Shown one piece after another: positions 1-64,000 of a DNA stretch of 64,000 nt. The notes below the pieces were generated by a model, which worked only from the letters and a program-made list of their open reading frames with translations, was not told the origin of the DNA and searched no databases. Every line of letters starts with the position of its first letter. Position 1 is the first letter of the stretch. This stretch comes from Methanoregulaceae archaeon (lineage in GTDB: Bacteria; Armatimonadota; Fimbriimonadia; Fimbriimonadales; Fimbriimonadaceae), in contig JADZEW010000008.1 of the NCBI GenBank assembly GCA_020850325.1, forward strand, positions 372,001 through 436,000, read 5' to 3'. A program made the translations under genes and the position numbers.

Positions 1-486
1 CCCAAAAATGGTCTCGTTGGCGCGGTTGAACTCGGCGATCGCGACGTTCATGTCGGCGATCGTGCCGCGCGTTCCGGCGCTGCCTTGGTGGATCATCACG
101 CGGGCGTTCTTCAAGCAGTGGCGCTTGCCCTTGGCTCCGCCAGCGAGCAGCACGGCGCCCATCGAGGCGGCCATGCCCACGCAAATCGTCGCCACGTCGG
201 GCTTGATGATCTGCATCGCATCGTAAATCGCGAGTCCAGCGTAGACCGAGCCGCCTGGCGAGTTGATGTAAAAGTCGATTTCCTTGTCGGGGTCTTCCTT
301 CTCGAGAAACAGCAGCTGGGCGACGATCAGGTTTGCGACATAGTCGTCGATCTCCGTGCCGAGGAACACGATCCGATCCTTGAGTAGCCTCGACCAGATG
401 TCGTAGCTACGCTCGCCGCGCGAGGTTTGCTCGATGACGTAGGGCACACCCATACCGACTGGCCGATCCATAGCTTCCATGTTCAT
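1..486 (-). CDS. clpP: ATP-dependent Clp protease proteolytic subunit ClpP (3' end outside window)
   Basis: Serine peptidase subunit that forms the degradation chamber used with ClpX/ClpA/ClpC unfoldases in the cytoplasm. The first 162 residues are visible; the C-terminus lies beyond the left edge. The catalytic serine sits in GMAASMG (Ser108) and the histidine in MIHQ (His133); YINSPGGS (residues 73-80) is the oligomer-proximal ClpP signature. The expected catalytic Asp would lie outside the window. ATG 486 is chosen because AGAAGGAG precedes it by 8 nt; ATG 480 is in frame and also possible. It is last in a same-strand run hom-carA-trmH-clpP. Confidence 0.97.
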
Positions 487-535
487 TAAGCGATCTCCTT
501 CTCACGTCCTACGCCGGACGCAGGGTCACCGTACC

Positions 536-1099
536 CTAGCCCTCCGTGGATTCGCTGAGCGCATCCTCGGTTCCCCGCAGCATCGCTTCGAAGGCGACAA
601 TCGCGCCTGCGACATGCACATTCAGGCTCCGGCCCTTACCATACATCGGAATCATGACGGCAGAATCACAGGCTCGAAGAAGCCCCGGCGTGATTCCCGC
701 GCCTTCATTGCCAAGAACGAGGCAGGTCTTGGCCGGATACTCGAAGGCTCTATAGTGGACGGCATCGGGAGTGATCTCCACACCCACGATCGCGTAACCC
801 TCGTCGCGCAGGACGGAGACCGCTTCATCCCATTTCTTGAACGAACGGAAGGGGACGCTCCGGTGCATACCCAGGGAAGTGACCGAGATCATCGGGTCAG
901 GTGGCGCGGGCGTTCGCCCGACTAGGATCAACTCCTTCGCGCCGCATGCAGCCGCGACTCGAAACAGTCCGCCCACATTGTACGCATCCGACCAGTCTTG
1001 GCAGAGAAAGACCAGCTCGCGCCTCGGGCCGGCCTTCTCGATAAACGCCTTGCGCTGCTTGCGGAGCTCGGTCTTCTTGCGGATGGCAGGTCGGGGCAT
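536..1099 (-). CDS. SpoU/TrmH-family RNA 2'-O-methyltransferase
   Basis: SPOUT-fold enzyme that transfers a methyl group from S-adenosylmethionine to a ribose 2'-OH in tRNA or rRNA. All three family motifs are visible: NVGGLFRVA (motif 1, near residue 42), LVLGNEGAGI (motif 2) and MIPMYGKGRSLNVHVAG (motif 3, the knotted SAM site). At 187 residues it is a compact member without the N-terminal L30e-like substrate-binding domain found in RlmB, and it starts with a short basic segment. The target nucleotide cannot be assigned. The ATG follows the carA stop by 9 nt, so co-transcription with carA is likely. Confidence 0.9.
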   Translation of the reverse strand: MPRPAIRKKTELRKQRKAFIEKAGPRRELVFLCQDWSDAYNVGGLFRVAAACGAKELILVGRTPAPPDPMISVTSLGMHRSVPFRSFKKWDEAVSVLRDEGYAIVGVEITPDAVHYRAFEYPAKTCLVLGNEGAGITPGLLRACDSAVMIPMYGKGRSLNVHVAGAIVAFEAMLRGTEDALSESTEG

Positions 1100-1108
1100 G
1101 GTCGACGC

Positions 1109-2212
1109 CTAGCGACAGGCTTCCATCTGCTCGACGAAGCGGTGGAAGTAGGGTCGCGAGTCCCACGGGCCTGGAGCAGCTTCGGGGTGGTATTGGATCG
1201 AGCTTGCCATGAGATCGGGAAGGGCGATGCCCTCCACCGTGCCGTCGTTCAGGTTGATCTGCGTGACTTGGGCGCCGGTTCCCTCGAGGGAATCTGGATC
1301 GACCGCGTAGCCGTGATTCTGCGACGTAATGGTGACGGTCCCGGTGATCAGGTCCTTGACCGGGTGGTTCGATCCGCGATGCCCGAACTTGAGCTTATAG
1401 GTCCGGCCGCCGATCGCGTGGCACAGCATCTGGTTGCCGAGGCAGATACCGAAGATCGGTTTCTTGCCGAGAAGGCCGCGGACGGTCTCCACCACCGGAC
1501 CCAGCCGTGCCGGGTCGCCCGGGCCGGGGGACAGCAGGATGCCGTCCGGGTTCCAGGCGAGGACTTCTTCGGCGGGTGTGGTCGCGGGGAGGACGATGCA
1601 CCGGCAACCCGCCGCGGCGAACCGCCGAAGAATGTTGTACTTGAGGCCGCAGTCCAGCACAACGAGGCGGTAGCGGAAGCTATCCGACGGGCTTTCGACC
1701 GACTCGCGTCCCTGGAATCCCCAAGCGTAGGGTGCCTTGGTCGAAACCTTGTAGACAAAGTCGGTTTCGTCGTAGCTTTGGATGGCGTCGAGCCGTTCGC
1801 GGGCCTCGTCCAGGTTGGACGTGATCATGCCCATCGTGACGCCGGCGCTGCGGATGCGCTTGGTGATCTCTCGAGTGTCGACCCCTTGGATCGCAACCAT
1901 GTCGCGCTCCTTCAGCAGGGCATCGAGCGACTGGTGCGAACGCCAGTTCGAAGGAATCTCGCACGCTTCGCGGACGATGAGGCCCTGAGCCTGCAGCCGA
2001 TCGGACTCGAAGTCGTCGGGGTTGATCCCATAGTTGCCGATCAGCGGATACGTGAGAAGCACGATCTGGCCGGAGTAGCTGGGATCGGTGAGAATCTCCT
2101 GATAACCGGTCATTCCGGTGTTAAAAACGACTTCGCCGGTGGTCTCGCCGTCGGCGCCAAGGGGCCGCCCTTCGAACACCGTGCCGTCGCTGAGCAGGAG
2201 AAATCGCTTCAA
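1109..2212 (-). CDS. carA: carbamoyl-phosphate synthase small (glutaminase) subunit
   Basis: Hydrolyses glutamine and channels ammonia to CarB for carbamoyl phosphate, feeding pyrimidine and arginine synthesis. The N-terminal CPSase_sm domain (FNTGMTGYQEILTDPSY) is followed by a class I glutamine amidotransferase domain with Cys257 in FGICLGNQ and His342/Glu344 in QYHPEAAPGP. The 367-residue length is normal. The only reasonable start is TTG 2212 (MKRFLLLSDG), with no Shine-Dalgarno sequence but a TATCTT box 12 nt upstream. carB is not in the window, so the two subunits are not adjacent here on the downstream side. Confidence 0.96.
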   Translation of the reverse strand: MKRFLLLSDGTVFEGRPLGADGETTGEVVFNTGMTGYQEILTDPSYSGQIVLLTYPLIGNYGINPDDFESDRLQAQGLIVREACEIPSNWRSHQSLDALLKERDMVAIQGVDTREITKRIRSAGVTMGMITSNLDEARERLDAIQSYDETDFVYKVSTKAPYAWGFQGRESVESPSDSFRYRLVVLDCGLKYNILRRFAAAGCRCIVLPATTPAEEVLAWNPDGILLSPGPGDPARLGPVVETVRGLLGKKPIFGICLGNQMLCHAIGGRTYKLKFGHRGSNHPVKDLITGTVTITSQNHGYAVDPDSLEGTGAQVTQINLNDGTVEGIALPDLMASSIQYHPEAAPGPWDSRPYFHRFVEQMEACR

Positions 2213-2243
2213 GGGTTAGGGTCCAAGATACCCCGTGATCGCC

Positions 2244-3539
2244 CTAGGCTTCTCGGGTCTCGACCCGCAACCAAGTCGCGATTTCTCGAACGCCGCAGGT
2301 GTCGTCCAGAGCCTCGGTGGCCTGGCGGAAGTCGGATTCGCGGCACTCGTGGGTCAAGAAGACGATCTCTCCGGTGCCCGCCGCTGCGTCGAGGACGCGC
2401 ATTTCCATGTCGGTGAGCGACACGTCGAACTCTCCGAGGCGAGATGCGATTTGGCCCAACACCCTGGGCTTGTCGTCCACGCGCATACGCAAGTAGTAGC
2501 GGCTGACCAGGGAATCGATCGTTAGGAACTGGCCGCCGGTCTCCGGCGCGATGACGTTGCCCGCGCCGCCGAGACGGATGTTCCTAGCCACGTCGATGAG
2601 GTCGCCGACGATTGCCGATCCGGTGGGGTCGCTACCCGCACCTCTCCCCGAGAAGATCACATCGCCAACAAAGTCCCCGCGGATTTGCACGGCGTTGTAC
2701 ACGTCGTGGACGTTAGCCAGCGGATGCTTTTTAGGGAGCAGGGTGGGGTGGACCCGGGCGAGGACAGCGGGGCCGATGGCCTCCGCGATCCCGAGCAGTT
2801 TGATGCGATAGCCTAGGATTCCAGCAAAGTGGATGTCGTCTGCGGTCAGGCCGCGGATTCCTTCTCGGTAAACGCAATCCACCGGAGTCTCTCGGCCAAA
2901 CGCAATGCCGGACAGGATCGCGAGCTTGCATTGGGCGTCATGGCCGTCTACGTCCGCCGTTGGGTCAGCTTCTGCATAGCCCAGCCGCTGAGCCTCACCG
3001 AGGGCATCCTCGAGCGACATGCGCTGCTCGGTCATTCGGGTAAGGATATAGTTCGTGGTGCCATTGACGATGCCCATCAGCTTCAGGACGTCGTTTCCTG
3101 CTAGCTGATGCTTGAGCGGCTGAATGAGGGGAATGCCTCCTCCGACCGCCGCTTCAAAGTGCAGATCGAGCGAGTTGGCGGCCGCGAGTCGGATGAGGGG
3201 GCCGCCACGTTTGGCGATGAGCTCTTTGTTGGCGGTGACCACGTGCTTACCGTTACGGAGGGCACGTTCGATGAGCGAACCGGCTGGTTCAACTCCGCCC
3301 ATCACCTCGATGATCATATCGATGTCGGGGTCATCAACGATGCCTTCGAGGTCGGTGGTGAAAAGCGCGTCCGGGGCTTCGCGGGGTTTCTGGGGGTCGC
3401 GGATGCCGATCTTGGCGACGTCGAGCGGAGCACCGACCTTTCGGGAGATCGACTCACGATTGTCGACCAGCATGCGGTAGGTTCCCGTGCCGACCACGCC
3501 GAAGCCGAGAAAACCGATACGTAAGGGCGCGGTGGCCAT
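2244..3539 (-). CDS. hom: homoserine dehydrogenase with C-terminal ACT domain
   Basis: Reduces aspartate semialdehyde to homoserine, the branch point to threonine and methionine. Features are the N-terminal dinucleotide fold (GFGVVGTGTY, residues 12-21), a catalytic region with KELIAKRGG and ADPTADVDGHDAQCK, and a C-terminal ACT domain (about 350-425), which in this family gives threonine feedback control. It is monofunctional (431 residues, no aspartokinase). The ATG lies only 11 nt after the 3' end of tRNA-Pro on the same strand, with no Shine-Dalgarno visible, so translation may depend on tRNA processing or a promoter inside the tRNA gene. Confidence 0.96.
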   Translation of the reverse strand: MATAPLRIGFLGFGVVGTGTYRMLVDNRESISRKVGAPLDVAKIGIRDPQKPREAPDALFTTDLEGIVDDPDIDMIIEVMGGVEPAGSLIERALRNGKHVVTANKELIAKRGGPLIRLAAANSLDLHFEAAVGGGIPLIQPLKHQLAGNDVLKLMGIVNGTTNYILTRMTEQRMSLEDALGEAQRLGYAEADPTADVDGHDAQCKLAILSGIAFGRETPVDCVYREGIRGLTADDIHFAGILGYRIKLLGIAEAIGPAVLARVHPTLLPKKHPLANVHDVYNAVQIRGDFVGDVIFSGRGAGSDPTGSAIVGDLIDVARNIRLGGAGNVIAPETGGQFLTIDSLVSRYYLRMRVDDKPRVLGQIASRLGEFDVSLTDMEMRVLDAAAGTGEIVFLTHECRESDFRQATEALDDTCGVREIATWLRVETREA

Positions 3540-3550
3540 AAATGTGTAAG

Positions 3551-3627
<77 letters not shown>

Positions 3628-3665
3628 ACTGCGGAGTATGGTACCCCGCCGAATCTGCGAGCAGA

Positions 3666-3695
3666 TGGACAAGGAAGGGGGGCTTAAGGTAGACT
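3666..3695 (+). promoter_or_regulatory. probable sigma-70 promoter of the rpoZ-dnaJ operon
   Basis: A -35 TGGACA (3666-3671, one mismatch to TTGACA), an 18-nt spacer and a -10 TAGACT (3690-3695) precede rpoZ. The predicted leader is about 27 nt and contains a CGCGG/CCGCG hairpin rather than a clear Shine-Dalgarno sequence. Identified by eye; transcription start not known. Confidence 0.6.
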
Positions 3696-3728
3696 GGAGT
3701 TTCGCGGCGAGCCACCGCGCAACCCACT

Positions 3729-4214
3729 ATGTTTCCTTCTCCCGATATTCTCAACGAATACGAGCACGGTAAGTTCGTGCTTTCCAATCTCGCCGCCAAG
3801 CGTGCCAAACAGCTGAAGGAAGGTGCGATGCCCTTGGTTCAGGTCGATTCTCACCACCCGCTGACCATTGCATTGGCCGAGATCGCCGCGGGCAAGATCA
3901 AGGCGATTCTGAGCGAGCACGAAGATCGCATCGAACTCGAAGGTGCCGAACTGGCACTCATCACTGATGAGCCACTGCCGGCCGAGTTGGGAATGCTTCT
4001 GCCCGCCCTCGACGAAACCGAGGTTGCGCTGGTCATCGGATTAGGCGAGGAAGAACTCATCGAGGAAGCAGAGGCCGAAGTTGATACGCTCAGCCTGACC
4101 GATCTCGTCGAAGTCGACGAGGAAGAAGAGGTTGTGCCTGCCGAGGACGACACGCTCTCGTTGAACGACATCGCAGCTCAAGAGTCTGCCGACGAAGAAG
4201 AGCCTGAGTCCTAA
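3729..4214 (+). CDS. rpoZ: RNA polymerase omega subunit with long acidic C-terminal tail
   Basis: Omega binds the beta' subunit and assists RNA polymerase assembly. The N-terminal ~65 residues match the family: [16 protein letters not shown] (residues 14-29) and [17 protein letters not shown] correspond to the conserved AAKRArqL and ALxEIaxgki blocks. The protein runs to 161 residues, against about 70-100 for typical omega. The extra part (from about residue 105) is dominated by Glu/Asp and contains two near-copies of a short motif, DTLSLTDL and DTLSLNDI. It heads a run rpoZ-dnaJ-prmA-rsmE; in Firmicutes dnaJ-prmA-rsmE usually follows dnaK instead. The omega call rests on the N-terminal motif and length logic, not a database search. 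Confidence 0.8.
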
Positions 4215-4231
4215 GGAGGCGATTGGTCGGA

Positions 4232-5347
4232 GTGGCCAAAGACCTCTACGAAGTATTAGGTGTTCCGCGAGATGCGACGGCTGACGACATCAAGTCGGCC
4301 TATCGTAAGCTCGCGCGTCAACACCATCCGGACGTCAACCCCAACGATCCCACCGCCGAAGACCGGTTCAAGGAAATCGGCGCGGCCTACGAAGTGCTGC
4401 GCGACCCCGAGAAGCGCGCGGCCTACGATCGCTATGGCACCACCGAGGGGAACCCACAAGATCCGTTCTTTGGCGGCGGTGGCGGATTCGGCGATCTGTT
4501 CGACATGTTTTTCGGCGGCGCTGCTGGTGGCGGCGGAAGACGGCGAGGTAGCTCACAACCTGGCGAGGATCTAGAAACTCGGGTTGAAGTCTCGCTGAAG
4601 GAAGTCATTGAAGGGGCCGAGCGGGAGCTGACGTTCTCGCGCTACATGGCCTGCGATGGCTGCGGCGGGACTGGTGCCGAGGGAGGCGCTCAGCCCACAC
4701 AGTGCACCGCCTGCAACGGGCAGGGCTTCGTCATGCGGGTGCAAAACACCTTCCTTGGCCAAGTTCGTACCCAGACCGCTTGTTCGACCTGCAACGGTAC
4801 CGGCCAGGTGATTCAGAATCCCTGCAAGACATGCCGCGGTCGAAGGCTTGTACCGAAGTCGGTGACCGTCACCGTCAAGATTCCCCCCGGCGTCGAGACC
4901 GGTGCCACGATCCAACTCACCGGCCAGGGCCATGAAGGGCTCGGCGGCGGACGTCCGGGTGACCTGTACGTCGGCTTGGTCGTGGATGAGGGCGCAGATT
5001 TTGAGCGCGAAGGCCTCCACCTTCACACGAGTCTGACGGTGAGCTTTGTTCAGGCTTGCTTGGGCGACCGGATCAAAGTGACCGGCGTCGATGGCGAGTA
5101 CGACCTCGATGTTCCTGCGGGATCTCAGCCGGGCGATGTGCTCGTGGTTCGCGGGGCCGGATTGCCTCCGCTTCACGGCGGCCGGCGCGGCGACCTCTTC
5201 TTCCACTTGACGATCGCGGTGCCCAAGAAGCTCAACGATGCGCAGCGACAAGCGATCGCGGACTTTGCCGAAGCCGGGGGCGAGCCGCTCCCCGAGGGAG
5301 CCAAGGGAGGCGGACTGCTGGGCGGCCTGTTCAAGAAGAAGAAATGA
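4232..5347 (+). CDS. dnaJ: chaperone DnaJ (Hsp40)
   Basis: Type I J-protein that delivers substrates to DnaK and stimulates its ATPase. It has an N-terminal J domain with HPD (residues 32-34), a Gly/Phe-rich linker (about 70-105), four zinc-binding repeats ([24 protein letters not shown] and a last, less typical CKTCRGRR) and the C-terminal substrate-binding domain. GTG 4232 gives the family-typical start [10 protein letters not shown] but lies 12 nt from the AAGGAGG site; TTG 4223 lies only 3 nt from it, so the start is uncertain by three codons. dnaK and grpE are not nearby. Confidence 0.95.
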
Positions 5348-6183
5348 GCGGGTGGCTCCAAATCTCGGCCGTCTTCGATGTAGCTCCCGAGGATTGGTCA
5401 CCGTACATCGATGCCTTCGACCGCTTCGGCTGTCCTGGCTCCTTGATCGAAGACAACCCGCCCCGCTTGATCGGCTACCTCACCGAGGTTGCCGGAGTGG
5501 AAGCACAGTCGGAAGCACTGTCCGCAGAACTGAGGCGGCTAGGTGTGGATCGGATCGAGCACGCGCGAGTCGAGGATGAGGACTGGACCGAGCTGTGGAA
5601 GATCCACTTCAAACCTCGGCGAATCGGCAAGCGTTTGGTGATTCGACCCACTTGGGAAGAGTTCGCCGCTGGCCCTGATGACGTGGTGATCGTCCTCGAT
5701 CCTGGCCAAGCGTTTGGAACCGGCGATCATCCGACCACCCGACTGTGCCTGGAACTGCTCGAAGCCGAGGACTTGACAGGACTGAGTGTCGCTGACATCG
5801 GTTGCGGGAGCGGGATTCTTGCGATCGCCGCGGTGAAGCTCGGGGCGGCATCGGTGGTGGCTTCAGACCTCGACCCTTTGGCAGTTGCGGTGACCCGGGA
5901 GAACATGGTTCGCAATGGCGTCGAGTTTCTTGCCGAAGTCGCCGAAGGGTTTTCGATTCTGAGCGAACCCGCCGACCTGATCGTCAGCAATATCATCAGC
6001 GCCACGCTCATACGGCTTGCTCCTGACGCTGCCAAGTGGGTGCGCCCGGGAGGGAAGTGGGTTGTGTCGGGAATCTATGCCACGAACTGGCCGGACGTGA
6101 GTGCCGCCGCCGAGCGACAGGGCTTCCAGTTGGTGAACGAGTGCCGGGAGGACGATTGGGTAGCCGCGACGTTTCTCCGCTAA
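5344..6183 (+). CDS. prmA: ribosomal protein L11 methyltransferase
   Basis: SAM-dependent enzyme that trimethylates lysines and the N-terminus of ribosomal protein L11. Motifs are [14 protein letters not shown] (the PrmA signature before motif I), [13 protein letters not shown] (SAM-binding motif I) and VSNIISATL in place of the usual NILA-type motif IV. The 279-residue length is normal. The ATG overlaps the dnaJ stop in an ATGA arrangement, indicating translational coupling; longer in-frame extensions upstream overlap dnaJ and are not needed. Confidence 0.94.
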
Positions 6184-6866
6184 GATCGCTGCCTCGTATC
6201 TTCCTTCCGGGACTGGATACCGAGTTAGAGTCGTACCCGCTGCCCTCGGAAGAGGTCGATAAGCTGCGTAAGGTGCTTCGTCTTCCCGAAGGATCACCGA
6301 TTGCGGTGCTTCCGAATGACGGCCGAGTGATCCGTTGCGAGTTTCGAGCCCGGCAGGCATGGCCGATCGAATCCGAGACCCCGAGCACCGAGCCTGTCAG
6401 CCAAGTGTGGCTCGCGCAGGCACTCCCGAAGGGCGACCGCCTCGACACTATTTTGCGCATGGGGACCGAGCTCGGCGTGGCCGGGTTCGCACTGTTTCCC
6501 GCTGAACGTAGCGTCGTGCGGTGGGACGGCGACAAGCTCCACGATAAGCGTCGGCGATTCCACGCAATCATCCGCGAGTCGGCGGAGCAGAGTTTTCGAA
6601 CCCGCTTGCCCGTCCTAGAGGTTCTGGGGGGGCTCTCCGATGTGTTTGAGCGCTGGCCGAATGCCGTCGTGCTCAGCGAGCGTGAGGATGTTGATCGGCC
6701 GCTGCGCAAGACATTAGATGACGTGACCCTGGTGATCGGCCCCGAAGGCGGGTGGGCGCCGAGAGAGCTTGAGTTGATCGGTGAACGTGGCGTGACGCTA
6801 GGTCCCTTGGTTCTGCGCACCGATACCGCCGCCGTCGCCGCAATAGCCGCCGTTCGGTTCGGCTAG
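6156..6866 (+). CDS. rsmE: 16S rRNA (uracil-1498 N3)-methyltransferase RsmE
   Basis: SPOUT-class enzyme that methylates U1498 of 16S rRNA at the decoding site. The N-terminal PUA-like part begins LPRIFLPGL, and the C-terminal knot holds VIGPEGGWAPRELELI and LVLRTDTAAVAAIAAV. TTG 6156 is chosen because GGGAGGA ends 3 nt before it and no ATG or GTG lies closer to the conserved RIFLP start; the gene then overlaps the end of prmA by 28 nt and encodes 236 residues. The dnaJ-prmA-rsmE order is a common bacterial arrangement. Confidence 0.92.
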   Translation: MGSRDVSPLRSLPRIFLPGLDTELESYPLPSEEVDKLRKVLRLPEGSPIAVLPNDGRVIRCEFRARQAWPIESETPSTEPVSQVWLAQALPKGDRLDTILRMGTELGVAGFALFPAERSVVRWDGDKLHDKRRRFHAIIRESAEQSFRTRLPVLEVLGGLSDVFERWPNAVVLSEREDVDRPLRKTLDDVTLVIGPEGGWAPRELELIGERGVTLGPLVLRTDTAAVAAIAAVRFG

Positions 6867-6881
6867 GTAGACTCCCGTCCC

Positions 6882-8699
6882 GTGAACCTACGCGAGGCGT
6901 TGCAACGGCCTTTCCTCATCGGAGACGGCGCAAACGGCACGGGCCTCGCCAGCCGTGGTTTTTTCCGGCAACCGTATGACCTCGCCAATCTCGAAGCGCC
7001 GGAGATGGTCCGTGAGGTTCACCGCGCCTACGTGGAGGCCGGGGCCGACTTCATCGAAACCAACACCTTTTCGGCCGGCCGATTGAGGCTTGAGGGAGCG
7101 CGAGTCGATGTCGCCGAGTTGAACTTTGCCGGCGCTGCGCTCGCCCGCCAAGCCGCGGGGAATCGGGCGTTCGTGCTCGGCGCGATCGGCCCGGCCGGGA
7201 AGCCCCTCGAACCGATTGGCCACATTACCGCCGCCGACGTTGCCGCATCCGTTCGGGAGCAGGCGGAGGCCCTCGCCGAAGGCGGCGTGGACGGTTTTCT
7301 GCTTGAGACGTACATCGACCTCGACGAACTTCGCATCGCCGTAGAGGCCGTTCGATCCGTAAGTGATCTGCCCATCCTCGCGAGCAAGGCGTTCATTGAG
7401 GATGGTGAAATGCTCGCAGAAGGGTATCCGGCCCGGTGCGCCGAGGCGATGGCGGCAATGGGGGTCGATGCGGTGGGCGCAAACTGCATCGTCGGTCCCC
7501 AACGGATGCTCGACCTCGTTCGCATGATGGTCGAGGCCACGGACTTGCCGGTTCTGGCCATGCCGACGCCCGGTTTGCCGCAACTGGTGAAGGGAAGGAT
7601 TGCCTACGACACCTCGCCGGAGTACTTCGCGAAGGCCGCGGTGCGGCTCCTCGAGGAAGGCGCGCGGATCATAGGCGGATGCTGCGGAACCACGCCCGAC
7701 CACATCCGCGAACTTAAACAGCTGACCGATCGTGGGGTCAAGGTTAAACCTCGGGCGAGCACCTCGGCGGTGGTTCGCGATAAGACCCCGCTCAAGGAGA
7801 GCGAACCAAGCGAACTGTCGCAAAAGCTCGGGCGGAAGTTCGTGACGGCGGTCGAGATGGATCTCCCGCGGGGACTGAACATCGACAAACTGCTCGCCGG
7901 CGCGAAGACGCTGAAGATCGCGGGCGTCGATGTCATCAACATTAGCGATGGTGCGCGGGCACGGTTGCGCATGAATCCGATGTCGGTGTGTGCCCTCCTC
8001 ATGCAGAAGGTCGGCGTCGATACCACGATGCACTTTGCTTGCCGCGATCGCAACCTGCTGGCGGTCCAGGCTGACCTTCTCGGATGCCATGCATTAGGAA
8101 TCCGAAATATTCTTGCCGTGACCGGAGACCCGGCGAACATCGGCGACTATCCCTCCGCGACCAGCGTGTTCGACATCGACGCGATCGGCCTCATCCGCAT
8201 TCTTTCGCGTTTCAATGAGGGGTACGACCTCGCAGGTTATGGCGTAGGGGTGAAGTGCGCGTACACGATCGCTTGCGCATACAATCCGATGGCCGTCGAT
8301 CCTGAGGAGGAGTTGATTCGACTTCAGCGCAAAGTCGACGCGGGCGCCCACGTCATCTACACCCAGCCCGTGTTCGATGAGGCAACCGCGGAGTCGGCGG
8401 TGCGCATTGCGGAGAAGATGGGATTGCCCACGCTGGTTGGAGTGATGCCTCTGCGCAGCACGCGCCACGCTGAGTTTATGCACCACGAGGTCCCCGGTAT
8501 TCGGATCCCTCAAGAACTTCGCCAGCGGATGATCGATGCCCCGGACGATGAGACTGCGGCCGCCATCGGTATGGAAGAGACGGTCCGTTTAGTCGAGTGG
8601 ATCGCTCGCCACGCAGCCGGGCTCTACATCATGCCGCCGGCGAATGCGACGGCGGTGGCGGAGACCCTGATCAAGGCTGCACACTCGGCCCGATCCTAA
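6882..8699 (+). CDS. bifunctional homocysteine S-methyltransferase / methylenetetrahydrofolate reductase
   Basis: Fusion resembling Bacillus YitJ. Residues 1-290 form a homocysteine methyltransferase domain with the three zinc cysteines in place (Cys202 in GANCIVGP, Cys267 and Cys268 in GGCCGTTPDH). Residues about 315-600 form a MetF-type flavoprotein domain (EMDLPRGLN, CRDRNLLAVQADLLG, NILAVTGDP, YTQPVFD). Together they would make 5-methyltetrahydrofolate and methylate homocysteine. The cobalamin-binding and reactivation domains of MetH are absent, so the methyl donor of the first domain is uncertain. GTG 6882 has no Shine-Dalgarno but a TAGACT box ends 8 nt before it. Confidence 0.93.
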   Translation: MNLREALQRPFLIGDGANGTGLASRGFFRQPYDLANLEAPEMVREVHRAYVEAGADFIETNTFSAGRLRLEGARVDVAELNFAGAALARQAAGNRAFVLGAIGPAGKPLEPIGHITAADVAASVREQAEALAEGGVDGFLLETYIDLDELRIAVEAVRSVSDLPILASKAFIEDGEMLAEGYPARCAEAMAAMGVDAVGANCIVGPQRMLDLVRMMVEATDLPVLAMPTPGLPQLVKGRIAYDTSPEYFAKAAVRLLEEGARIIGGCCGTTPDHIRELKQLTDRGVKVKPRASTSAVVRDKTPLKESEPSELSQKLGRKFVTAVEMDLPRGLNIDKLLAGAKTLKIAGVDVINISDGARARLRMNPMSVCALLMQKVGVDTTMHFACRDRNLLAVQADLLGCHALGIRNILAVTGDPANIGDYPSATSVFDIDAIGLIRILSRFNEGYDLAGYGVGVKCAYTIACAYNPMAVDPEEELIRLQRKVDAGAHVIYTQPVFDEATAESAVRIAEKMGLPTLVGVMPLRSTRHAEFMHHEVPGIRIPQELRQRMIDAPDDETAAAIGMEETVRLVEWIARHAAGLYIMPPANATAVAETLIKAAHSARS

Positions 8700-8744
8700 C
8701 TTCACCGGAACCCTAAGGGCGGCTGATACGTTAGAATCCATAGC

Positions 8745-9266
8745 ATGAAGAACTGGAAGATGATTGCGGCGGCTTCGATGTTGGCGGTTGGGGCAGCGTT
8801 CCTCTATGCGCAAGGCGGACAAGGCGAGGGCCTGAAGGGTAAGCCCTTCCCGGCCTTCAAGATGACGGACACCAGCGGCAAGGTTCACACGAACGCGAGC
8901 CTGAAGGGCAAGGTTGTCCTCGTGGATTTCTGGGCCACTTGGTGCGGCCCGTGCAAGGCGGCTTCACCGACGATGCAGAAGCTCCACGAAAAGTACGCGA
9001 AGGACGGTCTGGTTGTGATCGGGGCGAACACCTACGAGCAGCCGAAGGATCGCTTGACCGCGGCCGCGAAGTACCAGAAGGATCACAAGTACACCTACAC
9101 GTTCACGAAGGAAAACGATAAGCTCGCGTCGCAGCTTGGCGCGCGGGGCATTCCGTTCTTCGTGTTCGTGGATCGTAAGGGTGTGGTTCGCGAAGTCGCG
9201 ACTGGTTTCGGTGGCGGCAGCGCCGAGCAGTTCGAGAAGACGATTCAGTCGTTGCTGAAGAAGTAA
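8745..9266 (+). CDS. exported thioredoxin-like (TlpA/ResA family) protein
   Basis: An N-terminal signal peptide or anchor (lysines, then a hydrophobic run ending AFLYAQ, residues 1-23) is followed by an AhpC/TSA-Redoxin-type fold with a WCGPC active site (Cys67/Cys70) and a cis-proline segment GIPFFVFVD. The likely role is a periplasmic thiol-disulfide reaction such as reducing apocytochrome cysteines. Its partner is unknown. The start is preceded by TAGAAT ending 7 nt before ATG and no Shine-Dalgarno, indicating a leaderless mRNA. The next gene follows 3 nt after the stop. Confidence 0.9.
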   Translation: MKNWKMIAAASMLAVGAAFLYAQGGQGEGLKGKPFPAFKMTDTSGKVHTNASLKGKVVLVDFWATWCGPCKAASPTMQKLHEKYAKDGLVVIGANTYEQPKDRLTAAAKYQKDHKYTYTFTKENDKLASQLGARGIPFFVFVDRKGVVREVATGFGGGSAEQFEKTIQSLLKK

Positions 9267-9269
9267 CGG

Positions 9270-9848
9270 ATGTTGGGCGTCGCCCTGCTTATGCTCGGCG
9301 CGCTCGGTCAACTGACCGCGCATGAGCAAATGAAGGTCGACGCCCTACGTGCGTCTGGAGCTGATGTTCGTGTCGAACGGTCCACGGATGGAAGGCCAGA
9401 GATCTGGGTGGACTTCCCGAAGCGGATCGAAGACGCGGCGTTGCGCCCGCTGAGCGACTCAGCTAACCTAACGGTGCTTCGGATTCTGGAGGGGCAGGTG
9501 ACCGATGCCGGCCTGGACAAGCTCAAGAACGTTCCCCGTTTGTGGTTGCTGGTCATCAAGAGCGACCGTGTATCGGACAATGGCTGTCGATCCATTGCCC
9601 GGTTGCCTGCACTTAATAAGCTCGACTTGATGGGGGCAAAACTGTCGGCATCAGGTCTGCGCGCACTTTCTGGTGTGAGAACCTTACGCGAGCTCTACCT
9701 CCATGGAGCGCATATTGAGCCGATTTCGCTTTCGCCGCTTATGACCATGACGCGGCTCAACAAGCTGAGCCTTCCGAAGCGCTTCCCGGTGAGCGCCGTG
9801 GATCGCCTCCGCCGAGCGTTGCCAAAGACCCAGATCTCGCAGTATTAG
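9270..9848 (+). CDS. exported protein with leucine-rich-repeat-like region
   Basis: 192 residues with a hydrophobic N-terminus (MLGVALLMLGALGQL). Residues about 60-175 contain four to five LRR-like units spaced about 23-25 residues: LTVLRILEGQVTDAGLDKL, LNKLDLMGAKLSASGLRAL, LRELYLHGAHIEPISLSPL and LNKLSLP. The xxDAGLxxL spacing resembles the planctomycete/cysteine-containing LRR subtype. Probably a secreted or periplasmic binding protein. It follows the TlpA-like gene by 3 nt, so the two are likely expressed together. Function unknown. Confidence 0.75.
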   Translation: MLGVALLMLGALGQLTAHEQMKVDALRASGADVRVERSTDGRPEIWVDFPKRIEDAALRPLSDSANLTVLRILEGQVTDAGLDKLKNVPRLWLLVIKSDRVSDNGCRSIARLPALNKLDLMGAKLSASGLRALSGVRTLRELYLHGAHIEPISLSPLMTMTRLNKLSLPKRFPVSAVDRLRRALPKTQISQY

Positions 9849-9866
9849 GGCGTAAACTTCGCCCTC

Positions 9867-10874
9867 ATGCGAGCTTATCAAGACCTCTCGACGCGCGGAC
9901 AAGTCGCGCGAATCCGTCCGATCGCGCGGGAGATGGCCGACCAGTTTGGTTGGTCGGACGCCGAGATGCGGCTGCTGAATCACGGCTACAACACAACGTT
10001 TGCCCTACGCAAGGGCGACGAGCGGGCCGCGTTGCGGATCAATGTGAACTCCATTCGCACGAAGGCTCAGTTGCTCGGTGAAGTGGCCATGGTGCACGCG
10101 CTCGAGGAGAGTCCGGTTTGGGTTGCGAGCCCGCACCCACTCGTCAATGGAGACGGGTATCTCGCCAGCCTGCCGTTCTCCAAACTCCACTCACGGGATG
10201 CTCGCCAGGGAGACATGCACGCCTTGCTGTACAGCTGGCTGCCCGGGCGTACCGCGGGCCACAACTGGGGCGCCGCGCGGGCCCGCGCATTGGGTGAGGC
10301 AACGCGGCAGTTGCACGACCACGCCCGCACGTGGCAGCCTCCCGCTGGCGCGGATTTCACCGAACCCGGCGACGTGATGATTGACTGTCCGCTGAATCCA
10401 CGGGCGAGATGCGATTCCTTTCTGGAAGTCATCGATCGGGGCAACCGGGTGATCGAGCGCCTGCGGCAATCCCAGCCCTTGATCCCCATCCACTTCGACT
10501 TGCACATGTGGAACATCAAGTGGACGAAGGGGCAACTAGCGGTGTTTGACTTTGATGACTGTCGGCGCGGCTGGCCAGCGTGGGACGTAGCGATCACGCT
10601 GTTCTATATGCGGAGATTTGCGAACCCTGAACAGTGCGAACCCGCGTATTGGGAGGGGCTTGGGCTGACGCTCGACGATCTCGGCATCGATCGAGACGAA
10701 CTCGAGGCGCTTATCGCCGCGCGGGGCGTCTTCCTTGCCAGCGAGATGCTCGGCGAGTGGACCGCGGACTTTGCCAAGCATGCCGAAACCTACGTGGAAG
10801 TCACCCAGCGGCGGGTTCAGCACTACTTCGACACGGGCCGGTTTGACCCAAATGTGGCATCGCTGCCGAACTAG
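9867..10874 (+). CDS. aminoglycoside phosphotransferase (APH)-fold kinase
   Basis: 335-residue member of the APH/choline kinase superfamily. The Brenner-like catalytic loop HFDLHMWNIKW and the metal-binding VFDFDDCRRGW (counterparts of HGDLxxxN and xDFD) are present, with an N-terminal nucleotide-binding lobe (NTTFALRKGDERAALRI). The substrate could be a small amino or hydroxyl metabolite, as in homoserine kinase ThrB2 or SrkA-type Ser/Thr kinases; nothing here decides which. ATG follows a TAAACT box by 8 nt with no Shine-Dalgarno. Its last 4 bases overlap the stop of the converging M16 gene. Confidence 0.82.
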   Translation: MRAYQDLSTRGQVARIRPIAREMADQFGWSDAEMRLLNHGYNTTFALRKGDERAALRINVNSIRTKAQLLGEVAMVHALEESPVWVASPHPLVNGDGYLASLPFSKLHSRDARQGDMHALLYSWLPGRTAGHNWGAARARALGEATRQLHDHARTWQPPAGADFTEPGDVMIDCPLNPRARCDSFLEVIDRGNRVIERLRQSQPLIPIHFDLHMWNIKWTKGQLAVFDFDDCRRGWPAWDVAITLFYMRRFANPEQCEPAYWEGLGLTLDDLGIDRDELEALIAARGVFLASEMLGEWTADFAKHAETYVEVTQRRVQHYFDTGRFDPNVASLPN

Positions 10875-12079
10875 CGCCCGGCGATCACTCTCGGCTGCGC
10901 CTCGCGAATCCACTCGGTTGCGAAGCTCTTCACGGCGTCCAAGGTGACGCTTGCCGTGTCGGGGGTGGTCCAAGCTCGTCCGGTCTTCATGCGCCAATAG
11001 GCTTGGATGAACGTCCGATCTTCGAGGCTGTTCGTGAGCGGGCGCTCACTGTTGAAGAGCCACGGCGAGAGAGGAATCGCGAGATCGGCGAATTGGCCGA
11101 GCTTGGCTCGGGCGAGATCGATGTCCTGTTGGTTCCAGGCATCGATGCGCTTCAGCAGCGCCTGACGTGCGGCTTCGACGTCGGGCTTGGTGCTAACCCA
11201 GGCAAGGACTGGTCGGAGTCCGTCACCGTCGGGCACGAGCGCGGCCTCCTGTCGATAGCTTTGCCCAAGGGTCTCGCGGACGGTTTCGTAGGCGGCACTC
11301 GCCTTACCAAGCCCAACCATCGCCACGGCAAGGCTGGCGAGCGGTAGGGTTGGCCGGTCAGAAGCTTCAGTGGTGACTGAGCTCACGACCGGGACCACTG
11401 GTCCATCGAGGGCGGCCAGCGTGCCGTTACCACGAAAAGACTCATCGGCCCTAACGGGCGGTTCGAGTTGGAATCGTGACCGGGGGTTCAGGGCTTGTAC
11501 CGGTCGCCAATGCTCGAATCGCTCCCCTAGGCGCCGGCGAAATTCGCCGGCGATGAAGTTGCCGCCGATGGCGATACTGACGTTGCCAGGCGTGAACGTG
11601 CGGCGGTAGGCGAACTTGACGTCGGCGGGGTTCAGAAGCCGGGCCTCGCCGCTCCCCGGGAACCACGCCATCGCCCAAGCTGAGCGCGACCGGAAAGGGA
11701 GCTCGTCAAGGATTCGCTGGGTCGCGTCTTGCGAGATGAGCGCTTCACGGATGAGTTCGTCGCAGAGTTGGACGGCCAGATCGAAGTCGCGGGGAGCTAA
11801 CGAGAATCCGATGCGCAGATGATCGGCCATGGCACGCACGATCAGAATCTGTCCCCCGCGGCTGGTGGCTGCAAGCAGATTCGCGCGGGGATACGCCATC
11901 GTGCCGCGTACGATCGCCGGACCCAGCACATCAGCCATCGCCCGCTCGCGCGAGTTCGAGGTCGGGATTCCGGCCACGATTTCCACCCTCAGGCTCTTGG
12001 CAGCAGGATCGGTAACCTCGGAAACGAGCATTGGCGGACCCGCTTGGCCGAGGGCGAGAAGGATAGAGAGCCAAGTCAT
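10871..12079 (-). CDS. M16-family peptidase-like protein, non-catalytic partner
   Basis: 402 residues with a short hydrophobic N-terminus (MTWLSILLALGQA). The fold is suggested by M16 landmarks such as YRRTFTPGNVSIAIGGNF (the post-domain strand) and the pairing with the upstream gene, but the zinc-binding HxxEH motif is absent. M16B enzymes of bacteria commonly consist of one active and one inactive chain, and this is likely the inactive one. The start codon overlaps the stop of the upstream M16 gene by 4 nt, so the two chains should be made together. Confidence 0.8.
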   Translation of the reverse strand: MTWLSILLALGQAGPPMLVSEVTDPAAKSLRVEIVAGIPTSNSRERAMADVLGPAIVRGTMAYPRANLLAATSRGGQILIVRAMADHLRIGFSLAPRDFDLAVQLCDELIREALISQDATQRILDELPFRSRSAWAMAWFPGSGEARLLNPADVKFAYRRTFTPGNVSIAIGGNFIAGEFRRRLGERFEHWRPVQALNPRSRFQLEPPVRADESFRGNGTLAALDGPVVPVVSSVTTEASDRPTLPLASLAVAMVGLGKASAAYETVRETLGQSYRQEAALVPDGDGLRPVLAWVSTKPDVEAARQALLKRIDAWNQQDIDLARAKLGQFADLAIPLSPWLFNSERPLTNSLEDRTFIQAYWRMKTGRAWTTPDTASVTLDAVKSFATEWIREAQPRVIAGR

Positions 12080-13245
12080 CGGCGCGTCCCCACGGCAATC
12101 GCCGCTTGATCCTGTTTGAATCGGGCAATGGCTTGTCGGAAGGAAGTCCAGCCGACGCTGTCTACGCTTTCCAGAAGCGTCTCCGGGCGGAGGCTCGCTG
12201 ATTGCACCATCAGCAGTCCTCGCAGCGAGGCGGCGCTCGTCGGTGCGGCCAACTGCTCACGGAGCCAACCCTTGGCGAGTTCTTTGGCTGGCGCAAACAT
12301 GAGCGCCTCGTCGCCTTCGGTGAGTTCCTCGATGACCGATCCGAGCGCGTTGTTGGCGTCGGTGCGGCCTACGATCACGAGTCCCCCGGTTGCGGACGGG
12401 GTGTAAGTGACGTACGCATTCTCGACCCACATCGCGATCCCGTACGCGGCGCAAAGCGTGGCCACGGTCGCTTCTCCGAGTCCAGAGACGATGGCCCCAC
12501 GGGCTTCGCCGAAGGCGTCCGGTGCTTCCTCGCGGGATGGTTTTCCTTCGCGCAAGGGCAGAGTCGGGAGTTCAGCATCAGACCCTCGGTCCTCAACGAT
12601 GGGTTGGACCTTGGCTGTGGCTCCTTGAATCTCGACGTCTCCTGCTACGACCACCACCACGTTGCCAGGATGGAACATCCGTAAATGAAGTTCGCGCAGC
12701 TTGGCTGAGGTCGCTTGGGCGATGGACTCCTCGGTTCCGAACGGATCGAGACCGCTGACCCCATAAGCCGCTTGCCAAGCCGTCCGTGAAAGTCGCTGAT
12801 GGTCGGGGACCAGCGCGAACTCCTCGCGCATCACCGCGAGTTCGCGGGCTATCGTCGCCTCGTCGAAGCTCGGCGGATCCAGCAGTTCTTGTACCGCGCT
12901 GAGCATTGCATCGAGTTGGTTCGGCCGCCCGATGAACTCTAGCTGGAGGGCATCCCGATGGGTGCGCCCGGTAAAGAAAATGCCCAGTCGTTCGAGCCGT
13001 CGGTCGAGGTCGCCGCGCTTCCCACGCAGGATCAAGTGCTCGAGCAGATGTCGATGCCCGTGGGTTTCGGGTGTCTCTTGCACGCCGCGTGCCCCCGCGA
13101 ACACCTGCACAGTCAGCACCTTCGCCCCCGCGAACCGCTCGACCAGAATCGCCGTGCCGTTCGCAAGGAGAGTGCGCAACCGCGGGGAGTCTTGGGGAGG
13201 CGTGGCCATCAGCAACGCGAGCCCCAGGGCGGGCAACCAGGCCAT
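12076..13245 (-). CDS. M16-family zinc metallopeptidase, catalytic subunit
   Basis: Exported pitrilysin-type peptidase with a hydrophobic leader (LPALGLALLMATP). The inverted zinc motif HLLEH lies near residues 66-70, and a downstream acidic segment ELAVMREEF provides the third zinc ligand of the family. FHPGNVVVVVAGDV is the typical domain-boundary strand. Likely degrades peptides in the periplasm as a heterodimer with the next gene. It overlaps the FKBP stop by one base (TGATG). Confidence 0.88.
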   Translation of the reverse strand: MAWLPALGLALLMATPPQDSPRLRTLLANGTAILVERFAGAKVLTVQVFAGARGVQETPETHGHRHLLEHLILRGKRGDLDRRLERLGIFFTGRTHRDALQLEFIGRPNQLDAMLSAVQELLDPPSFDEATIARELAVMREEFALVPDHQRLSRTAWQAAYGVSGLDPFGTEESIAQATSAKLRELHLRMFHPGNVVVVVAGDVEIQGATAKVQPIVEDRGSDAELPTLPLREGKPSREEAPDAFGEARGAIVSGLGEATVATLCAAYGIAMWVENAYVTYTPSATGGLVIVGRTDANNALGSVIEELTEGDEALMFAPAKELAKGWLREQLAAPTSAASLRGLLMVQSASLRPETLLESVDSVGWTSFRQAIARFKQDQAAIAVGTRR

Positions 13246-13568
13246 CAGCTGACTTCGAGCAACTCAACGTCGAACAGCAAGGTTGCGTTCGGCGGAATCA
13301 CATCGCCGGCCCCGCGCTCGCCGTAAGCGAGCTCACCGGGAATCTTCAGCTTGCGCTGGCCGCCGACGCGCATTCCAGCGACGCCGAGGTCCCAGCCCTT
13401 GATGACTCGACCTGCACCGAGGGGAAATGTGAATGGCCCCCGCCCGCGGCTGGAGTCGAACTCCCGGCCATCCTCGAAGGTGCCGGTGTAGTGAACGGTC
13501 ACCTTCTTTCCGCCGACCGCTTCGTCTCCCTCGCCAACGACGATATCTTCGATGCCTAACTCAGCCAT
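13245..13568 (-). CDS. FKBP-type peptidyl-prolyl cis-trans isomerase
   Basis: 107-residue single-domain [38 protein letters not shown], and a C-terminal [20 protein letters not shown]. All landmarks of the rapamycin-binding fold are present. No signal peptide, so cytoplasmic. The upstream sequence has CATAAT ending 7 nt (or TAATCT 5 nt) before ATG and no Shine-Dalgarno, suggesting a leaderless transcript that continues into the two M16 genes. Confidence 0.95.
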
Positions 13569-13576
13569 AGCTGAGA

Positions 13577-14461
13577 TTATGATGGAATCTGGGGTCGAAG
13601 CACCAAGACGGAGTACTTCTCGGAGACCACTTGGTGGAACGATTTGCTTCCCATACGGAGCCGGGCGAGGAAGCCGTGGCCCTGGGCGCCCATGGCCAGC
13701 AAGTCCGCCCTCGTATCCAGCATCACGGTGCGAATCGCGTCGTTTGGGTGCGCGTCGATGACGACCCCTTCGGCAGGGATTCCGGCGCGGACGAACCTCT
13801 CGACGGTCTTTTGGTTTCGTTCCTCGAGCTTCTCTCGAATCCAGATCGGGGCTTCATCCTTTAGGTGGGGAAGATCGTGGACAAGTAGCGCGGCGACCGC
13901 GGGGGCGGTCTCGTTTGCAGTGACGACCCACACCTTGCCCAGGCCCTTCGGGGCCCAGGAGAGGAGCAGTTCGAGCGAGCGCACGGCAAAGCCCGAGTGG
14001 TCAGTGGCGAAAACCATGTCAAGCGGGCCGTCGGGGGCCGTCTCGCCCTTCGCAATGAGCAGACTCTGGTCCGCGGCTTGCACCAAGCCCTTGGCCACAC
14101 TTCCAAAGAACAGGTCTCCGTACGTTCCTTTGGCTTCTGAGTGGATGGCGATGAGGTCGGAGTCCGTTTCGTCCGCGTAGGTCATCAACTCTCGGGCAGG
14201 ATCGCCGCGGCGCAGCTCCGCTTCCGCTCCGTTGCCGAGCGCTTCCTTGGCCCGCGCGAGCGCTTTCTTACCCTCTTCCTCGCGGATATAGATCATCTCC
14301 GTGACCGCATGGTTCGGACCGAAAGGAGGGAAGGAACCATCCGGGAAGACAGACTCAACGACATGAACCAGTCGAATCTCAGTGGGATCGAACTTGCACC
14401 GCGTGAGAAGGTGCGCCGCTGACACTGAGCCGGAAAGATCTACACCAACGACTGCTCTCAT
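13577..14461 (-). CDS. universal stress protein with two tandem Usp domains
   Basis: 294 residues made of two Usp folds: residues 1-140 ([13 protein letters not shown] ... [11 protein letters not shown]) and about 150-290 ([19 protein letters not shown] ... [19 protein letters not shown]). The second domain keeps the ATP-binding pattern G-2x-G-9x-G(S/T), seen as [15 protein letters not shown]; the first is less conserved at this site. Such tandem proteins are usually stress-related nucleotide-binding proteins. Transcribed divergently from the CocE-type gene across only 36 bp. Confidence 0.88.
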
Positions 14462-14497
14462 GCTTGCATCGTACCGCGTCAGGCAGTAAAGTAGGTT
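14462..14497. promoter_or_regulatory. 36-bp divergent intergenic with two back-to-back -10 boxes
   Basis: On the minus strand TACGAT (14473-14468) ends 6 nt before the usp ATG; on the plus strand TAAAGT (14487-14492) ends 5 nt before the hydrolase ATG. Neither start has a Shine-Dalgarno sequence. The -35 regions would overlap each other or lie inside the opposite gene. Both mRNAs are predicted to begin at or next to their start codons. Confidence 0.5.
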
Positions 14498-16366
14498 ATG
14501 GTTTCGCGACGCGTTCTCTGCGGCATCCTCGCCCTTGCCTCGGTCTCCGCCTTCGGGCAGGAGAACTTCATCCGCGACAACTTCGACAAGCGCGAAGTGC
14601 GCGTCCCTATGCGGGATGGGAAGACGCTGTTCACCAGCATCTACATCCCGAAGAAGCTGACCTCACCCGCACCATTTCTCATGATGCGGACGCCCTACAG
14701 CTGCCGTCCCTACGGTGCCGATGCCTACCGAGGTCAGCTGGGTCCGGAGGCTTCGTTCAACCAGCTGCCGTACATCTTCGTGTATCAGGACGTCCGCGGC
14801 CGCTACCAGTCGGAGGGCGACTTCAACTGGATGAACCCATACATCCCCAACAAGCAAGCGGGGCAGGTCGACGAGAGCACCGATACCCGCGACACGATCG
14901 ACTGGCTTCTGAAGAACGTCCCCAACAACAACGGCCGCGTTGGGGTCTACGGCACCTCGTTCCCGGGACACTATGCCGCCCAAACCCTGATCGATCCGCA
15001 CCCTGCGCTGCGGGCAGTATCGCCGCAAGCCCCAATGGACGACAACTGGATGGGTGACGACATGTTCCACAACGGGGCGTTCTTCTTGCCCCACGCGATG
15101 AACTTCATCTCCGGATTCGGCGTGCCGCGTACCGGGCCGACGAGCCAGTACGGGCCGCGCGCCTTTACCCACGACAACCCGGATGGCTACGAGTTCTTCT
15201 TGAAGCTGGGCCCGATCGCCAGCAGCAACGAGAAGTACAACATGAAGACCATCGATCTGTGGCAAAAGTGGATCAACCACCCGAACTACGACGAGTATTG
15301 GCAGCCGCAGCAGGTGTCGCAGCACCTGAAGAAGGTTGGGCAGGTCCCGGTTCTCATCGTGGGTGGCTGGTACGACGCGGAGGACCTGCAGGGTCCGCTT
15401 CGGATCTATCGTCGCATCGAGGAGTGGAACAAGAACAACCGCACCCACCTCGTGATGGGCCCTTGGTATCACGGCTCATGGAACGGCGGACCGGGCAACG
15501 CGCTGTGGGACATCCCCTTCACCGTCAACACCGGTGAGGAATACCGCACCCAAATCCAGCGCCCGTTCTTCGACTACTACCTTCGCGATGTTGGCAACGT
15601 GAACGACATCTCCGAGGTCACGATGTTCGATACCGGCGCTCACCGCTGGTTCAAGGGTGCGGAATGGCCGCCCAAGGACTCCCAGCCCATCAACTTGATG
15701 CTTCAGCCGGACGGCAGTATCAACTTGGTCGACAAACCGGCGCGGGGCAGTGCGACTCCGATCGAGTGGCTGAGCGATCCGGCACGGCCGGTGCCGAGTT
15801 CGGCGACCATCTCGGTTGGGATGCCCCGCGAGTATCTACTCGAGGATCAGCGTTTCGTATGGAAGCGCCCGGACGTGGTGTCCTTTGTGACCGAGCCGAT
15901 GAACGAGGACCTAACGCTGGTAGGTCCGATCTCCGCGGCGCTCAGTGTCTCGACCAGCGGCACCGACTCCGATTTCGTGGTCAAGCTGATCGACGTGTTC
16001 CCGTATGACTCGTCCGTCCGCTCGGCAAGAGACGGCACGAAGAGCCTCGCCGGCTACCAGAAGCTCGTGCGAGGCGAGCCGATGCGCGCGAAGTTCCGTA
16101 ACTCGTGGTCGAAGCCTGAGCCGATGGTGGCGAACGAGCGCACCGCGGTGAACTTTGTGCTGCCCGACATCTGCCACACCTTCAAGAAGGGGCACCGCGT
16201 GATGGTGCAGATCCAGAGTTCCTGGTTCCCGATCGTCGACCGCAATCCGCAGAAGTTCGTGGAGAACATCTTCTTCGCCAAGCCGGAGGACTTCCAGAAG
16301 GCGACGCAGCGGATCTTCGTTGGCGGGGCGGATGGAAGCCGGCTGAGCATTCGAATCGCCCGTTGA
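14498..16366 (+). CDS. exported CocE/NonD-type (X-Pro dipeptidyl-peptidase-like) alpha/beta hydrolase
   Basis: 622 residues with a signal peptide ending near AFGQE (residue 20). The S15/CocE hydrolase domain has the nucleophile Ser154 in YGTSFPGHY, an acid in GGWYDAED (about 290-296) and His325 in GPWYHGSW. The C-terminal part (about 410-620) is the family's jelly-roll domain (DLTLVGPISAALSVSTSGTDSDF, RKGHRV-like FKKGHRVMVQI). Relatives cleave X-Pro peptides, alpha-amino-acid esters or cocaine; a peptide or amino-acid ester is the likeliest substrate here. ATG follows TAAAGT by 5 nt. Confidence 0.9.
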   Translation: MVSRRVLCGILALASVSAFGQENFIRDNFDKREVRVPMRDGKTLFTSIYIPKKLTSPAPFLMMRTPYSCRPYGADAYRGQLGPEASFNQLPYIFVYQDVRGRYQSEGDFNWMNPYIPNKQAGQVDESTDTRDTIDWLLKNVPNNNGRVGVYGTSFPGHYAAQTLIDPHPALRAVSPQAPMDDNWMGDDMFHNGAFFLPHAMNFISGFGVPRTGPTSQYGPRAFTHDNPDGYEFFLKLGPIASSNEKYNMKTIDLWQKWINHPNYDEYWQPQQVSQHLKKVGQVPVLIVGGWYDAEDLQGPLRIYRRIEEWNKNNRTHLVMGPWYHGSWNGGPGNALWDIPFTVNTGEEYRTQIQRPFFDYYLRDVGNVNDISEVTMFDTGAHRWFKGAEWPPKDSQPINLMLQPDGSINLVDKPARGSATPIEWLSDPARPVPSSATISVGMPREYLLEDQRFVWKRPDVVSFVTEPMNEDLTLVGPISAALSVSTSGTDSDFVVKLIDVFPYDSSVRSARDGTKSLAGYQKLVRGEPMRAKFRNSWSKPEPMVANERTAVNFVLPDICHTFKKGHRVMVQIQSSWFPIVDRNPQKFVENIFFAKPEDFQKATQRIFVGGADGSRLSIRIAR

Positions 16367-16407
16367 GGTGGCGTTAGGAAAGCGTTAACGTGAGATAAGC
16401 TACGACC

Positions 16408-16866
16408 GTGAACTGGCTGAAGAAACTGTTCGCCCGGAAGAAGGAGCCCGTGCCCACCCACGCGGTGGTGCAGGTTCCGGTGTCCGCGGCTGGGACCGCT
16501 TGCGACCGGGCTAAACCGAGCCTCCAGGAGCAACCCCGAGCGACTCCACACGTGGCGATCATGCTGAGCGACGAGGCAGAGCGGCGGGCCTTCCAGCGCG
16601 GCTTCGAGGCCGCCGGTCTCCCCGCGGCGATTGTGCAGAAGTTGCTGGATGGGACCTGGCCGCCCCTCGATCTTATCGGCCAGCCGCGCCTCGTGGTGGT
16701 CGACGACCGGGCGGAGTACGAGCGCATCCGCAGCGCAGGCGTGGATGGCATCCTTGTGACCGATGACTCGCTCGACGCTGGCCCGGTGGATGACCACTGG
16801 TATCTTCTGCCCCGGCCGGTAAACCTTGCGGATCCGCTTGGCGTAGGCGAGCGCGTCACCGTTTAG
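16408..16866 (+). CDS. hypothetical protein, unrecognised
   Basis: 152 residues from GTG 16408, preceded by TAAGCT with a 6-nt gap. The N-terminus MNWLKKLFARKKE is amphipathic and basic, suggesting peripheral membrane contact, followed by a variable linker. Residues 50-150 look like a small alpha/beta domain (VAIMLSDEAERRAFQRGF, LVVVDDRAEYERIRSAGVDGIL) that superficially resembles a receiver-like fold, but the conserved phospho-acceptor pattern cannot be confirmed. No close family recognised. Confidence 0.55.
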   Translation: MNWLKKLFARKKEPVPTHAVVQVPVSAAGTACDRAKPSLQEQPRATPHVAIMLSDEAERRAFQRGFEAAGLPAAIVQKLLDGTWPPLDLIGQPRLVVVDDRAEYERIRSAGVDGILVTDDSLDAGPVDDHWYLLPRPVNLADPLGVGERVTV

Positions 16867-16915
16867 CCAGGGCGTGGCCGATGGGCGACGTGCGGAGTCG
16901 TGTAGGATGGACTCG

Positions 16916-17686
16916 ATGAAGGGGATTGGGCTCGGTATCGTCGTTGGGGTTCTTGCTGGTTGCCAAAGCGGTTCAAAGTCCGTCGCAATCGAGCCTATCA
17001 AGCTCAAGAATGAGGCCGCCATTGCGGACGTATACGTCAATGACGATCAGGCGCTCAAGAGTTGGACTTTGGACGGCCAGAGGCTCGACTCCTACCGTTC
17101 AACAGCTCTCGACGAAGTCACCGCCGAGGAAAGAACGGTGTTACCCAACCCCGACGGCTTCCGCTCGATCCGCGTGGAACTTCAACTGCCGCACGATAGC
17201 GATATGCCGAGCGTTGCCTTCAAAGAGGATGGGGTTCACCTCCCCGCCACGGCGACGCTTCTAATCGATGGCCACCGATGGGTTGCTTGGTATGCCAAAC
17301 CCTTTAAGGGTACGAAAGAGGTCGACCTGTCCGTGGGGGTCTCCACTGCGCCTTGGGAAGTTGTCGGAGCGTACCGTTGGTCAGACAAGAAGGCCGAGCA
17401 CGTATCGGGCCAGGAGTTCAAGCCCAAGCTCACGACCCAGGGTGCCGAGGGCAATGAGTCAGTGTTGTTGTCTCCCGCGAGCCCATCCGAATCGACATCG
17501 TTGGCCTTCCGATATGTGCTGAAGGACAAGAAGGGGGATCCGCTGATGAGTGCGGGCTCGGCGGACCGTGAAGGAACACGGACCTATTGGTTCCGAGGGG
17601 GCCTCGGTAACGTCGCGACCATCGAGCTTCAATCGCGACCTTACGAGTGGATCGACCTGGGCCGCGTCAACGTTGCCGGGAACTAG
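16916..17686 (+). CDS. predicted lipoprotein of unknown function
   Basis: 256 residues. The N-terminus MKGIGLGIVVGVLAGC is a lipoprotein signal with lipobox LAGC (Cys16). ATG 16916 is preferred over 16907 because it gives a compact signal peptide and TAGGAT ends 7 nt upstream. The mature part appears to be mostly beta-sheet (TATLLIDGHRWVAWYAK, TYWFRGGLGNVATIELQS). No conserved domain recognised. It converges on smc across 34 bp without a visible terminator. Confidence 0.65.
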   Translation: MKGIGLGIVVGVLAGCQSGSKSVAIEPIKLKNEAAIADVYVNDDQALKSWTLDGQRLDSYRSTALDEVTAEERTVLPNPDGFRSIRVELQLPHDSDMPSVAFKEDGVHLPATATLLIDGHRWVAWYAKPFKGTKEVDLSVGVSTAPWEVVGAYRWSDKKAEHVSGQEFKPKLTTQGAEGNESVLLSPASPSESTSLAFRYVLKDKKGDPLMSAGSADREGTRTYWFRGGLGNVATIELQSRPYEWIDLGRVNVAGN

Positions 17687-17720
17687 CCGAGCCAACCCGA
17701 ACCAATTCCATCAATGAGCC

Positions 17721-20700
17721 CTACAAGCGACTCTCGGCCAGCGCGGGCTGCACCCGCGTGGGGATGAGCATTGACACGCCCGGCTCGGTCATCGTGACGC
17801 CAAGCCAAATCGGCGCCGACTCGATCGTTGTCGGATTGTGGGTGATCACGATGAACTGCATTTCCTTGGCGTACTCGTGAAGCAACTCCACGAATCGCTC
17901 GACGTTGCGCCCATCGAGCGGCGCGTCGACCTCGTCGAGTACGACGAGCGGCGACGGTTTCACCCGGAGAAGCGCGAACAGAAAAGCGGTGGCGCAGAGC
18001 GACCGCTCGCCGCCCGAAAGCAGCGCGAGCGATTGCCGCTTCTTGCCCGGTAGGGTGACTTCGATTTCCAGCCCGCTTTCGAGCACGTTGTCGGGATCGG
18101 TAAGCGAGATCGCGCCTTCGCCGCCGCCAAAGAGCTTCGTGAATAGCTCGGCAAAGGCCTCCTGCACCTTGGTGAAGGTGTCCAAGAACTTGTCGCGAGT
18201 CAGCCGGTCGAGCTCGCGGATCGAGTTGCGGATCTCCTCCATCCCGGTCTCGACATCCTGAAGCTGCTCGGAGAGCTCGACCGAGCGCGCGGTCAGCCGC
18301 TCATAGGCTTCGACGGCTCCGAGATTCACCTCGCCCATCGCTTTGAGTTCTCGGCGAAGCCTCGAGACCAGCGTGGAAGCGTCGGCGGGAACGTCGATCT
18401 GGTCAGCTTGGGCGAGCGCGTCGGCTTCGCTGAGTCCGTACTCCTCCAATAGTCGTTCGAGGGCGGCGGTGCGGCGGGCGTCGGCCCGGGCGCGGACAAG
18501 CTCGGTTTGGTGCTGAGCGTCGGTGAGTCCGGCAGCGTTCTGCCGAGCTTTCTTCGCTTCGTCGAGCTTCGCGAGTTGGGTTTCGGTCAGGGCGGTTCGC
18601 CTTAACTCAGCCGCCGAGAGTTCCTTCTCAAGCTGTTCGCGCAACGACTCGGCGGTCGTGTGCTCGCGCTGTGCTTGGGCGATTTCGACTTCGGTGCGGT
18701 GCATCTCCGGCCCGAGATTGCCCAGTTTCTTCTCCCGAAGGTGCGCCTGCTCGGAGGCGGCTTGATGCCGCCGGATCGCCATCTCCACCCGAAGCTGAGC
18801 CTGCTGGACCCTCTCTTCGGCTTCGCGAAGACGGCTCTCGGTGGTTGAGGCGTCGGCTTGACGTGCCGCCAGTTGCCGGATCAGTTCATCGCGCTGGCCC
18901 TCGAGCATGGCGAGATCATCGACCGCGACCTCCTCCAGGTTGCGTTGGGAAAGCGAAGCCAGTTCGGCTTCGAGCTTGGCCTTGGCGCGGAGGGTCGAGG
19001 CGTGCTCTTCGCGCACCGACTGCAGCCACTCGCGGGCATCTTGCGCTTCCTCCTCGATCTGTTTGCGCTGAGCGACGAGTTCCGCGAGTCGCGCTTGAAG
19101 CTGGCCTCGTTGGAGCATCCGATCGCGTATCTGCTTGTCGTGGCGGGCGAGGTCCCGCTCGATAACCGCTAGACGGTCGGTAATTTCCGCCAGATCGGCT
19201 CGGCGCTGAACAAGACCGTAGCCCGCCTTGGCCGACTGACCCCCCGTGACTGCGCCCGCGCTGTGCACGACCTCGCCATCGAGGGTGACCATCCGGGACC
19301 ACCCGCTGGTCTTGGCAAGACGCAATGCATCGTCCAGAGTCTCGACAATCAGCACTCGGCCGAGCAACGACTCGATCACCGGCCGGTAGGCGGCTCGAAC
19401 CTCGACCTTCTCACTCGCCCGCCCGACCACTCCACGCTCATGCAGCAACCGCTTGAGTTCGGGAGAAACCTCTGGCGGCCGCATGAGCGGAATCGGTTGA
19501 AAGGTGGCGCGGCCCAGTCGATGCTCCTTGAGCAAATCGATCGCCCGCTTAGCCGCCTCCGCGTCGGGCACGATCAGATCATTCGACGATGCGCCAAGCC
19601 CGGTTTCGATCGCGAGCGCCATGTCGCGTTCCACTGTGATCGCTTCACCCACGGGTTCGTAGCAGTCGGGAAGCAGCCCTTGCTTGACCGCCTCCAAGAC
19701 CGCGCGCGCGCCCTGGTTCAGTCCTTCATGGGTCTCGATCGTCATTTCGAGACCCTGGCGACGGCCTTCCAACGTGCTTTGCTCGGCGAGGAGCGTTCGT
19801 CGGCGTTGCTCGTGGTTGCGGTCTGCCTCGTCAATACTGGTCAGCTCAGTAGATGCGGCGTCGGCTTCCTTCTGCACTTGGGCGATCTGCTCGGCGAAGG
19901 TCTGATAACCCGCCTCCGCTTCGTGCAGTCCTTTGTCGAGGTCGGGGAAGGTGTTGTCGATCCCCTTGAGTTCGCGGCGCACCATCTTCGCGCGCTCTTC
20001 GGCGTGGGCGCGCTCGGCCTCGGCCTTCAGTCGGCGGGAGTGGGTCTCACGCGCGGCCTCAAGCTGCTTCTCGGCGGCGGCGAGCTGGTCGGCCAGCTGT
20101 TTCGCCTTCTCGTCGGCCCCGGCACTCTCTTCTCGTATCCGCGCAAAGTTGGCTTCTTCCTTGGCCGATTCTTCGCGAACCTGCTGCAGCTCAGTAGTGG
20201 CTTCGTTGATGCGGGTTTGGAACGAACCGGACTCCTGCCCGAGGTTCGACTCCAGGTCCTTCAGCGCCTGAAGCTTCTGCTCGCCCAATCTCACCGCGCC
20301 TGCGGCGCGTTCGGCGGCCATCAGCGTATGCTGATGGCGCTGGCGCAGCGACTCGGTCTCGTGGTGGAGCTTTCGCAGGTCCTCGCCGGCTTGGCTTGCC
20401 GCTGCATCGGCAGCATCGGCGAGGGCGGACTCTTTCTCGATCAGCGACTCCGCGTCCTGAAGTCGGGTGCGTGCGTCCTCAAGCTCGCGGACGCTGCGGG
20501 CGATCTCTTGGATCAGCAGCCCGCTTTCAACTTCGCGCAGGCTGCCCAGGACGCTCTTATAGCGGATGGCGACTTCGGCTTCTTCCTTCAGAGGCTCGCG
20601 CTGAGTCTCGATCTCGCTGAGGATGTCGGTAACCCGCTGAAGGTGGGTGGTGGCCTGCGTGAGTCGTCGCAGAGACTCCAGCTTTCGCGTGCGGTAGCGC

Positions 20701-21203
20701 ATGACCCCGGCGGCTTCGTCCACCCACGCACGGCGGTCGTCGGCGGAGGCGGCCAGCGCTTGGTCGATGTCCTTCTGCCCGACGATGGCGTAGCCCGCGC
20801 GGCCCAGGCCCGAGTCGGCGAGGAGTTCTAAGATGTCGCGCAGTCGGCAGGGCTGGCGGTTGATGGCGTATTCGCTCTCGCCTGCCCGGTTCAGGCGGCG
20901 GGTCACGCTCACCTCAGGGCTGCCGATGGGCAGGGCACCATCTTCGTTGTCGAAGATGAGGGTGACCTCGGCAAAGCCTACTCCCTTGCGGTTGGAGCTC
21001 CCCGAAAAGATCACGTCTTGCGACGTCGCTGCGCGGAGTTGTCGAGCGCTGCCTTCGCCAAGGCCCCACAGGATCGCATCGACGAGATTCGACTTTCCGC
21101 AGCCATTCGGTCCGACCACAGCAACGAAACCGCCCTCGAGATCGAACTCGGTGCGGTCGGCAAAGGTCTTGAACCCAAAGATGCGGACGTGTTTGAGGCG
21201 CAT
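17721..21203 (-). CDS. smc: chromosome partition protein SMC
   Basis: 1160-residue condensin ATPase that extrudes and organises chromosome loops together with ScpA/ScpB. Walker A is GPNGCGKSN (residues 31-39). Two long coiled coils (about 170-490 and 660-1000) flank a hinge (about 500-655, LGASSNDLIVPDAEAAKRAI, GEVVHSAGAVTGG). The ABC signature LSGGERS lies near 1062-1068 and Walker B VVLDEVDAP near 1087-1095, followed by a switch histidine in ITHNP. scpA, scpB and ftsY are not adjacent. parB, which loads SMC near the origin in many bacteria, lies about 15 kb away. Confidence 0.97.
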   Translation of the reverse strand: MRLKHVRIFGFKTFADRTEFDLEGGFVAVVGPNGCGKSNLVDAILWGLGEGSARQLRAATSQDVIFSGSSNRKGVGFAEVTLIFDNEDGALPIGSPEVSVTRRLNRAGESEYAINRQPCRLRDILELLADSGLGRAGYAIVGQKDIDQALAASADDRRAWVDEAAGVMRYRTRKLESLRRLTQATTHLQRVTDILSEIETQREPLKEEAEVAIRYKSVLGSLREVESGLLIQEIARSVRELEDARTRLQDAESLIEKESALADAADAAASQAGEDLRKLHHETESLRQRHQHTLMAAERAAGAVRLGEQKLQALKDLESNLGQESGSFQTRINEATTELQQVREESAKEEANFARIREESAGADEKAKQLADQLAAAEKQLEAARETHSRRLKAEAERAHAEERAKMVRRELKGIDNTFPDLDKGLHEAEAGYQTFAEQIAQVQKEADAASTELTSIDEADRNHEQRRRTLLAEQSTLEGRRQGLEMTIETHEGLNQGARAVLEAVKQGLLPDCYEPVGEAITVERDMALAIETGLGASSNDLIVPDAEAAKRAIDLLKEHRLGRATFQPIPLMRPPEVSPELKRLLHERGVVGRASEKVEVRAAYRPVIESLLGRVLIVETLDDALRLAKTSGWSRMVTLDGEVVHSAGAVTGGQSAKAGYGLVQRRADLAEITDRLAVIERDLARHDKQIRDRMLQRGQLQARLAELVAQRKQIEEEAQDAREWLQSVREEHASTLRAKAKLEAELASLSQRNLEEVAVDDLAMLEGQRDELIRQLAARQADASTTESRLREAEERVQQAQLRVEMAIRRHQAASEQAHLREKKLGNLGPEMHRTEVEIAQAQREHTTAESLREQLEKELSAAELRRTALTETQLAKLDEAKKARQNAAGLTDAQHQTELVRARADARRTAALERLLEEYGLSEADALAQADQIDVPADASTLVSRLRRELKAMGEVNLGAVEAYERLTARSVELSEQLQDVETGMEEIRNSIRELDRLTRDKFLDTFTKVQEAFAELFTKLFGGGEGAISLTDPDNVLESGLEIEVTLPGKKRQSLALLSGGERSLCATAFLFALLRVKPSPLVVLDEVDAPLDGRNVERFVELLHEYAKEMQFIVITHNPTTIESAPIWLGVTMTEPGVSMLIPTRVQPALAESRL

Positions 21204-21217
21204 GGCCTAGGGTGGGA

Positions 21218-21856
21218 TTATGACCCGTTCGGGCCGGTCGGGCGCGGCAGATCGAACGTCTCCAATGCGCCGACATCGAGGTAACCCGCGCCGCCCAGGC
21301 GGCTGAGAACCTCGTAAGGCGCGGCGACCAGCCGATCTTCCGGCCAGTAGGCCTCGGCCACGTGCACGTGCACCACTTCGCCGATGATGTAGACCGCCGA
21401 GCCAGCGCCGTCGCCGTGCTCGACCACCTGGAAGAGCCGACACTCGAACTGGAAAGGCGACTCGGCCACCCGAGGTGGCGCGACCAAGCTGCTCGGAACC
21501 GGAGTCAAGCCCGCGCCTTCCCATTCGCTGACCTCCGCCGGGTAGGCGTAGCTGGTGGAGTTCATTCCGTGCGCCATGTCGCGGATGACCGTGTTCACCA
21601 CAAACTCGCTGGTCGCTTCGATGTTGCGGAGTGTGTCCTTCTTGCGGCCTCCTCCGCCTCGATTCACGCTCAGGGCCAGGCTGGCCGGATTGGCCCCACC
21701 CGGCATGAAAAAGCTAAAGGGCGCGAGGTTGGCGATACCGTCGGGGTCCAGGGTGCTCACGAACGCGATGGGACGGGGTTGAATCGCGAAGGTGAGGATG
21801 TCGTAGAGCTGGCTCGAAGTGAGGTCAGACGCTCCGAAGCTGACAAAGCCGCTCAT
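21218..21856 (-). CDS. flavin reductase-like (FMN-binding split-barrel) protein
   Basis: 212 residues of the flavin_reductase-like family: QPRPIAFVSTLDPDGIANLAPFSFF-type opening (residues 26-50, the FMN phosphate region), EFVVNTVIRDMAHGMNSTSYAY and YIIGEVVHVHVAEAYW. Such proteins reduce FMN with NAD(P)H or bind FMN in oxidoreductase systems; the partner is unknown. TAGACT ends 8 nt before ATG with no Shine-Dalgarno. It is followed by smc after 14 nt, which may be read through from this promoter. Confidence 0.85.
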   Translation of the reverse strand: MSGFVSFGASDLTSSQLYDILTFAIQPRPIAFVSTLDPDGIANLAPFSFFMPGGANPASLALSVNRGGGGRKKDTLRNIEATSEFVVNTVIRDMAHGMNSTSYAYPAEVSEWEGAGLTPVPSSLVAPPRVAESPFQFECRLFQVVEHGDGAGSAVYIIGEVVHVHVAEAYWPEDRLVAAPYEVLSRLGGAGYLDVGALETFDLPRPTGPNGS

Positions 21857-21937
21857 CGCCTTCGAGTCTACCGGTTCGTGGTGCCGTTCCCGAAGCGCAT
21901 CAAGACTGTGCTGGCATTCAATCTAGCCTCAATAGGC

Positions 21938-22219
21938 TCAGCTCGGATCGTCACGCAGGATGCCGAGGTCAGCCAGCCCCCAGCCAACCAAGAGGATGCC
22001 ACCCATGCTGAGCAACCAAAAGGGCCATGATCCGCGCCGACCGTTCCTGTAAGTCGCTTCGTAGGCCGCGTGAAGCGCCCCGGAACCGGGCAAGGAGAAG
22101 TGGAGCGCGAAGATCCAGTAGACGAGCGTAGCCAAGCAAAGAAACCCGAGCAGCACCTTGAACTTCGCCACCGTCGATTGCCGAGCTGTCAAACGCTTGA
22201 CCGAGTCGGGGCCGGGCAT
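21938..22219 (-). CDS. small membrane protein, unrecognised
   Basis: 93 residues from ATG 22219 with two predicted membrane helices (KVLLGFLCLATLVYWIFAL near 21-39 and WPFWLLSMGGILLVGWGLA near 65-83) and a basic segment between them. A longer frame extends upstream but overlaps the preceding gene and lacks protein-like sequence there. It begins 5 nt after the upstream membrane protein's stop and is likely co-translated with it. Confidence 0.6.
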   Translation of the reverse strand: MPGPDSVKRLTARQSTVAKFKVLLGFLCLATLVYWIFALHFSLPGSGALHAAYEATYRNGRRGSWPFWLLSMGGILLVGWGLADLGILRDDPS

Positions 22220-22224
22220 GGTGA

Positions 22225-22752
22225 TCAGGACTCTCTGCGAAGGTGGGGCGAAGTATCGGTCGTGCCGATCGTCGGCGTGAATCCGACCAGCCAGTCCCCT
22301 TGGACGATGGCCATGCCGCGCATACCCTCGCCGGCCTGAGCCCACACTTCTTGGCGCGCTTTGAGTTCGGCCCGTTTGCCCGAGCCGGTCAAGATCTGGA
22401 GGTACAGCTTGGTCTGCGGGTCCTCGAAGTCGATGTCCATGTCCGAGAACACCGTTTCGCCGATCGCATTCGTGGCGAACCGAGCTTGGATGAGCGTATC
22501 CGGCCACTCGGTGACGCTCGCTAGCGATGGGTCGGCATTCTCCACTTGCAGGCCGGTGTACACCGAGTAGCCCACCAGCCCGAGACCGGCGACCACGGCG
22601 AGCCCACCGAGGCCCATAAGCGACATCAGCGCCGCACTCCGCGTGATGAACCCGAAGAAGAACCCCACCGCGCCGACGACAAATCCGCCCGCGGCCAGCC
22701 AGCCGCCGTAGACGATGAGATCGCTCAGCTTCTCGTGGTCTTTGTTCTGCAT
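22225..22752 (-). CDS. membrane protein of unknown function
   Basis: 175 residues from ATG 22752. Residues about 14-65 hold two hydrophobic helices (YGGWLAAGGFVVGAVGFFFGF and MSLMGLGGLAVVAGLGLVGY). The remainder is a soluble domain (ARFATNAIGETVFSDMDIDF, LYLQILTGSGKRAELKARQE) that may face the periplasm. No family recognised. Upstream, TTGACC (-35), an 18-nt spacer and CATACT (-10) end 6 nt before ATG, so the transcript should start at the start codon. Confidence 0.65.
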   Translation of the reverse strand: MQNKDHEKLSDLIVYGGWLAAGGFVVGAVGFFFGFITRSAALMSLMGLGGLAVVAGLGLVGYSVYTGLQVENADPSLASVTEWPDTLIQARFATNAIGETVFSDMDIDFEDPQTKLYLQILTGSGKRAELKARQEVWAQAGEGMRGMAIVQGDWLVGFTPTIGTTDTSPHLRRES

Positions 22753-22813
22753 CCCTTCAGTATGGGGAACCTCTAGGCCACGGGTCAACTTTATTGGGTA
22801 GAAGGATGGCTCG

Positions 22814-23602
22814 ATGATGGGGAGGGTGTGTTTGCTGGTAGCGATGGTCTTGGGGGTTTGCGCCAGTGCGCACGCCAAGCCCGAGTTTTGGAACGCTTAT
22901 CGAGAGCACTTCAAGCTCGAAAACCACTTCCCGAACTACAAAGCTGGGTGTCTGAACTGCCACGCCGGGGTGCCGAAGCGCAATGCGTTCGGGCGAAAGG
23001 TCGAAGCGGCGATGATTGGACGCGCCCAGTTGACCGCCGAGGTTTTAGCTCCCCTTGAAAAGGAAGACACCGACGGCGACGGCTGGCCGAACGCCGAGGA
23101 GATCCGCGCTGGCTTCCTCCCCGCTGATCCGCGCAGCCACCCCGAGGGGACTCCGCCGGGGCCGGTGAACCCGATCGAGGTCGAGGAGGCCGCGATCGAG
23201 ACGGTTTCCATCCCGAACCACCGGTTCCATCCCTTGGTCATCCACTTTCCGATCGCGCTGTTCCTGTTCGGAGCGTTTCTGGATGTGCTGGGCTACCGGA
23301 GGGGGGACGACGGTTTGCGGCGGTTGGCGCTGTGGAACCTCGGCTTTGGCGCGGCGGTTTCGGTGGTGGCGGTGATCACCGGCTTGCTCGCGCTGTTTGC
23401 CCTCGGATGGGAGCTACAGGGGGCGGTGCTAGCGCATCTTGCGTTCGGGCTGACGGCCTCGGCGTCGATGCTGGCAACCTTCTTTGTGCGCCGAAAAGGC
23501 GACCCGCCGACGAAGCCCGGCTACTGGATGTTGCTGGCCTTCGCTAGTTTAGCGACGATCGTTGCTGGACACTTGGGTTCATCGCTAGTGTTTGGCAGTT
23601 AG
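22814..23602 (+). CDS. exported cytochrome c-like motif fused to DUF2231-type membrane domain
   Basis: 262 residues. A signal peptide (to about residue 22, CASAHAKP) is followed by a single heme-binding CLNCH motif and an acidic [16 protein letters not shown] calcium-loop-like segment. Then come four predicted membrane helices starting [17 protein letters not shown], the hallmark of DUF2231 proteins, in which the histidines may bind heme. This suggests membrane-associated electron transfer; donor and acceptor are unknown. Two consecutive ATGs make the start ambiguous by one codon. Confidence 0.75.
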
Positions 23603-23712
23603 CTTGGGTATACTCCACCGAGCTCTCAAACGAGGGAGCCAACAACTTTGCCACGGGTCCCGTGTCGCCTAGAGCGACCTACCGGCCCGATCACGGCGGG
23701 GAACGAATACAC
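23603..23712 (+). promoter_or_regulatory. promoter and structured leader of the ribosomal-protein operon
   Basis: A TATACT -10 box (23609-23614, weak -35 TAGTGT at 17 nt) begins a leader of about 90 nt before rpsN. It contains CACGGGTCCCGTG (23652-23664) and an immediately adjacent hairpin GTCGC-CTAGA-GCGAC (23664-23678). The rpsN Shine-Dalgarno is weak (GGGGA, 10 nt from ATG). The hairpins may be an autogenous ribosomal-protein binding site; which protein is unknown. Confidence 0.5.
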
Positions 23713-23898
23713 ATGGCCAAGCAATGTCTGATTGAAAAACAGAAGAAGAAGCCGAAGTTCAAGGCGCGCGCCTACAATCGCTGCAGCCTTTGCGGCCGCT
23801 CTCGCGGTTACTTCCGGTTCTTCGGTATCTGCCGAATCTGCCTTCGCGAGAAGGCGCACCGTGGCGAGCTGCCCGGTGTGGTGAAGTCGAGCTGGTAA
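23713..23898 (+). CDS. rpsN: 30S ribosomal protein S14, zinc type
   Basis: 61-residue type Z S14 with a complete zinc ribbon: CSLC (Cys24, Cys27) and CRIC (Cys40, Cys43), ending GVVKSSW as usual. It is the first gene of this cluster; the usual preceding genes rplN, rplX and rplE are absent, and an unrelated cytochrome-like gene lies upstream instead. Confidence 0.97.
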
Positions 23899-23917
23899 GG
23901 CTCAGGAGGTCTACTCA

Positions 23918-24313
23918 ATGCACAGCGATCCAATCGCGGACCTTTTGACGCGCATCCGCAACGGCGCCCACGCCAAGCAGACGCACATCACGGTTCCGCA
24001 CAGCAAAATCAAAATCGAAATCTTGAAGATTCTGGAGGCCGAAGGCTACGTTAAGAGCCACGAGGTCACCACCGAATCCCGCTTCCCGATGATCAAGGTC
24101 GAGTTGGGCTATGATGCCCGGCGCCGCCCGGTCATCAAGATGATCAAGCGCGTTTCCAAGCCCGGTCTCCGGGTCTACAAGGGCGCGGGCGATCTGAAGC
24201 CGATCCGTTCGGGCCTGGCAACCCGGATCGTCTCGACCAGCCAGGGACTGATGACCGATCGCGAAGCTCGACGCAAGCAGATCGGCGGCGAAGTCCTTTG
24301 TGAGGTTTGGTAA
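23918..24313 (+). CDS. rpsH: 30S ribosomal protein S8
   Basis: 131 residues with family landmarks DPIADLLTRIRNG at the N-terminus and STSQGLMTDREAR with GGEVLCEVW at the C-terminus. A strong AGGAGG lies 8 nt before ATG. S8 binds helix 21 of 16S rRNA and in some bacteria represses its own operon. The stop overlaps the rplF start (TAATG). Confidence 0.98.
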   Translation: MHSDPIADLLTRIRNGAHAKQTHITVPHSKIKIEILKILEAEGYVKSHEVTTESRFPMIKVELGYDARRRPVIKMIKRVSKPGLRVYKGAGDLKPIRSGLATRIVSTSQGLMTDREARRKQIGGEVLCEVW

Positions 24314-24876
24314 TGTCGCGAATTGGAAAACTCCCCATTCCTGTTCCTGGCGGCGTCACCATTTTGGTGGACGCGATGAACAAGGTCACCGTCAAGGGGC
24401 CGAAGGGCCAGCTCGACTGCCCGATCGCCCGTGAGCTCACGGTAAAGCAAGAAGAAGGCACGCTCTACGTGGAGCGGCCGGACAACCTTCGCCGAGCGCG
24501 CAGCCAACACGGCCTCGCTCGAACGTTGCTGAACAACTGCGTTGTCGGAGTGACGACCGGCCACAGCAAGACGCTCGAGATCGTCGGCGTCGGTTACCGC
24601 GCCCAGCTCGATGGCAAGGCGCTCATCCTGAACATGGGCTATTCGCACCCGGTTCGGGTTGAAGAAGTGCCGGGCATCACGTTCGAGTTGGTGCAAGAAG
24701 AGAAGTCTCGTGCGCAGCAGATTCGGGTTTCCGGCATCGATAAGGTGCTGGTCGGCCAGATCGCGGCGGACATTCGCAAGGTGCGAAAGCCGGAACCCTA
24801 CAAGGGTAAGGGCATCCGCTACCAGGGCGAAGTGATCAAGTTGAAGGCCGGTAAGCGAGCGGCCGCCAAGAAGTAG
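24313..24876 (+). CDS. rplF: 50S ribosomal protein L6
   Basis: 187 residues starting MSRIGKLPIPVPGGV, with the C-terminal signature GQIAADIRKVRKPEPYKGKGI split across the usual positions. ATG 24313 shares its A with the rpsH stop; an upstream TTG (24307) is ignored. It is part of the tightly coupled r-protein operon. Confidence 0.98.
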   Translation: MSRIGKLPIPVPGGVTILVDAMNKVTVKGPKGQLDCPIARELTVKQEEGTLYVERPDNLRRARSQHGLARTLLNNCVVGVTTGHSKTLEIVGVGYRAQLDGKALILNMGYSHPVRVEEVPGITFELVQEEKSRAQQIRVSGIDKVLVGQIAADIRKVRKPEPYKGKGIRYQGEVIKLKAGKRAAAKK

Positions 24877-24888
24877 GAGTAGGCAACA

Positions 24889-25242
24889 ATGGCAAAACGA
24901 TCAAGAGCCGATTTGCGGGTCGCACGCCACGGGCGTCTGCGAAAGCGCTTGGATGGCACGACCGAACGACCGCGTCTCGCGGTGTTCCGCAGCCTCAAGC
25001 ACATTTCCGCACAGATTATCGATGATTCGACGGGGGTCACCCTCGTCGCCGCCAGCAGCCATGAGAAAGGGCTGAAGGCCACCGGCAACGCCGAGGGCGC
25101 GAAGCTCATCGGTTCCGAACTGGCCAAACGAGCGAAGGAGAAGGGCATCAGGGCCGTCGTCTTCGATCGCGGTGGTTTCCAGTATCACGGCCGCGTGGCA
25201 AGCCTCGCCGAAGGTGCCCGCGAGGCAGGGTTGGAGTTCTAA
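24889..25242 (+). CDS. rplR: 50S ribosomal protein L18
   Basis: 117 residues; [20 protein letters not shown] and the C-terminal [20 protein letters not shown] are typical L18 blocks. It binds 5S rRNA. AGGAG lies about 9 nt before ATG. It is followed by rpsE after 1 nt. Confidence 0.98.
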
Positions 25243-25243
25243 C

Positions 25244-25810
25244 ATGAAAATGCGATTGAGCGGGAAACGAGAATCCCGCAATACCGAAGGGCCCCAGCTC
25301 GACGTCCGGGTTATCCGCACCAACAAGGTGTTTAAGACCCACAAGGGCGGCAAGACGGCCTCGTGGTCCATTCTCGTCGTGGTCGGCGACAACAAGGGCA
25401 GTGTCGGAGTTGGCCTCGGCAAGGCGCGGGGTATCCCCGATGCCATCCGCAAGGCTGAAGAAGCCGCCCGTAAGGCGATGTTCAAGGTCCCGATGATCGG
25501 CGACACCATCCCGCACGAGGTCAACGCGGTCGCGGGTTCGTCGCGGGTCGTTCTTCGACCTGCTTCGCCCGGTACCGGCGTCAAGGCCGGCGGTGCCGTC
25601 CGCATGTGCCTCGAAGCGGCTGGCATCCACAACGTGCTGGCCAAGAGTCTCGGCAGCCGCAACGCCATCAACATGGCGTACGCGACGATCGAGGCCTTCC
25701 GCGAGTTGATCTCGCCGGAAGATCGCGCTAAGCAGCGGGGCATGGACGCCGACGAGTTGGTGCCGTGGCTTGCCAAGGCGCGTAAGGAGGAAGCGGATGC
25801 TGCGCATTAA
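25244..25810 (+). CDS. rpsE: 30S ribosomal protein S5
   Basis: 188 residues from ATG 25244, with the S5 double-stranded-RNA-binding N-domain (VFKTHKGGKTASWSILVVVG) and C-domain (RNAINMAYATIEAFREL). It acts in translational fidelity. An in-frame extension upstream overlaps rplR and is discounted. Its last 14 bases overlap rpmD. Confidence 0.98.
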   Translation: MKMRLSGKRESRNTEGPQLDVRVIRTNKVFKTHKGGKTASWSILVVVGDNKGSVGVGLGKARGIPDAIRKAEEAARKAMFKVPMIGDTIPHEVNAVAGSSRVVLRPASPGTGVKAGGAVRMCLEAAGIHNVLAKSLGSRNAINMAYATIEAFRELISPEDRAKQRGMDADELVPWLAKARKEEADAAH

Positions 25811-26057
25811 GCTTGTGAAGAGCATCATCGGGCAGACGGGCCAGAATCGCAAGATTGTGGCGGCGCTCGGCCTGCGTAAGATGCATCAGACCGTGGAGCA
25901 CCAGGACACGCCGACGATCCGCGGCATGGTGCACAAGGTGAAGCACATGCTGGTCGTCGAAGCGGTCGCCCCGGTGGCTGCTGAAAAGCCCGCAGAGAAG
26001 CCGAAGCGGACGAAGAAGACGGAGAGCGCTGAGCCCTCCGAGGAAACCAAGGAGTAA
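25797..26057 (+). CDS. rpmD: 50S ribosomal protein L30 with charged C-terminal extension
   Basis: Residues 1-58 are L30 ([38 protein letters not shown]). L30 normally ends near residue 60; this one continues to 86 residues with a low-complexity Ala/Pro/Lys/Glu tail ([16 protein letters not shown]). AAGGAGG precedes ATG. It overlaps rpsE by 14 nt and its stop overlaps the rplO start (TAATG). Confidence 0.95.
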
Positions 26058-26503
26058 TGGACGTGAACTTGCACGAACTGAAACCGGCGGAAGGCAGCGT
26101 CAAGCGACGCCGTCGTGTTGGCCGCGGCATCGGCTCCGGAATGGGCAAGACCGCAACTCGCGGTACGAAGGGTCAAAAGGCTCGACGTCAGATTCCGGCG
26201 CACTTCGAAGGCGGTCAGACGCCGATCCATCGCCGTCTTCCCGTAAAGAAGGGCTTCCGCAACATCAATCACAAGGAGTTTGCGATCGTCAATCTGGATG
26301 ACCTGGAAAGACTGTTCGAGGCAGGCGCGGAGATTAATCCCGAAGTGCTCATTGCCAAGGGCATCATTCCTGGTATCCGCGACGGCGTCAAGATTCTCGC
26401 CTTCGGGACTTTGAACAAGAAGCTCAAGGTCTCGGCCCACAAGTTCAGCAAGGCTGCCCAGGCGGCCATTGAGAAGGTTGGAGGCGAGGTAACCGTTCTG
26501 TGA
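26057..26503 (+). CDS. rplO: 50S ribosomal protein L15
   Basis: 148 residues; [16 protein letters not shown] at the start, the RNA-binding [20 protein letters not shown] stretch (Gly/Lys/Arg-rich) and [12 protein letters not shown] are diagnostic. The stop overlaps the secY GTG start (GTGA), so SecY synthesis is coupled. Confidence 0.98.
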
Positions 26504-27858
26504 GCGTTATTGGCGGAGGCGGCGGCTTCACCGGCGGCAGCAAGTCGCTGAAGTTGTCGTTTATCGATACGCTAAAGGGTGCGTGGGCCGATCCGGACCT
26601 GCGCGCCCGAATTTTGTTTGTCCTGTCGATGTTCGCCGTGTATGTCATCGGCGTGCATATCCAGGTTCCGATTCCCGGCCTCAAGACCGATCAGATCGCC
26701 GAGCTGCTTAAGAACAACCCGTACTTCCAGTTGCTCGACGTCTTCGGCGGTGGCGCTATCAAGCGAGTGTCGATTTTCGCACTGGGCTTGAACCCGTACA
26801 TTACGGCGTCGATCATCGTTCAGGTTCTCACCACGGCATTTCCGCAGTGGAAGAAGGACCTGCAAGAAGGCGGCGAATACGCGCGAAAGCAGCAGAACAA
26901 GCGGATTCGCATGCTGACGCTGGTGCTTTGTGTCGCGCAGGGCATGGGCTTCCTACAGATCATGGGTAGCGCGGGCTTGGCGCTGACGCCAATCGCGAAG
27001 TTCAGCACGCTCGTCTTCTGGACGGCAGGTGCCATGTTCGTGCTGTGGCTCGGTGAGCAGATCAGCGAGCGTGGTATCGGCAACGGCGTCTCATTGATGA
27101 TCTTCGCCGGTATCGTTATCTCGATGCCCGCACAGATCGGCATGATCAACCAACAGATTCAGGACGGAATCTTGTTCTGGTGGCAAGCGATCATCCTCGT
27201 CATCCTGTTCCTCGCTACGACTTGGTTCATCGTGCTCTTCACGAGTGCGCAGAGGCGATTGCCCATTCAGCATATGAGGCGGCAAGTCGGAACCAAGGTG
27301 ATGGGAGGGCAGACGAGCTACTTGCCGATTCCCGTGAATACGGCGGGCGTCATTCCGATCATCTTTGCGATCTCGCTGGTGTTCCTGCCGATGCAGTTCG
27401 CGAATATGTTCCCGCCGACGAGCCAGATCCACTTCACGCTCAACAAGATCGCAGAGTACATGAACCCCGGTTCGGCGATGCCTCAGGGCCTCGTCGGCAT
27501 GGCCATGTACACGCTGCTGATCTTCTTCTTCACGTACTTCTACACGGCGATCCAGTACAACGTGGAAGACTTGAGCAACAACCTGAAGCGCGCGGGGTCT
27601 TTCATTCCGGGGGTTCGTCCCGGAAAGCAGACCAAGGACTTCTTGGACGGCGTCATCAGCCGGATCACGATCGCCGGCGCCGCCTTCTTGACGGTCGTGG
27701 CGTTGATGCAATACATCGCCCCTGCGATCTCGGGAATGCCCGCTCAGAACGCCGCCCGCCTCATCGGCGGCACGTCGCTGCTGATCATGGTTAGTGTCGC
27801 CCTCGAGACGATGCGCCAGATCGAAGCGAACATCCTTATGAAGCAGTATCAGCAGTAG
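26500..27858 (+). CDS. secY: protein translocase subunit SecY
   Basis: 452-residue channel protein of the Sec translocon with ten membrane helices. Diagnostic segments are [27 protein letters not shown] (near residues 88-102), [13 protein letters not shown] and [14 protein letters not shown] 26500 overlaps the rplO stop. The N-terminus carries a glycine-rich stretch ([12 protein letters not shown]) before the first helix. Transcription ends in a strong terminator 12 nt downstream. Confidence 0.98.
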
Positions 27859-27870
27859 TTGGTGACGAAG

Positions 27871-27900
27871 AGGCCCGCAGGTTCGCCTGCGGGCCTTTTT
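27871..27900 (+). terminator. Rho-independent terminator after secY
   Basis: An 11-bp perfect stem AGGCCCGCAGG/CCTGCGGGCCT closes on the tetraloop TTCG and runs into T5. It separates the ribosomal-protein/secY operon from adk and map, which elsewhere are usually co-transcribed with secY. Confidence 0.95.
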
Positions 27901-27942
27901 GCCGCCTGAAGATCTCCGCCAAGGTAGCCTTAGATTCACACT

Positions 27943-28596
27943 ATGTCGCCCATCCATCTCGTACTCATCGGACCGCCCGGCGTGGGCAAGGGAACTCAGG
28001 CTGCACTCTTGGAAGAGCGGCTTGGGACTCGAACGCTCTCTTCGGGGGTGATCTTCCGCCAAGAGATCGAAGCGGAGACCGATCTGGGGCGGCTGGCGAA
28101 CAGCTACATCAAGCGAGGAGAGCTTGTGCCGAATGGCATCACGATCGAGATGATGGCCAAGCGACTGCGGTCCGACGAGGTCCGTCGTCGCGGATTTGTG
28201 CTCGACGGGTTTCCTCGGACGCTGAGGCAAGCCGACGCTCTTCAGGAACTGCTCGCCGAAATGGAGCTTCACCTCGACCGAGTCGTGTCGCTTGAGGTCG
28301 ATCTGGAAGTTGTTGTCGCCCGGCTGGCCGGGCGGCTGGGTTGCACGAAGTGCGGCGAAATCTACCACGCGGCCAACAAGCCTCCGGGTCGCGAGGGGTT
28401 GTGCGATAAGTGTGACACCCCGTTGCTGATGCGCGAGGATGACCGGCCTGAGACCGTGCGAGAGCGCCTTCGCGTGTTCAAAGAGAACACGCAGCCCGTG
28501 GTGGAGTTTTACGAAGCGCGCGGCCTCTTACGGCGCATCGACGCGAATCAGACCCCCGAGGCCGTCTACGCGAGCATTACGGAGGGCATCGTTTAG
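27943..28596 (+). CDS. adk: adenylate kinase, zinc-LID type
   Basis: 217 residues. P-loop GPPGVGKGTQ (near 10-19), FVLDGFPRTLRQ, and a LID domain with a four-cysteine zinc site (CTKC ... CDKC), the long-form LID. It balances AMP, ADP and ATP. TAGATT ends 6 nt before ATG with no Shine-Dalgarno, giving adk its own probable leaderless promoter after the secY terminator. Confidence 0.97.
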   Translation: MSPIHLVLIGPPGVGKGTQAALLEERLGTRTLSSGVIFRQEIEAETDLGRLANSYIKRGELVPNGITIEMMAKRLRSDEVRRRGFVLDGFPRTLRQADALQELLAEMELHLDRVVSLEVDLEVVVARLAGRLGCTKCGEIYHAANKPPGREGLCDKCDTPLLMREDDRPETVRERLRVFKENTQPVVEFYEARGLLRRIDANQTPEAVYASITEGIV

Positions 28597-28598
28597 CG

Positions 28599-29348
28599 AT
28601 GCCGTTGATCAAGTCTGCGGCTCAAGTGGAGCTGATGCGGGAGTCCGGACGGATCGTCGCGAAAACGCTGCGGCTCGTCTCCGACAAGATCGCCCCCGGA
28701 GTCACGCCGGTGGAGCTCGACGAGTACGCGCACGAGTTGATTCGCGCTGAGGGTGGAGTGCCGAGCTTCTTGGGCTACCGGGGTTACCCCCGGGCGACCT
28801 GCATCTCGGTGAATGAGGTCGTTGTTCACGGCATTCCGAATACAACGCCCCTCGAGAAGGGCGACATCATCACGCTTGACTTTGGCGTTGTGAAGGATGG
28901 CTGGCACGCCGACAGCGCCTGGACCTACGCGGTGGGCGATATCAAGGATGAGGCACGACGCCTGATGAACGTGACCCGGGAGTCTTTGAATCAGGGCATC
29001 GCAAAGGCGCGGCCGGGGAACACGATCGGCGATATCGGAGCGGCGGTTCAGACTTACGTCGAGCGCAACGGCTACAACGTGGTGCGCGACCTGGTCGGGC
29101 ACGGCATCGGCGAGAAGCTCCACGACGAGCCGCACAACATTCCCATGTACGGCAAGCCCGGCAAAGGCATGAAGTTGCTGGCGGGAATGACGATGTGCAT
29201 CGAGCCGATGGTGAACGCGGGCACTTGGAAGGTCAACCAGCTCGACGACGAGTGGACGATCGTGACCGCCGACGGACGCCTGGCTGCGCACTACGAGCAC
29301 ACGATCCACATCACCCCAAGTGGGGCCGAGATTCTCACGAAAGAATAG
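28599..29348 (+). CDS. map: methionine aminopeptidase, type I
   Basis: 249 residues; removes initiator Met from nascent proteins. Metal ligands are seen in LDFGVVKDGWHAD (two Asp), VGHGIGEKLHDEP (His), GMTMCIEPM (Glu) and AHYEHTIHI (Glu region). It begins 2 nt after the adk stop. The usual next genes (infA, rpmJ, rpsM, rpsK, rpsD, rpoA, rplQ) do not follow; a structured non-coding unit does. Confidence 0.97.
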   Translation: MPLIKSAAQVELMRESGRIVAKTLRLVSDKIAPGVTPVELDEYAHELIRAEGGVPSFLGYRGYPRATCISVNEVVVHGIPNTTPLEKGDIITLDFGVVKDGWHADSAWTYAVGDIKDEARRLMNVTRESLNQGIAKARPGNTIGDIGAAVQTYVERNGYNVVRDLVGHGIGEKLHDEPHNIPMYGKPGKGMKLLAGMTMCIEPMVNAGTWKVNQLDDEWTIVTADGRLAAHYEHTIHITPSGAEILTKE

Positions 29349-29496
29349 TTTCGGCTCGGTTTGTCGCGGTTTGGCTCGGTCGTCTCACAGACTGGAGGAG
29401 GGGTCAGACCGAGAGTCGAAGTGTCGTCCCACTAGCGAATCTCCATCGCCGTCCGAGCACATTTTGCCGGTTGTGGAAAACTTCCTTGAATTCCCG
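29349..29496. other. non-coding stretch between map and the ncRNA promoter
   Basis: No convincing gene. It begins with GGCTCGG-type short repeats (GGCTCGGTTTG near 29353, similar to sequence near 56466) and could form a weak imperfect hairpin CGGTC...GACCG. No T-tract terminator for map was found here. Confidence 0.4.
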
Positions 29497-29525
29497 TTGC
29501 ATTGCGCCAGTGGATCGCGTATCAT
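29497..29525 (+). promoter_or_regulatory. strong sigma-70-type promoter of the ncRNA unit
   Basis: -35 TTGCAT (29497-29502), a 17-nt spacer and -10 TATCAT (29520-29525). The predicted transcription start is about A29532. One of the best-matched -35/-10 pairs in the window; no ORF begins just downstream. Confidence 0.7.
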
Positions 29526-29531
29526 AACTAC

Positions 29532-29868
29532 AGAGACGACGGTGGTGGAGGACCACCGCTCCGGAAACGGAGACTGAAGACGTTTATCCCTTCAGACGAA
29601 TCTATTACCGTAGAAATCTTCGGAGACGCCGAAGGTACCCGAAAGGGTCGGATTGAGGTTGAGTAGTCCGGTAACCGGTAATGAGCTAGAACGAGGTCGC
29701 GACCTCGCGGGGATCCTTGGACCAGAGTCCCGTGAGCGTAGCGCCGGAGAGCCAAGTGTGTCTCCGGAATGCAACGACCCCGTTTGATGCTCGAGCGGCC
29801 TAGCCGCTTACGTGAGCAATCGCGTATTGGGCGCGTCACGATTTCGGTCGGCGGCGCGCCCTTTTAGT
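29532..29868 (+). ncRNA. candidate structured non-coding RNA (~335 nt), class not recognised
   Basis: Bounded by a promoter and a terminator, with no plausible ORF or Shine-Dalgarno. Ordered helices: GGTGGT/ACCACC (29541-29557); CTCCG-GAAA-CGGAG (29559-29572); CTGAAG/CTTCAG (29574-29595); a 7-bp helix ATTACCG/CGGTAAT (29604-29610 with 29676-29682) enclosing CTTCGG/CCGAAG (29618-29634), ACCC-GAAA-GGGT (29637-29648) and CGGA/TCCG; CGAGGT-CGCG-ACCTCG (29692-29707); CGGGG/CCCCG (29708-29712 with 29778-29782) enclosing GGAC-CAGA-GTCC and CCGGAGA/TCTCCGG (29744-29767); AGCGGC-CTA-GCCGCT (29794-29808) capped by GCTC/GAGC. Invariant motifs of RNase P RNA, tmRNA, SRP RNA and 5S rRNA were looked for and not found. 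It could instead be a long leader of the downstream AroE-like gene. Confidence 0.7.
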
Positions 29869-29869
29869 T
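29829..29869 (+). terminator. Rho-independent terminator of the ncRNA unit
   Basis: A 7-bp GC stem GGGCGCG/CGCGCCC (29829-29835 with 29855-29861) is followed by TTTTAGTTTT. Its loop contains CGGTCGGC, which is also complementary to GCCGACCG just past the T-tract (29872-29879). Confidence 0.75.
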
Positions 29870-29891
29870 TTGCCGACCGATAATCAGCACT

Positions 29892-30686
29892 ATGAATGCT
29901 GTTAAGCTCGCCGTGATCGGGGATCGGCTCGAGGACTCGCTCCTGCCTGCCGTCCTTCAAGCGGGGCTCGGCAGTCTCGGCATTGTGGGGGCAGTCAAAG
30001 TCGTCGAGGTCCCCGAAGATGAGTTCGAGGGTGCAATCATCGCGATGCAGGATGAGGGATTTGTCGGCGCGGCGATTGCGCCTCCCCACAAAGTGGCCGC
30101 GGCCAGGCTCGCTCATCGATTCTCTACGGTTCGCCACGCGATGGGCCACGCCAGCGTGCTTAAGTTCGAGAACGGCATTTGGGGGCAGAACAACGAGGTT
30201 CCGGCAATCCAGGACCTTGTCCAACACCTAGAACCGGCAACCGCCCTCGTCATGGGGGCCGGAGCGGGCGCTCGGGTCGCGGCTGTTGCCCTCTTGGAGT
30301 CAGGATGGCGGGTGAGGGTCTGGAACAGGAACGGGATGCGCTCTCGTCTACTGCAGACCACCCTGAAGGCGTTCGGCGAGGTGGACGTGTTGCCCAATGC
30401 AAACCCGACCGGTTGTAGTCTCATCATCAACGCGACGACGCTAGGCAAGCGAGCTGGCGAGAAGCCGCCGGTTGACTGGACCTTCATCCGCCGCGATACG
30501 ACGGTCATGGACCTCGTTTATCGGCGCGTCCCGACCGAGCTGTTGCGCGATGCGCAACTACGCGGATTGCCTACGATCGATGGTCGTCAACTGGTCGTTG
30601 AGAAGGCGGCCCTGTCGCTTGAGTGGTGGCTGGGCCAGCCCGTCGATCGGGCGCCAATGAACCTAGCGGCGAGTCTGAACAGGTAG
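29892..30686 (+). CDS. diverged shikimate dehydrogenase (AroE)-family protein
   Basis: 264 residues with the AroE architecture: an N-terminal substrate domain, a dinucleotide fold (MGAGAGARVAAVALL, then VWNRN) and closing motifs LIINATTLG and VMDLVYRRVPTELL. The catalytic Lys is kept in IAPPHK (NVTxPxK in AroE). However, the catalytic Asp of GxNTD is replaced (GQNNE), and the N-terminal SxSP shikimate-hydroxyl motif is missing. It may act on a different substrate or be non-catalytic. GATAAT ends 7 nt before ATG, so it may also have its own leaderless promoter in addition to the upstream unit. Confidence 0.78.
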   Translation: MNAVKLAVIGDRLEDSLLPAVLQAGLGSLGIVGAVKVVEVPEDEFEGAIIAMQDEGFVGAAIAPPHKVAAARLAHRFSTVRHAMGHASVLKFENGIWGQNNEVPAIQDLVQHLEPATALVMGAGAGARVAAVALLESGWRVRVWNRNGMRSRLLQTTLKAFGEVDVLPNANPTGCSLIINATTLGKRAGEKPPVDWTFIRRDTTVMDLVYRRVPTELLRDAQLRGLPTIDGRQLVVEKAALSLEWWLGQPVDRAPMNLAASLNR

Positions 30687-30709
30687 TCGTCCGGTATAGT
30701 CGTAGGGCC

Positions 30710-31231
30710 ATGCCAGAACTCATTGCCCAGTCGCTGATCCGCGATGTTCCCGACTTTCCGAAGCCGGGAATTCTGTTCAAAGACATCGCACCGGTTCTCG
30801 AACACCCCGCCGCGTTGCAGGAAGCCGTCGATCTCCTAGCGGAAGATGCGCGTGCCAAAGGGGCAGAGGCGATCGTCGGAATCGAGAGCCGTGGCTTCGT
30901 TTTCGGGGCACCGATTGCGTTGCAGCTTGGTGTCCCCTTCGTGATGGCTCGCAAGCTGGGCAAGCTGCCATACGACCGGATCAGCGAGGAGTACGCCCTT
31001 GAGTACGGCACCAACACGGTGGAGATGCACTCGGATTCGATCAAGACCGGCCAACTCGCCTACGTTGTCGATGACTTGCTGGCCACCGGCGGGACTGCGG
31101 CCGCTGCGGCGCGTTTGGTCGAGCGGCTCGGCGGCAAGGTGTGCGGCTTTGGTTTCATGGTCGAGTTAACATTCTTGGAAGGAAGGTCCGCATTGCGTGG
31201 ATATCCCATCAAAGCTCTGATAGAATATTGA
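30710..31231 (+). CDS. apt: adenine phosphoribosyltransferase
   Basis: 173 residues; salvages adenine with PRPP to give AMP. The opening LIRDVPDFPKPGILFKDI, ESRGFVFGAPIA and the PRPP loop VVDDLLATGGTAAAA are diagnostic. TATAGT ends 9 nt before ATG 30710 with no Shine-Dalgarno; a longer in-frame extension overlaps the AroE-like gene and is discounted. The next gene starts 1 nt after the stop but has its own -10 box. Confidence 0.96.
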   Translation: MPELIAQSLIRDVPDFPKPGILFKDIAPVLEHPAALQEAVDLLAEDARAKGAEAIVGIESRGFVFGAPIALQLGVPFVMARKLGKLPYDRISEEYALEYGTNTVEMHSDSIKTGQLAYVVDDLLATGGTAAAAARLVERLGGKVCGFGFMVELTFLEGRSALRGYPIKALIEY

Positions 31232-31232
31232 T

Positions 31233-31631
31233 ATGAAGAGATTTCTCTTGATTTCTGGTGTTGCCTTGGCGGTGGCTGGACTTGCCGTTGCGGCGCAGAA
31301 GGCGACCATCGCCGAGTTGCTGAAGAGCCCGGAGAAGTTTGATGGCAAGGTCGTCACCGTGAAGGGCAAGGTCGTAAAGTTCCAGCAGAAGACCTCGAAG
31401 GCCGGGAACGACTACTTCACGATGAAGCTCGTCGACGACAAGGATGAGCGGATCAGCGTCTACGGCCGTGGCAAGCACAAGGAACTGAAGGACGAAGCGA
31501 CGGTCGAGGTCACGGGCAAGTACGCAAAGGAAAAGAAAGTCGGCGATGTGACGTTCAAGTTCGAAGTCGATGTGACGAAGGACGAGAAGGATAAGGCGAC
31601 GAAGGACTTCGGAATCAAAGAAGTCAAGTAG
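31233..31631 (+). CDS. small exported OB-fold-like protein
   Basis: 132 residues with a signal peptide (MKRFLLISGVALAVAGLAVAA) and a lysine/aspartate-rich beta-barrel-like domain: KFDGKVVTVKGKVVKF, YFTMKLVDDKDERISVYGRG and ATVEVTGKYAKE are typical of OB-fold (tRNA_anti-like/DUF4920-type) periplasmic proteins. Function unknown. TAGAAT ends 6 nt before ATG. A strong terminator follows 15 nt after the stop. Confidence 0.7.
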   Translation: MKRFLLISGVALAVAGLAVAAQKATIAELLKSPEKFDGKVVTVKGKVVKFQQKTSKAGNDYFTMKLVDDKDERISVYGRGKHKELKDEATVEVTGKYAKEKKVGDVTFKFEVDVTKDEKDKATKDFGIKEVK

Positions 31632-31646
31632 CTTTACGCTCATACA

Positions 31647-31677
31647 ACGGGGCAAGCAAGATTGCTTGCCCCGTTTT
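31647..31677 (+). terminator. Rho-independent terminator
   Basis: Perfect stem ACGGGGCAAGCA/TGCTTGCCCCGT with an AGAT loop, followed by TTTGCTTT. It ends the apt/OB-fold transcript. Confidence 0.92.
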
Positions 31678-31735
31678 GCTTTGTGTCCCTAAGCCGAGGC
31701 CAACAAGTTGCCGAAACTACACCTAGGGAAACGCA

Positions 31736-32341
31736 ATGAAGGCAAAGGTCAACTCAGGCGCAAGCGTCAGTCTCGTTTTTTATGTGGATGGTGAACCGAT
31801 CGCCCTGACCGGTCAGGTCACGGAACTGGAACCCTTCACGCTGACGACTTCAGAAAGCCAAGCCGGCTTGATGCAGGGTGGCCGCCGCGCCATGCTGATT
31901 GTTCAAAGCGGGCGCGAGTTCTCAAAGGCTGAAGCAGAACTCGACGCCTTTCCAACCAGCGATGGCTGGAAACTGGTTGCCAAGTCATTTGGCTGGGAAA
32001 CGGTCGATCGTCGGCGCTACCCCCGCTACTCCATCAACGTGCCGATCACGATTCGCGCAGTTGTTGAGTCCGAAGGAGAGGCCAGAATCCTGTTCATCAA
32101 CGGGGTAACCGAAGATGTCAGCATCGGCGGTGCTTGGGTCAAGACCACAGAATCCCTCGACGGTGGCAGTCTGGTCGAAGTTTCGGCAGAGTTTGAGCCT
32201 GGGAACCCGATTCGAGCCCTCTCGCTTGTCAAGTGGGCCGATCCCGACCGGAACGGTCTAGGCTTTGGCGTTGAGTTCCTCGACTTCCTTGGGGGCTCGC
32301 GCTACGCGTTGCATCAGTATCTGACGCAACAGGCCGCCTAG
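31736..32341 (+). CDS. PilZ-domain c-di-GMP-binding protein
   Basis: 201 residues: an N-terminal YcgR-N-like beta domain (about 1-85) and a C-terminal PilZ domain with both ligand motifs, RRRYPRY (RxxxR, near 90-96) and EDVSIGGAW (D/NxSxxG). It should bind cyclic di-GMP and relay the signal to motility or surface machinery; the target is not evident. An HD-GYP phosphodiesterase lies 2 kb away. Confidence 0.88.
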   Translation: MKAKVNSGASVSLVFYVDGEPIALTGQVTELEPFTLTTSESQAGLMQGGRRAMLIVQSGREFSKAEAELDAFPTSDGWKLVAKSFGWETVDRRRYPRYSINVPITIRAVVESEGEARILFINGVTEDVSIGGAWVKTTESLDGGSLVEVSAEFEPGNPIRALSLVKWADPDRNGLGFGVEFLDFLGGSRYALHQYLTQQAA

Positions 32342-32370
32342 GCGGCGCGAAGCGGTAGTCTTGAAGCTGC

Positions 32371-33297
32371 GTGCAGCAGCTTCCCATCCTCATCGCGGTC
32401 ATGGGCCCCACGGCCTCGGGTAAGTCGGATCTTGCCGAGGCGATGGCGTTTGTCCTCAAGCTACCACTCATCAATGCGGATGCCTTTCAGGTGTACCGCG
32501 GGCTCGACATCGGCACCGCCAAGCCGATCGACCGGAGCAACTACCACCTAATCGACATCGTCGATCCTTGGGAGGAGTTCGGCGTCGGAGAGTGGATCCG
32601 ACGGGTATCAGACGTGTTGCCGAGGCTCTTTGCCCATGCTGGCGGGGCTATTGTCGTGGGCGGTTCGGGATACTACATTCGTGCACTCTTCGAGGGATAC
32701 CGGGACCTTGCCGACGCCCCTGATCCCCAGCGCCGTGAGGAATTGAATCAGCAAAGCCTCGAAGCTCTTGTCGCCGTGCTTCAAGAACGTGATCCGTCGG
32801 CGGCCGCAAAGGTTGATCTTCAGAACCGTGTCCGAGTGCAGCGGGCCGTCGAGCGTCTGGATGTTCCGAGGCTCGAGTGGTCGATTCCTGCGTGCCGCAA
32901 GGTCAAGTTGGCCCGGCTGCCCAACTTGGAACGCAACCGGAGGAGGATCGAACAGCGGGTGGAGGCAATGGTCCAAGCCGGCTGGCTCGACGAAATTCGC
33001 GATTTGATTTTGAGCGGAGTCCAACGCGAACACCCGGGAATGCGCGCGCACGGGTATCGTGCAATGTGGGACGTGATCCATGGGGAGCGATCGCTCAACG
33101 AAGCGATCGAGGCGACCCAGGTCGAGGTGGCTCAATACGCAAAGCGTCAACGAACGTGGTTGCGTGCCGAGCCTAACCTGATCACGATTTCCGCCGAAGA
33201 CGGGGGAGAAGCCCTCGCGACGGCCCTGGATCTGCTTTGGAGTGAAGATGGGAAAATCAATCAACCTGCAAGACATGTTCTTGAACCAGGTTCGTAA
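32371..33297 (+). CDS. miaA: tRNA dimethylallyltransferase
   Basis: 308 residues; adds dimethylallyl to A37 of tRNAs reading UNN codons. P-loop GPTASGKSDLAEA, INADAFQVYRGLDIGTAKP (DSxQxYxGxxIgTAKP-like, here with Ala-Phe), and PGMRAHGYRAMWDVIHGE. GTG 32371 follows TAGTCT by 9 nt. Its end overlaps hfq by about 50 nt; the miaA-hfq order is conserved in many bacteria. Confidence 0.95.
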   Translation: MQQLPILIAVMGPTASGKSDLAEAMAFVLKLPLINADAFQVYRGLDIGTAKPIDRSNYHLIDIVDPWEEFGVGEWIRRVSDVLPRLFAHAGGAIVVGGSGYYIRALFEGYRDLADAPDPQRREELNQQSLEALVAVLQERDPSAAAKVDLQNRVRVQRAVERLDVPRLEWSIPACRKVKLARLPNLERNRRRIEQRVEAMVQAGWLDEIRDLILSGVQREHPGMRAHGYRAMWDVIHGERSLNEAIEATQVEVAQYAKRQRTWLRAEPNLITISAEDGGEALATALDLLWSEDGKINQPARHVLEPGS

Positions 33298-33505
33298 GGA
33301 AGGCGTCGGTGTCACGATCTACCTTACGAACTCGGTGCAACTGCGCGGTTTTGTGCGCGGCTTCGATGCCTTTACGCTGCTGTTGGATGCGCCCAACAAG
33401 CCCACGCAGCTGATCTACAAGCACGCGATCGCGAGCATTGTGCCGTCTCGCAGCGTAGGAACCTACAAGTCGCCCCAAGAGATGGCGACCGACAGTGAAG
33501 ACTAG
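33248..33505 (+). CDS. hfq: RNA chaperone Hfq
   Basis: 85-residue Sm-like protein that pairs small RNAs with mRNAs. Sm1 (SINLQDMFLNQVRKEGVGVTIYL, split around residues 4-26) and the Sm2 motif LIYKHAIASIVPSR (YKHAI) are well conserved. ATG 33248 is chosen with GGAG 6 nt upstream; GTG 33242 would add two residues. Embedded between miaA (overlap ~50 nt) and dapF (overlap 11 nt), implying tight coupling. Confidence 0.96.
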   Translation: MGKSINLQDMFLNQVRKEGVGVTIYLTNSVQLRGFVRGFDAFTLLLDAPNKPTQLIYKHAIASIVPSRSVGTYKSPQEMATDSED

Positions 33506-34268
33506 CCCCTTCGATTTCACCAAGATGCACGGAATCGGTAACGATTTCGTGCTTGTTGATGCGCGCTCTGGACTGTGGTCTGAGCGTGAATCGCTTGCCC
33601 GGGCGGTGTGTGACCGACGATTTGGAGTGGGTGCAGATGGCCTCATCTTTGTCGAGACCGGTGACCTCGCCCCATATCGCATGCGGATGCTCAATCCCGA
33701 TGGATCAGAGTCGGAAATGTGTGGTAACGGACTGCGGTGCGTGGTCAGGTGGCTCATCGATCGAGGGGTCGAGCCCCACGCGATCGAGACCGGCGGACGG
33801 GTTGCTACCGTTCAGGCTTCATCGGATCGCATCTCGGTAGGGATGGGCCTTGCCGAGATCCGTCATCGCGAGTTGGTCGTTCAGGGATTCACGGGCGTGC
33901 TCGTCGATGTGGGTAATCCGCATTTTGTTGTCTTCGTCGATGACCCCTGGACGATCGAACTCGAGGTCGTAGGCCCTGAGCTCGAACATGATCCCGCATT
34001 TCCGGACCGGGCGAACATCCACTTTGCCGCGGTTACGGGCCACGACACTCTGACCCAGCGAACATGGGAGCGGCGAGCGGGAATCACGCTCGCTTGCGGC
34101 TCGGGGGCAACGGCTGGTGCCGCCGCCGCCTACGCTTTGCGTTTGGTTGGCCCCCATGTGCAGGTGCGTCTCCCTGGGGGTGATCTATGGATCAATCTCG
34201 ATACGACGGGTCATGCAACCATGAGCGGACCCGCCGAGACCGCGTTCACCGGCGTTTGGTTTGCGTAA
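33495..34268 (+). CDS. dapF: diaminopimelate epimerase
   Basis: 257 residues; converts LL- to meso-diaminopimelate for lysine and peptidoglycan. The two catalytic cysteines are present: Cys76 in MCGNGLRC and Cys201 in ACGSGATAG. The start MHGIGNDFVLVD is typical. GTG 33495 overlaps hfq by 11 nt. The 3' end overlaps the converging HD-GYP gene by 23 nt. Confidence 0.96.
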   Translation: MKTSPFDFTKMHGIGNDFVLVDARSGLWSERESLARAVCDRRFGVGADGLIFVETGDLAPYRMRMLNPDGSESEMCGNGLRCVVRWLIDRGVEPHAIETGGRVATVQASSDRISVGMGLAEIRHRELVVQGFTGVLVDVGNPHFVVFVDDPWTIELEVVGPELEHDPAFPDRANIHFAAVTGHDTLTQRTWERRAGITLACGSGATAGAAAAYALRLVGPHVQVRLPGGDLWINLDTTGHATMSGPAETAFTGVWFA

Positions 34269-34893
34269 ACGCAACGAGCGGCTGACTCGGCGAAGCGGCT
34301 CCAACTGCGGTCGGCTCTTCAAGCAGCATGAGAAATGCATCAACGACTTGGGCGTCGAAGTGATGCCCGCGGTTCTCGAGGAGATGCTCGCGTGCGACGT
34401 CGGCTTCCCACGCGGGCCGGTATGGCTGATCGGTTGTGAGGGAGTCCCATACGTCGACGACGGCGAAGATGCGCGCGGCGAGGGGGATCTGCTCTCCAGC
34501 GAGCCCGTGGGGATAGCCGCGTCCGTCCCAACGCTCGTGGTGGTGGACTGGGATGTCGAGCGCCGAGCGAAGCATCTCGACCGGCGCGAGCAGTAATCGG
34601 GCAAAGGTGGGATGTTGTTCGACGAGGGCGCGCTCCGCCGCTTCGAGTTTGCCTCGCTTGTTGACGATCGATTCCGGAACCCCAAGCATTCCGACGTCGT
34701 GAAGCAGTGCGCCGTGGACGAGATTTCCCAACTGGCTTTCTGGATAACCCAGCTTCCGGGCTAGGTGAAGCGTCGTCTCAGCGACGCGATAGGGATGTCC
34801 ATCCGACTCGCGTCCGGCAAGCTCAAGGGATCGCGCCCACGCTTGGATGGTTTGCTCAAGTCCGACGAACAACTGTTCCGCACTCGGTATCAC
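34246..34893 (-). CDS. HD-GYP domain c-di-GMP phosphodiesterase-like protein
   Basis: 215 residues consisting almost only of an HD-GYP domain: LHDVGMLGVPESIVNKRGKL (HD metal pair), HHHERWDGRGYPHGL (HH and GYP signature) and ARIFAVVDVWDSLTTDQPYRPA. It should hydrolyse cyclic di-GMP. No receiver or sensor domain is attached, so input must come from elsewhere. It overlaps dapF at the 3' end by 23 nt. Confidence 0.9.
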   Translation of the reverse strand: MIPSAEQLFVGLEQTIQAWARSLELAGRESDGHPYRVAETTLHLARKLGYPESQLGNLVHGALLHDVGMLGVPESIVNKRGKLEAAERALVEQHPTFARLLLAPVEMLRSALDIPVHHHERWDGRGYPHGLAGEQIPLAARIFAVVDVWDSLTTDQPYRPAWEADVAREHLLENRGHHFDAQVVDAFLMLLEEPTAVGAASPSQPLVAFTQTKRR

Positions 34894-34954
34894 TTAGCGG
34901 CAAAGACGGCTGGAGAATCTCAAACGATGTAGGCAAGCTAGAATCAGGTTGAGA

Positions 34955-35614
34955 ATGATCGTTGTCTGCCGCGATGGGGCTCTCGACGGGCCGACGAATA
35001 TGGATCGTGACCGGGATCTTTTGGCCGCGGCAGAGCGAGGTTTGGGCGGCGCCAGGGTTTATCGATGGGACCGCGCCTGGATCAGCTTGGGGGTGTTTCA
35101 ACAGGCTGAACGTGATGTGTTGCCGGGATGCGAAGTGCCGACGGTGCTACGCCCCACCGGCGGCAAGGCGGTTCTCCATGGCCACGACGAGACGATCGGC
35201 CTTGCGCTTCCCCTGGCTTGGATCGGAGGAGATGTCCGGTCAATCAAGGTGGCGTATCGCGCCGTCATTGGTCCGATTGTGTCGGCCATGCGCGCTTGTG
35301 GAGTTCCGGCGGCGCTTGCCGAGGAGACCCGGTTTGTGAAGTCCGAGGGTCGGACGGCGGATTGCTTCGCTCACGTATCTCCGAATGACGTGGTGGATGA
35401 ACGGTCGGGGCTCAAGGTGTGCGGTTGCGCGCTGAAGTTGACTCAGCACGCAGTGTTGGTCCAGGCGAGCCTCCCCAACGGCATGCCGCTCGTGGACCCT
35501 CAGCGCGTGTTTGCGAAGCCCAGTGTGGCCTTCGCCCCGGAGTGGGACGCCAGCGGATTGGCGGATGCGTTGGAGGCTGCGTTGTCCGAACTGTCTCCTT
35601 CTCCTTGTGGGTGA
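34955..35614 (+). CDS. lipoate/octanoate transferase-like protein (BPL_LplA_LipB family)
   Basis: 219 residues with LipM/LplA landmarks: VLRPTGGKAVLHGHDETIGLA (RRxTGGGAVxHD-like, near 65-84), DCFAHVSPNDVV and LKVCGCALKLTQHAVLVQAS, where the Lys/Cys block occupies the active-site region. It probably transfers octanoyl or lipoyl groups to carrier domains. ATG 34955 is preferred (TAGAAT ends 10 nt upstream); TTG 34949 would add two residues. Lipoyl-dependent partner genes are not in the window. Confidence 0.8.
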   Translation: MIVVCRDGALDGPTNMDRDRDLLAAAERGLGGARVYRWDRAWISLGVFQQAERDVLPGCEVPTVLRPTGGKAVLHGHDETIGLALPLAWIGGDVRSIKVAYRAVIGPIVSAMRACGVPAALAEETRFVKSEGRTADCFAHVSPNDVVDERSGLKVCGCALKLTQHAVLVQASLPNGMPLVDPQRVFAKPSVAFAPEWDASGLADALEAALSELSPSPCG

Positions 35615-35634
35615 GGGTTGCGTCGTGCCCTCAC
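35607..35634. repeat. palindromic repeat, copy A (GTGGG-GAGGG ... GTGCCCTCAC)
   Basis: Hairpin GTGAGGG/CCCTCAC with loop TTGCGTCGTG. It shares flanks, stem and loop with copies at 56076-56103 (28 nt, about 5 differences) and, more loosely, 56498-56526. It overlaps the end of the LipM-like gene between convergent genes. Confidence 0.6.
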
Positions 35635-35722
35635 TAGTTAGGTGTTTGTCGCGGGACGAACCCACCGCGACGCTCCGTAATGTTCCTTTCCGGGAAGGTG
35701 AGGATGAAAGACAAAGGACGAA

Positions 35723-36562
35723 CTACAGCTCAACGCCCAGCACTTCCATGATCCGGATCAGGTCTTCTTCCGAGAAGAAGCGGATCGAGATCGTGCCGCC
35801 CTTTTCAGAGCCGTCCAGCCGCACGGGCGAGCCGAGCCGCTCCGAGGCAGCTTGCTGCAGCGCCTTCCAGTTGGGGTCGGAGGCATCGACCACTCCGGGT
35901 TTGCGCGGACGCTTCGGCCCGGCGGGACGCACGACGCGCTCGACTTCCTTCGAGCTCAGCCCTTCTTGGGTGATCTTGTCGAAGAGCGCCAACTGGGCCG
36001 CCGGTGAATCGAGCGAGAGCAGCGGTCGGGCATGACCCTCGGTGATCGCTCCGGTCTCTAGCGCCGCCAGAATGCGCTCCGGCAACCGCAACAGCCGAAC
36101 CGTGTTCGCCACTGCCGCACGCGATTTGCCCACTCGGTCTGCGACTTGCTCTTGAGTCATGTCGAACTCATCCATCAGTTGACGATAGGCGCGAGCCGAC
36201 TCCAACGCGCCGATATCCGCACGCTGCAGATTCTCGATGAGGGCGATCTCGAGCGAACCACGCGGATCCGTGGCTCGAACGACGACGGGCACTTGTCGCA
36301 GGCCGGCCCGCTGGGCAGCCCGCCACCGCCGCTCTCCCGCGATCAGCTCATATTTGCCCTTGCCCATCGGCCGGACTACGATGGGCTGCAGGATGCCGTG
36401 TTGCCGAATCGAGTCCGCGAGTTCGGAGAGAGACTCCTCGTCGAAGTGGGTCCGGGGTTGGCGCGGGTTTGGCGTGATCGCCTCCACCCGCACTTCCGTG
36501 ACCGGTCCATCCGTAGGTTCAGCGATCAGCTGCGAAAGTCCTTTTCCCAGAGCGCGACGCAT
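35723..36562 (-). CDS. parB: chromosome partitioning protein ParB (Spo0J-like)
   Basis: 279 residues; binds parS and spreads as a CTP-dependent clamp. N-terminal LGKGLSQLI (ParA-contact type), CTP-binding GERRWRA (76-82) and ENLQRADI (110-117), helix-turn-helix (MTQEQVADRVGKSRAAVAN), and a C-terminal dimerisation segment (GTISIRFFSEEDLIRIMEVL). parA, gidB and trmE are not adjacent. Divergent from purB across 39 bp; CATAAT ends 6 nt before ATG. Confidence 0.94.
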   Translation of the reverse strand: MRRALGKGLSQLIAEPTDGPVTEVRVEAITPNPRQPRTHFDEESLSELADSIRQHGILQPIVVRPMGKGKYELIAGERRWRAAQRAGLRQVPVVVRATDPRGSLEIALIENLQRADIGALESARAYRQLMDEFDMTQEQVADRVGKSRAAVANTVRLLRLPERILAALETGAITEGHARPLLSLDSPAAQLALFDKITQEGLSSKEVERVVRPAGPKRPRKPGVVDASDPNWKALQQAASERLGSPVRLDGSEKGGTISIRFFSEEDLIRIMEVLGVEL

Positions 36563-36601
36563 GTCGCCATTATGGCCCGTCGCGGTACCCTCTTAGGGCT
36601 C

Positions 36602-37894
36602 ATGATTGATCGTTACACCACCCCCGCGATGCGTGCCATCTGGTCTCGCCATGCCAAGTACGAAACCTGGAAGGCGGTCGAGATCGCCATCTGCGAGGCG
36701 CACGCCGAGGCCGGCAACATCCCGGCCGAGGCGGTCACGGTGATCAAGGAGCGGTCGAACTTCACGCTGGAGCGGTGCGATGAGATCGAGCAGGAAACCC
36801 GCCACGACCTTATGGCGTTCGTCCGCAACCTGGCGGAAACCACCGGGCCCGAGGGGCGATTTATCCACTTTGGGGTGACGAGCTACGACGTGATCGACAC
36901 CGCATTGGGCATCATGCTCCGGAACTCAGCGGATGTTCTGTTGAACAGTGGGGAAGCGCTGAAGGCAGAGATCGCGCGCCTCGCCCGAGAACACGCGAAC
37001 ACGCCATGTATTGGCCGCACGCACGGCATTCACGCCGAGCCGATCACCTTTGGATTCAAGTGCGCCAACTGGTACGCGGAGCTCGACCGCAACCTGGACC
37101 GCCTGAAAGACGCCCGCGACGGCGTAGCGGTGGGTAAGGTGAGCGGCGCGGTCGGCATCCACGCCCTCACCCCACCCGAACTCGAGGCCCGTGTTTGCGA
37201 ACTCCTCGGCCTTGGGGCTGATCCGGCAAGCACCCAGATTATCAACCGGGACCGACATGCCCACTTCCTAAATGTGCTCGCCCTGCTGGGGGCGGGTTTG
37301 GAGCGGATCGCCACTGAGCTTCGTAACTTGCAGCGGACGGAGATTCTCGAGGTTCAGGAGGCGTTCGCGGCGGGGCAGACGGGTTCCAGCGCAATGCCCC
37401 ACAAGCGGAACCCTTGGAATAGCGAGACGGTGTGCGGATTGGCCCGGCTCCTACGCGCCAACGCTCACGCGATGGTGGAGTCGGTGGCGACCTGGCATGA
37501 GCGCGACCTCACCAACTCCTCGCTCGAGCGGATCGTGTTCCCGGATTCGTGCTACCTCGCCGACTTCATGCTGAACCGACTCACGGCGATCTTGAAGGGC
37601 CTGCAGGTTTTTACGGATCGGATGATGGCGAATCTGCGCCACATGGGCGACCTTGTGTTCTCCGAGCATGTGATGATCGCGTTGATCGGAAAGGGCATGA
37701 GTCGCGAAGACGCGTACAAAGTCGCGCAACGAAACGCAGCGAAGGCATGGGAGGGCCATGACTTCAAATCGAGCGTTGCCGCGGATCCTGAGGTCGTGGC
37801 TCGTCTGTCGAACGAAGAGGTCGAAGAGCTGTTCTCGCTTGACCACCACCTGCGAAATGCCGGGGCGACCCTCGAATCGGTTGGAATTCCGTAG
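36602..37894 (+). CDS. purB: adenylosuccinate lyase
   Basis: 430 residues; acts twice in purine synthesis (SAICAR to AICAR, adenylosuccinate to AMP). The fumarase/aspartase signature SSAMPHKRNP, the active-site histidine in RTHGIHAEPITFG and FGVTSYDVIDTA are present. ATG 36602 is the family-typical start (MIDRYTTPAMRAIW); a longer upstream frame overlaps parB in antisense. TACCCT ends 10 nt before ATG. Confidence 0.96.
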   Translation: MIDRYTTPAMRAIWSRHAKYETWKAVEIAICEAHAEAGNIPAEAVTVIKERSNFTLERCDEIEQETRHDLMAFVRNLAETTGPEGRFIHFGVTSYDVIDTALGIMLRNSADVLLNSGEALKAEIARLAREHANTPCIGRTHGIHAEPITFGFKCANWYAELDRNLDRLKDARDGVAVGKVSGAVGIHALTPPELEARVCELLGLGADPASTQIINRDRHAHFLNVLALLGAGLERIATELRNLQRTEILEVQEAFAAGQTGSSAMPHKRNPWNSETVCGLARLLRANAHAMVESVATWHERDLTNSSLERIVFPDSCYLADFMLNRLTAILKGLQVFTDRMMANLRHMGDLVFSEHVMIALIGKGMSREDAYKVAQRNAAKAWEGHDFKSSVAADPEVVARLSNEEVEELFSLDHHLRNAGATLESVGIP

Positions 37895-37936
37895 AAAACG
37901 CGTCGCAAATCGGCAGAGTTTCTACTAGACTGGGGA

Positions 37937-38953
37937 ATGCTCTCCGGCAAGGCACTCGACGACAAGCTGCGTCGCTGGCACTTTCGGCTTGCCGCTGGCT
38001 ATGCAGCCATCGGCGTGGCGTACATCTTTACGTCAGGCCGTCTGGTCGAAATGCTCGTGCCCGAGCCCGAGCAGATCGCGAACTTCGAGATCATCAAGGG
38101 CACCGGCTACGTTCTGGTCACCGCGTCGCTCCTCTATTGGGTGTTGTCGGTGATTCGGAAACAAGTCGTCGATATCTACGAGGCGCGCAACCGAGTCTGG
38201 AAGGAGCGCCAGCAGCTGATGCGCGACCTCGAACGGCGCGTGCAGGAGCGGACCGGGGACTTGGAGTTCGTGATTCAGGAACTGGAATCGTTCAGCTACT
38301 CCGTATCGCACGACTTGCGGAAGCCGCTGCGTGCAATGGATGCGCGGCGATCGGAACTGAGCCAACGGCCGCTGGATGAAAATTCTCGTCGACTCACCGA
38401 GGAACTGGGTGATCAAATCCGGCAGATGAGCGAGATGATCGAAGACCTGCTGGCCCTGTCTCGAGTGGGCAAGGAGCACCTGAAGCGGGACGAGGTGGAC
38501 GTTACGGCGCTCTGCCGGAGGACCCTCGCCGAACTGCAGCGGCGTGAACCCGAACGAATGGTCAGTTGCGATGTAGAACCCGGGCTCAGATTGTATGGAG
38601 ACGAGTCGATGGTGAACTTGGCGCTCATGAACATCCTCCATAACGCGTGGAAGTACACCATGGGGGCAGAGTCCGCCGAGATTCGCGTGCGTGCTGAGGG
38701 CGATGCGATCCTGATCGAGGATAACGGCATCGGCTTCGATGCCGACCAGGCAAATGAGATATTCAAGCCCTTTGCCCGGTTGGCTTCAGCCGAGCACTTT
38801 CCGGGCACAGGAATTGGATTGGCGATCGTCGAGCGCATCTTGAGACGACACGGGGCAACCGTACATGCCGAACCCCGAAGCGAGGGTGGTGCGCGATTTG
38901 TTCTTCGATTCCCACCGCAACCGGGCACCGAAGTCGCTACAGGATCGGTATAA
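37937..38953 (+). CDS. membrane sensor histidine kinase
   Basis: 338 residues: two membrane helices (about 16-40 and 55-73) joined by a short extracytoplasmic loop, a coiled-coil linker, HisKA with phospho-acceptor His125 (YSVSHDLRKPL) and HATPase_c with N box (NILHNAWKY), DNGIGFD and GTGIGLAIVERIL. No PAS or GAF domain and no adjacent response regulator. The signal is probably sensed within the membrane. TAGACT ends 5 nt before ATG. Confidence 0.92.
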   Translation: MLSGKALDDKLRRWHFRLAAGYAAIGVAYIFTSGRLVEMLVPEPEQIANFEIIKGTGYVLVTASLLYWVLSVIRKQVVDIYEARNRVWKERQQLMRDLERRVQERTGDLEFVIQELESFSYSVSHDLRKPLRAMDARRSELSQRPLDENSRRLTEELGDQIRQMSEMIEDLLALSRVGKEHLKRDEVDVTALCRRTLAELQRREPERMVSCDVEPGLRLYGDESMVNLALMNILHNAWKYTMGAESAEIRVRAEGDAILIEDNGIGFDADQANEIFKPFARLASAEHFPGTGIGLAIVERILRRHGATVHAEPRSEGGARFVLRFPPQPGTEVATGSV

Positions 38954-38962
38954 CGGTTCGAT

Positions 38963-40423
38963 ATGCGACGCGGATTGCCCCTTCTAGCGGCCTTGGCCGT
39001 ACTTGTCCCCTTGTCGACTGCCCAATACACAGGCGCAACCGCGGTTCCCGCTGAGTTCGCTGCCGGATTTCGAGCGATTACGATCGATGACGCCAAGGCG
39101 TGGCTCGGTTATCTCGCTGGACCGGAGTGCGAAGGTCGAGGCTCCGGCCAAGATGGCTACCTCAAGGCCGCGGCATTTATGGCCGACAAGTACAAGGAGC
39201 TTGGCCTGAAGCCAGCGGGGGACAATGGCACGTACTTCCAGAATGTCCCCTACATCCGTGCCACGATCAACTCGGCTACGCTTACCGCCGATGGGTTTTC
39301 GGTCGCGCAAGGTGAGCAACTGGTCGCTGCCGGGTTCTACGAGAACAAGTCGCTTGAGGGTCAAGTCGCCATCCTTGCAGCCCAGGGACGTGAACTCCAG
39401 TTCGATCCGGCTCCTCTGAAGGGCAAGATCGTCATCACCCAAATGAATGGAGTGACCACGGAGTTCCGCCGCCAGATCGAGCAGTCGGGAGCCCTCCTGG
39501 TGTTGACGGTGAGCGAACTGATTGCCGCCCCGCGCCCAGTGACCGCCTTCGGACGCCTCCCCGCGCTCTCCGGCCGCATCCATCCCGATGCCGTGGCCAA
39601 GCTTGCGGAGGCGGTGAAGATCAAGGCCCCGGTTCTCGCAGACGGCACGGTCAACCTCGCCACCTCGGAGGCGATGGTGAAGTTTGATGTCCAAGTGACC
39701 GCCGAGCGCAAGGACATGCCCAACGTCGTTGGCGTTTACGAGGGTAGTGACCCGGTGTTGAAGTCCGAGTATGTCGGCATCGGAGCGCACCTCGACCACC
39801 TCGGCAAGCGCGGCGAGGTCATTTATTGGGGTGCCGACGATGACGCTTCGGGATGCACCGCGTTGCTGGGGGTTGCGAAGGCGCTTCAAGCCAACGCAGT
39901 CAAGCCGAAGCGCAGCATCCTCTTCATGGCGTTTGCAGGCGAAGAGTCGGGCCTTGTCGGGTCGCGCTACTTAGTCGACCATCCGATGTTCCCGATCGAG
40001 AAGATGATCTGCGAACTTCAAATGGACATGGTCGGGCGGAACTCGGACGGCATTCAGAACGGAGACCGAAACCGCGTCGATAAGGCCGAAGAGAATGTGG
40101 ACACGATGCGGCTGGTGGGCAGCAAGCGGATTTCGACGGAACTGCATGAGCTGATACTCGACCTGAACCAGTACGTCAACTTCCGATTCAAGTACGACTC
40201 AGAGGACGTGTACACCCGCAGCGACCACTACGCGTTCGCGGCGAAGGGCATCCCGGCGGCGTTCTTGTTCTGTGGCTTCCACCCGGATTACCACCAACCA
40301 ACCGACACCCCCGACAAGATCAACTATGAGAAGGTGACGAACGCGGCCAAGCTGTTCTACTTGACGGCGCTGCAATCGGCGAATCGCGAGCGTCCTTTCA
40401 CTAAAGACGTATCGGGCGGATAG
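38963..40423 (+). CDS. exported M28-family zinc aminopeptidase with PA domain
   Basis: 486 residues with a signal peptide (to about residue 20, VPLSTAQY). A protease-associated insert (about 125-245) precedes the catalytic core: AHLDH, GADDDASGCTALLGV, AGEESGLVGSR, QMDMVGRN and DYHQPTDTPDKI supply the two-zinc ligands and the Glu base. Likely degrades extracellular or periplasmic peptides. TATAAC ends 8 nt before ATG. Confidence 0.93.
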   Translation: MRRGLPLLAALAVLVPLSTAQYTGATAVPAEFAAGFRAITIDDAKAWLGYLAGPECEGRGSGQDGYLKAAAFMADKYKELGLKPAGDNGTYFQNVPYIRATINSATLTADGFSVAQGEQLVAAGFYENKSLEGQVAILAAQGRELQFDPAPLKGKIVITQMNGVTTEFRRQIEQSGALLVLTVSELIAAPRPVTAFGRLPALSGRIHPDAVAKLAEAVKIKAPVLADGTVNLATSEAMVKFDVQVTAERKDMPNVVGVYEGSDPVLKSEYVGIGAHLDHLGKRGEVIYWGADDDASGCTALLGVAKALQANAVKPKRSILFMAFAGEESGLVGSRYLVDHPMFPIEKMICELQMDMVGRNSDGIQNGDRNRVDKAEENVDTMRLVGSKRISTELHELILDLNQYVNFRFKYDSEDVYTRSDHYAFAAKGIPAAFLFCGFHPDYHQPTDTPDKINYEKVTNAAKLFYLTALQSANRERPFTKDVSGG

Positions 40424-40430
40424 CCTCTCA

Positions 40431-41252
40431 ATGAGCGAGTTACTCGCGCACTACAACGAACAGGGTTACGTGATCGCGCGGGGGATGTTCTCTCCCGCGG
40501 AGGTCGCCGCGTTGCGCGACCACTACATGACCCTTCGAGCGAGCGGAACTTACCCCGGCGACTTCGAAGGCGTCGATCCGAGCAGCCACGATCCGCTCAA
40601 GCGGTTCCCGCGGATGATTCATATGCACCGCTGGGACGATATCAGCCTGCAGTGGATGATCGACGAGCGGATCAATCGGGTACTCACCGAGATTGGCGGC
40701 AACCTCGAGCCGTATGCGGTGCAGACCATGCTGTACTTCAAGCCCGCGGGAGCCAGAGGGCAGGCCCTGCACCAGGACCAGTTTTATCTGCGAGCGATGC
40801 CGGGCGTGTGCTTAGCCGCTTGGCTTGCGCTCGACGATTGCGACGAAGAGAACGGCTGCATGCAAGTGGTGCCTGGTTCGCATCGCTGGCCGCTTCTTTG
40901 CACGACCAAGGCGGACACGACGCAGAGCTTTACCGACGTTACCGTGCCGGTGCCGGACGATCAGCCGATCGTTCCGTGCGTGATGAAGGCCGGTGACGTG
41001 CTGTTCTTCCACGGATTGCTCGTTCACGGGAGCTTTCCGAACCGCTCGACCGATCGGTTCCGACGAGCGCTGATCGGCCACTACTTGACCGGAGACAGCC
41101 AAGAAGTCGGTCGCTGGTACCACCCGGTGTATGACATGAAGGGGAAGGTGGTGCCGCTTCGCGACGCTCCGGACTCGATGCCCTGCGGAGTTTGGGCCGA
41201 AGATGGCAGCATCGAAATGGTCGAAGCCAAGCTCGCAGAACTCCACGAGTAG
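40431..41252 (+). CDS. phytanoyl-CoA dioxygenase (PhyH) family protein
   Basis: 273-residue Fe(II)/2-oxoglutarate-dependent oxygenase. The HxD pair is in LHQDQFYLRA, followed by WLALDDCDEENGCMQVVPGSH, and the distal His is in FFHGLLVHGSFPNRS with the 2-oxoglutarate-binding Arg downstream (DRFRRALIGHY). The substrate is unknown; bacterial members hydroxylate diverse small molecules. The start lies 7 nt after the M28 stop. Confidence 0.88.
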   Translation: MSELLAHYNEQGYVIARGMFSPAEVAALRDHYMTLRASGTYPGDFEGVDPSSHDPLKRFPRMIHMHRWDDISLQWMIDERINRVLTEIGGNLEPYAVQTMLYFKPAGARGQALHQDQFYLRAMPGVCLAAWLALDDCDEENGCMQVVPGSHRWPLLCTTKADTTQSFTDVTVPVPDDQPIVPCVMKAGDVLFFHGLLVHGSFPNRSTDRFRRALIGHYLTGDSQEVGRWYHPVYDMKGKVVPLRDAPDSMPCGVWAEDGSIEMVEAKLAELHE

Positions 41253-41273
41253 CCGCCGGTACACTCTTGTTCG

Positions 41274-41729
41274 ATGTCAAATCTTCACGAGTATCCCGTC
41301 ACCGTCGAGTGGGCGGGCGGCCGCGACGGATCCGGCCAAGTAACCCCTGATCGCTCAGGCGTTCGAATGCCCTTAAGTGTTCCGCCTGAGTTCGGTGGCG
41401 CGGGCGAAGGGACCAACCCCGAAGAGCTCTTGGCTTCTGCGATTGCGGGTTGCTATAGCATCACGTTCGGCATCATTGCCGCGAACCGCAAGCTTCCGTT
41501 CGTTGGGCTGAAGACGTCGGTGACCGGCTACGTCGAGCAGAACGGAGCCAGCTTTGTGTACACGAAGGTGGTCGTCCGACCGACGATCACGCTTGCCGCG
41601 GACGCGACGGATGATCAAGTGGCGATGGCCGAAGATATGTCGCACAAGGCCGACCTCTACTGCATCATCACCAACGCAGTGCGTGATAAGGTCGCGATCG
41701 AGATCGAACCGACGATTGTCCGCGGCTAG
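41274..41729 (+). CDS. OsmC-family peroxiredoxin
   Basis: 151 residues; reduces organic hydroperoxides. The two redox cysteines are in place: Cys60 (AIAGCYSITF) and Cys130 (ADLYCIITNAV), with the GTNPEELLASA motif. TACACT ends 8 nt before ATG with no Shine-Dalgarno. Downstream, a GTCGCG-GAACT-CGCGAC hairpin (41799-41815) without a T-tract lies between this and the converging esterase. Confidence 0.92.
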   Translation: MSNLHEYPVTVEWAGGRDGSGQVTPDRSGVRMPLSVPPEFGGAGEGTNPEELLASAIAGCYSITFGIIAANRKLPFVGLKTSVTGYVEQNGASFVYTKVVVRPTITLAADATDDQVAMAEDMSHKADLYCIITNAVRDKVAIEIEPTIVRG

Positions 41730-41821
41730 GGAGCTGCTTCCGGTAGTCGCCGGCTGATTCGTGCTGGCCGTTCATTGCTCCTACAGGCTCGGCAAGGGGT
41801 CGCGGAACTCGCGACTCCAAC

Positions 41822-42556
41822 CTAGTGCCGCTTGAAGAATTCGGCGATAAGAGGATAGGCAGCGACGGGCAAGCTGTGCCCGCCGGGGTGAGCGAAGAAC
41901 ACGATCTCGGGAGTCCCATTCTTCCGATACGTCTTGGTCAGTCCGTCTACCTTTGGCTCGATTTCCATCAGCCCAAAGCGGTCGCGAAGGGCATTCACCA
42001 TTCGTTCCTGAGACGCGAAGGGAACGATGATGTCCTTCTGGCCGCCGAGGTGGAGCACGGGGATCTTGGGGAACTCCTTGGCCCGCTGCGAGGGGCCAGC
42101 CGAACTGGGGGCCACCGCCGCGAGTTTGTCCCCGCGTTGGGTGGCCAGCAAGTACGTGAAGCCGCCGCCGTTGGAGTGGCCGGTCACGTACACCCTCCGT
42201 TCATCGATACGGTGAGTCTTCTTCGCCCATTCGAGAAGAGCATCGAAGAAAGCGATGTCCCGGTTATCCACGGCACTGCGGGCGTTCCAGCCATCACGCT
42301 TGCCCTCGGGATCGCGTTGGGTGGGAGTCGGCAGGCCCTGAGGGTAGATGGCCAGGGCCTCCGGCCAGTGGTGCTCCAGCTTGAAGCTCCGCTGCGCCGC
42401 AAGCGCGGTTCCCCCATGGCCATGGAACACGAACACTACCGGCACCTTCTCGGCGGTCGCGGTCGGCACCGCGACTCGCGCCGTGCGCTCGAGATCGCCG
42501 ACGGTAATCGTGATGGTGTCTGGAGCGAGCATCGACATGATCAACGGAACGAGCAT
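41822..42556 (-). CDS. alpha/beta-hydrolase, PHB-depolymerase/feruloyl-esterase-like
   Basis: 244 residues. Oxyanion-hole motif FHGHGG (45-50), nucleophile Ser128 in VTGHSNGGGF, an acid in LGGQKDIIVPF and a His in FAHPGGHSLP near the C-terminus, the layout of LpqC/PhaC-type esterases. The N-terminus is only weakly hydrophobic, so export is uncertain. Start ATG 42556 has no recognisable Shine-Dalgarno; internal ATGs at residues 7 and 9 are possible. Confidence 0.83.
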   Translation of the reverse strand: MLVPLIMSMLAPDTITITVGDLERTARVAVPTATAEKVPVVFVFHGHGGTALAAQRSFKLEHHWPEALAIYPQGLPTPTQRDPEGKRDGWNARSAVDNRDIAFFDALLEWAKKTHRIDERRVYVTGHSNGGGFTYLLATQRGDKLAAVAPSSAGPSQRAKEFPKIPVLHLGGQKDIIVPFASQERMVNALRDRFGLMEIEPKVDGLTKTYRKNGTPEIVFFAHPGGHSLPVAAYPLIAEFFKRH

Positions 42557-42590
42557 GCTTGCTGGGGCGGTGCGGCCGAACTCATGTTCA

Positions 42591-42629
42591 ATAGAAAACG
42601 GGTCCCGACCCAGTTGAGCCGGGACCCGT
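42591..42629 (-). terminator. Rho-independent terminator
   Basis: On the minus strand ACGGGTCCCG/CGGGACCCGT forms a 10-bp stem followed by TTTTCTAT. It lies 16 nt after the stop of the thioredoxin-domain gene at 42645-43958. Confidence 0.9.
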
Positions 42630-42644
42630 CAGGCACGTCCGAGA

Positions 42645-43958
42645 TTACTCGTTGATGAGCTTCTCGATGTACTGGCGGAACTCCTTGAAGCTGGCGGCAC
42701 TGTAGCCCACCTTGATTTTCTTCACGGAGCCATCGCGTCCGACGACCGCGACGTGAGGAATACCCGTCACGCCGTAAGCATCGAAGTTGGTGCGCTCACC
42801 GTAGACGACCGGCCAAGGCAGGTCATAGTCCTTGATGAAGTCGGCCATCTTGGCGAACTCGGCATCCTTCGAGATTCCGCGCTCCTGCTTATAGTAGCCG
42901 TAGTAGGTGGTGAAGCCAACGATCTCCAGCCCCTTGTCCTTGAAGTCGCTGTACAGCTGCTTCATGTCCGGGAAGGAAGCGATGCAGGGTCCGCACCAGT
43001 GAGCGAAGAAGTCGAGGATGACAACCTTGCCCTTCAGGGCCTCAAGCCCCTTGAACTCGCCGTAGCCGCGCTCGAATGTGATGGCAGGAGCGGTCGCGCC
43101 GGGCAAGCTCATTTGCACTCGAGCACCATTGGCCTGTCGTCGTGCCGGGGCCGTTGCGTCGAGGGTCGCCATGAAGTCGTCGAGCGTCTTGATGGCTTCC
43201 GACTTGCGCCCGGCATCCATGAGGAGTTCGGCACGCTTTTCGACGAACAGGAACTTCGTGCTGTCGCCCGCGTTCTTGCCCTGAACCTCAAGTTCTTTGA
43301 GCCGCTCTTCGTCCGGCTTCGGCTTGAAGTTCGGGTTGTTCGCGTTACGCTGCTTCTCCATGGCCAGCATGCGCTTTGCGTAGTCGGCCGGAGCCTCCAG
43401 AATCAGGTTCTTCTCGACATCGCCCAGAGTCACGATCGCCTCGCCGACGCCCTTCTTCTGGACGACGGTGTCGATGAACAGGTAGACCGTATTGCTCGCG
43501 AGCATCGAGGTCTGCAACGCGCTCGGGACACGGATGTCGCGCAACGTCGTTTGAAGCATGTCGGCTTCTCCGAGGGTGTTGCACGAGTTGAGCATCAGCA
43601 TCTGCGCGCTGAACTTCTCTTGTGCGTTCGGCTGCGTGGTCAGGAACTTCTTGACGAGGTCGCAGGTTTCTTGGTGCTTACCGGCGCGGCTGAACACCTG
43701 GGCCCAGGCGAACGAGTCGCTGGCTTCCACCTTGGCGATGTCGATGTTGGCGGTGAGCTCAATTGCCCGCTGTTGGACGGCGGCGTTGATCTCGACGACA
43801 TTGGCACGCTGTCCGCCTTGCTGGGCGTCGGCGTACATCTTCTGCTGAAGCTCGTTCAGCGACTTCAGGGCAGCCTGTCCGCTGCCGGCTTCTTGGGCGA
43901 ACGCCAAGCTAACCGACATGGCCACCGCAAGGAGCGATGCGCGAAGGATAGTTTTCAT
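42645..43958 (-). CDS. exported protein with C-terminal TlpA-like thioredoxin domain
   Basis: 437 residues with a signal peptide (VAMSVSLAFAQE). Residues about 30-280 are alpha-helical and tetratricopeptide-like. The C-terminal ~150 residues are a Redoxin/AhpC-TSA domain with WCGPC in LDFFAHWCGPCIASFP and GIPHVAVVG. Probably a periplasmic thiol oxidoreductase with its own adaptor region. GAGGA lies 9 nt before ATG; a terminator follows. Confidence 0.87.
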   Translation of the reverse strand: MKTILRASLLAVAMSVSLAFAQEAGSGQAALKSLNELQQKMYADAQQGGQRANVVEINAAVQQRAIELTANIDIAKVEASDSFAWAQVFSRAGKHQETCDLVKKFLTTQPNAQEKFSAQMLMLNSCNTLGEADMLQTTLRDIRVPSALQTSMLASNTVYLFIDTVVQKKGVGEAIVTLGDVEKNLILEAPADYAKRMLAMEKQRNANNPNFKPKPDEERLKELEVQGKNAGDSTKFLFVEKRAELLMDAGRKSEAIKTLDDFMATLDATAPARRQANGARVQMSLPGATAPAITFERGYGEFKGLEALKGKVVILDFFAHWCGPCIASFPDMKQLYSDFKDKGLEIVGFTTYYGYYKQERGISKDAEFAKMADFIKDYDLPWPVVYGERTNFDAYGVTGIPHVAVVGRDGSVKKIKVGYSAASFKEFRQYIEKLINE

Positions 43959-44020
43959 AGGGTGAGGTCCTCGAGGTTAGTACGCCGGGCACCGGTAAAA
44001 CGGTGCCCGGCAGTACGGGT

Positions 44021-46681
44021 CTAGGGCGCAAAAATGTAGGGCTCGCCTACAACGCGCAGATCATCGACATACACGCCGTCGCCAATGACCGAACTGTCAG
44101 ATGTGAAGTTGAACCTCACGCTGAGGGCGCCCGATCCACCGGCGGCAACGGAGTACTGGTTCCAAGTCGCCAGATTGCCTGACCAGCGGCCCCGTTCAGC
44201 GTACGAACCCCCGTTGAGCGAGGTGAACACCTTGAGGTAGTCGTAGCCAGACTCAGTGCTGATAAACGCACGGAAGGTCACTTGGACATTGGCATAGGCT
44301 GAGGTGTCGAACGTGCCTACGCCCGTCAGGTTCGTATTGGTGTTGTTTGTGTAGGTTCCTCCGGGACTGTCTGTCCACGAAGTAGGTCCACTGAAGAAGT
44401 TCGACGTGGTAAGTCCCCACGGCGACTGTGCGGTCCAGTTGCCCGGATTTGTCATTGGATCTTGGGAGATCGTCCTTACGGGCTGAACCATGATATCGTC
44501 GATGTACACGCCATCACGGACAACCGACCCATTCGTGGTCATTCGGAACCGGAAATACCCACTCTGAGCAGTCGCGGGCAAGGCCGCGGATACCGTGCGC
44601 CATCCGCCGCTGACTCCGGTGATGCTGCCGAGATTCGTCCACGTGGTGCCATCGGGCGAGTAGTCGTAATACAAGAAGTCCGAGTTCGCCTGCAGATCGT
44701 GGTGAACGCGGAAGGCTAGCGCATAGGAACTGCGACTCGAGTTGCTGATCACCAAGTGCTGGAAGCTCACGAGCCCCGTCTGCATCGAAATGTTCAAGTT
44801 GTTGGCGTATGAGCCGCCCGGAGAATCGGACCAAGCGCGAAGACCGCTGGAGGCTTTCTCGGTCGTTCGAGCCCAGGGGCCACTGACGGGAGTGAACCAA
44901 CTCTGGCTCTCCACGTCATCAAGCGCAACGGGCACGGTGACATACGGACCGGCCGAGATGATGCTCGACGGATTGCCGAGGTTGTCCAGCGCGCGGACGG
45001 CAAAGTAGGTGTCCCGTCGCGGCGGCACCGAGACTTCGACCTCGATCGGGACGCCGGCGTTGACCGGTGTGATCGAGACGATCGCTCGTGTCGCTTGCTC
45101 AAAGTTGCCCACATTGATGGGCTCGGTCGAGTAGCGAAGGTCGTACTGAGTAGCTTGTCCAACGGTGCCGTCATCTCCACTGCCCTTGAAACCGAGCTTC
45201 ATCGATCCGCTTGCCTTAGCGATAAGACGGAGATCCGTAGGATCACTCGGCGGCGTGGTGTCATCGTCTAGCGCATTGTTCAGGTTCAAGCGCCCACCCG
45301 CGATGACCCCCTGCAGTTGCGGGACCATATCCGCCGTACCGATTAACCGGTCCAGCGATTGGCGGTCCGTCAGGTTCGGGAACTTGGATCGGATGACCGC
45401 AACGGCACCGGCCATGTGCGGGCACGCCATCGACGTGCCGCTGTTCAGCGCATAGCCGCTGTTGATCACTGTGCTGAGGACGTCGACGCCCGGCGCAGCG
45501 ATATCGACCGTCTGGCCAAAGTTCGAGAACGACGCTTTGTTGTCGTTGTGGTCGGTGGCGGCGACAAAGACGACGTTCTGGTGAACATTGCGCAGCGCAC
45601 CGCGCAATCCGTCGGCATTCTGGTTGTTATTACCCGCCGAGTTGACGTAGACCATATCGGCGGTATCTGCACGACCAATCGCGTCGGAAAGTGCCTGCGT
45701 GTAGCCATCGATGTTGTAGCTCACCGATACGACCTTTGCCCCCATAATGCGGGAGTAGTCGATGCTCTGCACGAGCGCGGTCATCCAAGTCGATTGGCCA
45801 CTGTACATCCGGACGGGCAGAAGGTGAACATCTTGGGCTACCCCGGCGACGCCGATGTTGTTGTTGGTGACAGCGGCAATGGTGCCCGCAGTATGCGTTC
45901 CGTGGGTGTTGCTGCCCGTCGGGTTAGGGTTGTTGTCTCCGCTCGCGAAGTCCCAGCCGTTGACGTCGTCGATGAAGCCGTTTCCGTCATCGTCGATGCC
46001 GTTGGCAGGGATCTCACCCGGGTTGACATAGATGTTGCCGGCAAGGTCAGGGTGGCCAATCTGCACGCCATCATCGATGAGGCCGACGATGACCTTGGGG
46101 TTGGTACCGGCGGTCGTCCAAGCTTCCGGCGCATCGATATCGGAGTCATTTGTTCCGCCGGTTTGACCCGTGTTATGGAGGCCCCACATTTCACTGAACC
46201 GAGGGTCATTCGGCAGGGCTTGGTCGGGATAAACCCTCATGTCGGGTTCGGCAAAGCGGATCGCCGGATCGCGCTCCAGCACGTGGATCGCATCCTCGAC
46301 CGACATGCCCTGGGTCTGCGGAGTCCGTCCAATGAAAAACCGGTTGAAATACGGGGATTGGACGGCCATATCTTCCACCAATCCGTAGTTCTGAGCCTTT
46401 GACTGTCTCACTAAGAACGGCACGTTGTCGTGAAAAGCCACGACGACGACCCCCGGTGCATACTCGCTCCTATTCTGGCCGCTGGACGAAAACTGCTCAA
46501 GCGTCGACTTTCCGTCGGACGCCTTAGATTGCTCGATTTGACCTCCAAACATCGGTACGCCCGGGCTTGGCGGTCCCCCGCGGAACCATCCCAGGGCAAC
46601 AACGCTCGCGGCAAGAACAATAATCGAAGCCCGCAAAACTGGCGCGGATTTGCTCCTTGACAAGGCAAAAGAATCTCTCAC
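44021..46681 (-). CDS. secreted subtilisin-like (S8) serine protease with two C-terminal jelly-roll repeats
   Basis: 886 residues. A long signal or anchor segment (about 17-32) is followed by an inhibitor-like propeptide (about 75-150) and the S8 domain with Asp203 (GLIDDGV), His260 (NTHGTHTAG) and Ser417 (SGTSMACPH). A fibronectin-like segment follows. Two homologous ~130-residue modules then carry WSDSPGGSYANN and WTDSPGGTYTNN and each ends GVY(I/V)DD; these may bind substrate or cell surface. GTG 46681 has AGGAGG 5 nt upstream. Confidence 0.93.
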   Translation of the reverse strand: MRDSFALSRSKSAPVLRASIIVLAASVVALGWFRGGPPSPGVPMFGGQIEQSKASDGKSTLEQFSSSGQNRSEYAPGVVVVAFHDNVPFLVRQSKAQNYGLVEDMAVQSPYFNRFFIGRTPQTQGMSVEDAIHVLERDPAIRFAEPDMRVYPDQALPNDPRFSEMWGLHNTGQTGGTNDSDIDAPEAWTTAGTNPKVIVGLIDDGVQIGHPDLAGNIYVNPGEIPANGIDDDGNGFIDDVNGWDFASGDNNPNPTGSNTHGTHTAGTIAAVTNNNIGVAGVAQDVHLLPVRMYSGQSTWMTALVQSIDYSRIMGAKVVSVSYNIDGYTQALSDAIGRADTADMVYVNSAGNNNQNADGLRGALRNVHQNVVFVAATDHNDNKASFSNFGQTVDIAAPGVDVLSTVINSGYALNSGTSMACPHMAGAVAVIRSKFPNLTDRQSLDRLIGTADMVPQLQGVIAGGRLNLNNALDDDTTPPSDPTDLRLIAKASGSMKLGFKGSGDDGTVGQATQYDLRYSTEPINVGNFEQATRAIVSITPVNAGVPIEVEVSVPPRRDTYFAVRALDNLGNPSSIISAGPYVTVPVALDDVESQSWFTPVSGPWARTTEKASSGLRAWSDSPGGSYANNLNISMQTGLVSFQHLVISNSSRSSYALAFRVHHDLQANSDFLYYDYSPDGTTWTNLGSITGVSGGWRTVSAALPATAQSGYFRFRMTTNGSVVRDGVYIDDIMVQPVRTISQDPMTNPGNWTAQSPWGLTTSNFFSGPTSWTDSPGGTYTNNTNTNLTGVGTFDTSAYANVQVTFRAFISTESGYDYLKVFTSLNGGSYAERGRWSGNLATWNQYSVAAGGSGALSVRFNFTSDSSVIGDGVYVDDLRVVGEPYIFAP

Positions 46682-46739
46682 ACAACCCTCCTAGAGGTTT
46701 CAGGTTAGCACAACCTTTGGAAAATTCCAAACGGCTGCC

Positions 46740-48260
46740 CTACTCCCATTCGATGGTTGCGGGAGGCTTGCTGGTGAGGTCGTAGAGGACGCGGTTGACC
46801 CCCGGAACCTCGTTCACGATCCGTCGTGCGACCAGCTCCAAAACCTCGAAGGGGATCTTCACTGCCCGCGCCGTCATGGCGTCCTCGCTCTCCACCGCGC
46901 GCAGCACGATGGGGTGCATGTAGGTGCGTTCGTCGCCCATCACGCCGACCGACCGTACGTCGAGCAGTGCGGCATAGCTTTGCCAGATCCCGACGTGGGC
47001 ACCGTGGTTTCTAAGTTCGGTTCGAAAGATCCAGTCCGCGTCCTGCACCGTGGCGACACGCTCAGGAGTGACTTCGCCGAGGATTCGAACGGCCAGCCCC
47101 GGGCCAGGGAAGGGTTCGCGGTCGACCATCTCCTCGGGCAAGCCAAGCACCCGGCCGACTGCGCGGACTTCGTCTTTGAACAGCCAGCGAAGGGGCTCGA
47201 TCAGCTTGAGCTGCATCCAGTCGGGCAGGCCACCAACGTTATGGTGCGTCTTGATCTTGGCGGCGGTTGAGGAACCCGATTCGATGACGTCCGGGTAGAG
47301 CGTGCCCTGAGCTAAGAAATCGCAACCGGCCAGCTCTTGGGCGTGATCCTCGAAGACGCGAACGAAGTGCTCGCCGATGATCTTCCGCTTGGTTTCAGGG
47401 TCGGTGACTCCAGCAAGGGCGCCGAAGAACCGCTCGCGCTCGTCGAACGCGTGGAGGTTGCCGTGGAAGTGACGCCCGAACGTCTCAACGACCTGCTCAG
47501 CCTCGCCCTTGCGAAGCAACCCATGGTTGACGAACACGCAAACCGCGCGAGGGCCAATGGCCCGGATCAGCAACGCGGCCATGACGCTCGAATCCACCCC
47601 GCCGGAGACTGCGCATAGGACCTTCCCGTACTCGCCCACGGTCTGCCGAATCTGCGCAACCTGTTCTTCGATGAAGTTCTCAGCGGTCCAGTCGCCGGTG
47701 AGTCCGGCGGCCTCAACAAAAGCCTTGAGAAGGTCCTTGCCTCCGGGCGTGTGCGTGACTTCGGGGTGGTACTGAACGCCGAATCGTCGCTGTGCGGCAT
47801 CTTCCATGCCTGCGATGGGACAGCTCTCCGTCGACGCGGTCACCAGGTAGCCAGGCGGGACTTCCCGAACCTGGTCGCCGTGCGACATCCAAACTTGATC
47901 CGACGAAAGGCGAGCACTGAGGCCCGATCGCTCGCTGAGGTTTCGCAGTCCGTACTCGCGATCGTGTGCTTTCTCGACACGCCCGCCGAGGCGGTGAGCC
48001 ATCAACTGCATGCCATAACAGATGCCGAGCATCGGGAGTCCGTCGACCAGGCTGAGATCGAGGTCGGGGGCGCCATCCTCAAGCACGGAGCGCGGTCCTC
48101 CACTGAGGATGACCGCATCCGGCCGGTCCTTCTGTAAGCGCTCGGCCGCGGACATCCAGGGCACCATTTCGCTGTACACGCCAAGCTCGCGCATGCGGCG
48201 AACGATTAGCTGGGTGTATTGCCCGCCAAAGTCGATGACGAAAACGCGTTGATGCTGCAC
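46740..48260 (-). CDS. guaA: GMP synthase (glutamine-hydrolysing)
   Basis: 506 residues; converts XMP to GMP. The N-terminal glutaminase has LGICYGMQ and QYHPEVTHT. The PP-loop is [11 protein letters not shown], and the C-terminal dimer domain holds [13 protein letters not shown] and [16 protein letters not shown] 48260 begins 1 nt after the stop of the upstream Gfo/Idh/MocA gene, so they are co-transcribed. Confidence 0.97.
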
Positions 48261-48261
48261 G

Positions 48262-49431
48262 TTAGAGACTCACCCAGCCGCGAGTCTCGGAACTTCGCTC
48301 GACCGCGTCGAGGATGCGCTGATTCTCGTAGCCATCGAAGAAGTTCGGAGTCGGCAGCTCACCGCGGTGGATCGCGGTCACCGCATCCGCCACGAGGTTG
48401 ATAAACGTGTGCTCGTAGCCGATGATGTGCCCGACTGGCCAGTATCGTCCTGCATAGGGGTGGTGACTCTCGGTCGTCTGGATCAGCCGGAATCCGTGGG
48501 TTCCGGGGGCGTCGGCTGCGTTGTAGTACTCCAGCTCGTTCATCCGCTCCAGATTGAACACGATGGTGCCCTTCGAGCCGTTGATCTCGAAGCGGCCGTG
48601 GTTCTTTCGACCGACCGCAAACCGAGATGCCTCAAACGTGCCGATCGCCCCGTTCTGGAACCGGGCGAGAAATGCAGAGGCGTCGTCCACCGTCACATCG
48701 CCCATGGGGAGATCGTGGCCGGACTGGCTCTGGGCGGCCCCGCCAAGGTCTCCCTCGACCGCACCGGCCAAGGGGCGTTGCTTGACAAACGTATGAAGCA
48801 GACCGGTGACCTCGGCGAACTCGCCGACGAGGTGTCGGCCCAAGTCGATGATGTGCGCGCCGATGTCGCCATGCGCGCCCGAACCGGCCCGCTCCTTCTG
48901 AAGTCGCCACACGAGGGGAAAGTTGGGATCAGCGATCCAATCTTGCAGGTAGGTCGCTCGCATGTGGTAGAGCGTTCCGAGATCGCCATTTTCGATCATT
49001 TGCTTGGCGAGCGCCACGGCCGGAATCTTCCGGTAGTTGTGGAAAATCGCGTGGGGGACATCGGCTTGCTGAACCGCGTCCAGCATTTGCCTTGCTTCGG
49101 CAAGCGTGTTGCCGATGGGCTTTTCGCAGAAGACAATCTTCCCGGCAGCGGCGGCGGCAAGGGCGATCTCGCAATGACTGTCCCCCGGAGTTGAGATGTC
49201 GATGACTTGGATATCGGGATCGGCGACGACCTCGCGCCAGTCCGTCGAGTAGCGCTCCCATCCTAGATGGTCCGCCGCAGCCTTGACGCTTGACTCTGTG
49301 CGCCCGCACAGCGTGTGCATTCCGACTTGGTAGGGAAGATCAAAGAAACGATTGACTTGGCGGTAGGCGTTGCTGTGGGCCTTGCCCATGAACTGGTAGC
49401 CAATGAGACCGACGTTGAGGCGGGATGACAT
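48262..49431 (-). CDS. Gfo/Idh/MocA-family NAD(P)-dependent oxidoreductase
   Basis: 389 residues from ATG 49431 (TAAAAC ends 8 nt upstream; TTG 49449 is the longer alternative). The N-terminal Rossmann fold [17 protein letters not shown] and the family motif [13 protein letters not shown] (Lys catalytic in many members) are present, with [17 protein letters not shown] in the C-terminal sheet domain. Relatives oxidise sugars or inositol; the substrate is unknown. Its pairing with guaA in one transcript has no obvious metabolic logic. Confidence 0.9.
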
Positions 49432-49452
49432 GAGCTTCGGTTTTACCAAAGA

Positions 49453-49483
49453 AAAGGCCCCGAGCGTTGTCGCTCAGGGCCTT
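49453..49483 (-). terminator. Rho-independent terminator of the RRM-protein gene
   Basis: The minus-strand hairpin AAAGGCCCTGAGCG/CGCTCGGGGCCTTT (one mismatch region, ACAA loop) runs into TTTTCTTT, 23 nt after the stop of the RRM gene. Near-symmetrical, so it may act in both directions. Confidence 0.88.
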
Positions 49484-49506
49484 TCGTTTCTGTAGCTAGA
49501 CTGGGA

Positions 49507-49911
49507 TTACCAGCGATCGCCGCCGCGGCCACCGCCGCCACCGCGACCGCCACCACCGCTTCGGCCGCCGCCACCGCCGCCGCCGTAGCCGCCGCCACCG
49601 CTTCGGCCGCCACCGCCGCCGCCGCCGTAGCCGCCGCCACCACCGCCACCGCTGCGGAAGCCGCCACCACCACCGCCGCCGCCCTCCTTAGGACGAGCTT
49701 CGCTGACGGTCAGTCGGCGACCTTGCATGTCGGACTGGTTCATCTTTTCGATCGCGTCGTCGCATTGGTCGGCGGCGACATCAACGAACGCGAATCCGCG
49801 ACCCTGCACGATGCGGGCTTGGGTCGGGCTGAAAGCTGAGAAGTGGTCGAACAGGTCCTGCTCGGAAGCAGAGTAGGGGATATTGCCCACGTAAAGGGTC
49901 TTAGATGCCAT
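49507..49911 (-). CDS. glycine-rich RRM RNA-binding protein
   Basis: 134 residues. One RRM domain (1-80) has RNP2 LYVGNI and RNP1 GRGFAFVDV, followed by a tail (about 85-134) of Gly with spaced Arg, Ser and Tyr in repeated GGGGRSGGGG/GGYGGGG units. Comparable proteins in cyanobacteria and other phyla are cold-induced RNA chaperones. ATG 49911 (MASKTLYVGN) has AGAGGA 9 nt upstream; a longer frame lacks support. The 3' end is a strong GC-rich repeat tract. Confidence 0.92.
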   Translation of the reverse strand: MASKTLYVGNIPYSASEQDLFDHFSAFSPTQARIVQGRGFAFVDVAADQCDDAIEKMNQSDMQGRRLTVSEARPKEGGGGGGGGFRSGGGGGGGYGGGGGGGRSGGGGYGGGGGGGRSGGGGRGGGGGRGGDRW

Positions 49912-50023
49912 GTTGTATGTTCCTCTTGGTTGGAGGCGACGGGTCTTCAAGCTTCAAGGCGGAGGAACGCTCCGAGACTCACTCACTCAATTTTCCAATT
50001 CGCGTATCCGTAACCAATTTATA
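49912..50023 (-). promoter_or_regulatory. promoter and ~100-nt leader of the RRM gene
   Basis: TATAAA (50023-50018, minus strand) is a good -10 box; the predicted leader runs to the ATG at 49911 and includes a terminal AGAGGA Shine-Dalgarno. The -35 is not clear. Long leaders are typical of cold-shock mRNAs. No fold with confidence. Confidence 0.45.
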
Positions 50024-50123
50024 GGATACCTGAGATTCCCCTTCAGGTCACACGTTTATTCCCGGGGGCCGGATGCCGCAGCGCGTAGGGTCGAGTTTTT
50101 CACGTTCTGCGGAAGCGAGTAGG

Positions 50124-50142
50124 TATACTCTGTACCAGTATA
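50124..50142 (+). promoter_or_regulatory. inverted repeat overlapping -10 box and start codon of merC-like gene
   Basis: TATACT-CTGTACC-AGTATA: two perfect 6-bp arms with a 7-nt spacer. The left arm is the probable -10 box, and the right arm ends on the A of the ATG at 50142. A dimeric repressor here would block transcription start. The regulator is unknown. Confidence 0.5.
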
Positions 50143-50564
50143 TGGAGCGAAGGGCGAAGCTGTTGGACCGGGTTGGAGCGTGCGCAAGTGCGGTATGCGC
50201 GGTGCACTGCATTCTCACGGGCGTGGCCCTTGGGCTGCTCAGCTCGCTGGGCCTTGGTTTCTTCGGCAGCCTTTGGGTGGACATCGTGTTCGTTCTCACC
50301 GCGGTGATCGTTGGGGCCGTGGCCCTTCGTCACGGTATCAAGCGGCACGGGTCCTTCGTTCCCGCACTGTTCTATGTGTTGGGGCTGATCGCCATTCTCG
50401 TCGCTCACTTCGAGGATTTCTCGCATGGCTGGCCGGTCCATCAGGATCACCACCACGGCTCGGTGCCCACGGTTCTGTCGATCATTGGCGGTTCCTGCTT
50501 CGTGCTGTTCCATGTGCTGAACCTGCGATTGCAGCACCGATGCAACTGTCGCGTCCACGATTAG
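50142..50564 (+). CDS. MerC-domain membrane protein
   Basis: 140 residues with four predicted membrane helices. The N-terminal Cys pair in SAVCAVHCILTG matches MerC, whose cysteines bind metal in the membrane; the loop HQDHHHG and C-terminal CNC add further metal ligands. MerC imports Hg(II), but no merR, merA or merT lies nearby, so another soft or divalent metal is possible. The start codon lies inside an inverted repeat. Confidence 0.8.
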   Translation: MERRAKLLDRVGACASAVCAVHCILTGVALGLLSSLGLGFFGSLWVDIVFVLTAVIVGAVALRHGIKRHGSFVPALFYVLGLIAILVAHFEDFSHGWPVHQDHHHGSVPTVLSIIGGSCFVLFHVLNLRLQHRCNCRVHD

Positions 50565-50620
50565 CGCAGACAACATCCGTCGCGGAGGCAATCGGGTGAA
50601 CCTAGTAAACTCTGGTTCTC

Positions 50621-53452
50621 ATGCCCGACCGTTACGAACCTGCCTCGTTTGAAGCCAAATGGCGCACCCGATGGGCGAAAGCTGAACTGTTCCTGACCCG
50701 CGAAGAACCGGGTCGGCCCAAGTTCTATTGCCTCGACTTCTTTCCTTATCCGAGTGGCGCGGGCTTGAGCGTTGGGCACTGCCGGAACTACATTCCGAAC
50801 GATGTGGTCGCTCGGATGAAGTACATGCAGGGCTACAACGTTCTTCACCCCATGGGCTTCGATGCTTTTGGCTTACCCGCCGAGAACGAGGCGATCAAGA
50901 ACAAGACCCATCCCGCCCCGATGATCGACCGTTACGCGGCCACCTACCGGCGTCAGATGGACCTCGTTGGCATCAGCTATGACTGGTCCCGCTCTTTCAA
51001 GTCTTCGGATCCGACCTACTACAAGTGGACGCAGTGGATCTTTAAGCTGCTGTACCAACGTGGACTCGCCTACCGAGCAAATGCCGAGGTCAATTGGTGT
51101 CCCAAAGACAAGACCGCACTCGCGAACGAAGAAGTCGTGGCGGGCCTCTGCGAGCGATGTGGCACTCCGGTCGAAAAGCGACAAATTCCCCAGTGGTTCT
51201 TCAAGATCACTGACTACGCGCAGCGGCTGATCGACGACCTCGACGACATTGACTGGCCCGAGGGCATCAAGGCGATGCAGCGCAACTGGATCGGCCGTAG
51301 CGAGGGTGTCGAGTTCGAACTGAAGGTCGCATTCGATGAGTCGGGACAAACCAGCGTCACCGATCAACTTGCCGCGCTCAAGGCGGAAGTTGCGGAGGAA
51401 GCGGGTGGCCAGGTTCCGGGCGCGGTGGCCGAGAAAATCGCTACTCTTGAGGCCAAACTGGGCATCCACGCGCAGAAGGTCGGCGCTGATCCGATGCCGA
51501 TCACCCGCTCCGACGACTTCGCCATCAAGGAGAAGCCGCTCTCCTTCCGCGTATTCACCACCCGCATCGACACGATCTTCGGGGTGACCTTCTGCGTGCT
51601 CTCTCCCGAGCATCCGCTGGTCGAAGAAATCCTTAAGCGAGCCCCTGAGCAGGGTCCGGCCATTCGGGAGTATCAGGATCAAGCCCGTCGCAAGACCGAC
51701 GCGGAGCGCACTGCTGACACCAAAGACAAGACTGGAGTGTTCACCGGGGGCTACGCGGTGAACCCCGCCAATGGCAAGAGGGTTCCGATCTACATCGCTG
51801 ACTACGTGTTGATGAACTACGGCACCGGCGCAATCATGGCCGTACCCGGGCACGATCAACGTGACTTTGACTTCGCGGTGAAGTACGACCTCGACGTGGT
51901 TCCGGTCATCAAGCCAAGCGAGGAGTATCTCGCGGGCACGTCGCTCGAGGACTACTGTGCGAATCCCAAGAGCCACGTTCCCGTGTTCACCTCCAAGGAT
52001 TCGGTGATGATGAACTCCGGCGAGTACGACGGGCTGACCTACGAGGAAGGCACGGCCGCGCTGGGGCAGTGGATGGAAGGTCACGGCATCGGCGAGCGCA
52101 AGATCCAGTACAAGCTCCGTGACTGGTTGATCTCGCGCCAACGATATTGGGGATGCCCCATTCCGGTCATCCATAGCAAGGACGGCGAGATGCACCTTGT
52201 GCCGGATGACTGCCTGCCGGTCTACCTGCCCGACGTAGAAAGCTATGAACCCGCCGACGATGGCTCGTCTCCGCTGGCAAAGATTGACGAGTTCGTCAAC
52301 GTAACGGATCTCGACGGCAAGCTGGGACGCCGCGAGACGGATACGATGGGCGGCTTTGCCTGCTCGTCGTGGTACTTCCTGCGCTTCTGCGATCCGTACA
52401 ACGACGAGAAGCCGTGGGATCAGGAGCGCGTGAACTACTGGATGCCCGTGGACTGCTATGTCGGCGGCGCGGAGCACGCGGTTATGCACCTGCTCTATGC
52501 CCGGTTCTGGGCGAAGGTGCTTTTTGACGCGGGATTGGTGCCCGTAAAGGAGCCTTTCCAGAAGCTGAAGAACCAGGGCCAAGTGCTCGCGATGACGCCG
52601 TATCGGTTTCCGAAAGAGGGTGAGACGCTCGCGCCTGGCGAGGAAGGCGTCCTCATCTCGTTCAAAGAAGCCGAGACCATTCCTGACGACCAGAAGTTCT
52701 ATCGTTGGGCGAGGATGTCGAAGAGTAAGGGCAACGTCGTAACGCCCGAAGAGGCGGTCGAGTCTTATGGTGCAGATGCGCTCCGCGTGTACGAGCTGTT
52801 CGTCGCGCCGTTTGATACGGACGTGCAGTGGTCGAACGAAGGCATGAACGGCGCCGTTCGCTTCCTCAGCAGAGTCTGCAAGTTCGTTTCGGATCACACG
52901 TCGCATTACGATGTCGGTTGGAAAGCAGAGATCGAGACGGTGCCGGCCGAGGGTCAAAGTCTCGCTCTGAGGCGAGCGACGCATCAGGCGATCCAGAAGG
53001 CGACCGAGGACATCGAGCGGTTCGCGTTCAACACCTACATCTCGGCGATGATGATCTACGTGAACACGATGAGCGATCTCACGAAGGGACTGCAACCCAA
53101 TCGGGCCGAGAAGTTGGCGCTGTCCGAGGCGATCGAGAGTCTGGTGCTGCTCATGGCACCGTCCGCGCCCCACACGGCGGATGAACTCTGGGAGTCGCTG
53201 GGACGGCTCGGATTCACGTACAGCGAATCTTGGCCGAAGTTCGACCCTGCGCTGACCGTCGAGGATACGGTGACTATCGCCGTTCAGGTGAACGGCAAGC
53301 TGCGGGATACGATCGAGATTGCCGCGACGGCGGATAAGGCAGCGATGGAAGCCGCCGCGCTCGAGTCGCCCAAGGTCAAGGTGTACACGGACGGGCAAAC
53401 GATCCGCAAAGTGATCGTGGTGCCGGGGAAGCTGGTCAATGTGGTGGTTTAG
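50621..53452 (+). CDS. leuS: leucyl-tRNA synthetase with an insertion in the editing domain
   Basis: 943 residues. The class I HIGH-equivalent lies in PYPSGAGLSVGHCRN (43-56), the zinc-like CERCG near 177-181, the editing domain with FTTRIDTIFG (312-321), and the KMSKS-equivalent in RMSKSKGNVV. About 70 residues (236-307, TDQLAALKAEVAEEAGG region) are inserted between two strands that are adjacent in E. coli LeuRS, and look like a helical hairpin. A further lengthening precedes KMSKS (leucine-specific domain). TAAACT ends 9 nt before ATG. Confidence 0.97.
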   Translation: MPDRYEPASFEAKWRTRWAKAELFLTREEPGRPKFYCLDFFPYPSGAGLSVGHCRNYIPNDVVARMKYMQGYNVLHPMGFDAFGLPAENEAIKNKTHPAPMIDRYAATYRRQMDLVGISYDWSRSFKSSDPTYYKWTQWIFKLLYQRGLAYRANAEVNWCPKDKTALANEEVVAGLCERCGTPVEKRQIPQWFFKITDYAQRLIDDLDDIDWPEGIKAMQRNWIGRSEGVEFELKVAFDESGQTSVTDQLAALKAEVAEEAGGQVPGAVAEKIATLEAKLGIHAQKVGADPMPITRSDDFAIKEKPLSFRVFTTRIDTIFGVTFCVLSPEHPLVEEILKRAPEQGPAIREYQDQARRKTDAERTADTKDKTGVFTGGYAVNPANGKRVPIYIADYVLMNYGTGAIMAVPGHDQRDFDFAVKYDLDVVPVIKPSEEYLAGTSLEDYCANPKSHVPVFTSKDSVMMNSGEYDGLTYEEGTAALGQWMEGHGIGERKIQYKLRDWLISRQRYWGCPIPVIHSKDGEMHLVPDDCLPVYLPDVESYEPADDGSSPLAKIDEFVNVTDLDGKLGRRETDTMGGFACSSWYFLRFCDPYNDEKPWDQERVNYWMPVDCYVGGAEHAVMHLLYARFWAKVLFDAGLVPVKEPFQKLKNQGQVLAMTPYRFPKEGETLAPGEEGVLISFKEAETIPDDQKFYRWARMSKSKGNVVTPEEAVESYGADALRVYELFVAPFDTDVQWSNEGMNGAVRFLSRVCKFVSDHTSHYDVGWKAEIETVPAEGQSLALRRATHQAIQKATEDIERFAFNTYISAMMIYVNTMSDLTKGLQPNRAEKLALSEAIESLVLLMAPSAPHTADELWESLGRLGFTYSESWPKFDPALTVEDTVTIAVQVNGKLRDTIEIAATADKAAMEAAALESPKVKVYTDGQTIRKVIVVPGKLVNVVV

Positions 53453-54086
53453 GGTCTTTGTTCTAGCGGCCTGTGTCGCAGGCCTGGTCGGCTGCAATCG
53501 CGGGGACCAAGCCCGCGCGATCGAAGTGCCGACGATTCGCACTCCGGCGGAAGCCGACAACTACTTGATCCATGCGGAGAAGATCTCGAAGGAGGCCCTA
53601 GAGAAGTCGGGGCGGGATGAGTCACTCACTTCGGCCGAGCAAGACAATGTCAAGGAAGCCCTCGCCTACTTCGAGGGGCTCATCGCGTACGACCCGGCGC
53701 GGTATCAGCCGTACTTCGGAGCAGGGAAGTTGGCCTATGCGCTCGGCGAATGGCAGAAGTCGCTGGAGTACATGCAGCAGGCGATCCGTTTGGCACCTCC
53801 TCCCAGCAAAACGCCACCGGTGGAGTTGGTCACGATGATCGCGGAGGCGCACTACGTTTCGTCTCGATCGCTCTACTTTCTGCAGAAGTTCGACGAAGCC
53901 GCCGCGGCGGCAGGGCTGGCTCGCACGTTGGTTAAGGCGAGTCCGGACTATCTCATCGCGGAAGCTTCGGCCTTGCTTGAGATGAAGCGTGAAGACGATG
54001 CGAGGATCTTGGTGTTGGAGGCGCTCAGCTTAGACGCCGAGCACCCTCGGGCCAAGCAGCTTGCCAAGCTGCTGAAACTGCGTTAG
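53439..54086 (+). CDS. TPR-containing lipoprotein
   Basis: 215 residues with a lipoprotein signal (VLAACVAGLVGC, Cys about 19). At least three TPR-like helical pairs follow: EALAYFEGLIAYDPARYQPY, EWQKSLEYMQQAIRLAP and FDEAAAAAGLARTLVKASP. It probably acts as a scaffold in the outer or inner membrane. Its start overlaps the leuS stop by 14 nt, so it is translationally coupled to leuS although the functions appear unrelated. Confidence 0.8.
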   Translation: MWWFRVFVLAACVAGLVGCNRGDQARAIEVPTIRTPAEADNYLIHAEKISKEALEKSGRDESLTSAEQDNVKEALAYFEGLIAYDPARYQPYFGAGKLAYALGEWQKSLEYMQQAIRLAPPPSKTPPVELVTMIAEAHYVSSRSLYFLQKFDEAAAAAGLARTLVKASPDYLIAEASALLEMKREDDARILVLEALSLDAEHPRAKQLAKLLKLR

Positions 54087-54125
54087 TCGCGATTTTCGCG
54101 TCCGATGTGGCAATATTCAGCCATC

Positions 54126-55010
54126 ATGCGTTTCTTGGCACTCACTTTGGCCCTGACCCCGTTCGCGGCGGTCGCCCTCTGGCAAAACTCCTTCGACGAC
54201 CACGTCAAGAAGCTTCAAGAGGCGCAAAGCCTCTCGCTGACCTTGACGACGTCGGTTATCGGCGGTACGACCGAGGATGTCCGGGTCACGCTTTCTAAGC
54301 CCAACCTGGTGAGGATCGACAGCTCTGGGCAGCTGATCACCACGAATGGCAAGCAGATTTGGGTTTATGACAAGGCGGGCAAGACGTATGAGGAGTCGCC
54401 CATCGACGCCGGATCCCCCGCCTCCGTCTGGTTGCTAGACAATGCGTGGGTTTACACGGCGTTCTTCAACGACAAGATCGGTGACCAGATCGCCTCGGCG
54501 ACCAAGGGCAGTTCGAGAAAGCTAAGAAACGTTGCGGTCACCGACTGGAACATCACCCGAAAGGACAAGGCGGTTCTGCAGGTTCAGATGGATGATCAGC
54601 TCGGAATCGTACGCGGCTTCCGCACCACGAAGGATAAGGCTGAGGTCTTCGTGTTTGCCAAGGAAATCAAGATCGGAGACGCGCCGATCGCCGAAGGCGA
54701 GTTCGCTTTCGTCGCCCCGGCTGGCGTGAACAAGAAGTCGAGCCCGGCGGCGGGTGCGGCATTGACCTTCGCCGACATCAAGCCGATCCTTGATGCGAAC
54801 TGCATCGGTTGCCACAGCGGAGGTGGCGCGAAGAAGGGCGTGGTTCTCTCGTCGTACCAGGAAGTTGCGAAGCATGTAACCCCCGGCGACCCGGACAACA
54901 GTCGAATGATCCGGCCGGTGAAGCGTGGCCAGATGCCCCCCGGACGCCCCCTGCCCGCCGATACGGTGGCGAAGCTGGAGGCGTGGGTGAAGGGCGGCGC
55001 CAAGCCCTAA
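54126..55010 (+). CDS. LolA-like domain fused to planctomycete-type cytochrome c domain
   Basis: 294 residues from ATG 54126, with signal peptide LALTLALTPFAAVAL. Residues about 20-190 resemble LolA/DUF2092 lipoprotein-carrier folds (VRVTLSKPNLVRIDSSGQL, NGKQIWVYDKAGKTY). The C-terminal ~85 residues hold a single heme motif CIGCH with the PSCyt1 ending GDPDNSRMIRPVKRGQMPPG and AKLEAWVKGGA; the Met may be the sixth heme ligand. Probably an exported electron-transfer or binding protein. The stop overlaps the converging terC by 4 nt. Confidence 0.78.
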   Translation: MRFLALTLALTPFAAVALWQNSFDDHVKKLQEAQSLSLTLTTSVIGGTTEDVRVTLSKPNLVRIDSSGQLITTNGKQIWVYDKAGKTYEESPIDAGSPASVWLLDNAWVYTAFFNDKIGDQIASATKGSSRKLRNVAVTDWNITRKDKAVLQVQMDDQLGIVRGFRTTKDKAEVFVFAKEIKIGDAPIAEGEFAFVAPAGVNKKSSPAAGAALTFADIKPILDANCIGCHSGGGAKKGVVLSSYQEVAKHVTPGDPDNSRMIRPVKRGQMPPGRPLPADTVAKLEAWVKGGAKP

Positions 55011-56005
55011 GGGATCGCATGAGCTGGCTGCTTCGGCGGCCAGCGGAGCGATGCGTAGACCGAGGCACCGAGGATCGCGGCGATGATGATGAGCGACCAA
55101 GCGATCGGGAACTTGCTCCACTCGGGCACGACCACCTTTTCGAGGTAGGCGTAGATCATCTTGCCGCCGACGAACACGAGAATGGCCGCAAGTCCATAGC
55201 TCAGGTAGTGGAACAGGTTCATCAGGCCGGCGAGGGCAAAGAATAGCGCGCGCAGGCCGAGGATCGCGAACACGTTCGACGTGAACACGATGAATGGATC
55301 GGTGGTGATCGCGAAGATCGCGGGGATAGAGTCCACCGCGAAGATCACGTCGGTCAGCTCGATGAACAGCAGCGTGATGAAGAGCGGCGTCGCCCATAGT
55401 TTGCCGTCGATCCGCGTGAAGAACTTCTGGCCCTCGTAGCCCGGCGTGACTGGCATCAGCTTTCGGAAGGCGCGGATGACCGGATTGTTGTCCGGGTTCA
55501 TTTGCTTGTCCTTCATCTTCACCATCTTGATGCCGGTGATGATGAGGAAGGCCCCGAAGAGGATCATCGTCCACATAAAGCGCTCGAGGATGGTCGCCCC
55601 GACTGCGATGAAGATGGACCGGAACACCAGCGCGCCCACGATGCCGTAGAACAGCACTCGGTGCTGGTACTTCTGAGGCACCTTGAAGTAGGCAAAGACC
55701 ATCAAGAACACGAAGATGTTGTCTACGGACAGGGCTTTCTCGATGAGGTAGCCGGCCAAGAAGGCGAGGCCCGCTTCCTTGGGCGTATAGGCACTGTCGG
55801 GGTAGATCTGATCCCAGAACGCGAAGATGCCTGCATTGAAAACCAGGGCCAACGCAATCCACACGGCACTCCAGGTGAGCGCCTCGCGGATGTTGATCAC
55901 ATGGGCTTCGCGGTGAAACACGCCCAAGTCGAGGGCGAGCATCACGAACACGAAGCCGAGGAACGATCCCCATATCCAAAGGGGTATGCCAGCAAGTTCA
56001 ATCAT
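55007..56005 (-). CDS. TerC-family integral membrane protein (likely Mn2+ exporter/metalation factor)
   Basis: 332 residues from ATG 56005 (MIELAGIPLWIWG) with about nine membrane helices. The family's acidic metal-site motifs are clear: LSVDNIFVFLMVFAYFKVP and IELTDVIFAVDSIPAIFA. TerC relatives (Alx, YkoY) are often preceded by manganese riboswitches and are linked to Mn2+ export and metalation of secreted enzymes. Here the riboswitch lies two genes upstream, before htpX. The 114-bp gap before this gene holds a palindromic repeat and a GGCGGC/GCCGCC hairpin but no clear Shine-Dalgarno. Confidence 0.92.
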   Translation of the reverse strand: MIELAGIPLWIWGSFLGFVFVMLALDLGVFHREAHVINIREALTWSAVWIALALVFNAGIFAFWDQIYPDSAYTPKEAGLAFLAGYLIEKALSVDNIFVFLMVFAYFKVPQKYQHRVLFYGIVGALVFRSIFIAVGATILERFMWTMILFGAFLIITGIKMVKMKDKQMNPDNNPVIRAFRKLMPVTPGYEGQKFFTRIDGKLWATPLFITLLFIELTDVIFAVDSIPAIFAITTDPFIVFTSNVFAILGLRALFFALAGLMNLFHYLSYGLAAILVFVGGKMIYAYLEKVVVPEWSKFPIAWSLIIIAAILGASVYASLRWPPKQPAHAIP

Positions 56006-56075
56006 TGTTTGTTGAGTTCGGACTAAGTTCGGGTTGGGTTGTACAGGCGGCGGCATTGCCGCCTCGAAATGTTGA

Positions 56076-56103
56076 GCGAGGGCACAACCCATCCCTCGCC
56101 CAC
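56076..56103. repeat. palindromic repeat, copy B
   Basis: Minus strand: GGGCGAGGG-ATGGGTTGTGC-CCTCGCT, a hairpin sharing stem and loop with 35607-35634 and the loop core (ATGnnTTGTGCC) with 56498-56526. It lies between the zinc-ribbon gene and terC. Confidence 0.6.
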
Positions 56104-56119
56104 AAAAAGAGTGATCGTG

Positions 56120-56437
56120 TTAGTCGAAGATCTCTTCGAACCAGCTCTTCTTCCGTTTCCACTGGCGACCATCCCAGTAGAAGTTCGGTCCGGGAGCGGG
56201 GCCAGGAGCCGTGGTCGGAGAATGATGAGCGCGATGGTCGACAGCTACGGGTTGCACCATCACCGGTTGGGGGGGAGGAGCTACGGCCGCGGATGGCGTT
56301 TGGTTCGAACGCTCGATCAACTTGTCGAGTTCGCCTCGGTCGAGCCAGATACCGCGGCATTGCGGGCAGTAGTCGATTTCAATTCCTTGGCGCTCGGACA
56401 TCACCAGGTCAGTAACAGCACATGCAGGGCATTTCAT
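56120..56437 (-). CDS. small TFIIB-type zinc-ribbon protein
   Basis: 105 residues from ATG 56437. Zinc ribbon: CPACAVTDL ... IDYCPQCRGIWLDRGELDKLIE (two CxxC pairs), the zf-TFIIB family common in bacteria. A proline-rich linker (about 50-85) is followed by an aromatic/basic C-terminus (FYWDGRQWKRKKSWFEEIF). Function unknown; its position between htpX and terC suggests a link to metal or membrane-protein homeostasis. A longer frame starting in the upstream repeat is unlikely. Confidence 0.8.
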   Translation of the reverse strand: MKCPACAVTDLVMSERQGIEIDYCPQCRGIWLDRGELDKLIERSNQTPSAAVAPPPQPVMVQPVAVDHRAHHSPTTAPGPAPGPNFYWDGRQWKRKKSWFEEIFD

Positions 56438-56473
56438 AGTTTTCTTGTTTGGATTTGCTGGGGTTGGCTCGGT

Positions 56474-56526
56474 TTGGCACACATGCGTGCCAAGCCGAAA
56501 GCGGGGCACAAGGCATCCCCGCCTTT
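56474..56526. repeat. two adjacent palindromes between htpX and the zinc-ribbon gene (second is repeat copy C)
   Basis: TTGGCAC-ACATGC-GTGCCAA (56474-56493) is followed by AAAGCGGGG-CACAAGGCAT-CCCCGCCTTT (56498-56526). The latter carries on the minus strand the loop GATGCCTTGTGCC, like copies A and B but with different stem bases, indicating covariation. There is no T-tract after either. Confidence 0.6.
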
Positions 56527-56548
56527 CGTGGATTCAACGTGGCGCAGA

Positions 56549-57400
56549 TCAGCCGATGTTCAGCGCGCGAAGCTTGGCCACACGCTCTTCAATGGGCGGA
56601 TGGGTCATGAACAGCTTGGTGAAGCCGCCCACGCCGCGGAACGGATTGACGATCGCCATATGGGCGGTCGAAGGGGTCATCGTGTGGGTCGGAATGGCAT
56701 CCGCTCCTCGCTGAAGCTTCAGCAGCGCGTTAGCTAAGCCATCGCTGCGCCCTGCGATCTCCGCCCCCGACTTATCGGCCTCGAACTCACGAGCCCGAGA
56801 GATACCCATCTGGATCATCATCGCCGCCAGCGGAGCGATCATCGCAATCACGAGCAGCACCAGCGGGTTGCTGCCGCCCTCTTCATCCGAGTTGCCGCCA
56901 CCAAAGATCGCCGCAATCTGCGCGAACTGGGCGAGGAACATGATGGCGCCGGCGATCGACGCGGTGATCGCCATCGTCAGTGTGTCGCGATGCTTGATGT
57001 GGGCGAGCTCGTGAGCGACGACGCCCTCGACCTCGGACTTGTTGAGGATGTCGAGCAGACCGGTGTTCACGGCGACGACGCCGTGCTTGGGGCTTCGCCC
57101 GGTGGCGAACGCATTGGGCGAAGGATCGTCAACCACATAGAGCGCAGGCACGGGAATCCCGGCCCGGGCCGCAAAGCGCTCGACCATCTCGTGGAGTTCC
57201 GGAGCCTCGCTCCGGGAGACCGGACGAGCCTTCGTCATCTTGATCACCAGCTTGTCGCTAAACCAAAAGGTGCCGATGTTCATCGCCAGCGCCAGACCGA
57301 GTGCGATCGTCGCCCCCGCGGCACCGCCGACCATCTGGCCGATCCACACCATAAAGGCGGTCAGCGCAACCAACAACACTCCAACTCTCAATGTGTTCAT
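56549..57400 (-). CDS. htpX: membrane zinc metalloprotease HtpX
   Basis: 283 residues. Two N-terminal membrane helices (6-45), zinc motif HELAH (His130, Glu131, His134), two more hydrophobic segments (about 143-165, 175-200) and the third ligand in REFEADKSGAEI. HtpX removes damaged membrane proteins together with FtsH. ATG 57400 with AGAAG upstream is chosen; the frame extends through the riboswitch but that part is not protein-like. Preceded by a manganese riboswitch, an unusual partner for this gene. Confidence 0.95.
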   Translation of the reverse strand: MNTLRVGVLLVALTAFMVWIGQMVGGAAGATIALGLALAMNIGTFWFSDKLVIKMTKARPVSRSEAPELHEMVERFAARAGIPVPALYVVDDPSPNAFATGRSPKHGVVAVNTGLLDILNKSEVEGVVAHELAHIKHRDTLTMAITASIAGAIMFLAQFAQIAAIFGGGNSDEEGGSNPLVLLVIAMIAPLAAMMIQMGISRAREFEADKSGAEIAGRSDGLANALLKLQRGADAIPTHTMTPSTAHMAIVNPFRGVGGFTKLFMTHPPIEERVAKLRALNIG

Positions 57401-57425
57401 AGCTTCTTTTTCGAGCCCGAAACGG

Positions 57426-57542
57426 AAAAAGACCTCCGCTACGACAATCGCAGCGAAGGTCTTGCGTTGGTGGCGAGGCCGGCCTTTCGGCGTATTGACG
57501 ACCATCACCTCCCGCTGATTCGGCGGGCGCTACTCCCCTTCG
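57426..57542 (-). promoter_or_regulatory. yybP-ykoY manganese riboswitch with terminator expression platform
   Basis: Read on the minus strand: P1 5' arm CGAAGG, then the invariant GGGGAGTAGC (57538-57529), a GC hairpin, GTCGTCAATACG (57502-57491), CCGAAAGG, GGCC-rich strand, and AAGACCTTCGC closing P1 (CCTTCG, 57459-57454). These blocks match the Mn2+ aptamer in order. The P1 3' arm is also the 5' arm of a 12-bp terminator AAGACCTTCGCT/AGCGGAGGTCTT (57463-57429) followed by T5. Mn2+ binding should hold P1 and prevent the terminator: an ON switch for htpX and probably the downstream zinc-ribbon and terC genes. Confidence 0.9.
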
Positions 57543-57549
57543 GGTTCTC

Positions 57550-57577
57550 TACATACAACGATGACTCGTGCGCAAAA
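57550..57577 (-). promoter_or_regulatory. probable promoter of the riboswitch-htpX transcript
   Basis: TTTTGC (57577-57572), a 16-nt spacer and TATGTA (57555-57550) place the start near 57543, exactly at the first base of the aptamer P1 helix. The hexamers are moderate matches; position supports them. Confidence 0.5.
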
Positions 57578-57615
57578 GTTTCCGAGATTGTTCGGATTTG
57601 TTCGGACTGGTTCGG

Positions 57616-58161
57616 TCATTCAGACGAGTTCAGCTTGTCCACGGTCGGCTTCAGTTCGCTGAGCGATATCGGCGTGGCGAGCTTTTTCAGGCGTCCGAGC
57701 GTGAGCGACTTCTGGTCTCCTAAAGTCGACTCCAGATGAGTTGTTGAAACCACATAGAACAGCCAGTCTTCAGGGCAGAATCTGGCAGCTCGGTCGCGAT
57801 CCTGCTGGTTGTGAAGGCAGAAGACGTAGACTTGAGCATGTCGCCCTGGCCCAATGTTCGCATTCGCCTCAGCGTCCCATCCATTCTTACTCAGCTTGAT
57901 ATCGAAAGAAATCTTGGATGGCTTGATCTGGCTCCAACTCTGGACGTAACCGGCCGACTTAACCTCAATTCTGATACCCCGGTAGACCAAATCCCAGGCT
58001 GCCCATTCCTTACGCCCAGCCGAGTCCAGACAACCGAGGGCATGGCCGACGAGGTACTCGGCGATCAGGGGACGAATCGTGTTGCAGCGTAGATCCGAAT
58101 AGGCCCACTTCCAGAAACCGTCCAGAGACGCATCGTCGTTCAGCAAGCTCTGATCCTCCAT
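57616..58161 (-). CDS. PD-(D/E)XK nuclease-like protein, unassigned
   Basis: 181 residues. WDLVYRGIRIEVKSAGYVQSW contains a D-(x8)-E-x-K pattern (Asp57, Glu66, Lys68) typical of the PD-(D/E)XK fold, with hydrophobic strands around it; Glu35 in RPLIAEYLVG may complete the site. No helicase, methyltransferase or other restriction-system gene lies beside it. Its base composition looks less GC-rich than the neighbours, suggesting acquisition. TAGGGT ends 9 nt before ATG. Could be an orphan nuclease or defence remnant. Confidence 0.65.
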   Translation of the reverse strand: MEDQSLLNDDASLDGFWKWAYSDLRCNTIRPLIAEYLVGHALGCLDSAGRKEWAAWDLVYRGIRIEVKSAGYVQSWSQIKPSKISFDIKLSKNGWDAEANANIGPGRHAQVYVFCLHNQQDRDRAARFCPEDWLFYVVSTTHLESTLGDQKSLTLGRLKKLATPISLSELKPTVDKLNSSE

Positions 58162-58230
58162 GATAAAAGCACCCTACCCGAGCGACATGATTCTTGAATC
58201 CGCAGACCGCCACAAAACGTACCCACCATC

Positions 58231-58911
58231 GTGCAGTTCATTGTTCAAGGACTTGCTCTGGTGTTTGGCGAGCGGCGCTTCCGGCCGTTCATTTGGCGGC
58301 CGATGCTGATCTCGGGGGTGGTCTTCCTGGCCATCGTCCTCCTTGGCTACTGGCTGATCGTCCCCTTGGGCGACCGCTTCCTCGTGTCGCGCGGGCTGGA
58401 CTCCTGGATCGGCGGGACGCTGATTCGCGTGGGTTACGCGGTCATCTGGTGGTTCCTAGCCGGCGTCGTGTTCGCCTCGATTGCGGGCCTGCTGAGTTCG
58501 TTCCTTTGGGACAACTTGAGCCTGGAGGTCGAGCGGTCGGTTCGTCCCGATCCGCCCCATCAGAAGCTCAGCGCCGGCGACTTGGTGGTCGACACCGCAT
58601 CGCGCGGCGTGTTTGCGCTCTTCATTTTCGGCTTCACCTGCGCCTGCTTTTGGTTGCCCCCGGCGGGCATCCTGCTGGCGGCGTGGCTGTGTCTCTACGA
58701 CTACACCGCTTCCGCCTACCTGCGGCGGGGAACGCTGTTTCCCGCCCAGTTCCGGCGGGCATTCGCGGTGCGTGGCTCAGCGACGTTTGCCCTCGTGAGT
58801 GGGCTGCTGACCATCGTGCCGATCGTCAACGTTCTCATGCTGCCCGGTTTGGTTGCCGGAGGAACGCTCATGCTCGCGGAACACGAGCGGCGAAGCGGAG
58901 CGTCACAATAG
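58231..58911 (+). CDS. EI24/CysZ-like integral membrane protein
   Basis: 226 residues with about five hydrophobic segments. The pattern (long N-terminal helix pair, central DNLSLEVERSVRPD loop, LYDYTASAYLRRG) matches the EI24 (former DUF540) family, which includes the sulfate transporter CysZ. Substrate not known. GTG 58231 is used; a parallel frame starting upstream lacks protein-like composition. trpB begins 6 nt after its stop. Confidence 0.75.
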   Translation: MQFIVQGLALVFGERRFRPFIWRPMLISGVVFLAIVLLGYWLIVPLGDRFLVSRGLDSWIGGTLIRVGYAVIWWFLAGVVFASIAGLLSSFLWDNLSLEVERSVRPDPPHQKLSAGDLVVDTASRGVFALFIFGFTCACFWLPPAGILLAAWLCLYDYTASAYLRRGTLFPAQFRRAFAVRGSATFALVSGLLTIVPIVNVLMLPGLVAGGTLMLAEHERRSGASQ

Positions 58912-58917
58912 ACACTA

Positions 58918-60102
58918 ATGTCGATTGCTCCTGATGTCCGCGGCCGATTCGGCGACTTTGGCGGACGCTACGTGCCGGAAACCCTCGTCCCCGCCCTCGA
59001 CGAACTCGAAGCCGAGTTCACGAAAGCATGGAGCGACCCTGAGTTTCGGGCGGAGTTCCAGCAGCGCCTGCACGACTACGTCGGCCGTCCCACGCCTATC
59101 ACCCGGGCTGATCGCCTATCTGAGGCTACCGGGCTGGACATCGTGATCAAGAGGGAAGACCTCAACCACACCGGTGCCCACAAGATCAACAACGCGCTCG
59201 GGCAGGCACTGCTTGCTCGCCGCATGGGCAAGAAGCGGATCATCGCCGAGACGGGTGCGGGTCAGCACGGTGTCGCCACCGCAACCGTCTGCGCGCTGTT
59301 TGGCCTCGAATGCGAGGTCTACATGGGCGAGGAAGACTGCGCCCGCCAACAGCTGAACGTGTTCCGCATGCGATTGCTCGGGGCGAAGGTCAACCCGGTC
59401 AGCAGCGGTACCAAGACCCTGAAGGACGCTCTGAACGAGGCGATGCGCGACTGGGTCACGAACGTGCGGGACACCCACTACATCATCGGAACCGCCGCCG
59501 GACCCCACCCTTACCCGTACATGGTTCGCGAGTTCCAGCGGGTGATCGGCGACGAAGCGCGGGCTCAGTACTTGGAGCGCTATGGAGTGCTTCCCGAGGT
59601 CGGCATCGCGTGCGTGGGCGGAGGATCGAACGCGATCGGCTTCTTCGCTGGATTCGTCGATGATCCGTCGGTGAGGCTCATCGGGGTTGAAGCCGGTGGG
59701 TTGGGACTCGACTCAGGATCCCACGCCGCACCGCTCACCGCGGGCTCGCCGGGAGTGCTCCACGGCAGCTACAGCTACCTGATGCAAGACGCGGACGGCC
59801 AGATCATCGGCACGCACTCGATCAGCGCGGGACTCGATTATCCCGGCGTGGGGGCCGAGCACAGTTATCTCAAGGATTCAGGCCGCGCGGAATACATGGC
59901 GGTGACCGACGCCGAGGCGATGTCCGCATTCCGTTGGCTCGCCGAGAAGGAGGGTCTCATTCCTGCGTTCGAATCGGCGCACGCGTTTGCGCCGCTCATG
60001 AAGCCGGGGTTCTTGCCTTCCGGAACGCGGGTGCTGGTCAACTTGAGCGGACGGGGTGACAAGGACATGGAGACCGCGGCGCGGATGTTCGAACTCGGCT
60101 AG
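58918..60102 (+). CDS. trpB: tryptophan synthase beta chain
   Basis: 394 residues; condenses indole with serine via pyridoxal phosphate. The PLP lysine is Lys89 in [13 protein letters not shown]. The phosphate-binding GGGSNAIG and [17 protein letters not shown] segment ([12 protein letters not shown]) are present. trpA and other trp genes are not in the window, so the operon is dispersed. Start ATG 58918 follows the EI24 gene by 6 nt. Confidence 0.96.
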
Positions 60103-60113
60103 CTCTGATTGGC

Positions 60114-62210
60114 TCAGTTTGCGCGGTCCGAGCCTCCATAAGGGGGCGGCGGCTTCTGGCCCGGTCGAAAACCCCCACCAACGGTCAGCTTGTACTTCAT
60201 TCCGGCGGCCTTCTGCCGGTTCATCTCTTCGACCTGCTTCTTGAGCGCCTCGCGAATATGAGGAGGCAGCTGATCCGCTTTGACGGGGCCGCTGATGTTC
60301 TTGAGATCGTCGAACGTGCCCGTCCAAGCGAAGTTCTTGTCGAGCACGATGTTGAACGTCAGCGAGGTCTTGTCGTAAGCAACGAATGTATCGGGGCGCA
60401 ACCACTGGCGGATGTCACCCTCGATCAACTCGGGGTTCTGTTCGTAGAAGAGCTGGCTTGCAAGATCGTAGGCTCCGGAGAAATGAACATTGTATTTCGG
60501 TTGAGGGCGAAGTTCGAAATCGGTTGACATCTCAAGCCCGAGACTTGCCCCGCTAGGGATGCCGTTCGGCCACTCGTGGGTCGGTTCAATCGCCATTCCA
60601 TCGATTCGATCGTAACGAACGTTCTTGTCGGCGGGCGCGAAACTGGGTGAGATGGAAGAGGGGCGAGTTCCGTAAACAACTTGCTCCCAGACCAATCGCT
60701 GAGCGGGTGAGAGCGCCGCACTAGGGATGCGGCCCCCCGATCGAATCGCTCGCCGCTGCTCGAGCGATAGACTTCCGTAGAGCCGCAAAATCTGCTCATT
60801 CGCCTCTTGGTTGAGGGTTGGGTGGCTCTGATCGAGCATGAGAGCCAGCCGTAGACCCAAGCCTTCGGGCAGTGTCAATGGGCGCTGGTAAACATAGTCG
60901 GCCTTGGCGTCGAACGTGATTCTCTTGTCGGCGATTACGCTTTGGATGAGGCGTTCCATCGTGGCTCGATCATCGCGGCTTCGACGGGCTTCGGCAGGGG
61001 ATGCCGGGGTCATCACCAGCCAACCCTCGCTTTCATCGAAGTTCATGTTGGGCCGGGAGAACTGATCGAACATCTTGACGGTCTCCGCCTTAAACGTCAC
61101 TCCACGGCCAAACGCGTTGTCGTTGATCCAGGCAACGAGATTCACCTTCCTCGCGACCGCATATTGAAGGTAGAGCTCAGATCCGAAGGCGAGGGGCTCG
61201 TGCTTCGTGGGCCGGCTGATCAACTCGATGAGTCTGGGATCGATCTCGACTTTGGGACGCGGAAATGTCCACAGGCTACGCAATGCGGTTGAGAGGGCTT
61301 CGGAGAGGGGGTCGAGGGTGAGCTTGGTTTCCGGAAGGTTCTCAGGGTTGCTGGTCGTTGTCGCCTGCGGAGGAATCGTCAAGTCCATCGTGTTGCCAAA
61401 GGCAACGGTTTCTGCTGCATTGACGACCGTGATCTTGGCTCCACGGGCTTCCCGCAACGGATCGGCCACCGCCAGCCAGATTCGATCGACGTTGCTGAGC
61501 TGAGTGGGCATCACGCCGGCGTTCCTAATGTACGCCCACGTTGATCCACGCTGGTCGGCACCGAAGAGTTCCTGATGGAGGTTCCATTCCGAATAGAAAC
61601 GGGATAGAAGGTCGTTCTGCTTGGGCCACTTCAATTGGCGGGGCGTGGGGTTGGCCGAGAAAACCAGCCGTTGCCCAGGCTTGATTTCGGCAAGGCGACG
61701 GGCACCGATTTCGATCAGGCTTCGCATCGCAAGGCGGTCGAGCGGCCGGAATGCCCGTTCTTGCCCAACGCGCGCCGCGTACTGTTGCTGATCATAGCCG
61801 GAACGGCGCTCGTCGAGGCCTGACTTCAAGGCATGCAGGGTTGGCCCATCGTAGGCGTTCTCCAGGTCTTTCTTGAACTGGTCCAGCATGCGTTGAATGA
61901 CCTTCTCCCGCCTCGACAGCAGCTCGTCTTCCTGTTGCTTGCGTCTAACCGAGTCGGGTGAGAGAACGAGCCGGTCTCCACTGCGAGTCCATTTCCCAAC
62001 CGCCGCCTGGGCGATTTTGTCGAGCAACGTCTTCGAGTCCACCCCGTCTACCCGGATCACGAGCACGTCATTCTTGAAGCTGCCCTCACACTCAAGCTTC
62101 GTACCGATCCGAGGCTCCAACTCGGTCAAGATCACGGGCAGGCGAGCCGCCTTGGTTTCGTAGGTAATGAGTTGGGGAAGGGAGGCCAAGAGGAGTACGG
62201 TACTGATCAT
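60114..62210 (-). CDS. large exported protein of unknown function
   Basis: 698 residues with a short hydrophobic leader (MISTVLLLASLPQLITYE). Residues 20-80 (LPVILTELEPRIGTKLECEG, VLVIRVDGVDSKTLLDKIAQ) resemble the STN/secretin N-terminal short domain. The rest is mixed alpha/beta without a recognised family, ending in a Pro/Gly-rich tail (RPGQKPPPPYGGS). Similar large orphans are frequent in Armatimonadota-like genomes. Its promoter TATAGT (62232-62227) lies 16 nt before ATG. Confidence 0.6.
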   Translation of the reverse strand: MISTVLLLASLPQLITYETKAARLPVILTELEPRIGTKLECEGSFKNDVLVIRVDGVDSKTLLDKIAQAAVGKWTRSGDRLVLSPDSVRRKQQEDELLSRREKVIQRMLDQFKKDLENAYDGPTLHALKSGLDERRSGYDQQQYAARVGQERAFRPLDRLAMRSLIEIGARRLAEIKPGQRLVFSANPTPRQLKWPKQNDLLSRFYSEWNLHQELFGADQRGSTWAYIRNAGVMPTQLSNVDRIWLAVADPLREARGAKITVVNAAETVAFGNTMDLTIPPQATTTSNPENLPETKLTLDPLSEALSTALRSLWTFPRPKVEIDPRLIELISRPTKHEPLAFGSELYLQYAVARKVNLVAWINDNAFGRGVTFKAETVKMFDQFSRPNMNFDESEGWLVMTPASPAEARRSRDDRATMERLIQSVIADKRITFDAKADYVYQRPLTLPEGLGLRLALMLDQSHPTLNQEANEQILRLYGSLSLEQRRAIRSGGRIPSAALSPAQRLVWEQVVYGTRPSSISPSFAPADKNVRYDRIDGMAIEPTHEWPNGIPSGASLGLEMSTDFELRPQPKYNVHFSGAYDLASQLFYEQNPELIEGDIRQWLRPDTFVAYDKTSLTFNIVLDKNFAWTGTFDDLKNISGPVKADQLPPHIREALKKQVEEMNRQKAAGMKYKLTVGGGFRPGQKPPPPYGGSDRAN

Positions 62211-62287
62211 CGGGGCACCTGCATCTACTATAACGCAGAAGCGTAGTGATGGGCGACAAGCCGAGAGGGTCGGGTATTCCTAGGGGG

Positions 62288-63295
62288 ATGTCCCCCGTAA
62301 CCGTTGCCGTGGTTGGCGCGACTGGCGCTGTCGGTCAAGAGTTCCTCAAGCTGTTCGAGAAGCGCGACTTGCCCGTCGGCAAGTTGAAACTTCTCGCGAG
62401 CGAGCGCTCGGTAGGGAAGCGGTACACCTTTCGCGGAGAGACCGTCACGGTCGAACTGCTGAACGCGGCCGCGTTCGCGGATGTCGATGTCGCTTTCTTT
62501 AGCGCGGGAGCTTCGCGATCGCGGGAGTTTGCCCCGGCCGCCCTCGCCGCGGGTGCGTTGGTGGTCGACAACTCCAGTGCCTTTCGCATGGATCCGAGCG
62601 TTCCGCTGGTCGTGCCCGAGATCAACGGCGAGCAGATTCGCAAGGACCAACGGCTGTACCCGGTCGCCAACTGCAGCGCGATCATCCTGCTGATGGCGGT
62701 CGCGCCGCTGACGCACCTGGGCCGAATCGTGCGGCTGATTGTGAGCACCTACCAGAGCGCGAGCGGGGCCGGGGCTGCGGCGATGCAGGAGCTCGAGGAT
62801 CAGACTCGGGCGGTTCTGAACGGTGAGGCCGCGGTGCCGAAGGTGCTGCCTCATCCCTACGCTTTCAACCTGTTCAGCCACAACACCGCGATCAACGAGC
62901 ACGGCTACAACGAGGAGGAGTGGAAGGTGATCGAGGAGAGCCGTAAGATCCTCGGCATGCCCAGTCTCAAAATCAACGTGACCTGCGTCCGCGTTCCGGT
63001 GCTGCGCGCCCACAGCGAGAGCATCACGGTGGAGTTCGCGGAGGAGGCTCCGGCGGAGGAAGCGGTGCGCGGAGTAATCGCGGCCTTCCCCGGAGTGCGG
63101 CTGGTCGATGATCGAGCCGGGAACCACTTTCCGATGCCCGCCGAAGCAAGCGGCATCGATGAAGTGCTGGTCGGACGCATTCGCCGAGACGTCTCGAACC
63201 CGAATGCGATCTGTCTGTTCTGCTCAGGGGATCAACTCCTGAAAGGCGCGGCACTGAACGCGGTTCAAATCGCGGAACGATTTTTGGAACTGTAG
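62288..63295 (+). CDS. asd: aspartate-semialdehyde dehydrogenase
   Basis: 335 residues; makes aspartate semialdehyde for lysine, threonine and methionine. N-terminal GATGAVGQEFL (11-20) binds NADP, FFSAGASRS is the phosphate region, and catalytic Cys129 is in VANCSAII. ATG 62288 (MSPVTVAVVG) is chosen; TATTCC ends 7 nt upstream. With hom and dapF also in the window, three aspartate-family genes are present but not contiguous. Confidence 0.96.
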   Translation: MSPVTVAVVGATGAVGQEFLKLFEKRDLPVGKLKLLASERSVGKRYTFRGETVTVELLNAAAFADVDVAFFSAGASRSREFAPAALAAGALVVDNSSAFRMDPSVPLVVPEINGEQIRKDQRLYPVANCSAIILLMAVAPLTHLGRIVRLIVSTYQSASGAGAAAMQELEDQTRAVLNGEAAVPKVLPHPYAFNLFSHNTAINEHGYNEEEWKVIEESRKILGMPSLKINVTCVRVPVLRAHSESITVEFAEEAPAEEAVRGVIAAFPGVRLVDDRAGNHFPMPAEASGIDEVLVGRIRRDVSNPNAICLFCSGDQLLKGAALNAVQIAERFLEL

Positions 63296-63323
63296 AGACT
63301 CAGCTTCAGCCTATAATGGCAAG

Positions 63324-64000
63324 ATGCGTCTAGTCTCCCGGCTGTTGGCCGCCCTTTCCGCCTGTCTCGTCATTGCCGCGGCTCCTGCCTACGATGTCGT
63401 TTTCTCCCATGATGCGGCCGATGCGGTGAGGCCCGTCGTTGCGGTCGACGACACTACGGGCGACGTGTTTGTCGGCTACACGGTTGAGACGGCCAACGGA
63501 CGGCGCTTTCGCGCATTCCGCTTTGACCCGAGCGGCACTGAGATCTGGTCGACCACGATCCAGGATGGCTTCGCCGACGGGTTCCGGGCAACCGACATGG
63601 CGACCAACGGCCAGTTCTTGGTTGTGACGGGTGAACAGGATGGCGGACCCTCGGCGAAGGGCGAGATGGCGACGATCAACCTTCGCGCGAACAACGGTTC
63701 GTTTGTTTGGCTTCACACGGAGAACACGAACTTCCTGCCTGACGTCGGCCAACACGTGCGGATCGTCGGGGACTCGGCCTACGCGGCAGGATCGGTGGGA
63801 AGCGGGTTCGTCGGTGCGAGAATGCGGCTTGCCGATGGTCTGAAGCTGTGGCAGCGCACGTTCCCAGGAATGGACGGCGTGGTCGGCCAGCGGGTTGGCA
63901 TCGAGATCAACCCCACCGGCGATGTGTACCTGGCGGGTACCCGCCAGCCGAATGGCAACGCTGCGTCGAACATCGTTTTGGTTCGGATGACGCAGGACGG
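63324..64000 (+). CDS. exported beta-propeller-like repeat protein (3' end outside window)
   Basis: 225 residues visible, cut by the right edge. A signal peptide (MRLVSRLLAALSACLVIAAAPAY) is followed by repeating units with AVDDTTGDVFVGYTV, ATNGQFLVVTGEQDGG, RIVGDSAYAAGSVGS and PTGDVYLAGTRQ, typical of SBBP-like or kelch-like propeller blades. Probably secreted. A TATAAT box (63312-63317) ends 6 nt before the ATG, a clear leaderless arrangement. Confidence 0.7.
   Translation, partial: MRLVSRLLAALSACLVIAAAPAYDVVFSHDAADAVRPVVAVDDTTGDVFVGYTVETANGRRFRAFRFDPSGTEIWSTTIQDGFADGFRATDMATNGQFLVVTGEQDGGPSAKGEMATINLRANNGSFVWLHTENTNFLPDVGQHVRIVGDSAYAAGSVGSGFVGARMRLADGLKLWQRTFPGMDGVVGQRVGIEINPTGDVYLAGTRQPNGNAASNIVLVRMTQD

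Follow-up and report, generated by a model that had tools for sequence, protein, structure and literature searches.

A free-standing gene for a covarying, structured RNA in the Fimbriimonadaceae: a new RNA family with a candidate regulatory role

The stretch of DNA analysed here (the window, 64,000 nucleotides) derives from contig C8 of a 3.52-Mb genome (G000). It contains, flanked by map (28599-29348; Peptidase_M24) and an AroE-like gene (29892-30686; Shikimate_dh_N, both by Pfam), a gene for a structured RNA, on the forward strand like all elements of this gene detailed below. Its predicted transcript of about 340 nt occupies 29532-29871, bounds that are inferred from the promoter and the terminator; the initial annotation had placed an RNA of about 335 nt between the same two genes, and it is indeed there. 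The promoter comprises a -35 element, TTGCAT (29497-29502), and, after a 17-nt spacer, a -10 element, TATCAT (29520-29525). Both had been noted, and the TTG and the spacing are conserved among relatives, but the description “near-consensus” was overstated, the -35 element matching at only three of six positions; a scan for consensus promoters missed this one. The gene ends in a predicted intrinsic terminator, the GC hairpin (29829-29861) and T-rich tract (29862-29871; TTTTAGTTTT) described earlier, and the ATG of the AroE-like gene (29892) follows about 20 nt past this tract. About ten stable hairpins are present, two of them with the reported GAAA loops (29559-29572 and 29637-29648), and the forward strand folds with a minimum free energy of -153.9 kcal/mol (z = -4.96; reverse strand, z = -2.85). 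Elsewhere in the neighborhood, the AroE-like protein (264 aa) has the shikimate dehydrogenase N-terminal domain as its sole Pfam match, and hfq (33242-33505; PF17209, 5e-27) lies between a miaA-like and a dapF-like ORF.

A DNA search found the RNA gene in the nearest species at 93% identity; in a pairwise alignment with that species, map is 90%, the AroE-like coding sequence 83%, the spacer 66%, and the RNA 92% identical. The statement that the region holds no ORF is borne out by the codon-position pattern of substitutions: differences in the antisense ORF number 8/2/7 by codon position, versus 18/12/101 in the adjacent AroE-like coding sequence. That 103-residue antisense ORF has no Pfam match. 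Coding on either strand was thus rejected, given that antisense substitutions ignore codon position and that forward-strand ORFs are not common to the homologues.

The 5' part of the RNA contains three hairpins with comparative support. H1 (29540-29558; GGTGGT-GGAGG-ACCACC) covaries among six distinct sequences, H2 (29559-29572), which bears the first GAAA loop, shows a compensatory C-G to U-A change between the window and genome G001, and H3 (29574-29595), with the conserved loop WCGNNWNUCC, has changes on both sides in four of six pairs while remaining 100% paired, its covariation score being reached by 0/500 shuffles. A long-range helix (ATTACCG, 29604-29610, with CGGTAAT, 29676-29682) that encloses hairpins H4 to H6 is predicted in the two-species consensus fold and is invariant there; H4 (29616-29636) and H5 (29637-29648), the latter carrying the second GAAA loop, come from the fold. 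Between the RNAs of the window and G001, 27 aligned positions differ, two of them indels. Sixteen differences are in unpaired positions, nine pairs are changed compatibly on one side, and one pair is changed on both; no pair of the shared fold is broken.

The most widely conserved part is a core of about 95 nt (29690-29784), captured in models R1 and R2, in which a closing stem (29690-29699/29775-29784) surrounds hairpin A (29704-29736), a linker, and hairpin B (29744-29767). Both-sided changes are found in seven of the nine pairs of hairpin A and in five of the seven stem pairs of hairpin B, and the GTAG of the linker (GTAGCG, 29738-29743) is invariant among 15 aligned members. Over these 15 sequences, 19 of 30 pairs show compensatory changes (10.6 in shuffles; 0/500), 87.5% of cells pair (shuffles 75.4, sd 1.0; 0/500), and the covariation score is 0.397, compared with 0.175 in shuffles (0/500), which do not keep the relatedness of the sequences, and at most 0.130 in slid controls, which do. 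RNAalifold recovers hairpins A and B from the alignment alone, with A extended via a conserved GC-AC/GU-GC. The conservation of helices in relatives anticipated for this RNA is therefore evident from compensatory changes in the core, H1, and H3. A second proposed long-range helix, CGGGG/CCCCG, did not survive: in 15 homologues, its two strands are able to pair in only 25% of cells, a figure no higher than that of slid controls, and the same bases sit in two other helices, both of which covary. The loops of hairpins A (CTTGG, 29716-29720) and B (CCAAG, 29752-29756) are, as CUUGG and CCAAG in the RNA, complementary in nearly all members, with 94.6% of cells pairing; a single G-C to G-U change is seen, and the alignment is shifted in two members. 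These loops can kiss in a predicted pseudoknot, which covariation, the loops being near-invariant, neither proves nor disproves.

Upstream of the promoter, exactly 16 nt before the -35 element, is the box GTGGAAAA (29473-29480), the right half of an inverted repeat TTWTCCAC-N8-GTGGAWAA whose left half-site is degenerate in the window species. GTGGAWAA or a near variant is found at exactly this distance in 23/23 aligned promoters, including those of the “type II” RNAs described below, and TTWTCCAC lies about 8 nt further upstream at most of these loci, which creates the inverted repeat. In the -35 element, TT is present in 23/23 loci and G in 21/23, and the position of the -10 element is conserved. 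Fifteen of the 23 promoters belong to loci that were chosen by the core, and the conservation of the box among them is therefore unbiased; the other eight were found via the box or beside loci so found. A search of 113 genomes of the class for box, spacing, TTG, and TANNNT returned mostly RNA loci (three matches in the reversed control), as did a search of 291 genomes of the phylum for inverted repeat, spacing, and TTG (no matches in the reversed control). By this measure, the promoter box appears nearly specific to the RNA loci. These searches also uncovered G013, G017, and promoter-sharing RNAs in G104, G105, and G116.

The half-sites resemble DnaA boxes (TTWTNCACA). The dnaA regions of the genomes checked have at most one such box each and no cluster, and in G042 the RNA lies apart from the GC-skew minimum, the sampled skew placing the origin about 0.3 Mb away; DnaA control of the RNA promoter is not supported. 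As a separate observation, no cluster of TTATNCACA boxes is present at dnaA in several Fimbriimonadaceae genomes (L129, L131, L133-L136). The sampled GC-skew minimum of G042 is about 0.85-1.0 Mb from dnaA, and thus the origin in that genome may not be at dnaA.

Homologues exist in at least 16 Fimbriimonadaceae genomes, at 17 loci in at least six genera. A DNA search of 101 relatives recovered the gene in full from the nearest species and a stretch of 58-81 bases from five more genomes; alignment of this stretch gave the 97-column core (the closing stem and both hairpins with their linker). Model R1 detected the core in at least 15 of 85 genomes of the family (16 loci), and model R2, built from 15 sequences, in the same 15 genomes, at least 15 of 113 in the class; with 38-50 of hundreds of first-look candidates scored per genome, divergent copies can be missed by such scans. 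One divergent homologue, in G013, scored 34.6 bits with filters off. Most genomes of the family either lack the RNA or have a form that escapes recognition (15/85 positive by model), and the core is absent from the syntenic sites in other members of genus g19 (L063-L069). A 5.23-Mb single-contig genome (G101) is among those that carry the RNA. A pattern search of 291 genomes across the phylum contributed just a handful of further, chance-like matches, fewer than its reversed control, and an exact-pattern scan of one genome per GTDB species returned nine Armatimonadota records plus three that we judged to be chance: a Planctomycete (L048; 17.6 bits, stems broken), and a Gammaproteobacterium (L054) and Aquitalea (L055), neither of which matches the model. 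The pattern had no match in viral, phage, or plasmid collections, and on this basis a mobile or phage origin was rejected.

Among the members, predicted lengths range from the 340 nt of the window to 516 nt, and the RNAs vary in their 3' half. In several members of genus g19, the core is directly followed by a second module (CUUGGCC ... GGCCGAG-GUAGGG ... GGGUGUACAU), whose weak matches to R2 (13.9 and 13.7 bits) suggest an internal repeat of A-GUAG-B form. Members of genus g18 and G017 have a 3' element in common (AUGCGGACCAGU ... GCAAGAAGUCUAC; E = 2e-5). Genome G012 has two copies, the second of which (L046, contig C2) is divergent and has seven GGA-containing hairpin loops. Synteny is kept only among close relatives. 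Neighbors named from sequence, not all of them scanned, include an aldo-keto reductase, leuS, a serine/threonine kinase, a CAP-like protein, and citrate synthase, and the downstream genes vary from genus to genus, many of them being convergent, on the opposite strand. The unit of promoter, RNA, and terminator is kept at each locus, and nearly all homologues end in a hairpin followed by a T-tract; the one exception without a terminator is G113, where the 3' half of the RNA seems to be truncated by a convergent ORF and no terminator is seen (L041, 6100-6215 and downstream). Comparison at the level of sequence shows, then, a stand-alone, non-coding gene with a covarying fold and a promoter box at a fixed position, and we regard it as almost certain that this free-standing gene and its family are real.

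The same promoter also precedes RNAs that lack the core. We term these RNAs, which have repeated hairpin modules, type II, a label that implies no sequence homology to the window RNA. They occur as three tandem genes in G104 (L139, 4000-5190), as two in G105 (L140, about 4730-5125), and in G116. Each tandem gene has its own inverted-repeat promoter and terminator and, unlike the window RNA, is made of modules such as GUCUU-[hairpin]-GAAAGGAC and, in G104 and G116, CCUUUAGA-[hairpin]-UCCACAGAUAGGG. The core is likewise absent from a promoter-sharing RNA in G017 (L099/L137) that adjoins a tRNA gene; it and the g18 RNAs have both the 3' element and an internal motif in common. We offer, tentatively, the idea that one dedicated, putative activator site drives kissing-loop-core RNAs in some lineages and repeated-module RNAs in others. 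The promoter would then be more conserved than the sequence that it serves, and the implied function, whether protein titration or RNA assembly, would tolerate near-complete rewriting of the RNA.

The RNA was compared with known classes using the covariance models catalogued in Rfam 15. At the gathering cut-off, cmscan of the whole window found one tRNA and nothing else; at E<=5, three meaningless matches and no credible family were returned for 29400-30000, and permissive E-values gave no credible match for the homologues. The RNA had been called unclassified, and it remains so at even this threshold. Likewise upheld is the earlier judgment that it is neither RNase P RNA nor tmRNA: neither RF00010 nor RF00023 matches the locus, ARAGORN finds no tmRNA within the window, and the genome's own genes are on other contigs (RNase P RNA, C26:215792-216107, 241 bits; tmRNA, C16:26684-27040, 168 bits). 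Nor does the 6S RNA model (RF00013) match the locus, and no Rfam model for OLE, ROOL, or GOLLD is matched by the region or its homologues. We found no prior description of this RNA in the open-licence literature. It is previously uncatalogued and constitutes a new family.

What might such an RNA do? Of the three roles initially contemplated, a large regulatory RNA fits best. A new housekeeping RNA is harder to reconcile with the patchy and fast-evolving distribution (15/113 genomes of the class by model), and a long riboswitch-like leader is contradicted by homologues that stand beside unrelated, often convergent genes. We propose, with about an even chance of being right, that this is a new Fimbriimonadaceae family of large structured regulatory RNAs that are activator-controlled, act in trans, and may hold a protein. 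A dimeric activator would bind the inverted repeat, which lies about 28 bp before the -35 element, and switch the RNA on; the center of the repeat, near -64, is at the position of a class-I activator. The folded RNA, stabilized by its terminator, would act in trans and not on its neighbors, and would present its conserved loops to a protein for titration or scaffolding, as RNAs of the CsrB/RsmZ type do. The fixed upstream promoter site, the tandem duplication, and the fast turnover are all expected of a trans-acting, protein-binding RNA, and the multiple copies (a tandem trio in G104, a tandem pair in G105, and two copies in G012) are as in dosage-type regulatory RNAs. Taken by itself, regulation in trans through protein binding is plausible, if a little short of an even prospect.

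If the ligand were CsrA, the RNA would be a sponge that titrates this protein with GGA hairpin loops. All 28 genomes tested encode csrA, but csrA also occurs where the RNA was not found, so the co-occurrence is uninformative. The presence of several copies and of an inverted repeat upstream is reminiscent of rsmX/Y/Z, and GGA is in the loops of three of 11 hairpins in the window (0.7 in shuffles) and seven of 12 in the second G012 copy. GGA is, however, conserved at no one loop, its counts range from 0 to 7 in relatives, and it is rare or absent in the loops of type II RNAs and G013. Because the enrichment in the window is mild and the type II RNAs are near or below chance, we consider a strict CsrA sponge quite improbable; the GGA-loop counts indicate no known protein ligand. 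A structure built of RNA only, in which CUUGG and CCAAG kiss between molecules to form dimers or cages like OLE, ROOL, and GOLLD, is unlikely for other reasons. Kissing loops do hold ROOL and GOLLD together (PMC12286853), and the present family combines invariant complementary loops with large size, GNRA and UUCG loops, and, in g19, the apparent second A-GUAG-B module. The loop pairing fits equally well within one molecule, though, the RNA is shorter than those classes, most loci have no phage or tRNA-island context, and the viral, phage, and plasmid collections gave no match.

The location of hfq 3.4 kb from the RNA, together with conserved loops such as WCGNNWNUCC that could serve as exposed seeds, would suit a base-pairing sRNA that uses Hfq. 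Against this stand the large, compact, covarying fold, the lack of any conserved single-stranded seed beside the terminator, and the fact that proximity to hfq is not common to the homologues elsewhere; we regard the idea as decidedly doubtful. A 6S-like regulator of RNA polymerase that has replaced 6S RNA is very unlikely, as the fold offers no single long hairpin interrupted by a central bubble. It is true that RF00013 finds no 6S RNA in the 28 Fimbriimonadaceae genomes tested, but the same model misses nine of 14 control genomes, which makes this absence weak evidence. Scarcely credible is a cis-acting leader or riboswitch of the AroE-like gene, to which the nearness of that gene's ATG might point. 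The downstream gene differs in most homologues and is often on the opposite strand, and a promoter-to-terminator unit is kept at each locus.

Large, structured RNAs that are predicted to be independently transcribed, have clear covariation, and yet appear in no catalogue are rare, and the phylum concerned here, the Armatimonadota, has received little study. The fixed upstream inverted repeat provides a handle for finding the regulator of the RNA. If RNA sequences have truly been exchanged under one promoter, the family would constitute a natural experiment in the evolution of regulatory RNAs.

Several known systems invite comparison. RNase P RNA (RF00010) and tmRNA (RF00023) are of comparable length and complexity, yet both are encoded elsewhere in this genome and neither matches here. 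6S RNA (RF00013) is likewise a stand-alone structured regulatory RNA; the window RNA lacks its single bulged hairpin and does not match it. OLE, ROOL, and GOLLD (PMC12286853) are similarly large orphan bacterial RNAs with a conserved core and complementary loops able to kiss, whereas the present family is shorter (340-520 nt), chromosomal, and, as far as searched, confined to the Fimbriimonadaceae. CsrB/CsrC and RsmX/Y/Z (with the GacA site; PMC2375449) are also free-standing multi-hairpin genes; they too have a palindrome ahead of the promoter, occur in multiple and tandem copies, and turn over rapidly in sequence. From these, the family described herein is set apart by a different palindrome, by having no conserved array of GGA loops, and by its covarying core with complementary loops.
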